NCBI GenBank assembly: GCA_002839675.1
Contig: PGYM01000005.1
Location: 1-33,204, forward strand
Reading direction: 5' to 3'
DNA: 33,204 bases
Origin: Methanomicrobiales archaeon HGW-Methanomicrobiales-1
Lineage (GTDB): Archaea; Halobacteriota; Methanomicrobia; Methanomicrobiales; Methanospirillaceae
The notes beneath the pieces were generated by a model. The model saw only the letters and a program-made list of their open reading frames with translations. It did no database searches and had not been told where the DNA came from. How positions within the stretch are numbered: position 1 is the first letter of the stretch; each line of letters starts with the position of its first letter. Position numbers and translations under genes: made by a program. This document shows, piece by piece, positions 1 through 33,204 of this stretch.

Positions 1-540
1 ATAACAAAATAAGGAGACACCGTACCTTAGATCTTTTGGTCGATTCAGACTTTTTTATCCCCAATGAAATGATTTCTACAGAGCAAAAAATAAAAATCAG
101 AACTCGATTGAAATTTTAAAAACGGATCCCGATTTTATTTTTTTAACCAGACCTTGATTTTAAAATAAAAATCAGAACTCGATTGAAAAATGGATCCGAC
201 AGCACTCTTCCGGCGTGAATGTCCCCCCGGCAAAGCAACCAGATCCTGTTTAAAATTTTAAAATCGAACTTTGATTTTATTTTTTTAAGTGAACCTTGAT
301 TTTAAAATAAAAATCGGAACTCAATTGAAATTTCAAAATCGGATCTTGATTTTATTTTTTTAAACGAACTTTGATTGAAATAAAAAAATCAAACCTTGCC
401 TGAAATAATTTCATCGCGATCACGATCGCATTTTAAAAGTTGATCAGGATCAATCAAACCCTAACTAAAATTTTTCAACCAGACTTTGATGGAAATTTTT
501 TGAGCAAGCTGTGATTGAAAAATTAGATTTCGCAATCCCT
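1..540. repeat. AT-rich degenerate tandem repeat tract (~25 bp unit)
   Basis: No credible gene lies here. The stretch is built from variants of one ~24-28 base unit, roughly 'RGAmCTTGATTgAAATTTT' followed by an A/T run. Instances start near 95, 122, 149, 172, 236, 262, 289, 315, 341, 366, 391, 480 and 506. A higher-order alternation is also visible: blocks ending in 'gattttatttttttaa' alternate with blocks ending in 'gattttaaaataaaaat'. About 45 bases of ordinary sequence (190-235) and a GATC-rich insert (410-450) interrupt the array. The tract is cut by the window start, so its true length is unknown. Function is unknown; possibilities include a nucleoid-protein or histone-positioning region or a decayed satellite. 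Confidence 0.7.
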
Positions 541-558
541 CTGTTCAGCATCATCACA

Positions 559-598
559 ATGTGCCCCGCCCCCTCTGGGGGCTGGTGGCACAAGGGGG
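559..598 (+). repeat. GC-rich hairpin element, copy 1 (REP-like)
   Basis: A ~40-base imperfect palindrome with arms GTGCCCCGCCCCC and GGGGGCTGGTGGCAC around a short centre, followed by a G run. Nearly the same sequence occurs at 6760-6799 (same orientation) and 6602-6647 (opposite orientation). The two arms match except for unpaired A residues in the 3' arm, so either strand could fold into a long bulged hairpin. It lies upstream of the CDF gene and contains no gene. REP/BIME-like by structure only; no known family is assigned. Confidence 0.7.
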
Positions 599-685
599 TT
601 ATCCTCGTTATCCGAAGATAATTGCAAGACATAGTCCCATCCCTAAAGTTTTTTTAAGTCCTCCTCTCATCATGTACAGACACAC

Positions 686-1618
686 ATGGCAGGTGATGCG
701 ATCAGCAACAGAACAGGCGAAAAGGAGGAATCACGCCAGCAGCTGGTCTTCACCGGCCTCTGCATCGATCTCCTCGTCCTGATCCCGGAGTCCATCGCGG
801 TTATCCTCTCCGGATCCATGACCCTGTTTGCCGACATCATCAAGGGTATAAACGAGATCATTGCCACCACCTTTGCCCTCATCATCATACGCAGGGTGAC
901 CGTGGGCGGGAAGTTCACCTACGATTACGGCATGGGAAAGTTCGAATCCTTAACCCGCATCATCACAGGCGGCGTGATGTTCGTATCCCTTGCGATCCTG
1001 CTCTTCTTCACGTTCCACCGGATAATCTATCCTGAACATTTTGACATGGATGCCGCATTTATCGGTATCCCGCTCATGATCCTTGTCAGTATCACCGACT
1101 CGTACCACTGGCAGAAGAACTATCGTCTCAACTTAAAAGAGCCCTCCCCCATCATGGAAGCCCAGTGGCGGCTCCGGCGGGCCAAGACCTTCTCCAACCT
1201 TCTCATCCTCTTTGCGCTGATACTCTCGGTCCTTCTTGTCCATTACAGCTGGGCGGAATATATCGATCCGATCGCCTCTCTGGTAATTATCGGGTTCCTG
1301 CTGTTTGCGGGATACCGGGAGATCTCCTCCTCACTGCCGGATCTCTTTGACAAGACCCTGGAAGAAGAGCTCCAGATTGTCATCTTAAAAGAACTCGTCG
1401 GCTCGTTCGAAAAATTCGATGAATTCCACGGGGTCAGGTCGCGCCGGTCCGGGACCCGGATCTATATCGAGATCTTCCTGGGGTTCGATCCGGAGCAGAA
1501 GGTGGGGGACATGCAGGATTGCATCGATTCCCTGAAAGGATCCCTAGAAGCCCTGATACCCGGCAGTGTTGTCTCAATTATCCCGACAAGCGACAAAGAC
1601 GCCCCCACCGCTGCCTAG
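686..1618 (+). CDS. Cation diffusion facilitator (CDF)-type membrane protein with altered metal site
   Basis: 310 residues with a CDF layout: about six membrane segments over residues 18-205 and a cytosolic ZT-dimer-like C-terminal domain (about 215-300). Family landmarks are present: a TM2 segment ending LFAD (residue 50), YGMGKFE (81-87) after TM2, and the TM6 start YIDPIASL (192-199). However, the positions that carry the metal-binding [H/D]xxxD pairs in TM2 and TM5 read K53/E57 and K167/N171. Canonical CDF proteins are Zn/Mn/Fe:H+ antiporters. Here the site looks lost or rebuilt, so the substrate, and whether it transports at all, is uncertain. It is transcribed alone and converges on the TetR gene. 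Confidence 0.85.
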   Translation: MAGDAISNRTGEKEESRQQLVFTGLCIDLLVLIPESIAVILSGSMTLFADIIKGINEIIATTFALIIIRRVTVGGKFTYDYGMGKFESLTRIITGGVMFVSLAILLFFTFHRIIYPEHFDMDAAFIGIPLMILVSITDSYHWQKNYRLNLKEPSPIMEAQWRLRRAKTFSNLLILFALILSVLLVHYSWAEYIDPIASLVIIGFLLFAGYREISSSLPDLFDKTLEEELQIVILKELVGSFEKFDEFHGVRSRRSGTRIYIEIFLGFDPEQKVGDMQDCIDSLKGSLEALIPGSVVSIIPTSDKDAPTAA

Positions 1619-1725
1619 GGCAAAGTGGATATATCAAGGGTATACCCGGTAATTTTCTTTAAAAAAAGCAGGAACCCCAATTACGGCTCCCGTGCGGGCT
1701 GCGGGGTTTCAGGTTCAAAAAAACG

Positions 1726-2310
1726 CTATCCTGCCCGGGAGAGCTGCTCTACTGCGGCAATCCAGACGGCTTTTGCCTCTTCCCGGTCCATGCCCATCAT
1801 GACATCCATCAGGAGACCGTTAGCCAGCGCATCGCAGGCAACGGCAAGAAGTCGGGGTTCGAGACGGGAAGAGACAAAGCCGGTCTCCTGCTGGCTCGCG
1901 ATAAAGCGCTCGATCACCAGGATATCCTCGGTCCTGTCGTGGACGAGCACGGTGCGCAGGCGTTCATTGCGGGAAGCAAGGAGCAGCATCTCGGAATACA
2001 TGGTGTTGAACTGCGGCACATACTGCACCAGGGCATCGAAAAGAGCAGCACTGCCCTCGCGGACATCCTTGCCTTTATAGGATTTTTCAAGGGTTCCTTT
2101 GAGTTCCTGCCTTGCCTGTTCAGCAACTGCCGCAAAGAGGTCCTCCTTGCCGGGAAAGTACTGGTAGAGTGCCGGTTTTGTCACGCCAAGGCTTCCTGCT
2201 ATCTCTCCCATGGTTGTGCCATGATAGCCTTTTTTGATGAAGAGCGTGAACGCAGCGTCCACAATCTTCCGTTTCACCTCTTCCCGGTATTCCTGGATAA
2301 TGCGTGGCAT
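1726..2310 (-). CDS. TetR/AcrR family transcriptional regulator
   Basis: 194 residues. The N-terminal TetR helix-turn-helix spans about residues 14-61, with the typical run FIKKGYHGTTMGEIA, then GVTKPALYQYFPGKEDLF. The rest is a helical ligand-binding and dimerisation region typical of the family but without a recognisable ligand signature. It is divergent from the ABC export module starting at 2640. The shared 329-base gap carries an inverted repeat at 2383-2412 that could be its operator. By analogy with many TetR proteins it may repress itself and the neighbouring exporter; this is inference. The ATG at 2310 fits the family's usual short N-terminal arm. Confidence 0.93.
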   Translation of the reverse strand: MPRIIQEYREEVKRKIVDAAFTLFIKKGYHGTTMGEIAGSLGVTKPALYQYFPGKEDLFAAVAEQARQELKGTLEKSYKGKDVREGSAALFDALVQYVPQFNTMYSEMLLLASRNERLRTVLVHDRTEDILVIERFIASQQETGFVSSRLEPRLLAVACDALANGLLMDVMMGMDREEAKAVWIAAVEQLSRAG

Positions 2311-2382
2311 GGGTCAGAATAATCCTGCGCGTGCGGTAAAAAAAATTCCGGTTTGCCGTCGCTACTCTTGGTATGATTAAGT

Positions 2383-2412
2383 TACCCACGGTAAGTTTTA
2401 TACCTATGGGTA
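2383..2412. promoter_or_regulatory. Candidate TetR operator (inverted repeat)
   Basis: Inverted repeat TACCCAcGG-(11 bases)-CCtaTGGGTA in the gap between the divergent TetR gene and the ABC export module. The outer six bases of each arm match perfectly. The spacer contains a TATA-like 'gttttata'. The position suits control of either gene, although the start at 2640 is about 230 bases away. The remainder of 2311-2639 shows no gene; a 'gaggga' ribosome-binding site precedes the ATG at 2640. Confidence 0.5.
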
Positions 2413-2639
2413 TTGCAGATATGTACAGGTACTCCAGACCGGTCAAAAAAGAACCGGTATCCCCCGGGTGATTGAACCCTGCTTTCGTGAATGCTTTCAG
2501 GAGATAACCATAAAGATCTCCTGTCAGATCGCCCGGAGCATTTTCATTCCCTATGGTGTAACTATGAAAACAGATCAGGTTATGAACAAAGTATCTAAAA
2601 AAACATGAGAATCTTATTACTGTTACCAGAGGGATCTCA

Positions 2640-3899
2640 ATGAAATGGACAATTCCGGTTATCATACTCATCGCACTCCTGTGCGCAATCGTGGTTCCTG
2701 CATCCGCAGCAGGATCACCCACCGTAACGATCACCGACTATAACGTAAATCCCTCGGTGCTCATGCCAGACAGCCTTGGGACGATCACAATAACCATAAA
2801 AAATACCGCATCAAGTGCAACCATCAGCGAGAAATCCGGGCAGTTATCGGATGCAACGTATGCCACGGTAAAAACCACGGATATCAATGTAAACCTTGAG
2901 AATGTGCGGCTCGAAGGAAACGGTATTGAGGTTATCACCAAAGATTTCGATCGTGTCGGTGAGATTGGACCGGGACAGTCCATTTCTATCACCTTCTCCA
3001 TACGTGCACCTTCAAAAAGCGGTATGTATTATCCCGAGGTCTGGATTGACACAACCGAAGGAAAGAGCACAAAGTACCCCATACCGGTGAATGTCAACAC
3101 GCCCGTAGGCATCCAGAGACAGGCAATCCTGATCCTGGACTCCTCGTTAAGCGCAACAGCAAACCCGGGAGAGGAGATCCCCCTCACTCTTACCGTCAGG
3201 AATGCCGGGCAGACCCTTGCAGATGATGTAACGGTGAAGATTGAGAATATGAGTACGGTAGTAGCACCGAAGAATACCGATCTCTATCACCTCGGAATAA
3301 TCAGTCCCGGGGAACAGCAGACCGTCAACCTGGTATTGCTCTCCGATAAGAAAGCCAGTGCCGGCCTTGTCCGGATACCCGTGACCATCAGTTACCATGC
3401 CATCGATGGGGTCCCTCTCACCCAGACAACCGGTATCGATCTGATGATGAAAGGCAAAGCGGAACTGGGTTTTGTATCGGTAGATACCAATCCGCCACGA
3501 CTTACGGAAAATACCCCCTTTGACCTGACCATCCGTATTGAAAACACCGGGACCGGCGAGGCAAAACAGGTATCAGCCACCATTGATCTCCCGGCAGAAG
3601 GGACCAAAGAGGCATTCATCGGCAAGATTAAGCCCGGAAACGATGCTCCTGCAATCTTCCTTTTGGAAGGTGCAAAAGCAGGAAATCACCCGTACAATCT
3701 CACGATTACGTATACCGATGATATGGGGGTTCACACGCAGACCCGGCAGATGAATATGCGGGTGCCCGCCTCAGACAATACAGGGAACCTGATTCTCGGG
3801 CTTATCATACTGGGCATCCTCCTCTTCGTTGCCTACCGGTACTGGTACCTGCCCAAGACCAATGGCGATGGAAAGTTCCCATGGGACAAAAAGAATTAA
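2640..3899 (+). CDS. Secreted COG1361-like (CARDB-repeat) protein, membrane-anchored; ABC module partner
   Basis: 419 residues. A signal peptide (about 1-23, ending PASAAG) is followed by roughly three beta-sandwich repeats. Each repeat contains a phrase such as 'ITIKNTASS', 'LTVRNAGQT' or 'IRIENTGTG', the hallmark of CARDB/NEW1 domains in archaeal S-layer-related proteins. A single membrane helix follows at about 382-398 (LILGLIILGILLFVAYR), then a short basic tail. The chain would therefore face outward, anchored beside the transporter. Its 3' end overlaps the permease start by 19 bases, so the two are translationally linked. It probably acts as an extracellular accessory to the FtsX-like transporter; the substrate is unknown. 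Confidence 0.85.
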   Translation: MKWTIPVIILIALLCAIVVPASAAGSPTVTITDYNVNPSVLMPDSLGTITITIKNTASSATISEKSGQLSDATYATVKTTDINVNLENVRLEGNGIEVITKDFDRVGEIGPGQSISITFSIRAPSKSGMYYPEVWIDTTEGKSTKYPIPVNVNTPVGIQRQAILILDSSLSATANPGEEIPLTLTVRNAGQTLADDVTVKIENMSTVVAPKNTDLYHLGIISPGEQQTVNLVLLSDKKASAGLVRIPVTISYHAIDGVPLTQTTGIDLMMKGKAELGFVSVDTNPPRLTENTPFDLTIRIENTGTGEAKQVSATIDLPAEGTKEAFIGKIKPGNDAPAIFLLEGAKAGNHPYNLTITYTDDMGVHTQTRQMNMRVPASDNTGNLILGLIILGILLFVAYRYWYLPKTNGDGKFPWDKKN

Positions 3900-5101
3900 A
3901 GGTAGCATTCCTGCTGGCGCTGCGCTCGCTCCAGCGGGGAAGCCGCTCCAGTGTGATCTTAACCATCCTGATCATCGGGATGTGTTTCACCAACATGATC
4001 TTTCTCCCCTCCATGTTTAATGGAATCGGCCAGAGCATAACAAAGCAGATCGTGGATTATGAGGTATCAAATGTCCTCGTCACTCCGAAATCGGGTGAGC
4101 AGTACGTTCCCGATCTGGACGCAACGCTCGATCTGATCAACGGTATGCCCGGGGTACAGCGGGCAGCTCCCCAGTATTCGAAGGGATCAACCTTCAAGTA
4201 CCGGGAGCGGGTTCTCGGGGTATCCGTGCGGGCCATACAGCCTACGGATGAGAAAGAAGTATCCCCGCTGTATTCCCGGATGGTTGCCGGCAGTTATCTC
4301 GGCGAAGCAGATACGGGAGAAGCGATCATCGGAAAACCCTTAGCCGGCGATTCATCTGTCAAACAGGACGATGAATTCCAGGCATCGCTGGGCGGTGTCC
4401 GGGTCGGGGACTCGATCACCATTGAGTTCAGCAACGGGTACACGAAAGACTACCGGGTAAAGGGTATCTATGCAACCGGCTGGAGTCCGGTAGACAATGC
4501 TGCGTATATCACCTGGACTGATATGGAGCAGGTGGAAGGAAAGACGCTGGACAAGGCGGATTCGATCACCGTGAAAGCCAAACCCGGGTATTCCGAGCAG
4601 TTCATCAAGAACGAACTTCTCGCCTATGGTGTCGGGGGGACCGGCAAGGTCCAGACAACAGCAGACCTGCTCTCCAAGAGCATGGGAAAGGCGCTCCAGA
4701 GTTTTGCCATCATCAACATGGTATCTTTAGTTGTCAGCATCATCATTACGACCGTCGTGCTCTTCATCGTGATTACCATCAAGACCATCAACAGCCGCAA
4801 GCAGATTGGGATCTTAAAGGCGATCGGCGTGGATAAGGAAGTTATCATGCATAACTACGGGTTCCAGGTCATCATTCTCGGTGTACTGGGCATCATTCTG
4901 GGGATCGTCATCACGCTGGTTCTTGCGGCGTATATGGCAGTGCATCCCATCGTCACACCGGAATGGTCTGCCACCCTGTATATCACTCCCATGGATCTGC
5001 TCATCAACTCCATAATCCTGTTCTGTGCCGCGGTTGTGGCCGGGTATGTCCCTGCCTACCAGGTCTCCCGCGAGGATATCCAGACTGCGATGAGGTCCTG
5101 A
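3881..5101 (+). CDS. ABC transporter permease, FtsX/MacB-like
   Basis: 406 residues with MacB/LolC-type architecture: one N-terminal membrane helix (about 23-45), a large external domain (about 46-265; MacB periplasmic-core-like), then three C-terminal membrane helices (about 275-305, 325-352, 365-390). These C-terminal helices form the FtsX domain, with the typical loop KQIGILKAIGVDKEVI between the first two. It starts inside the end of the upstream surface-protein gene and ends one base before the ATPase start, so the three genes form one operon. Members of this class are mechanotransmitters or lipid/peptide exporters rather than classic importers. Substrate cannot be read from sequence. 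Confidence 0.92.
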   Translation: MGQKELKVAFLLALRSLQRGSRSSVILTILIIGMCFTNMIFLPSMFNGIGQSITKQIVDYEVSNVLVTPKSGEQYVPDLDATLDLINGMPGVQRAAPQYSKGSTFKYRERVLGVSVRAIQPTDEKEVSPLYSRMVAGSYLGEADTGEAIIGKPLAGDSSVKQDDEFQASLGGVRVGDSITIEFSNGYTKDYRVKGIYATGWSPVDNAAYITWTDMEQVEGKTLDKADSITVKAKPGYSEQFIKNELLAYGVGGTGKVQTTADLLSKSMGKALQSFAIINMVSLVVSIIITTVVLFIVITIKTINSRKQIGILKAIGVDKEVIMHNYGFQVIILGVLGIILGIVITLVLAAYMAVHPIVTPEWSATLYITPMDLLINSIILFCAAVVAGYVPAYQVSREDIQTAMRS

Positions 5102-5102
5102 T

Positions 5103-5789
5103 ATGATCGAAATCTCAGAATTGCGGAGAATTTACCATATGGGCGATGTCGAAGTCAGGGCACTCGACGGGATAACGCTTGATATTGAAAAGGGCGAGTT
5201 CCTCGGTATCATGGGTGCGAGCGGGAGTGGTAAGACCACGCTCCTGCATATGCTCGGACTGCTCGACGAACCCTCATCCGGACAGATTATTATTGACGGG
5301 ACAGACCTCGGGAAGCTTTCCGATTACGAAAAGACGATGTTCCGGCTCTACAAGCTCGGGTATGTCTTCCAGGACTATGCACTGGTTCCCGATCTGACCG
5401 TGATGGAGAATGTCTCCCTCCCGGCCATGCTCCGGAAGGACCGGACCGAGGGCCAGATCCAAGAGGACAGTAAATATATTTTAGAAAAGATGGGGATGTA
5501 TGATCGCCGCGATCATCTCCCCCGCGAACTCTCCGGTGGTCAGCAGCAGCGTGTCTCGATTGCCCGGGCCATGGTGAACAAGCCGGATATCCTCTTTGCC
5601 GATGAACCCTGTGCCAACCTCGATTCCGAAAACTCAAAGCTCGTGCTTGAACTCTTCAAGGAGATCAATGAGGAGATGCAGCAGACCATCGTGATGGTCT
5701 CGCACGAGGACTGGCACAAGGCCTATTTCCACCGCATCATAAGGCTCAGGGACGGCAAAGTCATAAGCGACGGGCCAAACGGTTCATAA
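5103..5789 (+). CDS. ABC transporter ATP-binding protein, LolD/MacB type
   Basis: 228 residues, a complete nucleotide-binding domain. Walker A is GASGSGKT (38-45), the signature LSGGQQQRVSIARA begins near residue 143, Walker B plus D-loop is ILFADEPCANLD, and the switch histidine lies in VMVSHEDWHKA. It deviates slightly from the family's usual ADEPTGNLD (CAN in place of TGN). It is the last gene of the three-gene export module; an eight-T run at 5817-5824 follows and probably terminates the transcript. It should energise the adjacent FtsX-like permease. Confidence 0.95.
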   Translation: MIEISELRRIYHMGDVEVRALDGITLDIEKGEFLGIMGASGSGKTTLLHMLGLLDEPSSGQIIIDGTDLGKLSDYEKTMFRLYKLGYVFQDYALVPDLTVMENVSLPAMLRKDRTEGQIQEDSKYILEKMGMYDRRDHLPRELSGGQQQRVSIARAMVNKPDILFADEPCANLDSENSKLVLELFKEINEEMQQTIVMVSHEDWHKAYFHRIIRLRDGKVISDGPNGS

Positions 5790-5816
5790 GCAGTCGGTGA
5801 ATGCCGTTTCCAGCTC

Positions 5817-5824
5817 TTTTTTTT
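5817..5824 (+). terminator. T-run terminator after ABC operon
   Basis: Eight consecutive T residues 28 bases after the ATPase stop, typical of archaeal intrinsic termination. It also argues against using the TTG at 5823 as the start of the next gene, because that start would lie inside the run. Confidence 0.5.
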
Positions 5825-5861
5825 GCTCACGGATGAGAGTAATTCTCAGATCCCTGTTGCC

Positions 5862-6533
5862 ATGGACGATATCCGCATAGAAAAGATTGTCCGGTCCCGC
5901 CGCCGGACGATTGCACTCATTATCACTCCTGAAGCCCGGCTGATCGTCCGGGCGCCGCTCCGTGCACCGGCCTCAATGATCGATGAATTTATCCGGGAAA
6001 AGCGGAGCTGGATCTTAAAGAAGATCGGGGAAATTCAGCAACGGCCGGCAGCAACAGAGCATGCATACGAAGAAGGAGAGACCTTCCTCTATCTCGGGCG
6101 TCTCTACCCGATGCATATCTTAGAGGACGGAAAAGGGACGATTGAACGCACCGACCGGTTGTGCGTATGCCGGACACTCCTCCCTGATATCGGGAACCAA
6201 CTGAAACGCTGGTATATGCAAGAGGCCCGGCGGGAGATCCCGGCCCGGTGCATGTGGTTCTCGATGAGAACAGGCCACGTCCCGACATCGATCCGGATTT
6301 CGGATGCCCGGCAGCGCTGGGGATCCTGCAACCACAAAGCGGGGCTTAACTTCAGCTGGCGTCTCATCCAGGCCCCTCCCGAGATAATCGATTACGTGGT
6401 TGTTCATGAACTGGTACATATCAGCCAGCCGGATCATTCAAAGAAGTTCTGGGATAAGGTACGGGTGATCATGCCGGACTACGAGCGGCGAAGGAAGTGG
6501 CTGATGGAGAATGAGCGGCTGCTGAGGATTTGA
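5862..6533 (+). CDS. YgjP-like (DUF45/SprT-type) zinc metallohydrolase
   Basis: 223 residues. The C-terminal half carries the family's hallmark: RQRWGSCN, then the zinc site HELVH (H182-E-L-V-H186) followed by QPDHSKKFW with the third histidine. The N-terminal half has the usual strand IEKIVRSRRRTIALII. YgjP-like proteins are predicted metal-dependent hydrolases or peptidases, sometimes found near restriction systems. Here it stands alone between the ABC module and a repeat-rich gap. An in-frame TTG at 5823 would add 13 residues but overlaps the upstream T-run, so the ATG at 5862, which also matches the usual family N-terminus, is preferred. Confidence 0.88.
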   Translation: MDDIRIEKIVRSRRRTIALIITPEARLIVRAPLRAPASMIDEFIREKRSWILKKIGEIQQRPAATEHAYEEGETFLYLGRLYPMHILEDGKGTIERTDRLCVCRTLLPDIGNQLKRWYMQEARREIPARCMWFSMRTGHVPTSIRISDARQRWGSCNHKAGLNFSWRLIQAPPEIIDYVVVHELVHISQPDHSKKFWDKVRVIMPDYERRRKWLMENERLLRI

Positions 6534-6601
6534 ACTTCTCGAGATATGGGCAAAGATGATTGATGCCGTATTCTGTTTTTGATGTTGTCTTAATATTCAG
6601 A

Positions 6602-6647
6602 CCCCCCTCTTGTGCCACCAGTCCCCCTTGGGGGGACGGGGCACAAT
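6602..6647 (-). repeat. GC-rich hairpin element, copy 2 (inverted)
   Basis: Reverse-complement copy of the element at 559-598 and 6760-6799. Read on the minus strand it has the same 5' arm TTGTGCCCCG and 3' arm CTGGTGGCACAA plus a G run. Together with copy 3 it forms an inverted pair about 110 bases apart. Confidence 0.7.
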
Positions 6648-6723
6648 TGGGATGGCAACAATACGGTTTTTTTGTTGATCGAACGGGCAGGTATGCTGCC
6701 CTCTCCTCTCCCCATGTTCACGA

Positions 6724-6757
6724 GGATAGTGCATTGAAACCTGTTCCTGCACTATCC
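6724..6757. repeat. Perfect 10-bp inverted repeat between hairpin copies
   Basis: Arms GGATAGTGCA and TGCACTATCC around a 14-base loop, lying directly against copy 3 of the GC-rich hairpin. No gene is seen in 6534-6870; the rest of that gap shows nothing recognisable. Confidence 0.6.
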
Positions 6758-6759
6758 CA

Positions 6760-6799
6760 TTGTGCCCCGCCCCCTTGGGGGCTGGTGGCACAAGGGGGG
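6760..6799 (+). repeat. GC-rich hairpin element, copy 3
   Basis: Nearly identical to copy 1 at 559-598: arms TTGTGCCCCGCCCCC and GGGGGCTGGTGGCACAA with a two-base centre, then GGGGGG. It lies 71 bases beyond the 3' end of the UbiA gene. The conservation of loop, bulges and trailing G run across all three copies indicates a mobile or selected element rather than chance GC richness. Confidence 0.75.
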
Positions 6800-6870
6800 C
6801 CAGAATGAAAACTTAGTAACCCGAAAAGCAATTTCTCGCGTAATATCTCACAATAGAAAATCCATCCTTT

Positions 6871-7767
6871 TCACAACAACGCCCCCGCCGCAATCCCCCC
6901 CGCGTACAGCACCATCGCGACATGGAAGCACGGCAGCACTTTCAGCGTTGCATCCGGGGTTTTCTCTTTCAGGATAACCGCATTGGCATAGAGGAGTAAT
7001 GCGAGTCCTGCAATGATGCCGATCCGGGCAATCCAGCCAAGTCGGGTCATGAATATAATTGCGGTTACGACATGGACTGCGGTAAACCCGGCAATCCAGT
7101 ACGCCGTCCCGTTCATGCTGAACAGCGTGGGGATGGTGTTCATGCCCCGGACCCGGTCGTTTGCCACGTCGATCAGGTCATTCGCACCGAGATGCGCAAG
7201 GGCAAACGGGTAGAAGAACACGAAGTACAGGAGTGCATTCAGGTCAGGAATGCCTAAACACAGGTACCCTGCCACCGGAAACAGGGCCAAATCTGTCCTG
7301 CCGATGAGTTGTGCAAACGGAAATTTCTGGTTGCGTTTTTCTTCCTGGTAGAAGATCTCTATCGCAAAACAGTAGATCATCAGGATAAGCACATAGACCG
7401 AATGCGGGTAAGGCAGGGTTAAGATAAGGCATGTAGCGATCGCAGCAAGGATAAGAAAAAGCGTAATCGCGTTGCGGGGAGAAACGAGCCCGGCTGGTAT
7501 CGGTCTTGTGCCAAAGACCCTCCAGTATTTCGTCAGTTTACCGGTCTCGATATCCTTCCGATCATACTCGCGATCAATGTAATCATTCAGCACAAGCCCG
7601 GCTTCAAACCCGAAGAACCCAATCAGGGCGACCCGCAGGAGATCAAACCAGGCAAATCCCCCGTACGTAATGGTAGCGAGCAGGTATCCCGAGCAGAAGA
7701 GCAGGGGCCAGGCAAACGAGAACTGGAGCCGGGTGAGATCGATATATGCCCGGAGTGTTGCTTTCAT
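6871..7767 (-). CDS. UbiA-family prenyltransferase
   Basis: 298 residues, an integral membrane protein with about eight to nine helices. Both Asp-rich motifs that bind the Mg-prenyl diphosphate are visible: NDYIDREYD (N61, D62, D65, D69), and DLIDVAND in the second half. UbiA enzymes transfer a prenyl chain to an aromatic ring or, in archaea, to geranylgeranylglyceryl phosphate during ether-lipid synthesis. The neighbourhood does not settle which: no lipid, quinone or menaquinone genes are nearby. It is transcribed away from the DUF308 gene, alone. Confidence 0.9.
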   Translation of the reverse strand: MKATLRAYIDLTRLQFSFAWPLLFCSGYLLATITYGGFAWFDLLRVALIGFFGFEAGLVLNDYIDREYDRKDIETGKLTKYWRVFGTRPIPAGLVSPRNAITLFLILAAIATCLILTLPYPHSVYVLILMIYCFAIEIFYQEEKRNQKFPFAQLIGRTDLALFPVAGYLCLGIPDLNALLYFVFFYPFALAHLGANDLIDVANDRVRGMNTIPTLFSMNGTAYWIAGFTAVHVVTAIIFMTRLGWIARIGIIAGLALLLYANAVILKEKTPDATLKVLPCFHVAMVLYAGGIAAGALL

Positions 7768-7891
7768 TCATTAAAACATGGGAATTTCTTCCAGATACAC
7801 GCTGCGATCCGGTGCGGGTGAATACGTTCAGGAATCCTTAAAAGTCTCAACCTGCGGCTTATGGTGAACGGATTTTCCACAAAACAGATAC

Positions 7892-7902
7892 TATTATAAA
7901 AT
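7892..7902 (+). promoter_or_regulatory. TATA box for DUF308 membrane protein
   Basis: TATTATAAAAT lies about 27-35 bases before the ATG at 7927, the archaeal TATA-to-start distance, implying a very short leader. A four-codon open frame (ATG 7916 to TGA 7930) ends overlapping that ATG. Confidence 0.55.
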
Positions 7903-7926
7903 TTGTGAGGACAAAATGAACATATT

Positions 7927-8508
7927 ATGAGTGACGTAAATGAACCAACAAATGCCTCTGAAATGATGGCGTGCTACACGAGCCTTCTTCCATGGTGGGT
8001 TGTACTGGTCTGGGGACTTCTGTCCTTAATCATCGGGATTATGTTCCTGACCACCCCGGGCATAACCACGCTCATCCTGATCACCTTCATTGGGGCGTAC
8101 TGGCTGGTGGGCGGATTGTTCACCCTCGGCAGTCTCTTTGTTGACAAAACCAGCATGGGGCTGAAGATCTTTCTGGCGATCGTCAATATCCTCGCCGGCA
8201 TCATCATTCTCGCATACCCGCTCTACAGCACGTTATTCATCCTCGGGTTCTTTGCAATCTTTATTGGTTTCTGGGGATGTTTCATTGGCGCTGCCCACCT
8301 GTACCAGGCATTTACTACCAAGGATGCCAGCAACGGTGTGCTGGGAGTAATCAGCCTGATCTTTGGTCTCATTATCCTGATCTTCCCCCTGTTTGCAGCA
8401 GAACTCATACCGCTAATCATTGGCGTGTTTGCCCTGATAACCGGTATTGCTGCCGTGTTTGCCGCGTTCCAGGTCAAGAAAATCTCAACATCTCCTGCTC
8501 AGGAATAA
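7927..8508 (+). CDS. HdeD-family (DUF308) membrane protein
   Basis: 193 residues, almost entirely hydrophobic, with six predicted membrane helices in three hairpins. Repeated phrases such as 'LLSLIIGIMFLTTPG', 'ILAGIIILAYPL' and 'LIFGLIILIFPL' are the DUF308 repeat in which a Gly-rich helix is followed by a Pro turn. In enterobacteria HdeD is linked to acid stress; in archaea the role is unknown. It is expressed from its own TATA box and is followed by an eight-T run at 8526-8533. The last 15 residues are a polar tail. Confidence 0.85.
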   Translation: MSDVNEPTNASEMMACYTSLLPWWVVLVWGLLSLIIGIMFLTTPGITTLILITFIGAYWLVGGLFTLGSLFVDKTSMGLKIFLAIVNILAGIIILAYPLYSTLFILGFFAIFIGFWGCFIGAAHLYQAFTTKDASNGVLGVISLIFGLIILIFPLFAAELIPLIIGVFALITGIAAVFAAFQVKKISTSPAQE

Positions 8509-8525
8509 CCCGGTTATTCACCTTC

Positions 8526-8533
8526 TTTTTTTT
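8526..8533 (+). terminator. T-run terminator after DUF308 gene
   Basis: Eight T residues 18 bases beyond the stop codon at 8508, consistent with archaeal intrinsic termination before the separate GNAT gene. Confidence 0.5.
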
Positions 8534-8616
8534 ACGGGCAGGGCGGACCGGTAAGGTTGGAACCTGCAATCTTCTGCACTACCAGCCATAATTTATCCTC
8601 ACGACTCCTATAGGAG

Positions 8617-9165
8617 ATGATGGGATCTTTTTTTATCCGGACGGAAACATCATACGATATCCCGGATATCTTCGCCATGCACAACGATGCATTCGCGCAG
8701 GATGGGGAAGCCCGTCTTGTCAATGCCCTCAGAAAGGATGGGGATTTTTCAGCGGATCTCTCCCTTGTCGCCGTGCACGATGACCGGATTATCGGGCATG
8801 TGTTGTTTCCCCCGATAACAATCGAGTGTTCCGATACCTCGCAGGAGAGCATTCCTGCCCGGGCACTGGCACCGCTTGGCGTGGACCCGGCGTTCCAGTG
8901 CCAGGGAGTTGGTGCAGCGCTTCTGGAAGAAGGACTCGATGCCTGCCGTCAGCTCGGGCACCGTGCGGTGATCGTGGTCGGCCATCCGGGGTATTACCCC
9001 CGGTTCGGGTTCTCCCGGGCCTGCACATTTGGGATATCAGCCCCGTTCCCCTGCCCGGATGAGGCGTTCATGGCCTTGGAACTGGTGCCCGGTGCACTCG
9101 ATGGTGTGCACGGGATGGTCCGGTACCCCCCCGCGTTCGATGCGGAAGGCGCCCACAACGGGTAG
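8617..9165 (+). CDS. GNAT-family N-acetyltransferase (YhbS-like)
   Basis: 182 residues. The acetyl-CoA pyrophosphate loop is GVDPAFQCQGVGAALLEEGL (about 88-107), followed by the YhbS-type stretch VVGHPGYYPRFGF. The N-terminus (FIRTETSYDIPDIFAMHNDAF) is also typical of this subgroup. These enzymes acetylate small molecules or protein N-termini; no acceptor can be assigned. A good ribosome-binding site (taggaga) precedes the ATG at 8617. Confidence 0.92.
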   Translation: MMGSFFIRTETSYDIPDIFAMHNDAFAQDGEARLVNALRKDGDFSADLSLVAVHDDRIIGHVLFPPITIECSDTSQESIPARALAPLGVDPAFQCQGVGAALLEEGLDACRQLGHRAVIVVGHPGYYPRFGFSRACTFGISAPFPCPDEAFMALELVPGALDGVHGMVRYPPAFDAEGAHNG

Positions 9166-9268
9166 GAAATACCATACGTGCGTTTTTAATTCAGGTTATG
9201 GGGGCGCCACCTAGGTTTGCCCGTGTAAACCAGAGTGGATATACACTACCTCAGACAAGCTCTATCTG

Positions 9269-10522
9269 GTGACGGGATTGAAAATAAGGAATGGCCGGGT
9301 GGGATTTGGCAGTATACTTGCCGGGTTTACCAGCGAGTCGGGCAATCCCACAACAATAGAGCCCCTTGATCCCTCGGAACCGGAACCTGATGTTAAGAAA
9401 TACACCAATGAGTTCTGGACCTCAAAACAGCGGGCCGCCTCCTCGATCCACGAGATCTCGTACCGGGCCTGTTTCAAACCCCAGCTTCCCCGGTTTTTTA
9501 TTAATCTCCTGACAAAAAAGGGAGATATCGTCTATGATCCCTTCAGCGGCAGGGGAACTACCGTAATAGAAGCCGGCCTTTCCTGGCGCAACGTGATTGC
9601 CAATGATGCAAACCCGTTATCCCGTATCATGACCGAGCCCCGGTTCTTTCCCCCTGAATATGCAGCAATAGAAAAACGGCTCCAGTCCATTCCGCGTGAG
9701 ACCAGCCCGGCCGATATCGACCTCTCGATGTTCTACCATCCCGATACCGAGAAAGAGATTGTTGCCCTGCGGCAGTACCTGCTGGAGCGACACGGGGCTT
9801 GCCGGGACGACATGATTGATCGCTGGATTGCGATGGTTGCAACCAACCGCTTAACCGGGCATTCATCCGGTTTCTTCTCGGTCTACACGCTCCCCCCCAA
9901 CCAGGCGGTATCGCAAAAGAGCCAGCAGCGGATCAATGTAAAACGCAACCAGGTCCCGGAGTACCGTGATACCCACCGGATCATCCTGAACAAGACAAAA
10001 AGCCTGCTGCGCAGTCTTACTCAGGATGAGCAGAAGAACCTGAGCCATGCCGGCAAAAACGCCCGGCTCCTGACCGGGGATTCGCGGAATACCCCGGAAA
10101 TTCTCAAAAATTCCGTGCAGCTTACCGTTACGTCCCCACCGTTTCTCGATATTGTTCAGTACGGGGATGACAACTGGCTCCGGTGCTGGTTCAATGGTCT
10201 TGACGACAAGGAGATCGGGAACCGGATTACCATGGCAAAGACCGTGGCCGGCTGGTCTGAGGTGATGGGAAAGGTGTTTGAGGAGCTCTACCGCATCACC
10301 TGCCCGGGGGGATATGTTGCCTTTGAAGTAGGAGAAGTGCGAAAGCGTTCGATCCGCCTCGAAGAGCATGTTGTACCGCTGGGGATTTCAGCGGGATTTA
10401 CGTGCGAATGTGTGCTGATCAACCAGCAGACCTTTACCAAGACTTCCAATATCTGGGGCGTCGATAACATGGCATCCGGCACCAACACCAACCGGATTGT
10501 CATCTTCTCAAAAAATGGTTGA
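9269..10522 (+). CDS. Solitary DNA methyltransferase (N4-cytosine/N6-adenine type)
   Basis: 417 residues. The SAM-binding motif I is DPFSGRGTT (90-98), followed by a motif-II-like IANDANP. The catalytic motif IV is TSPPF (288-292). The order I-then-IV, with about 190 residues between them, places the presumed target-recognition region centrally. That is an alpha-class-like permutation rather than the beta order in which DPF..G is C-terminal. SPPF is compatible with amino-methylation of C or A; the base cannot be decided. The start is GTG at 9269 (a TTG three codons later is possible). No restriction endonuclease or specificity gene is adjacent, so it appears to be an orphan methylase. Confidence 0.85.
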   Translation: MTGLKIRNGRVGFGSILAGFTSESGNPTTIEPLDPSEPEPDVKKYTNEFWTSKQRAASSIHEISYRACFKPQLPRFFINLLTKKGDIVYDPFSGRGTTVIEAGLSWRNVIANDANPLSRIMTEPRFFPPEYAAIEKRLQSIPRETSPADIDLSMFYHPDTEKEIVALRQYLLERHGACRDDMIDRWIAMVATNRLTGHSSGFFSVYTLPPNQAVSQKSQQRINVKRNQVPEYRDTHRIILNKTKSLLRSLTQDEQKNLSHAGKNARLLTGDSRNTPEILKNSVQLTVTSPPFLDIVQYGDDNWLRCWFNGLDDKEIGNRITMAKTVAGWSEVMGKVFEELYRITCPGGYVAFEVGEVRKRSIRLEEHVVPLGISAGFTCECVLINQQTFTKTSNIWGVDNMASGTNTNRIVIFSKNG

Positions 10523-10657
10523 GTGCAGGGTCTCCGGCAGAGACCTGACCTGATGTACGGTGAGGAATTCTTTTTTACACAACTTTTTATTGGTACATGC
10601 CGGAATATATCGTATAATGTATGCTGAACCGCAATTATCGATCGGGCAGGGGTTGCC

Positions 10658-11725
10658 ATGAACCGCCACCCCTTGCAGGCGGGGCTCCTGGTATTGTTCT
10701 GCCTGGCCCTGCTCACCATCATCACCTGTGTTCCGGTACATGCCGCAGACCCCGTGTCCTCTGCAGATGACCGGGTTTTACCCATAGAACAGGCACACCT
10801 CGCATGGATGGCGGAAGTGTCTGATGTGGAGATGGTTGCAGCCATTGCCTATGTAGAAACCCTCTTCGGGAAAGACACCCGCAGCATGACATCGCTCCAT
10901 ACTGATTTCTCGAAAGCCAAATCAGCCATCGGTTCGATCCCGTCCCTTTCGGAACTTGATAACCATACAATCCTGATGCAGGAGACTGCCCGCTCGTTTA
11001 ACCAGGAGACGATGAACCAGATGTCCTCCCACCAGGGAAAGCCTGCGAACCTGGAGGCACAGATAAGCAAGGCGGTAAATGCCAACCCCTACATAACCAT
11101 GAAAAAAGATGCCTACTGGGCTGCCCGGAGCACTTACCAGCTGAATGAGTTCGATGCATGGGTCTCCGACACGCAAAATACCTTAAATTCCCTTCAGGCC
11201 CAGGGGTATACCGTTTCTGATACCAGCCCTTATCTCGTCCGTTTTTCAAGTTTAAGGCCCGATCTGAAAGCTTCTTTGAATACGAAAGATTTCGACCGGG
11301 CCGGGAGCACTGCGGTCATAATCCGGGATCGCTCCTCTGAAATTACCGATCGCATCGCAGCTCTCCAGACCCAGGTTACCACCGATACAACCGCAGATTT
11401 CCAGCTTGGTGAAGCAGAACGGGTCATCGCAAGGGCAGACCGGATTAATCCCCAGCTTGTTAAACAGATTCTCGATATCGGCGATGCAGAGCCGGTTCTT
11501 TCCAAATTGAAGATCGATGTGAAGCTGGCCCGCGGTGCGCAGAACGGCGGACAGTCAGGTCTTGTCTATAACAAGCTTCAGCTCATCAAAAAAGACTATC
11601 GCGACCTTGGTGCGGCATACCGGGATATTGCGGTCAGTGCCAGTCTCGCTCCCGGGATGGCAGATACCCTGATGGCAATGTCGTACTCTCTGAAAGAAAC
11701 AGCAGACCGGATCGGTGAATCCTGA
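10658..11725 (+). CDS. Secreted alpha-helical protein of unknown function
   Basis: 355 residues. A signal peptide (about 1-30, ending VPVHA) is followed by a long, almost wholly helical polar domain without cysteines and without recognised motifs. Several segments have coiled-coil-like heptads (for example around 215-250, ITDRIAALQTQ). No family is recognised. The stop codon shares one base with the ATG of the following lipoprotein (TGATG at 11723-11727), so the two are probably co-translated and may work together at the cell surface. Confidence 0.8.
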   Translation: MNRHPLQAGLLVLFCLALLTIITCVPVHAADPVSSADDRVLPIEQAHLAWMAEVSDVEMVAAIAYVETLFGKDTRSMTSLHTDFSKAKSAIGSIPSLSELDNHTILMQETARSFNQETMNQMSSHQGKPANLEAQISKAVNANPYITMKKDAYWAARSTYQLNEFDAWVSDTQNTLNSLQAQGYTVSDTSPYLVRFSSLRPDLKASLNTKDFDRAGSTAVIIRDRSSEITDRIAALQTQVTTDTTADFQLGEAERVIARADRINPQLVKQILDIGDAEPVLSKLKIDVKLARGAQNGGQSGLVYNKLQLIKKDYRDLGAAYRDIAVSASLAPGMADTLMAMSYSLKETADRIGES

Positions 11726-12135
11726 TGACTTCTTCAGCGTGCCGTTTCATAAAATCAGCCGTCTTTCTGATCATCCTCTGCATTCTGTCAGCCGGATGTA
11801 CTTCCGGAGACACCACACAACCAGCATCTACGACTCCTTCTCCCACCGTAACGTCAGTTTCTTCCAAGTATGCGACAAAAGTGGCCACCCCGGTTCCGAC
11901 ACCCTCACCGACCTCCCTGCCGGATGATGGATCGAAAACCTGCAGCCAGTTGCAGGGAACCGTTGCCGTTCCCGGTCAGGTGTGCCCGGGGACATGGCTG
12001 ACGGTATCTGACAGTTTCAGCTGCTGCTCAAAGCTCCCCGTAGCCGGAACAACCACAAAACCGCTTGTGACGGTCGACCCCCTCGATCTCCGGATCACCC
12101 ACAACGATATGTTTGTCGATATCGGGACAGAATAA
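11725..12135 (+). CDS. Small predicted lipoprotein
   Basis: 136 residues. An N-terminal hydrophobic signal ends in the lipobox LSAGC with the acceptor cysteine at residue 25. A Thr/Ser/Pro-rich linker (about 28-68) follows, common in methanogen surface proteins. A compact C-terminal domain has four cysteines (KTC, QVC, SCC) that could form two disulfides. No family is recognised. It overlaps the upstream secreted-protein gene by one base, which suggests a joint extracytoplasmic role. Confidence 0.75.
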   Translation: MTSSACRFIKSAVFLIILCILSAGCTSGDTTQPASTTPSPTVTSVSSKYATKVATPVPTPSPTSLPDDGSKTCSQLQGTVAVPGQVCPGTWLTVSDSFSCCSKLPVAGTTTKPLVTVDPLDLRITHNDMFVDIGTE

Positions 12136-12227
12136 CGGCCCCGTCCCGGCCCGTATCGCTTTTTTGCAGGGCAATTCTCACGCCGTAAAAAGCACGCCTT
12201 AAGTATGACCACTGCCAATAGTTATGC

Positions 12228-13883
12228 ATGGTCACCCGTATCAGGCGGTATGCGCAGATAGCAGATGTGCTGGGCCAGTACGGCTTCAGTATCGGGCTTG
12301 AAAAGTTATTCCCCGGCAGGGCCCGGTTCCGGCTTCCCTCCTCCGGGAAAGTCCCGGAGACCTCTACCGTCTACGAGAGGATGCGGCTTACATTGGAGGA
12401 TCTGGGCCCGACTTTTGTAAAATTCGGGCAGATCATGAGCACAAGGACGGAACTGCTTCCCCCTGAGTTGATCGAAGAGCTCAAGAAACTGCAGGACCAT
12501 GCCAAGCCCATTCCGTTTTCTGAAGTGCGGGCCGTAATCGAAGAGAACTGCTCTGATATTTTTGACTGGTTCTCCGAGATCGATGAGATGCCCGTTGCCT
12601 CAGCCTCGATCGGGCAGGTTCACCGTGCGGTCCTCAAAGACGGAACCAAAGTTGCCGTGAAGATCCAGCGCCCGGATATTGGCGAGATCATCGAGACCGA
12701 TATCGTGATCCTGAAATCCATGGCAGAACGGATCGAGACGATATTTCCCGAAACCCGGATCTATAACCCCACCGGCATGGTGGAGGACTTTGCCCACCAG
12801 ATCGTAAAGGAACTCGATTACACCCGGGAAGCCCGCAATGTCGAACGGATGGCCCGGAACTTCCGGGACGTTCCCGGGATACGGTTCCCGAAAATTTTCT
12901 GGGAGTTTACTTCTTCCCACATGATGGTAATGGAGTTTATCGAGGGTGTCAGGATTGATAACCCCGAAGCCATTACCGAGCTGGGACTGGACCCCCATGA
13001 GATCGGAGTCCGGGGATTCCATGCCTATCTCAAGATGATCTTTGAAGACGGCTTCTTCCACGGTGACCCGCACCCGGGCAACCTGTTCGTTACCCCGGAA
13101 GGAGACATCGTCTTCCTGGATTTCGGGATTGTGGGGATCCTCCGGCCCGAGAAGCGGCAGAATTTTATCAACCTCCTCTTTGCGCTGGTCACCGATGATA
13201 TCGAGATGATGCTCCGGTCCCTTGAGGGCTTTGGGATCGTCATTGCTGAAGAAGATCGCGAGGCATTGCGCGACGATCTCTATATCATGATGCACGATTT
13301 CGGTGGCGGGGACGAAGTCTCGCAACTGAATTTCCGGCTCGTGGTCACCGAGCTCACTGAATCGATGCGTCGCTACCGGCTCAAAGTGCCCTTGAACCTG
13401 ATGCTGCTCTTAAAGGTCTTCATGATGGTGCTTGACATCGGCGTCCGGCTGGACCCGAAGTTCAACTTAGGAAAAGAAGTCACTCCCTATCTGATGAAAC
13501 TTGCCGATACCAACACCCTCTCTGCCGGTTATATCAAGCGGGCATCAACGTCGCTTCTTGATGGTGTCGACGCCCTGCTGGATATGCCCCGGAACCTCAA
13601 CCTGATGCTGCGGCGTTTGTCTACGGGGACGTTCAAGCTCGAGATCGTGGACACCGATATCCAGAAACTCCAGATGTCACTCGATAAGGCGAGCGACAAG
13701 CTGATGATCGGCATGGTTGTGGCCTCCCTGGTGGTGGGATCTTCTCTGGTTCTCCAGTCCTCTTCGTTTGTACTGCCCAAGGAGGTCTCATGGATTGCAA
13801 TCCTGGGATATACTGCCGCAGTGCTGGTCGGGTTCTATGCCATCTACCATGTCATCTTCTTGAAATTCCGCATGGACCGGTAA
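12228..13883 (+). CDS. ABC1/AarF/UbiB-family protein kinase-like protein
   Basis: 551 residues. Diagnostic UbiB features are present: the KxGQ motif in FVKFGQIMSTR, the Ala-rich nucleotide loop VASASIGQVHRA, the lysine in VAVKIQRP, the catalytic-loop equivalent DPHPGN and the metal-binding FLDFGIVG. Two membrane helices close the chain (about 490-510 and 520-545), the usual UbiB anchor. Bacterial and mitochondrial members support quinone synthesis; archaeal ones are widespread, and their role, probably in isoprenoid or lipid handling, is unproven. It is expressed singly and converges with the glycosylase gene; a T-run at 13901-13907 could end its transcript. Confidence 0.93.
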   Translation: MVTRIRRYAQIADVLGQYGFSIGLEKLFPGRARFRLPSSGKVPETSTVYERMRLTLEDLGPTFVKFGQIMSTRTELLPPELIEELKKLQDHAKPIPFSEVRAVIEENCSDIFDWFSEIDEMPVASASIGQVHRAVLKDGTKVAVKIQRPDIGEIIETDIVILKSMAERIETIFPETRIYNPTGMVEDFAHQIVKELDYTREARNVERMARNFRDVPGIRFPKIFWEFTSSHMMVMEFIEGVRIDNPEAITELGLDPHEIGVRGFHAYLKMIFEDGFFHGDPHPGNLFVTPEGDIVFLDFGIVGILRPEKRQNFINLLFALVTDDIEMMLRSLEGFGIVIAEEDREALRDDLYIMMHDFGGGDEVSQLNFRLVVTELTESMRRYRLKVPLNLMLLLKVFMMVLDIGVRLDPKFNLGKEVTPYLMKLADTNTLSAGYIKRASTSLLDGVDALLDMPRNLNLMLRRLSTGTFKLEIVDTDIQKLQMSLDKASDKLMIGMVVASLVVGSSLVLQSSSFVLPKEVSWIAILGYTAAVLVGFYAIYHVIFLKFRMDR

Positions 13884-13891
13884 CCGGCCGG

Positions 13892-14410
13892 CTACTCTTC
13901 TTTTTTTAAGATAACCCGGACAATATCCCACGCTTTTATTTTTTCTGCAAGGGTATACCGGGTGTTGGCCGGGCTCGTTGATGGCAGGATTGTGCTCCCG
14001 ACTGCCGGTGCAGGGTTTTTGCGATGATAATATCTGCCTGCTGCTGTGCCATTCAGGACGATGAGCTGTACCGTGGGGTGGGTGGCAAGAAACCCGCCAA
14101 TGTCGTTGACGACCGGTTCTTTGATCTTTTCATCTGCACTTCCTTTTCGGCTGCAGGAGCAGACCACATCCCAGAGTGCGATATGGTGCCCGGTAAGGAG
14201 AGCCACCCGGTCCCGGTACGGGAGCCGGTGATCGATTTCGAACAGTGATTCCATGATCTTCCAGAAATGGTTCTGCGGGTTCCCGTAATACTCGGTGTGG
14301 CGGAGGGATTGTATGCTGGGAAAACTGCCCAGGATCAGCACGCGGGGAGTGTCTCCGGTCTCCGGCTGAAAACCGGTCGATGCTGCAGGGTGGGGAGATA
14401 TCGTCTGCAT
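13892..14410 (-). CDS. DNA-deoxyinosine / uracil-DNA glycosylase family protein
   Basis: 172 residues from the ATG at 14410. Motif 1 is ILGSFPSIQSL followed by YYGNPQNHFWKIM, and the late motif is LPSTSPANT. This fits the UDG superfamily branch annotated as hypoxanthine (deoxyinosine) DNA glycosylase, known from methanogens, which removes deaminated adenine. An upstream ATG at 14575 is open, but the extra 55 residues have no family character and would overlap the ferredoxin:thioredoxin reductase gene, so the shorter form is chosen. It lies 61 bases after that gene on the same strand. Confidence 0.85.
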   Translation of the reverse strand: MQTISPHPAASTGFQPETGDTPRVLILGSFPSIQSLRHTEYYGNPQNHFWKIMESLFEIDHRLPYRDRVALLTGHHIALWDVVCSCSRKGSADEKIKEPVVNDIGGFLATHPTVQLIVLNGTAAGRYYHRKNPAPAVGSTILPSTSPANTRYTLAEKIKAWDIVRVILKKEE

Positions 14411-14471
14411 TTTCAGCCTGTCCGTATCGGATGCAACGGGAAAAAAGGGTAACGGGAAATCCTGTATCCGT

Positions 14472-14753
14472 TCAGGGTTCCTTGAAATACAGGTTGCAGT
14501 GGCAATGCCCCTGTTTTGCGACTTCTTCTTTATGGTATACGCAGGGACATTCAATGGCCCGGTCCTTCTCCTCATCCCCGCTCCGGATGCGGCAGGGGCA
14601 GTAGGGCCGGCCGAACTTTGTCTTATTGCGCACCAGCCCCTTGATCACGGTCATGAGCTGTTTCTCATCGGTATTGAGGGTCCAGCCGTGCTTATGTGCA
14701 TAGCCTTTTGCCCATTTGAGCATATCAGCCTGCTCTGCGCTTTCTTCTGTCAT
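14472..14753 (-). CDS. Ferredoxin:thioredoxin reductase, catalytic subunit homologue
   Basis: 93 residues. All six family cysteines are present as CPC (52, 54), CPC (69, 71) and CHC (84, 86). By alignment with plant-type FTR, C54 and C86 would form the redox disulfide and the others bind the [4Fe-4S] cluster. The enzyme passes electrons from ferredoxin to thioredoxin-type disulfides, a route found in methanogens. No variable subunit is present, as is usual in archaea. It is likely the first gene of a short minus-strand unit with the glycosylase. Confidence 0.92.
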   Translation of the reverse strand: MTEESAEQADMLKWAKGYAHKHGWTLNTDEKQLMTVIKGLVRNKTKFGRPYCPCRIRSGDEEKDRAIECPCVYHKEEVAKQGHCHCNLYFKEP

Positions 14754-14902
14754 AGTATCCTGCCGTATTCTCCTGATATATCGATAGTTTATGTATGTGA
14801 GACGTTAGTCTTTGCGTTCAGTGAACCGTCCTTTCGGATCACCGGGTGATTTTCCTCCCTGTCTCCGGACGGGGTTGAACCCGGGAAAAAGGATGGAATT
14901 TT

Positions 14903-15628
14903 TTATCGCTTCTTTGCGGATTTGGTGATCCGCTGTGCCACCCGGTTGTAGGTAGCCATCACGTCACCTTTCTCAAAGCGGTACACGTCCTTGTCCAGCG
15001 ACTCTCCGCTCTTTTTGTCCCAGAGCCGCATGGAGTCCATGCTGATCTCATCGCCAAGGAAGATTGTTTTTCCCTGCCTGCCGAACTCGATCTTGAAGTC
15101 CACAAGCGTGATTCCCTGTTTTGCGAGGAAGGAAAAGAGCAGCCGGTTCACTTCCAGGGCAGCCTTTTTGATCTTTTTGAGTTCTGCCGGCGTGGCGAGT
15201 TTGAGGGCAACAATCAGTTCGTCATTGAGCATGGGGTCATGCCGTGAATCGTCCTTGTAATCGATCACGATGATCGGAGGATCCAGTTTTGTCCCCTCTT
15301 TGAACGGGTAATTCCGCACAATGGAGCCGGCAGCGATGTTGCGTACGATCACTTCGAGCGGGATCATCTCGAGTTCGCGCACCACCATGTGGCGGGCATC
15401 GATCATGGAGACGAAATGGGTCTTTACCCCGTTCTTTTCGAGATAGTCAAAGAAGAACGCCGAGACTTCGGCATTGTAACTGCCCTTGTTCCTGAGCACA
15501 TCTTTCTTTCCGCCGTCAAACGCGGTGATATCGTCACGGAACTCAACAATGAGTTTTCCATCTTCATCGGTACGATACACCGATTTTGCCTTGCCGGCAT
15601 AGAGGAGTTTTTTCTGCTTCACGGTCAA
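14903..15628 (-). CDS. purC: Phosphoribosylaminoimidazole-succinocarboxamide synthase (SAICAR synthetase)
   Basis: 241 residues, the normal family length. Landmarks include LLYAGKAKSVY near the N-terminus, the signature RNIAAGSIVRNYPFKEG, DYKDDSRHDPMLN, and VDFKIEFGR near the C-terminus. It converts CAIR plus aspartate and ATP to SAICAR in purine biosynthesis. The start is a TTG at 15628, preceded by an 'aaggag' ribosome-binding site and overlapping the cofG stop by four bases (TTGA). It is therefore translated together with cofG, an unexpected purine/F420 pairing. Confidence 0.95.
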   Translation of the reverse strand: MTVKQKKLLYAGKAKSVYRTDEDGKLIVEFRDDITAFDGGKKDVLRNKGSYNAEVSAFFFDYLEKNGVKTHFVSMIDARHMVVRELEMIPLEVIVRNIAAGSIVRNYPFKEGTKLDPPIIVIDYKDDSRHDPMLNDELIVALKLATPAELKKIKKAALEVNRLLFSFLAKQGITLVDFKIEFGRQGKTIFLGDEISMDSMRLWDKKSGESLDKDVYRFEKGDVMATYNRVAQRITKSAKKR

Positions 15629-16608
15629 CTGCTCCTTGTCTTTATTGTTTGTTCGAGCCGGTTTATTAGGGGTTGCAAGCCGGGAGGGGACCAGCCCTGC
15701 TCAATATACTGCGGGTAGATGCAGAGCCGTTCCTTAAGTTCTGCCGTGCCGGCAATGATTTTGAGTTCTTCCATCGCCGGCCACGGGTGTTCGGGGTTCA
15801 CGTAATCGATGGTGAGCGGTGAGACGCCCCCGAGGTCATCCACCCCGCACGGGATGAGTGACGTGGCATCGATCAGGTTGGGGGGGATCTGGATGGCGAT
15901 GTCTTTGGGCAGGATGTCGCGTGCCATCCGGATCGTTGTGCAGATCTCATCGGTTGTTGGCACGGGACGGTCCGCCATAGGAGTGCCGGGTTTCGGGCAG
16001 AAGTTCTGGATGATGATCTCCTGGATATGCTTATGGCGCCGGTGAATGTCGCGGATAGCGTAAAGGGATTCTTCCCGGTCCGCCATGGTTTCGCCAATAC
16101 CGAGAAGGAGACCGGTGGTGAACGGGATTTTGAGTTTACCGGCATCTTCAATCATCGCGAGCCGGACCTCCGGCTCCTTGCCCTTTGATGTTGCATGTGC
16201 CGGGATTCGTGCCGTGGTTTCGAGCATGAGTCCCATGCTGGCATTCACCGCACGCAGGCGCTCCATCTCATCGTATGTGAGTATACCGGCATTCGTGTGC
16301 GGCAGGACCCCGTATTCGATGCTCTTCCTGCACATCGCCTCGCAGTAATCGAGAATAGTTGCATAGCCCAGGGGTTTGAGGTACTGCATGAACCCGGGTT
16401 CCTCTTCCGGGTGCTCGCCAAAGGTGAACAGGGCTTCAGTACATCCCATTGCAGCGCCATGCCGGAGGGTCTTTTCCACCTCATCTTTTTCCATAAGGCA
16501 CCCGTCCCTGACGGGAGTCCGGAAACAACAGTACCCGCACCGGTTCCGACAGACGGTGGTTAAGGGTAAAAAAACGTTTTTTGAAAAGGTGATGACCCGG
16601 TGCTGCAT
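15625..16608 (-). CDS. cofG: FO synthase subunit CofG (7,8-didemethyl-8-hydroxy-5-deazariboflavin synthase)
   Basis: 327 residues. The radical-SAM cluster motif CxxxCxxC is at C20, C24 and C27 (CRNRCGYC). CofG-specific stretches follow: FTFGEHPEE, LPHTNAG and ENFCPKPGT-like 'QNFCPKPGTPM'. With CofH it joins a tyrosine-derived fragment to the ribityl-diaminouracil precursor, making FO, the deazaflavin core of F420. CofH is not in this window. cofG is the promoter-proximal gene of a two-gene unit with purC and is divergent from the histidine kinase across a 155-base gap. Confidence 0.95.
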   Translation of the reverse strand: MQHRVITFSKNVFLPLTTVCRNRCGYCCFRTPVRDGCLMEKDEVEKTLRHGAAMGCTEALFTFGEHPEEEPGFMQYLKPLGYATILDYCEAMCRKSIEYGVLPHTNAGILTYDEMERLRAVNASMGLMLETTARIPAHATSKGKEPEVRLAMIEDAGKLKIPFTTGLLLGIGETMADREESLYAIRDIHRRHKHIQEIIIQNFCPKPGTPMADRPVPTTDEICTTIRMARDILPKDIAIQIPPNLIDATSLIPCGVDDLGGVSPLTIDYVNPEHPWPAMEELKIIAGTAELKERLCIYPQYIEQGWSPPGLQPLINRLEQTIKTRSS

Positions 16609-16763
16609 AGACTTTATGTTCTCCTTACGAGCTATTGAAAGTTAATGCAATGTGCCGTTAAACTGTAGGCCGGAAAGACGAAGAAACCGTAAACATAAAT
16701 TACTGCACAGTTCATAGATGTCAACAGCATCAGCCAATTTATCTCAATATTATCGGAGCGGGG

Positions 16764-17531
16764 ATGTCGGAACACGGTAACAAAAATGGAGTGCAAAAAA
16801 ATGCGGCTGAACCTGATAGTGGCAACAGCCCCCGCGCTGAACCGGCAGAAGCAGAACTGAAACGGGCACTGGAGTTTGCGGAAAAGAAACTCCAGATTGT
16901 CGGGACTGTGACCCGGCATGATGTACTGAACCAGATGACGGCACTGGTCGGGTATAATGAACTGCTGGAGATGATGGTTGAAGATCCGAAACAGCGGTCA
17001 TATCTGGAAAAGGAGAAGCAGGCAATCGATAAGATCCGCCGCCAGTTCCGGTTTGCCAAGGATTACCAGATGATCGGCGTTGAACCCCCCCGGTGGCAGT
17101 TGTTAAAAAACGTGTTCCACCGTGCGGTAGAAGAAGTTGATCTGAAAGGGATCCGGATTGTGGACCAGACCGGAGGTGCATCGGTGCAGGCCGATCCCCT
17201 TTTTGAAAAAGTCTTTACAAACCTGTTCGAAAACGCCCTGCGTCACAGTTCTGCAACTTCTATACAGATTTCCGTGGTCCGAAAGGATGCAGAAATCGTA
17301 CTGGTTGTCGAAGATGACGGGAAGGGTATTGCTCTCGAGGATAAGACGAAAATATTCGAGCGTGGTTATGGAAAGGGAACCGGCTGGGGTCTCTTCCTTG
17401 CCATGGAGATCCTGATGTTCAACCATATGGCGATACAAGAGACCGGGGAACCCGGAAAAGGCACCCGGTTCGAGATCCGTATCCCGCAGGACCATTTCCG
17501 GCTCGAAGGCGGGGAACCGGAGGTACCGTAA
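16764..17531 (+). CDS. Soluble sensor histidine kinase without sensor domain
   Basis: 255 residues. The H-box is TRHDVLNQMTAL with the phospho-acceptor candidate H52, in the RHDxxN form common in methanogen kinases. A HATPase domain follows with N-box LFENALRH, G1 VEDDGKGI, F-box KIFERGYGKG and G2 GTGWGLFLA. There is no membrane helix, PAS, GAF or receiver domain; the first ~30 residues are a polar tail. No response regulator is adjacent. It therefore probably takes its signal from a partner protein, or acts as a phosphate sink; this is inference. Confidence 0.9.
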   Translation: MSEHGNKNGVQKNAAEPDSGNSPRAEPAEAELKRALEFAEKKLQIVGTVTRHDVLNQMTALVGYNELLEMMVEDPKQRSYLEKEKQAIDKIRRQFRFAKDYQMIGVEPPRWQLLKNVFHRAVEEVDLKGIRIVDQTGGASVQADPLFEKVFTNLFENALRHSSATSIQISVVRKDAEIVLVVEDDGKGIALEDKTKIFERGYGKGTGWGLFLAMEILMFNHMAIQETGEPGKGTRFEIRIPQDHFRLEGGEPEVP

Positions 17532-17566
17532 CCCCGGTAAAATTAAAAAAAGAAAAGAAAAGATAA

Positions 17567-18085
17567 CTATTCCTGCATTACATCCGATTCCTGCATTTTT
17601 TCGAGTTCTTCTTCATTTACTGCTATGTAGACATCGATCTCCTTGTTCTCCGGGCGGGTGAACCGGGCATCGAACTGCTCGAAATCGCAGGTATAGGCAC
17701 GGGGAAGTTTAGATCCCCAGACCGACATCCAGACTTCAAGGAGCGCATCCGGCATGGGACCGGCTGCCTTGAAGAGCGCATAGGTCTGGGCAGGAATCCG
17801 GGTAACCGCGAGCCCTTCAGGGATACTGTCGGCCTTTGATACTTCACTTCCTATCAGGTAGGAATATTCCCCGGTCCAGTCACTGTCATATTCAGAATAT
17901 ACGGAAAAAAAAGCCGGCGTCTTGGTGCGGTTGGTGATCTTTGCAGCCATGTTCTGGGTCAGAAATTCCTGCCAGCAGGCAGGAATATCGGCTACACTCC
18001 GGCCGTCTGCATTTGAAGTCCGGCGTTTAATGCCCATAATGATCCGTGCGGGCAGTTTCTTTACCGTAAATCCAGGTACATCCAT
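17567..18085 (-). CDS. GyrI-like / AraC effector-binding domain protein
   Basis: 172 residues consisting of a stand-alone GyrI-like small-molecule-binding fold. The opening VKKLPARIIMGIKRR (the usual strand-turn of this fold), the central SVYSEYDSDWTGEYSYLIG and the later IPAQTYALFKAAGPMPDAL with the terminal DVYIAV are all typical. There is no DNA-binding domain. Such proteins bind hydrophobic or cationic ligands, or (SMU/Cass2 types) sequester drugs; ligand unknown. It converges with the histidine kinase; an A-rich stretch at 17540-17562 gives T runs on its own strand for termination. Confidence 0.85.
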   Translation of the reverse strand: MDVPGFTVKKLPARIIMGIKRRTSNADGRSVADIPACWQEFLTQNMAAKITNRTKTPAFFSVYSEYDSDWTGEYSYLIGSEVSKADSIPEGLAVTRIPAQTYALFKAAGPMPDALLEVWMSVWGSKLPRAYTCDFEQFDARFTRPENKEIDVYIAVNEEELEKMQESDVMQE

Positions 18086-18189
18086 TCCGGAATTATCAGC
18101 AGCCGGGATGTTAAACCTGCGGAATTTTTTCGCTCTGCAAAATCATATCAGCATCTTTTTTTCCCTGCCCCGCGTACATCGGTAAGAAA

Positions 18190-18816
18190 ATGTGCCCGCA
18201 CGCTCTTATCCCGTATAAGCCCGTAAACCCGAAGACCCGCCTGTCCACTATCCTCAATCAGGAAGAACGGGAAGCATTTGCCCGTGCCATGCTGCAGGAT
18301 GTCATCACCAGTATCATTGATGCGAACTGCACTCCTGTCATCGTCAGCACTGAGCTCTATGAAAGCGAGGACGTCCAGATCACGATACCTGATGCCGATC
18401 TGAACAGTTCTCTTAACCAGGTAATTCCGGATTGTGAAGGCCCGATTCTCATCCTCATGGCGGATCTGCCTCTAGCGGATCGTGCCTCCATCCTGCGGGT
18501 CACCGGTACAGCGAGCGATATGGCGATAGTGCCCGGGCGTGGCGGGGGCACGAATGTGATCTATATCAAGGACACCAAGCGCTTCCATGTCGATTACTAT
18601 GGGATGAGTTTCTTAAAACACATGAAGATCGCAGAGGAAGCGGGCCTCTCGGTCGAAGTGATCGACTCGTTCCGGCTTCACACGGACATCGATGAGAAAG
18701 AGGATCTGGCGGAGCTGCTGATCCACGGTACCGGCAAGAGCCGGGCGTACCTTGAAGGGCTGGGTATTACGTTAGTTGTCGAGAAGGGCCGGGTCGGTGT
18801 TGACCGGAAGCGATAG
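18190..18816 (+). CDS. cofC: 2-phospho-L-lactate guanylyltransferase CofC
   Basis: 208 residues. The nucleotidyltransferase start ALIPYKPVNPKTRLS, the central ILILMADLPLAD (the Asp-containing metal site) and VPGRGGGTNVIY are characteristic of CofC. The enzyme activates 2-phospholactate (or phosphoenolpyruvate in some lineages) with GTP, giving the donor for CofD in F420-0 assembly. It sits between cofG and cofE, though not in one operon with either. The next gene, RNase III-like, begins 33 bases after its stop and is probably co-transcribed. Confidence 0.94.
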   Translation: MCPHALIPYKPVNPKTRLSTILNQEEREAFARAMLQDVITSIIDANCTPVIVSTELYESEDVQITIPDADLNSSLNQVIPDCEGPILILMADLPLADRASILRVTGTASDMAIVPGRGGGTNVIYIKDTKRFHVDYYGMSFLKHMKIAEEAGLSVEVIDSFRLHTDIDEKEDLAELLIHGTGKSRAYLEGLGITLVVEKGRVGVDRKR

Positions 18817-18849
18817 TCTTATCCAGCCTCCCGGCAAAAATTTCCTGCA

Positions 18850-19569
18850 ATGAACGGGCAGTCCGGACTATCGTTAATCGAACTCCTTCATGGTCCGGAA
18901 CCGGATGTCAACCGGATTATCAATACTTTTGTCACCCGGTTCAATGCTGCGTATGGCATCACGGGTGCTGACCGGTGGGATATCACCAAAGAAGACTGGC
19001 AGCGGTACGAGTTCCTTGGGGACCGGGTCCTTAACCTTATTGTCGCGCAGTCGCTGTTTACCCAGCGGGATGCGATGCTGAACGAAGGAGAGATGACCAA
19101 GATCTTAAGCAGCATCGTCTCCAACCGGGCCCTGGATGCCCTGACCCGCCGGCATGAGGAACAGGCCTTTTCCCGGCTGATCCCAAAATCCATCGGCGAA
19201 CAAGGCACCTATGGGGAAAAGATCACCGGTGGTGCATTCGAGGCATTCATCGGTGCCCTGTACTGCGAAGTCGGGCTGGATGATGTGGCCTTTTTTGTCA
19301 ACGCGATCATGGAAGATGCGGTTAACAGTTACAACCCGGGCCAGAATGCAAAAGGCATCCTGCAGGAATATTTCCAGAAAACAGACAAATCCGAAGTCCC
19401 GGAATACCGGGAGACGATGCGGATGGGCCCTGCGCATAAACCCGTCTTTACCTGCCAGGTTTTTTACCGGAATGATCTCCTGGGTGAGGGAACCGGGACA
19501 AGTAAACCGCTGGCAGAACAAGAAGCTGCCCGGCGGGCACTGGAAATGCTTGGGCTGATTCACCGGTGA
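18850..19569 (+). CDS. Ribonuclease III-like protein with dsRNA-binding domain
   Basis: 239 residues in the classic bacterial order: endonuclease domain (about 15-160) and C-terminal dsRBD (about 168-236, with EQEAARRALEML). The signature region reads QRYEFLGDR (51-59), with E54 and D58 conserved. The second active-site patch is GGAFEAFIGALY, with E131 conserved. The position three residues before it, normally the metal ligand Asp (D114 in E. coli numbering), is G128, and the E38 equivalent is Q51. Catalysis may therefore be weakened or changed. RNase III is uncommon in archaea. It lies directly behind cofC. Confidence 0.88.
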   Translation: MNGQSGLSLIELLHGPEPDVNRIINTFVTRFNAAYGITGADRWDITKEDWQRYEFLGDRVLNLIVAQSLFTQRDAMLNEGEMTKILSSIVSNRALDALTRRHEEQAFSRLIPKSIGEQGTYGEKITGGAFEAFIGALYCEVGLDDVAFFVNAIMEDAVNSYNPGQNAKGILQEYFQKTDKSEVPEYRETMRMGPAHKPVFTCQVFYRNDLLGEGTGTSKPLAEQEAARRALEMLGLIHR

Positions 19570-19701
19570 AAACTACTCCTGATTGTGCATAAACCGTACC
19601 AGTGTCCGGTTTTTATTTTGCATGACTTCGTCCAGACAGGATCACTTCTGCGTTAATGGCAGAGACGATACAATACTCCCTGTCGTTTGCGCGGGGGGCC
19701 G

Positions 19702-20136
19702 TTACTTTACAACGAGGACCTTGCAGGTTGCTAATCGTACTACCTGTTCTGCAACACTGCCGAGCAGCAATCGTTCAAAACCGCGTTTTCCCTGGGTCCC
19801 GATCACGATAAGATCGATCTGTTTTTCTGTTGCAAACCTCACGATCTCGGCGGCCGGCTTCCCCTCAAGAGTCACGGTTTGCAGGTCTACACCCTCTGCC
19901 TTGGTACGGATCCGGTCGAGTGCGGCCTCAGCCTCACGCTGGATCACCGTCCAGGTATCGCGGACAACCCCGACGTCTGCTGATGAGGATTCAAGCACAC
20001 TGACATCCATCACATATGCTGCAATTACTGTTGAACCGCAGACGCGGCCGATCTGCAGGGCTTCTTCAACAGCCGTCATGTTCTTTTCCGATCCGTCTGT
20101 TGCGATCAGGATTTTTTCAAATAATCTGGTTGCCAT
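19702..20136 (-). CDS. Universal stress protein (UspA family)
   Basis: 144 residues from the ATG at 20136. The start KILIATDGSEKN and the ATP-binding signature GTQG-x9-GS followed by VAEQVVRLA and terminal KVLVVK mark an ATP-binding UspA domain. An upstream in-frame start (20235) would add 33 residues running into cofE and lacks family similarity, so it is rejected. It lies 53 bases after cofE on the same strand and may be the last gene of the glyA-folD-folP-cofE unit. Function in that context is unknown. Confidence 0.9.
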   Translation of the reverse strand: MATRLFEKILIATDGSEKNMTAVEEALQIGRVCGSTVIAAYVMDVSVLESSSADVGVVRDTWTVIQREAEAALDRIRTKAEGVDLQTVTLEGKPAAEIVRFATEKQIDLIVIGTQGKRGFERLLLGSVAEQVVRLATCKVLVVK

Positions 20137-20189
20137 GTCTGTTTCCCCGTGTATGTCCGTTCTGCATTTATTTTGCCTTTTCTCCGGAC

Positions 20190-20966
20190 CTATTCCTGCG
20201 TCTGTGACTTTGCAAACACACCCATGAACAGGCACTCGTCCGCCGCAATCGTATCAATGCCAACCTGATTGCCGATGGGAAGCCCGATGCCCCGGACAAT
20301 CGCTGCCGGTGTGCATTCGTCTGCTTCGCCCATCACCAGTTCGGCGGCGGACACGATGTTGTCCCCCACCGCCCGTTTCGTTACCTCGAGTTTGCGACCA
20401 AAGAGATCGTTCCTGCCCCGGTCGTCGATGACCGCGGTAATCCCGGCACAGCCGATGGCAACCCCGCTGCACCCGAGGCGCATCGCATGTGTCCGGCTGT
20501 CTGCGATGATGACACCTACCTTCACGCCATACCTGCCCTCGATCGCAGTTTTGATAGCAAGGGCACTCAGGTCAGGATTTTTGGGAAGGGGCGTTACGCA
20601 TCCTAAGGGTGCGTTGGAAGCATCGACACCGGCATTGGGTAACAGGGTGCCGGCTTTCATACACAACAAGAAACCGGGAATCCCCCCAACAACCGAATCG
20701 CTTTCCCGTAATACAACTTCAGCGGTGCGGGGATCCATCTGGTATTTTTTGCCCAGCTCCACTGCCTTGGGAGAAGGGGTGATGGTGGAGAGATCGATGA
20801 TGTTTCCCTCAGCGGTTGCAACCGCCGTCTCGGCAAGCACAAGGATATCCCCGTTCCGGATACCCCCGCATTGCCGGTCCGCTGCATCCGCAGCCCGTGC
20901 CGCAACTGAGTCCCCGCTGCAGATGATCCCGGTAGAAAGCCCGAACACCTCAAAAGAGGTGTTCAC
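20190..20966 (-). CDS. cofE: Coenzyme F420:L-glutamate ligase CofE
   Basis: 258 residues, typical for archaeal CofE. Recognisable parts are GDILVLAETAVATAEG, VGVIIADSRTHAMRLGCSG (the central conserved block) and DDRGRNDLFGRKLEVT. It adds gamma-linked glutamates to F420-0 using GTP. The GTG start at 20966 overlaps the folP stop by four bases (GTGA), so translation is coupled to a pterin gene. Immediately after the start codon the DNA is a perfect 8-bp hairpin (20944-20963) that could affect initiation. Confidence 0.94.
   Translation of the reverse strand: MNTSFEVFGLSTGIICSGDSVAARAADAADRQCGGIRNGDILVLAETAVATAEGNIIDLSTITPSPKAVELGKKYQMDPRTAEVVLRESDSVVGGIPGFLLCMKAGTLLPNAGVDASNAPLGCVTPLPKNPDLSALAIKTAIEGRYGVKVGVIIADSRTHAMRLGCSGVAIGCAGITAVIDDRGRNDLFGRKLEVTKRAVGDNIVSAAELVMGEADECTPAAIVRGIGLPIGNQVGIDTIAADECLFMGVFAKSQTQE
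20944..20963 (-). promoter_or_regulatory. Perfect hairpin at the cofE start codon
   Basis: Arms AACACCTC and GAGGTGTT around a four-base loop, directly following the cofE GTG in the folP-cofE mRNA. It encodes CofE residues 2 to about 8, so it is both coding and potentially structural. It could lower or gate cofE translation unless ribosomes arrive from folP; this is inference. Confidence 0.45.
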
Positions 20967-21775
20967 GGCCGCTTCACCATCCGCTCAAAAACTGAGATAA
21001 GGTCCCGGGTCTGCGGCACATCGTGCGTCCGGACCAGGGATGCCCCTTTCTGGAGCAGCACCATCGTTACGGCAAGGCTGCCGGCAAGCCGGTCTTCCGG
21101 CTCCTTTTTCAGCAGGTTGCCGAGGAAGCTCTTGCGCGAGATTGCGGCAAGGACCGGGTGTCCAAATTCAGAAAAACGCTCATAATTCTGGCAGAGTTCC
21201 CAGTCATTGTCGAAGGTACGCAGGGGGTTCCAGTTCCCGACACCCGGGTCGAGTACATAGTTGTCAATCCCCGCAGACTCGCACCGACCGACAACGGTCT
21301 GGAGCGTTTTCATGGTTGCATCCATTCCGACCGCATCTCCCGGGTTGTAATTGGCGGCCATCAGGATAGCCGGCAGTCCTGCATCGGCAACCCGTTTGGC
21401 ATAAGCAGGAGAGGACAGTCCGGAGATATCGTTTGCCGCGTGGATGCCATGCTTGAGACAGACGTCGAGCACCCAAGGGTTCATCGTGTCTACCGAGATG
21501 GTGAACCCGGTCCCGTCAAGTTCCTTGAGGGCTGCATCGATGCGGGATGCCTCTTCGGCCCCACTGATCGCCTGTGCATTGGGGGCCGTGCTACGGGCAC
21601 CGAGATCGATAAGATCGGCGCCCTGCTCGATCATCTCCACGGCTTTTTTGTGGACCTCGTTGGTGGGGATGTAGGAATCGTGATAAAAGGATTCATAACT
21701 GCAGTTGATGACTCCCATCAGCCTGACGGGAGCATCGCCGCCAATAGCGAGCTTGTTTATCACACATTGTTGCAT
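20963..21775 (-). CDS. folP: Dihydropteroate synthase family protein
   Basis: 270 residues, a TIM-barrel DHPS. Landmarks are [15 protein letters not shown] (counterpart of the bacterial GxxNxTPDSF block), [41 protein letters not shown] and the final VRTHDV. Bacterial DHPS joins pterin pyrophosphate to p-aminobenzoate. Because methanogens usually build methanopterin by a different aminobenzene route, the natural acceptor here is uncertain. The gene overlaps folD by 16 bases and cofE by four, so all three are translationally linked. Confidence 0.88.
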
Positions 21776-22605
21776 GACTTCACCTTTGCCGCCCGGTACG
21801 TATTTTCCATCAGGGTGGCGATCGTCATCGGGCCAACACCCCCGGGAACCGGGGTGATGGCGGATGCAATTTCACTCACCTTTGCATAATCCACGTCGCC
21901 GACCAGTTTGCCGTCCAGCTGGTTGATCCCTACATCGATGACAACGGCACCCGGCTTTACCATTTCCGGCTGGATGAAGTGGGCTTTGCCAATCGCAGAA
22001 ACAAGAATATCGGCCCTTTTGAGTTCTTCAGCCAGATCCTTTGTCTTACTGTGGCAGATCGTTACCGTTGCATCGGCATTGAGCAGTAAGGCCGCCATGG
22101 GGCGTCCCACATCGATGCTGCGCCCGACAACGACCGCACGTGATCCTGCGATTGGAATCTTGTATTCTTTCAGCAGGGTCATAATCCCGGTGGGGGTGCA
22201 CGAGGTGAACCGGGGCTTTCCCGAGAAGAGGAGCCCCATGTTCTCCGGGTGGTACCCGTCCACATCTTTCTGCGGGCTTATCGCATCGATCACGCGTTCT
22301 GCATCCACCTGTTTCGGGAGGGGGAGCTGAACGAGGATCCCGTCAATATCGGGGTCTTTGTTCAGCCGCTGGACCGATTCCAGTACTTTTTCCGTAGTTG
22401 CATCGGCAGGGAGTTCAATGCCCACCGATCCGATGCCCACCTGCTCGCAGGCACGGTGCTTCATCCGCACATACATCTGCGATGCGGGGTCGCTGCCGAC
22501 AATCACCGTGGCAAGGCGGGGATAGAGCCCGGAATCCTCGATCTCCTCTTTGAGGAGTTCAAGTCGCATCGCCGAGCACTTCTTTCCATCAAGGATTATG
22601 ACCAT
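21760..22605 (-). CDS. folD: Bifunctional methylene-THF dehydrogenase / methenyl-THF cyclohydrolase
   Basis: 281 residues. The FolD features are the catalytic [14 protein letters not shown] (Y-x3-K), [21 protein letters not shown], the Rossmann segment [13 protein letters not shown] and the C-terminal [15 protein letters not shown]. It interconverts methylene-, methenyl- and formyl-tetrahydrofolate with NAD(P). Most H4MPT-using methanogens do this step with Mtd/Mch instead, so the gene suggests a separate folate-linked C1 pool. It lies 26 bases after glyA and overlaps folP. Confidence 0.95.
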
Positions 22606-22631
22606 AATGATTCCTGAAAAATATGGGTGAA

Positions 22632-23870
22632 TTATTCCGGATAAATGGGGAATTGTTTGGACATGGTTTCGACTTTTGCATGCACATCCTTGATCGCGGC
22701 TTCATTCTGGACATCCTTGACAATGATGGCGATCCAGTTGCCGATGTTGCGCATCTCTGCCTCTTTCATGCCGCGTGAAGTGACGGCGGGGGTGCCGACA
22801 CGAAGACCGCTGGTGACAAACGGGCTCTTGGTCTCGTTCGGGATCGTGTTCTTGTTCACCGTTATGCCGGCTTTTCCGAGTGCGACTTCTGCTTCAAGAC
22901 CGGTGATACCCTGTGCGGTCAGGTCAAGGAGCATCAGGTGGTTGTCGGTACCACCGGAGACGAGCCGGAGGCCGTTGTTCATCAAGGTCTCTGCAAGCAC
23001 CTTTGCGTTCTTAACTACCTGCTGGCTGTAGACTTTGAACGATGGCTTGAGGGCTTCTTCGAAACAGACTGCCTTTGCCGTAATCGTGTGCATAAGGGGG
23101 CCGCCCTGCATGCCGGGGAAGATTGCCTTGTCGATGGCCGGGCCGTATTCACTGTTGCACATGATCGCGCCGCCACGGGGTCCTCTGAGGGTCTTGTGGG
23201 TGGTGGTGGTCGTGAAGTTTACGACGCCGACTGAGTTCGGGTGGACACCCGTTGCGCACAGCCCGGCGATATGGGCAATATCGGCCATACAGTACGCGCC
23301 TACGTCGTCTGCAATCGACTGGAATGCCTTGAAGTCGATGGTACGGGGGTACGCGGATGCACCGCAGACCAGCATCTTGGGCTTCTCCTTCTTGGCCAGT
23401 TCCTCGACTGCGCCGTAATCGATCATCTCGGTCTTCGGGTCAACGCCGTACTGGGCAACCTTGTAAAACTTGCCCGTGAAACTGACCGGTGAGCCATGGG
23501 ACAGGTGACCGCCCTGCTGGAGCTTCATGCTCATCAGGGTATCTCCCAGGTTCATGAACGCAAAATAAACCGCCATGTTTGCCTGGGTGCCGGAGTGGGG
23601 CTGTACATTGGCATGCTCTGCCCCGAACAGTTTCTTCAACCGGTCACGGGCGAGGTTCTCTGCCATATCGTGGAACTCACAACCGCCGTAATACCGTTTC
23701 CCGGGGTAACCTTCGGCATACTTGTTGGTCATGATCGACCCCATAGCTTCAAGTACCGCGTGGGAGACGAGATTTTCAGACGCAATGAGCTCAAGGCCAT
23801 TGGTCTGGCGCAGTCGTTCTTTCTCGATAATATCTGCTATTTCTGGATCAGTTTTAGACAGATAAGACAT
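22632..23870 (-). CDS. glyA: Serine hydroxymethyltransferase
   Basis: 412 residues from the ATG at 23870 (an in-frame GTG two codons upstream is also possible). The start [10 protein letters not shown], the PLP site [14 protein letters not shown] with the Schiff-base lysine, and GKRYYGGCE are all intact. It transfers the serine C3 to a pterin (tetrahydrofolate, or tetrahydromethanopterin in some methanogens), giving glycine. It is first of the glyA-folD-folP-cofE series, which fits use of tetrahydrofolate here. On its strand the upstream gap has an AT-rich 'acttaagaaaa' about 40 bases before the start that may be its TATA region. Confidence 0.95.
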
Positions 23871-23876
23871 ATGCAC

Positions 23877-24260
23877 TAAGGTTCGTCTGGATCAGGTAAT
23901 ACCTTTTCTTAAGTATCCAGTACCGGAATAATGCGGCCCCGGTCCTGAAACGATACCCACACAATGCCCGCAAACGGTTACCTGTCGTTGTTTTGTAAAA
24001 AACAAAGGAAATCACACCCGGTTTTGTTAACTGTCCGTACAGGGTGTAATACCGGAAAATGGGGTGCAGGCAGAACGATACGCAAAATTCCCGACATTTT
24101 AGCCATAATAGAGCGCAAACCTTTTTTCCTAAACAGGCGATCATTAGTATTATTATTAAGGTATGCGCCGCACCTGTACAGTAAGAACCTCTGCTGGTGC
24201 TGATGTATGCAGAGATCTAGCATCCTAAAGCATGGACAAGAACAGGAGTGACTGAAAACA
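23877..24260. promoter_or_regulatory. Divergent intergenic region, glyA / smc operon
   Basis: 384 bases without a supported gene. It must hold promoters for both directions: an AT-rich box near 23905-23915 for glyA (-) and 'attattattaag' near 24148-24161 for the smc unit (+). A seven-codon open frame (ATG 24232 to TGA 24255) precedes the 162-residue gene. Its codons overlap the likely ribosome-binding site (aggagtga) of that gene. No repeats or RNA gene were recognised. Confidence 0.4.
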
Positions 24261-24749
24261 ATGTTGGAAAATTCAGGAATCGGGGCTGCGACTGAGGACC
24301 GGATTGCGGCACTGGAAAAGAAGATGAGAGAGATGGAAGCACTGGTTAAGGGCCTTACCCAGGAGCTGCTGGACCTCAAGTCGATCGCTATGAAGATGTC
24401 CAAGCAGACCGACGAACGCAGGTTGCAGGAACTCAAGCGTGGCCCGACTGTTGTCCAGAATCAGTCTTCACCATCAGCAGAGGCCGGAAGTGTATCTTCC
24501 AGCGGCAGTACCGTCGTCATGCGGAAAGGCGCACGCCAGCCCGATGTGCCAGAAGCACCTCCGGAGCCGATCATGGACCTGATCATGCAGCAGGACGGGA
24601 CCATGAAACTCGAACCCCGCCGTGGCGATAAGGATTACATTGTTGCCCGTGCCGGCTATGGCCAGAAGAAAGGCGCAGCAGGCAAGCCCAAACAGGCTGA
24701 CCTGATCTATGCTGCCGAAGATGAAAAGAAGGATCCTGCAAAGAAGTAA
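24261..24749 (+). CDS. Unknown coiled-coil protein encoded directly before smc
   Basis: 162 residues, no family recognised. Residues about 10-50 form a coiled coil (EDRIAALEKKMREMEALVKG and onward). A Ser/Gln-rich linker (about 65-90) and a Pro-rich bend (about 98-107) follow. The C-terminal part has a conserved-looking PIMDLIMQQDGTMKLEPR and ends in a lysine-rich tail. It stops 12 bases before the smc start, whose ribosome-binding site (aaggag) lies across its stop codon, so the two are one operon. It may be an SMC-associated factor; this is inferred from position alone. Confidence 0.85.
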   Translation: MLENSGIGAATEDRIAALEKKMREMEALVKGLTQELLDLKSIAMKMSKQTDERRLQELKRGPTVVQNQSSPSAEAGSVSSSGSTVVMRKGARQPDVPEAPPEPIMDLIMQQDGTMKLEPRRGDKDYIVARAGYGQKKGAAGKPKQADLIYAAEDEKKDPAKK

Positions 24750-24761
24750 GGAGCCGGATCT

Positions 24762-27700
24762 TTGCATATCACAGAACTCGAAATAGATAATTTCAAGTCT
24801 TTTTCCAAAAAGACAAAAATCCCTTTTTTGGAAGGGTTCACGGTGATATCCGGGCCTAACGGGTCCGGCAAAAGCAACATCATTGATTCCATTCTTTTTG
24901 TCCTGGCACTTTCGAGTTCCCGCAATCTCCGTGCCGAGAAGCTCACGGATTTAATCAACTTAAACTCCGGGCGCAACATTGCAGAAGTTGCCCTCCAGTT
25001 CTCCGATGGCACGAAGATCCGCCGGCGGATCAAGCGGACCGGTAACGGGTATTACAGCTATAACTACCTCAATGACCGGCTCTGCAAACAGAGTGATATT
25101 GTCGAACATCTCGCAAAGCACGGGATCAAACCTCACGGCTACAACGTGGTGATGCAGGGCGATGTGACCCGCATCATGGAGATGAGCGATTTCGAGCGGC
25201 GCAAGATCATCGATGAGATCGCCGGGGTCTCCGAGTTCGATACCAAGAAACAACAGGCCCTCTCGGAGCTCGACATCGTCCGCGAGCGGATCGAACGCGA
25301 GGAGCTCCTGCTCATCGAACTGGGCAAGCGGGCAAATGAACTCAGGCGCGAACGCGAGCATGCCCTCGAGTACCAGAAATGGCAGAAGGATCTCTCGTAT
25401 TTCCAGAACTGCCGGGCCGTTGCCCAGCTGCATGACCGGGAAAAGGAACTCAACTCTCTCCTCCGCTCTACAGAAGAGCACAAGATCCACCTGACCCGGA
25501 TCGCGTCTGACCGGAGCATCGAGGAGAACGAGCTTGCGTACCTCAAGGCGGACTTAAAGGATATCGACGACCTGATCAACAAGAAGAGCGGGTCGGACTA
25601 TCTCAAGCTGATCGCAGAACTCGAAGAAGCCAAGAGCGGAATCAAGCTTGCCGAGCAGACGATTGTCCGGCTCCGGAAGGAGAAGGAAACCAATCTTGAG
25701 GCGATCAACCGCACGTACATGGATACGAAACGGGCCGAGGCGCGGGTTGCCGAATGTACCGACCTGATCCGTTCACTCACCATCGATCGCACGAACGTTG
25801 CCATGGAAGTGGCGACCTTCCGGGCCCAGCTGGAAAAAACCGAGACCGAGTTAAAGGCGCATTCCGAAGATACCGAAGGCTCGCGGGAGAAACTGTTCAC
25901 GCTCCTCAAGGAGAGCGAGGAGAAGAAGGCGCAGCGTTCCGGCATCCTGCACCAGCAGGACATGCTCATCGAGAAGAGCCGGATGCGCACCACCGAGCTG
26001 GAACGCTTAACCCTTCTCTTAAAACAACTCGATGAGGAATATACTGCCAAGCAGGCCCAGCTGACCGACAGCGAGAAGAGTGTCGGGGACCTTGCGGCAG
26101 AGAAGAAGGAGCTCGACCGCAATCTTTCGGAACTCGAAGGCTCGATGTTTGCCCAGCGTTCTACGCTCGAACGGCTGAAAAATGAGATACGGTCTGCCGA
26201 ACAGGACGCGTTCCGGCTGGAGGCTGCCCAGCAGGCCCGGGGGGAATCGGGCGGCAAGGCCCTCGAAGCGATCAAGGCAATGGAAGGGATTCACGGCACC
26301 ATTGCGGACCTCGGCAAAGCACCCCCCGAGTACTCGATGGCGCTCAATATTGCCGCGGGCAACAAGCTCCAGTTCGTGGTCTGCGATGATGACCAGATTG
26401 CGGCAGATGCCATCCGGTACCTCAAGGAGGAGCGGCTCGGGCGGGCCACGTTCCTTCCGCTCAATAAATTAAAACCGCCCCAGCTCCCGCCACTCAAGGA
26501 GCCGGGCGTGATCGATTATGCAGTAAACCTGATCGATTACGACCCGAAATATGACCGGGCATTTGCGGTTGCGCTGGGTGGCACCGTTGTCGTCGATACC
26601 CTTGACCGGGCCCGGAAACTCATTGGCAAGTTCCGCATGGTCACGCTCGAGGGTGAAATCCTTGAAAAGAGCGGGGCGATGACCGGCGGGTCGGCAAAGA
26701 AGCAGGCCATCCGGGGTTTCGGTGCCGCAGTGGACGATGAGATCATGCGGGTTCGGTCGCACCTTGGCGAGCTGATGGGTGAAGCAGCGACCCTGGAAGC
26801 CGGCGTCAAGCGACTCACCGAAGAGGTGGATGCCCGGCGTACAACAAGGAACGAGATCGACCAGAAAGTTGCCCGCTTCGGCATGTTCACCGAGGAGTTC
26901 TCGCGCCGGTTCGAGGCGATTACGGTCGAGAAGCAGACCATTGAAGCCGCTGTAGCCCGGCAGGCAGAAGAGACCCGGAATGGCGGTGCAGAACTAGCCT
27001 CGCTCGAAGGCGAGCTGGACAAGACAACCGATGAGATCAATGCGATCACGGTCCGGATTGACGAGATCAAGAAACGCCTCGACGATACCAACATTCCGGC
27101 TCTCACCGAGCAGATGGAGCGGAAGCGCAAGGAGATCGAGGAAGCGGAACGCCGGCTCCGGAATAAGGATGGCGACATCAACGATGCCCAGCGCGAACGC
27201 CAGCACTTCAATGCCCGCCTGGTCGAACTGGGTGAAGACCGGGCCCGGCAGGACGAGCGCAACCGCCAGATCGATACCGACATCGCGGGCTCCAATGATC
27301 AGATCGTCATCCACAAGTCCCAGATTGCCGCCCTCGAAGAGCGGCAGAAGGAGTTCTCCGTGGTTCTTGACGAGCTCCGCACCAAGCGGGGCGAGGCCTC
27401 GCAGCATATCCAGGACTCGGAACTCAAACTCATGAAGTTCGATGCCGACAAGGAGCGGATCACCATCCAGCTGGGGGCAATCGATGAGCGTGCCAAAACC
27501 CTTGGCATTGAAGTCGAGATGCTCAGGCAGCAGGTGGGAGATATGGACATCTCTCTTTCCCTAAAGGAAATCGAAGGGAAAATTGCCGAAGCTGACGGCG
27601 CCCTTAGGAAGATCGGCGCCGTCAACATGCTCGCGATCGAGGAGTATGAGAAAGTGGAGCGACAGGTGGGCGAACGAACGGAGCGAAAGGAAACCCTGTC

Positions 27701-28211
27701 GAGCGAGCGGACGAGCCTGATCGAACGGATCGAGATGTTCGAGCAGATGAAATTCGAAGCCTTCACTGCCGCCTTCAAGGCAATCGACACCAACTTCCGG
27801 GAGATCTTTGCCCGCCTCACCAGCGGGAGCGGGAATCTCGTGCTGGAAAACGAAGAGGATCCGTTTGCCGGCGGGATGACGTTTGCCGTCAAGCCTAGGG
27901 ACAAGAAAGTCCACCTGCTCTCGTCCCTTTCCGGCGGGGAAAAGTCCCTGACCACGCTGGCGTTCATCTTCTCCATCCAGCGGTACATCCCCGCCCCGTT
28001 CTATGCTTTCGATGAAGTGGATATGTCCCTCGATGGTTCGAACGTGGAACGGATCTCATCGATGGTTACCGAACTTGCGCCCAACTCGCAGTTCGTTATC
28101 GTCTCGCTGCGCAAGCCGATGATCGATGCTGCACAGCGGATCATGGGAGTCACGCTGCGGTCCGACAAGAGCACGCTGGTCACCGGGGTCAAGGCACATG
28201 GCGGCGCCTGA
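24762..28211 (+). CDS. smc: Chromosome segregation protein SMC
   Basis: 1149 residues, full length. Walker A is GPNGSGKS (31-38). A long coiled coil (about 160-500) leads to the hinge (about 506-645, including GIHGTIADLG and GAMTGGSAKK), then a second coiled coil. The ABC signature LSGGEKSLTTLAF and Walker B with YAFDEVDMSLDG are near the C-terminus. It forms ring-shaped condensin complexes that organise and segregate the chromosome. The start is TTG at 24762 with 'aaggag' nine bases upstream; no nearer ATG exists. The last 14 bases overlap scpA. Confidence 0.97.
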   Translation: MHITELEIDNFKSFSKKTKIPFLEGFTVISGPNGSGKSNIIDSILFVLALSSSRNLRAEKLTDLINLNSGRNIAEVALQFSDGTKIRRRIKRTGNGYYSYNYLNDRLCKQSDIVEHLAKHGIKPHGYNVVMQGDVTRIMEMSDFERRKIIDEIAGVSEFDTKKQQALSELDIVRERIEREELLLIELGKRANELRREREHALEYQKWQKDLSYFQNCRAVAQLHDREKELNSLLRSTEEHKIHLTRIASDRSIEENELAYLKADLKDIDDLINKKSGSDYLKLIAELEEAKSGIKLAEQTIVRLRKEKETNLEAINRTYMDTKRAEARVAECTDLIRSLTIDRTNVAMEVATFRAQLEKTETELKAHSEDTEGSREKLFTLLKESEEKKAQRSGILHQQDMLIEKSRMRTTELERLTLLLKQLDEEYTAKQAQLTDSEKSVGDLAAEKKELDRNLSELEGSMFAQRSTLERLKNEIRSAEQDAFRLEAAQQARGESGGKALEAIKAMEGIHGTIADLGKAPPEYSMALNIAAGNKLQFVVCDDDQIAADAIRYLKEERLGRATFLPLNKLKPPQLPPLKEPGVIDYAVNLIDYDPKYDRAFAVALGGTVVVDTLDRARKLIGKFRMVTLEGEILEKSGAMTGGSAKKQAIRGFGAAVDDEIMRVRSHLGELMGEAATLEAGVKRLTEEVDARRTTRNEIDQKVARFGMFTEEFSRRFEAITVEKQTIEAAVARQAEETRNGGAELASLEGELDKTTDEINAITVRIDEIKKRLDDTNIPALTEQMERKRKEIEEAERRLRNKDGDINDAQRERQHFNARLVELGEDRARQDERNRQIDTDIAGSNDQIVIHKSQIAALEERQKEFSVVLDELRTKRGEASQHIQDSELKLMKFDADKERITIQLGAIDERAKTLGIEVEMLRQQVGDMDISLSLKEIEGKIAEADGALRKIGAVNMLAIEEYEKVERQVGERTERKETLSSERTSLIERIEMFEQMKFEAFTAAFKAIDTNFREIFARLTSGSGNLVLENEEDPFAGGMTFAVKPRDKKVHLLSSLSGGEKSLTTLAFIFSIQRYIPAPFYAFDEVDMSLDGSNVERISSMVTELAPNSQFVIVSLRKPMIDAAQRIMGVTLRSDKSTLVTGVKAHGGA

Positions 28212-29169
28212 GGGTTCCGGCCTCCCGCCGGATGTGGAACAGGCCCCTTCAGACCCCACACCGGTCACTTCAGGTAAGAATGTGGCGGATGTACCTGCGG
28301 ATGGGGCGAAGAACCCGGAAGATAAGCAAAATACGGACAGGGAAGATCCCACAAGCGGGGTTGCCGAAACCTTGGAAGACGCCCCGCTGGTAACTGAATC
28401 AGAGAATGGCGGAGCACTGGAAGACCCGATCGAGATCCTGGTCGGGCTTGCCGAGCGGGGAGAGATCGATCCCTGGAACATCAATATCATCGAAGTGACC
28501 GACCGTTTCCTCAAGGAGCTTGAGCGGCGGCGGGAACTCAATCTCAAGCTCTCGGGACGCACCCTCTTTTACGCAGCCACGCTCCTGCGCATGAAGTCCG
28601 AGCAGCTGGAGATCCTTGCAGCCCCGGAGGATGAGGAGAGCGAGGATGACGATGGCTCGTTCGGAGAAGACTATGACGGGATGCCGGACGGGGAGATCGA
28701 ATACACCGGACGGCTGGGAATCATCGAGCGGCTCGAACACGAGATCCAGCGCAGGCTCGATCGCAAGAATATGCGGAAGAGCCCGATCACGCTCTTCGAG
28801 CTGATCACCGAGCTCAAGAATATCGAGAAAGAAGAACGGCGACGCCGGCGGATGGCAGCGGACCCGAGCGAGGCCTTCCTCATCGATGCCGATGACGTGG
28901 TCAGCATTGCCCATGACGAAGGCTACCAGGCATCCTCATCGGTAGTCCTGGAGGAGTGCCTTTCCCTCCTTGAGATTGATGGCGAGATGACGCTTGCCGA
29001 GCTCTGCGAGAAACTGGGATGGGGCATGCCGGAAGTGTATATCCCGCTGTTGTTCCTGGCACATGAGGGGCGGTGCCAGCTCCGGCAGGAGGAGTTTTTT
29101 GGGGATATCTGGGTGCAGCTGTGCCGGGTGGAAGAAGAAGAGCTCGTTTCCGGCTCCGGTTCTGAGTGA
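28198..29169 (+). CDS. scpA: Segregation and condensation protein A (ScpA kleisin)
   Basis: 323 residues from the ATG at 28198, inside the end of smc. Residues 1 to about 80 are an acidic, Pro/Thr-rich, probably disordered extension. The kleisin N-domain then follows (PIEILVGLAERGEIDPWNI, IIEVTDRFLKELE, FYAATLLRMKSEQLE). An acidic linker (EDEESEDDDG) and a C-terminal winged helix (about 245-315) complete it. ScpA bridges the SMC heads. No scpB gene is adjacent. The extension is longer than in bacterial ScpA and may be lineage-specific. Confidence 0.93.
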   Translation: MAAPEGSGLPPDVEQAPSDPTPVTSGKNVADVPADGAKNPEDKQNTDREDPTSGVAETLEDAPLVTESENGGALEDPIEILVGLAERGEIDPWNINIIEVTDRFLKELERRRELNLKLSGRTLFYAATLLRMKSEQLEILAAPEDEESEDDDGSFGEDYDGMPDGEIEYTGRLGIIERLEHEIQRRLDRKNMRKSPITLFELITELKNIEKEERRRRRMAADPSEAFLIDADDVVSIAHDEGYQASSSVVLEECLSLLEIDGEMTLAELCEKLGWGMPEVYIPLLFLAHEGRCQLRQEEFFGDIWVQLCRVEEEELVSGSGSE

Positions 29170-29261
29170 ATTTCCGGATTAATTGTTTCTGTTTTGATAT
29201 GCCGGACCGCAGCAATCAACCCGACCGGTTTTTATACTAACCGGCGACACTCTCCTTTATC

Positions 29262-30347
29262 ATGTCCACTCATTACCGAACTCTCGTAGTTGCCGGCCTG
29301 ATCCTGGCCTGCCTCATCCTGGGCATTGTACCGGCTGCTGCAGAATCTTCGCAGTACCGCATCTACTCGGACCCGCCTGGTGCCAGTTTCTGTGTCGATT
29401 ACCATTGCGGTTATACCACACCCGATGATTTCCCGGTACTGGGCAATACCTGGCATACCATCACTGTATCCATGCCCGGTTTCCAGACCTGGAGCACCTA
29501 CGATGGTGTCGGGGATAGCGGCACTGAAGTAATCAACGCCCTCCTGGTATCAAACCCCGACTCGTACGGGTGGCTTGATCTCAACCCCTTCGAGGCGGAC
29601 ATCTATATCGATGGCATCTACTACGGGAATGGTAAACAGATCATCCCCCTCTCCCCGGGAAGCCACACGCTCCTGCTCAAGAAGGTCGGCTATTATGATT
29701 CCACAACCCCGCTTTCCATAACTGCCGGGGAGACCTTCCCCACCGCCATAGGCATGGTGCCCTATACACAGTCGCCGGCCTACGGTGATCTCCAGGTCCA
29801 GTCCGTTCCCCCCGGAGCCGCGGTATACGTGAACGAGAATTACCAGGGAATCACGTACCCGGGCGATCCTGTCTATGTCACCCAGCTTGCACCGGGCACC
29901 TACAATGTCAGGCTCGTGATGCAGGATTACCAGCCCTTTACCCAGACCATCGTAGTCCTGCCGGGCATCACCGGCCAGATCACTGCTGCTATGGCACCCG
30001 AGCTGCCCCCGGCTCCCGATACCACCGGCCAGCTGTTCGTGGGTTCCACCCCCTCGGGAGCTGGCATCTACCTTGACAACAAGTACAGCGGAGTAACACC
30101 CATGGTGCTGGCTGACATTCCTGCGGGAAGCCATACCCTCGCGCTCCGGCAGGCCGGGTACGCGGAATGGACATCGGCAGTGACGGTTACCGGGGGAAGT
30201 TATACGGAGATATCCGGGACTCTTGTTCCCTCAACAATACCCACAAAACCTGTACCGCAGCCGACACCGGCCGGGCTCATGGTAGTTATCCCTCTGGCAG
30301 GTATCGGGATCTGCGGTTTTTTCGTGCTCATGAGTAAGAAGGAGTAA
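29262..30347 (+). CDS. PEGA-domain surface protein
   Basis: 361 residues. A signal peptide (about 1-27, ending AAA) is followed by four PEGA-type beta repeats of about 70 residues. They are recognisable by phrases such as IYSDPPGASFCVD, LNPFEADIYIDG, QSVPPGAAVYVNE and GSTPSGAGIYLDN, each followed by a 'PGxHTL'-like turn. A Thr/Pro linker and a C-terminal membrane helix ending in MSKKE complete it. PEGA proteins are archaeal/bacterial cell-surface proteins, probably S-layer associated. It is a separate unit after scpA, with a seven-T run after its stop. Confidence 0.9.
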   Translation: MSTHYRTLVVAGLILACLILGIVPAAAESSQYRIYSDPPGASFCVDYHCGYTTPDDFPVLGNTWHTITVSMPGFQTWSTYDGVGDSGTEVINALLVSNPDSYGWLDLNPFEADIYIDGIYYGNGKQIIPLSPGSHTLLLKKVGYYDSTTPLSITAGETFPTAIGMVPYTQSPAYGDLQVQSVPPGAAVYVNENYQGITYPGDPVYVTQLAPGTYNVRLVMQDYQPFTQTIVVLPGITGQITAAMAPELPPAPDTTGQLFVGSTPSGAGIYLDNKYSGVTPMVLADIPAGSHTLALRQAGYAEWTSAVTVTGGSYTEISGTLVPSTIPTKPVPQPTPAGLMVVIPLAGIGICGFFVLMSKKE

Positions 30348-30352
30348 CGGGA

Positions 30353-30359
30353 TTTTTTT
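30353..30359 (+). terminator. T-run terminator after PEGA gene
   Basis: Seven T residues five bases beyond the PEGA stop codon, in a short gap where the gene converges on the next minus-strand gene. Confidence 0.5.
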
Positions 30360-30431
30360 AAAAATTCTGATAAGGAGATTTCCCATAGTATTGCGGGATT
30401 CTCATTGCGGTTACGGCATTTCTTCCCGGAA

Positions 30432-30935
30432 TTATTCCAGTGCCGGCACGTTGTCCGTCCACATCTCGACCTTCTTTTTAATCGTATCATCAGTATAGGA
30501 TGACACCGTTACCCGGTCCCGGGCAAGACTCAGGAAATATAACTCGCCGTTCGGATCATGGCATTTCAGGATCACAGAGAAATGGTCGGCATCGGGGAGA
30601 TGCTGGGGCTTTCCGCGATGGGCAGCGATGTTAGCCATATTGGAGATAACCGCAGCGATGCCCAACTGGTAGCCTTCGACCGAGTCGTACGTTTCATGCC
30701 CTACCCCAACCCGCTTCTGCATCGCATCTTCATACACGAACTTCGCGGTGTACTGCTCGCGGACTTTCCCGACCGGGGGATTGTTCTTTCTCTTCACCCA
30801 GTAGGACGTGCATCCGAGTGGGTTCGTCATGATGAGCGATTTGATGACCGCGTTGAATGCCGTGATATCCGGGAAAGGACTCTTCAGGATATGCATCGCG
30901 CTCTTTGTTCCGGGTTTCTGGCGGAAGTGTCTCAT
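30432..30935 (-). CDS. Hypothetical protein, unrecognised
   Basis: 167 residues from the ATG at 30935, which has a 'ggtgaaga' ribosome-binding-like run before it; an internal ATG at 30896 is an alternative. No signal peptide, membrane helix or known motif is visible. The chain looks like a soluble alpha/beta domain, with a basic middle (YWVKRKNNPP) and a regular C-terminal half (YFLSLARDRVTVSSYTDDTI). Codon use resembles neighbouring genes, so it is probably real. The region upstream (30936-31526) is repeat-bearing and gene-free. Confidence 0.65.
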   Translation of the reverse strand: MRHFRQKPGTKSAMHILKSPFPDITAFNAVIKSLIMTNPLGCTSYWVKRKNNPPVGKVREQYTAKFVYEDAMQKRVGVGHETYDSVEGYQLGIAAVISNMANIAAHRGKPQHLPDADHFSVILKCHDPNGELYFLSLARDRVTVSSYTDDTIKKKVEMWTDNVPALE

Positions 30936-31100
30936 AGTTCTTCACCGGGTTCCTGCCAAGTCTCGCCCGCTTTGCTCTCCCGGGAAAATTCTGACCCGGC
31001 TGATTGTGAGTGGAGAGTAAAAGCAGGTCGACTCAAGTCTATATCTGGTGGATTTGCGATGAGTCGATAAATTCCTGTTGGTCAATTGCACGGGAGCATT

Positions 31101-31119
31101 GGGGGGTCAGTGAGGGACA
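31101..31119 (+). repeat. 19-bp G-rich repeat, copy 1
   Basis: GGGGGGTCAGTGAGGGACA, identical to copies at 31253-31271 (inverted) and 31376-31394 (direct). The surrounding 30936-31526 gap of 591 bases has no supported gene. Confidence 0.75.
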
Positions 31120-31252
31120 GGCTTAAGGAAATTTCACGATCCCCTGTTGGTAGTTTCCCGTATAAGTTGTCTACCTCTCCATCGTTGAATAACTGATGTT
31201 TGTTCATGGAAAAGTTATTTCGTCCGTTCGACCGGATCACCATAATTGCATT

Positions 31253-31394
31253 TGTCCCTCACTGACCCCCCTCACCCCCTCCCCTGTCTGACTGCTATTT
31301 TTGCTGGAAAGTTGGTGCATTTTGCGATGATAAATGGGAAGAACGATCTCAATCGCAATGGTATTGTTGCTGATGGGGGGGTCAGTGAGGGACA
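31253..31394. repeat. 142-bp segment bounded by perfect 19-bp inverted repeats (MITE-like)
   Basis: Copies 2 and 3 of the 19-bp repeat face each other at 31253-31271 and 31376-31394 and match over all 19 bases. The 104 bases between them hold no gene and include 'ttttgcgatgataaatggg'. No clear target-site duplication is seen beyond a T-rich flank. The left arm also begins a minus-strand G-quadruplex motif. It could be a small non-autonomous element, or a large stem-loop in a transcript. Confidence 0.6.
31256..31284 (-). other. Potential G-quadruplex
   Basis: On the minus strand four G runs (GGGG, GGGGG, GGGGGG, GGG) are separated by loops of one, three and seven bases, which fits the usual G3+N1-7 pattern. 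It lies in the left arm of the inverted-repeat segment. Confidence 0.5.
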
Positions 31395-31526
31395 TTTTGA
31401 TAGCTGTGACCAGCAGCCAATTATTTTTGCACTTCATTGGTCAGACTTCGCCAAACTTCGGGACGACTCCCCTCAGTTGGCAGGAATTCTGCTCCTTGCT
31501 ACTAAAGAACGGTAAAAAAAGTTGAA

Positions 31527-32330
31527 TCAGGTGCCCACAGCCGCTACCGTGGAATAACTCTGCGGGAAAAACGTCACCGCTATCATATTCCGGAGCCCGT
31601 TCTCAAGAGGCAGGATCACAAGTTCCAGCATACCACCGATCACGAGTGACCCAATCACGGCCCAGAACAGCGCCACCATCACCGAAGTAATAAGCGGTTT
31701 TTTTGTCAGGGCCTGGATCCCGTATCCCGCGATGAAGACTGTAAAAATAATGCCTGCAAGGACAAATGCGAGTGCCACGTATTGGGAAAGTATCCCGGGG
31801 ATAAGCCGGGGAACCTGCACAAAGGCAAGCACAGTACCGAGGAACAATGGCACTGGTAGGCTGTATGCACAGATGGTGAACGCTGGATTCCAGGACCGGA
31901 TACCGGTTATCAGCCACAGGCAGAGCGCAAGGATGATTGTCGATATTCCCAGGAACAAAATCGCATAAACGGTGCGCTCGATTGGCGCGATAATGAGGAC
32001 AGAGGGGCTGAAAATAATGCCCAGTACATCTGCAAATCCTGGTTTGAATACCGCAGGGGGGCCAAACAGAACGAAAACTGCCCACTGGAGCTGGCTTGCG
32101 AGATTCTGTAAGAAGGCGAGGATGATCGTGAAGAACAGGAAGAAGAACAAAGGTGTCTTGTAATCCCCGGCGCCGAATTCGCTGATTGCTTCTTTCGGCC
32201 GGGAGAGAAGAATATACAACCGGTGTGCCATGAAACCGGGAAATGCCCGGATCGTTTTCCATTCACCCGGTTTTTCCCAGGGGGTTCCGGCCCGGGGGCA
32301 TCCCGCCAGCAGCTCTGCAAGTTTTCCCAT
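31527..32330 (-). CDS. Yip1-like integral membrane protein
   Basis: 267 residues. A polar N-terminus (about 1-60, with HRLYILLSRPKEAISEFG) is followed by five to six membrane helices. They include LFFFLFFTIILAFLQNL, IERTVYAILFLGISTIILAL and LALAFVLAGIIF-type segments, with Pro-containing loops. The arrangement resembles Yip1-domain proteins of archaea, whose function is unknown. It is expressed alone from a strong TATA box just upstream. An A-run at 31513-31519 gives a T-run on its strand immediately after the stop. Confidence 0.8.
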   Translation of the reverse strand: MGKLAELLAGCPRAGTPWEKPGEWKTIRAFPGFMAHRLYILLSRPKEAISEFGAGDYKTPLFFFLFFTIILAFLQNLASQLQWAVFVLFGPPAVFKPGFADVLGIIFSPSVLIIAPIERTVYAILFLGISTIILALCLWLITGIRSWNPAFTICAYSLPVPLFLGTVLAFVQVPRLIPGILSQYVALAFVLAGIIFTVFIAGYGIQALTKKPLITSVMVALFWAVIGSLVIGGMLELVILPLENGLRNMIAVTFFPQSYSTVAAVGT

Positions 32331-32350
32331 GATGAACTTTTTTTATGCTT

Positions 32351-32360
32351 CTATATATAG
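32351..32360 (-). promoter_or_regulatory. TATA box for the Yip1-like gene
   Basis: CTATATATAG lies 20-30 bases before the ATG at 32330. At the usual archaeal distance, transcription would begin at or within a few bases of the ATG, suggesting a leaderless or nearly leaderless mRNA. Confidence 0.6.
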
Positions 32361-32910
32361 TGTGAATAAAGCGGTTTACAATACGGTACATGTAGGAGTG
32401 GGTTTTCCGGATTTCGCGTGTATACACACAGGTACAGCAGGATACTGCTGAAAGCCAGTAATCGCGCGAACCTTCCGAGATACCTTTCGCAGCAGATTTC
32501 TGGTTTTTGTGCGGCAGCCCCTCCGGTTTTTGCGTCCCGGACTGGAATATCCTGCGCGATCACGCGAACCGATTGCACATACTATAGTGGTGTAAATCCC
32601 CCGGGAACTCAGATCTCCGGAGTATTCCGGCAATGCGCGATTGCGGCAAGCATCCGGACTGTTTTGGTGTGATCCGCTCCTTTACCGGCGTGAAATCATC
32701 CTCTCCCCAAAATGCGCTCCAAGAATTCCGAGCTGAAAAAATGCGTGTCCTTACGGTTTCGGGCCCTTACGCGCAGTACGGGAAAAATGCGATAAAATCC
32801 CGGAAAACAGTGCAGAAAACCGGTTCCCGAACCGTTTTGTCTTTATGGTCCGGAAAAATAGTTTCCGGGCAATAAAATACGGGGAAGAAACAGGGTTGTG
32901 ATGGGGGACA
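32361..32910. other. Gene-free region with short hairpins
   Basis: No supported gene. Short perfect hairpins are visible at 32821-32834 (CGGTTC / GAACCG, followed by TTTT) and 32850-32868 (CCGGAAA / TTTCCGG). The phrase 'gggaaaaatgcgataaaatcccggaaaac' near 32781 vaguely resembles the start of the repeats found at 33004 and 33154. Nothing else is recognised. Confidence 0.4.
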
Positions 32911-32913
32911 ATC

Positions 32914-32920
32914 TTTAAAT
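32914..32920 (+). promoter_or_regulatory. TATA-like box of candidate small RNA unit 1
   Basis: TTTAAAT, 24 bases before the motif TGTAG at 32937-32941. The same TATA-to-TGTAG distance (24-25 bases) recurs in the next unit, which supports a promoter with a defined start. Confidence 0.4.
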
Positions 32921-32939
32921 GGCTGGCTGTGTTATATGT

Positions 32940-33010
32940 AGATCCACAAAATCTGATGACAAACCGACGAAACCCTTCCTTCGGGAACGGGTGTCGGTTT
33001 CGAGGGAAAA
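32940..33010 (+). ncRNA. Candidate small structured RNA, unit 1
   Basis: The interval following the TATA-like box and TGTAG motif folds into one strong nested hairpin at 32961-33000. The outer stem is AAACCGAC / GTCGGTTT, then a GAA bulge, an ACCC / GGGT stem, a one-base bulge, and the inner stem TTCC-TTCG-GGAA with a stable UUCG tetraloop. No convincing open frame covers it. The 3' end is a guess, placed where the repeated block begins. No known RNA family is recognised. Confidence 0.4.
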
Positions 33011-33055
33011 ACAACGCAGGCAACAAGGTATAAATAACCTTGAATCCTATGTTGT
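32996..33055 (+). repeat. ~60-bp promoter-bearing repeat, copy 1
   Basis: Runs from 'ggtttcgaggg' through 'gcaacaaggtataaataacc' to 'cctatgttgt'. Copy 2 at 33144-33204 matches it at roughly four of five positions, with a spacing of 149 bases between the TATA boxes. The core CAAGGTATAAATAACCTTG is also a palindrome. Confidence 0.7.
33029..33036 (+). promoter_or_regulatory. TATA box of candidate small RNA unit 2
   Basis: TATAAATA within the palindrome CAAGGT-ATAAATA-ACCTTG, 25 bases before the TGTAG motif at 33053-33057. Confidence 0.5.
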
Positions 33056-33152
33056 AGGCCCGTGGACGCGTGAGAAATCACGACGATGTCCACTGTTCAG
33101 ATACAGTTCGATGAGGACCCGAGCACTCCGGTTTAACCGGCCTTGGTTCTGA
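33056..33152 (+). ncRNA. Candidate small structured RNA, unit 2
   Basis: Starts at the TGTAG motif after a consensus TATA box. Predicted pairing: GTGGAC (33062-33067) with GTCCAC (33088-33093), enclosing CGTGA-GAAA-TCACG (33069-33082), a perfect stem with a GNRA tetraloop; an ACTGT/ACAGT hairpin at 33092-33107; and CCGG-TTTAA-CCGG at 33128-33140 near the end. Its sequence differs from unit 1 although the promoter blocks are similar. No family is recognised; ends are approximate. Confidence 0.4.
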
Positions 33153-33204
33153 TGGGAAAACAATGCGTGTAACAAGGTATAAATATCCTTGAAACCTACA
33201 TTGT
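33144..33204 (+). repeat. ~60-bp promoter-bearing repeat, copy 2 (cut by window end)
   Basis: Second copy of the block at 32996-33055, with the TATA box TATAAATA at 33178-33185. The window ends at 'acattgt', just where the start motif TGTAG would fall, so a third unit probably begins immediately outside. Confidence 0.7.

Follow-up and report, generated by a model that had tools for sequence, protein, structure and literature searches.

Serial promoters upstream of rRNA genes have been described in halophilic archaea. Halobacterium cutirubrum has five tandem rRNA promoters, growth-dependent control has been reported for one Halobacterium promoter, and Haloferax volcanii uses three start sites, 185, 293 and 444 nt before 16S (PMC4983044). 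For methanogens, we found no specific literature on tandem rRNA promoters, although older rRNA papers are incompletely covered by our search. Here we analyzed the 3' end of the window, i.e. the whole 33,204-nt stretch at the start of contig C5 (PGYM01000005.1), in a genome assigned to Methanoregula. Like Halobacterium and Haloferax, it carries serial TATA-type promoters directly upstream of an archaeal 16S gene at similar distances. The activity of the halophile promoters has been mapped, whereas those of Methanoregula are predicted from sequence. Each Methanoregula promoter has a hairpin module behind it, all of a single conserved type. In the literature, we found no report of a structured module that recurs behind every promoter, again with older rRNA work incompletely covered. 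What is known is the tandem arrangement of archaeal rRNA promoters, and what appears to be new is one copy of a conserved hairpin module per promoter, absent from Rfam.

The preliminary description, made from the letters of the window, interpreted this region as a tandem array of genes for small non-coding RNAs that continues beyond the window. Reading onward along the contig gave a different result. The window is followed by a 136-base N gap (C5:33205-33340), after which 16S rRNA starts with TTCTGGTTGATCCTGCC; Rfam locates 16S at C5:33342-34771 and 23S after it, both on the same strand as the repeated blocks. The single 16S found in the genome is the one at C5:33342. As 16S and 23S follow on the same contig, the reported array is better read as the promoter and leader region of an rRNA operon, and we conclude with high confidence that its units are tandem promoters and duplicated 5'-leader modules of the single 16S-23S rRNA operon of this Methanoregula genome (Table 1). 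As assembled, the last promoter lies 169 nt before 16S, compared with 207-236 nt in relatives with complete sequence and an intact last promoter. This suggests that the N gap is a scaffolding estimate, which is probably too short by about 40 bases or more. The gap (1206-1341 in locus L002) coincides exactly with the expected site of the last leader module and of the 5' half of the 16S processing stem. Elsewhere in the window, adjoining genes with overlapping reading frames encode the chromosome-segregation proteins SMC and ScpA (24762-29169, plus strand; Pfam), and Pfam has no match to the 267-aa open reading frame beside the rRNA promoters (31527-32330, minus strand). A tRNA search within the window found none.

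Table 1. Features of the rRNA promoter and leader region and of the spacer downstream; positions are those of the window unless marked otherwise.
Feature	Sequence elements	Position	Strand	Basis
First promoter	TATA box TTTAAATG (32914-32921), TGTAG (32938-32942)	32914..32942	+	Read from sequence
First leader module, hairpin 2 type	UGAUGA / AAACCGAC ... GUCGGUUU / CGA	32954..33003	+	Comparative alignment
Second promoter	CAAGGTATAAATA (33024-33036), TGTAG (33053-33057)	33024..33057	+	Exact-word search; same place in relatives
Repeat-unit hairpin 1	GCCCGUG ... CACGACGA ... CCAC	33058..33093	+	Comparative alignment
Repeat-unit hairpin 2	CGAUGAGGACCCGAG ... CUUGGUUCUGA, upper stem CCGG/CCGG	33108..33152	+	Covariation
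Third and last promoter	CAAGGTATAAATA (33173-33185), start region to window end	33173..33204	+	16S past the N gap
tRNA-like mini-element, window genome		L002 2842-2899 = C5:34841-34898 (past window)		Spacer comparison

We examined the two repeated blocks that had been described as about 60 bp long and about 80% alike. Blocks 32996-33055 and 33145-33204 are identical at 48 of 60 positions at a lag of 149, and over a wider span (32986-33055 against 33135-33204) at 54 of 70 positions, well above the 36 of 70 reached by the best of 60 dinucleotide shuffles. Each block is centred on the word CAAGGTATAAATA, as had been noticed, and these two are its only exact copies in the 2.47-Mb genome. Both the block identity and the genome-wide word search agree with a repeated promoter type. 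The looser TATA-like site seen further upstream is present as TTTAAATG, a TATA box different from the other two, and the same box with GATCCACAA downstream occurs in 24 loci of the genus. The reported TGTAG motif indeed lies 24 bases past the initial T of the TATA-like sequence at the first two sites; judging from this spacing, the first promoter would start transcription near TGTAG. Across all loci, the density of the promoter word is 1.13 per kb within the 1.1 kb upstream of 16S, compared with 0.024 per kb elsewhere, in a set where some genomes stand under two ids and some families never use this word.

A similarity search with the region matched 25 of 60 genomes, all of the same genus, whereas the 24 genomes from other genera gave no match. 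Both the window genome and its relatives have at least two similar TATA promoters arranged one after another ahead of 16S, and the blocks lie directly upstream of 16S in all 22 Methanoregula loci with a contig that reaches it. The layout is constant, i.e. the TTTAAATG promoter and first module are followed by 0-3 repeat units, each consisting of a CAAGGTATAAATA promoter and hairpins, and then by the last promoter and leader. In complete relatives, the corresponding last promoter runs straight into the 16S leader. Besides the window genome, the exception to the distance of 207-236 nt is L020, in which the promoter nearest 16S is degenerate and was not matched. The DNA between the blocks had been called not conserved, which holds between units, where it differs, but not between species, where identity reaches 85% over about 300 bp.

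The number and form of the units bear on the main rival to a role of the hairpins in nascent pre-rRNA, namely that promoter and leader were co-duplicated by unequal exchange, with only promoter number mattering and the upstream hairpins being functionless. L014 carries three near-identical 132-nt units, suggesting that entire units were duplicated recently; L022 has two units that are short and lack hairpin 2; and the unit number ranges from 0 to 3, all of which agree with such co-duplication. Against it, diverged repeat modules stay paired through double changes, the first module is conserved despite being furthest from 16S, and weak module matches occur between the upstream promoters of another family (both described below). 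We regard functionless co-duplication as less likely than not, and tentatively give somewhat more weight to a role in nascent pre-rRNA.

The stable hairpins with UUCG and GAAA loops that had been pointed out do fold as described, yet their single-sequence stability is ordinary (z -0.7 to -1.4). Since single-sequence folding was uninformative, structural support was taken from cross-species comparison. In the repeat modules (n = 19), 91.6% of pair cells are standard and 7 of 16 pairs show double changes. Their covariation score is higher than that of any of 500 shuffles or of any slid register, and their number of double-change pairs is reached by 22 of 500 shuffles. Related sequences can beat shuffles without any structure; as kinship can inflate the score in this way, we put more weight on the slid registers and the double-change pair count. 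The helix of hairpin 1, with the genus pattern GCCCGUG...CACGACGAA, is paired in 95.8% of cells in the 19 modules, its pairs being mostly invariant. Both helices of hairpin 2 covary, with double changes in 6 of 11 pairs, and the genus pattern here is UGAUGA-N-GRACCAA, the upper stem and UUGGUUCCGA. The first module keeps lower-stem pairing in 94.2% of cells across 22 sequences; with two double-change pairs only, the alignment argues for its structure more weakly than for that of the repeat modules. The last leader carries an equivalent hairpin, GAUGGAGAUCCAAC...GUUGGUUCUGACG. Compensatory changes across species support structured units, as first proposed.

The shape of hairpin 2 allows another interpretation. 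In the alignments of the first and repeat modules, UGAUGA opposite GA permits tandem G-A pairs after a 3-nt bulge, so the module could be a kink-turn that binds L7Ae, in which case the rRNA leader would respond to free L7Ae. In the last leader, the most conserved copy, UGAUGGA stands opposite UGA and the covarying register contains no tandem G-A pairs. We consider a kink-turn that binds L7Ae improbable, although it fits the first and repeat modules. A box C/D guide RNA was also considered and rejected, as the stretch from UGAUGA to CUGA/CCGA is a conserved paired stem and not an unpaired guide.

Every unit combines a promoter of its own with a covarying hairpin module of around 70-115 nt, as would be expected if the units were independent small RNA genes that stand upstream of 16S by chance, each yielding a short, stable transcript that terminates ahead of the following promoter. 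Using a covariance model of the module, only the two copies in this leader were significant genome-wide, the next match having an E-value of 0.27; no locus apart from the rRNA operon thus reached significance in this genome. The copies of the relatives are all at 16S, in every relative with data, and the hairpin of the last unit, which is of the same kind, belongs to the 16S leader. Rfam gave no family in the window, either at gathering score or as a weak match, rRNA only in the contig continuation, and nothing at E-values up to 10 in the leader of the complete relative L004, in agreement with the earlier statement that no known RNA family is recognizable. Given these results, independent small RNA genes are very improbable. 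The simplest reading is that the transcripts of all promoters run into 16S.

The leader was also examined for a 16S processing stem. In Haloferax, a bulge-helix-bulge or stem is needed for circular pre-rRNA and for efficient production of mature rRNA (PMC7038931). Cofolding of the leader with the post-16S spacer in six relatives gave a long stem, with totals of -103 to -112 kcal/mol for the folded stretches. In L149, L151 and L152, the predicted stem has 3-nt bulges flanking a 4-bp helix, the shape of an archaeal splicing-endonuclease site; the stem centre of L147, L148 and L150 is predicted to be a 7-by-7 open loop and not a bulge-helix-bulge. In the window genome, the 3' half of the stem is present and the 5' half falls in the N gap. 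The pairing of leader and post-16S spacer, with the 3-nt bulges and 4-bp helix of several relatives, is like the known archaeal processing stem (PMC7038931); unlike it, the last leader has an extra conserved hairpin 2 immediately 5' of the stem. Nothing on a hairpin 2 beside the processing stem was found in the literature searched. A U3-like role, in which leader motifs would pair with the ends of 16S, was assessed by eye and dropped, as matches of 6-8 bases may be due to chance.

The spacer between 16S and 23S differs between Methanoregula and other families of the order. All 10 genomes sampled from other Methanomicrobiales families have a spacer tRNA-Ala(UGC), and ARAGORN found no spacer tRNA in any of 16 Methanoregula genomes. 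In its place, all 16 Methanoregula spacers (L163-L178) have a tRNA-like element of 57-63 nt. It combines an acceptor-like stem of 5-6 bp with a single arm and a T-arm containing GGTTCGAAYCC, and has no anticodon arm. The window genome carries a complete tRNA-Ala(UGC) elsewhere (C4:158034). The spacer element resembles the Haloferax t-element upstream of 5S, which serves as a substrate for both RNase P and tRNase Z (PMC4326828).

We then compared leaders across the order. The other sampled families of Methanomicrobiales also have the leader element upstream of 16S, and its 8-bp hairpin stem is held in 98.8% of cells among 30 diverse leaders, with double changes at two pairs. A scan for TTCTGACGTTGRYNNTGRYAATGCGGA in 84,980 species genomes yielded 75 stretches; apart from two metagenome contigs with bacterial labels, all of them are named as Methanomicrobiales or unclassified Euryarchaeota. 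These two contigs, L072 and L110, bear the labels Methyloversatilis and Deltaproteobacteria but contain the rRNA leader element of Methanomicrobiales and are probably misbinned. In another family (L036, L037, L042 and L045), five to six tandem promoter-like sites lie in the ~820 nt upstream of 16S; this family is probably that of Methanofollis, by comparison with the Methanofollis record L086, which has four tandem promoter-like sites. The Methanoregula module model gave weak matches between the promoters of that family, of which L042 809-907 is significant (E 2.5e-5). The L042 match suggests that upstream promoters were already followed by modules before the genus arose.

Taken in terms of position and orientation, the three TATA-type promoters in series would give transcripts that all read into 16S and 23S, which assumes that all three are active and read through. 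Each transcript would begin with its own hairpin module, those from upstream promoters carrying several, and cleavage of the stem's bulge-helix-bulge by the splicing endonuclease would remove the surplus leader, by inference from the Haloferax work. Most likely, the extra promoters would raise and tune the rRNA output of one operon copy; their contributions may be additive, allowing growth-dependent control as for one Halobacterium promoter (PMC4983044). Unit number would vary through duplication of promoter plus module.

For the hairpins themselves, a role as binding or folding elements, or in polymerase modification, in nascent pre-rRNA is a tentative proposal, to which we give somewhat less than an even chance. 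A more specific version is that the module is a cis-acting signal of nascent pre-rRNA, e.g. for antitermination or co-transcriptional assembly, with a role like that of bacterial boxB-boxA-boxC; the module would then be kept behind every promoter so that each polymerase is modified soon after the start. Like the bacterial antitermination signal (PMC10250234), it is a structured element early in pre-rRNA, between promoters and 16S. Unlike that signal, it is repeated behind each promoter, and the likeness is by analogy only; we consider this specific version unlikely. For a region on which little methanogen literature was found, the analysis describes a conserved RNA module that Rfam lacks. Should this module act on RNA polymerase or pre-rRNA folding, the range of 0-3 units across Methanoregula would provide a natural test series.
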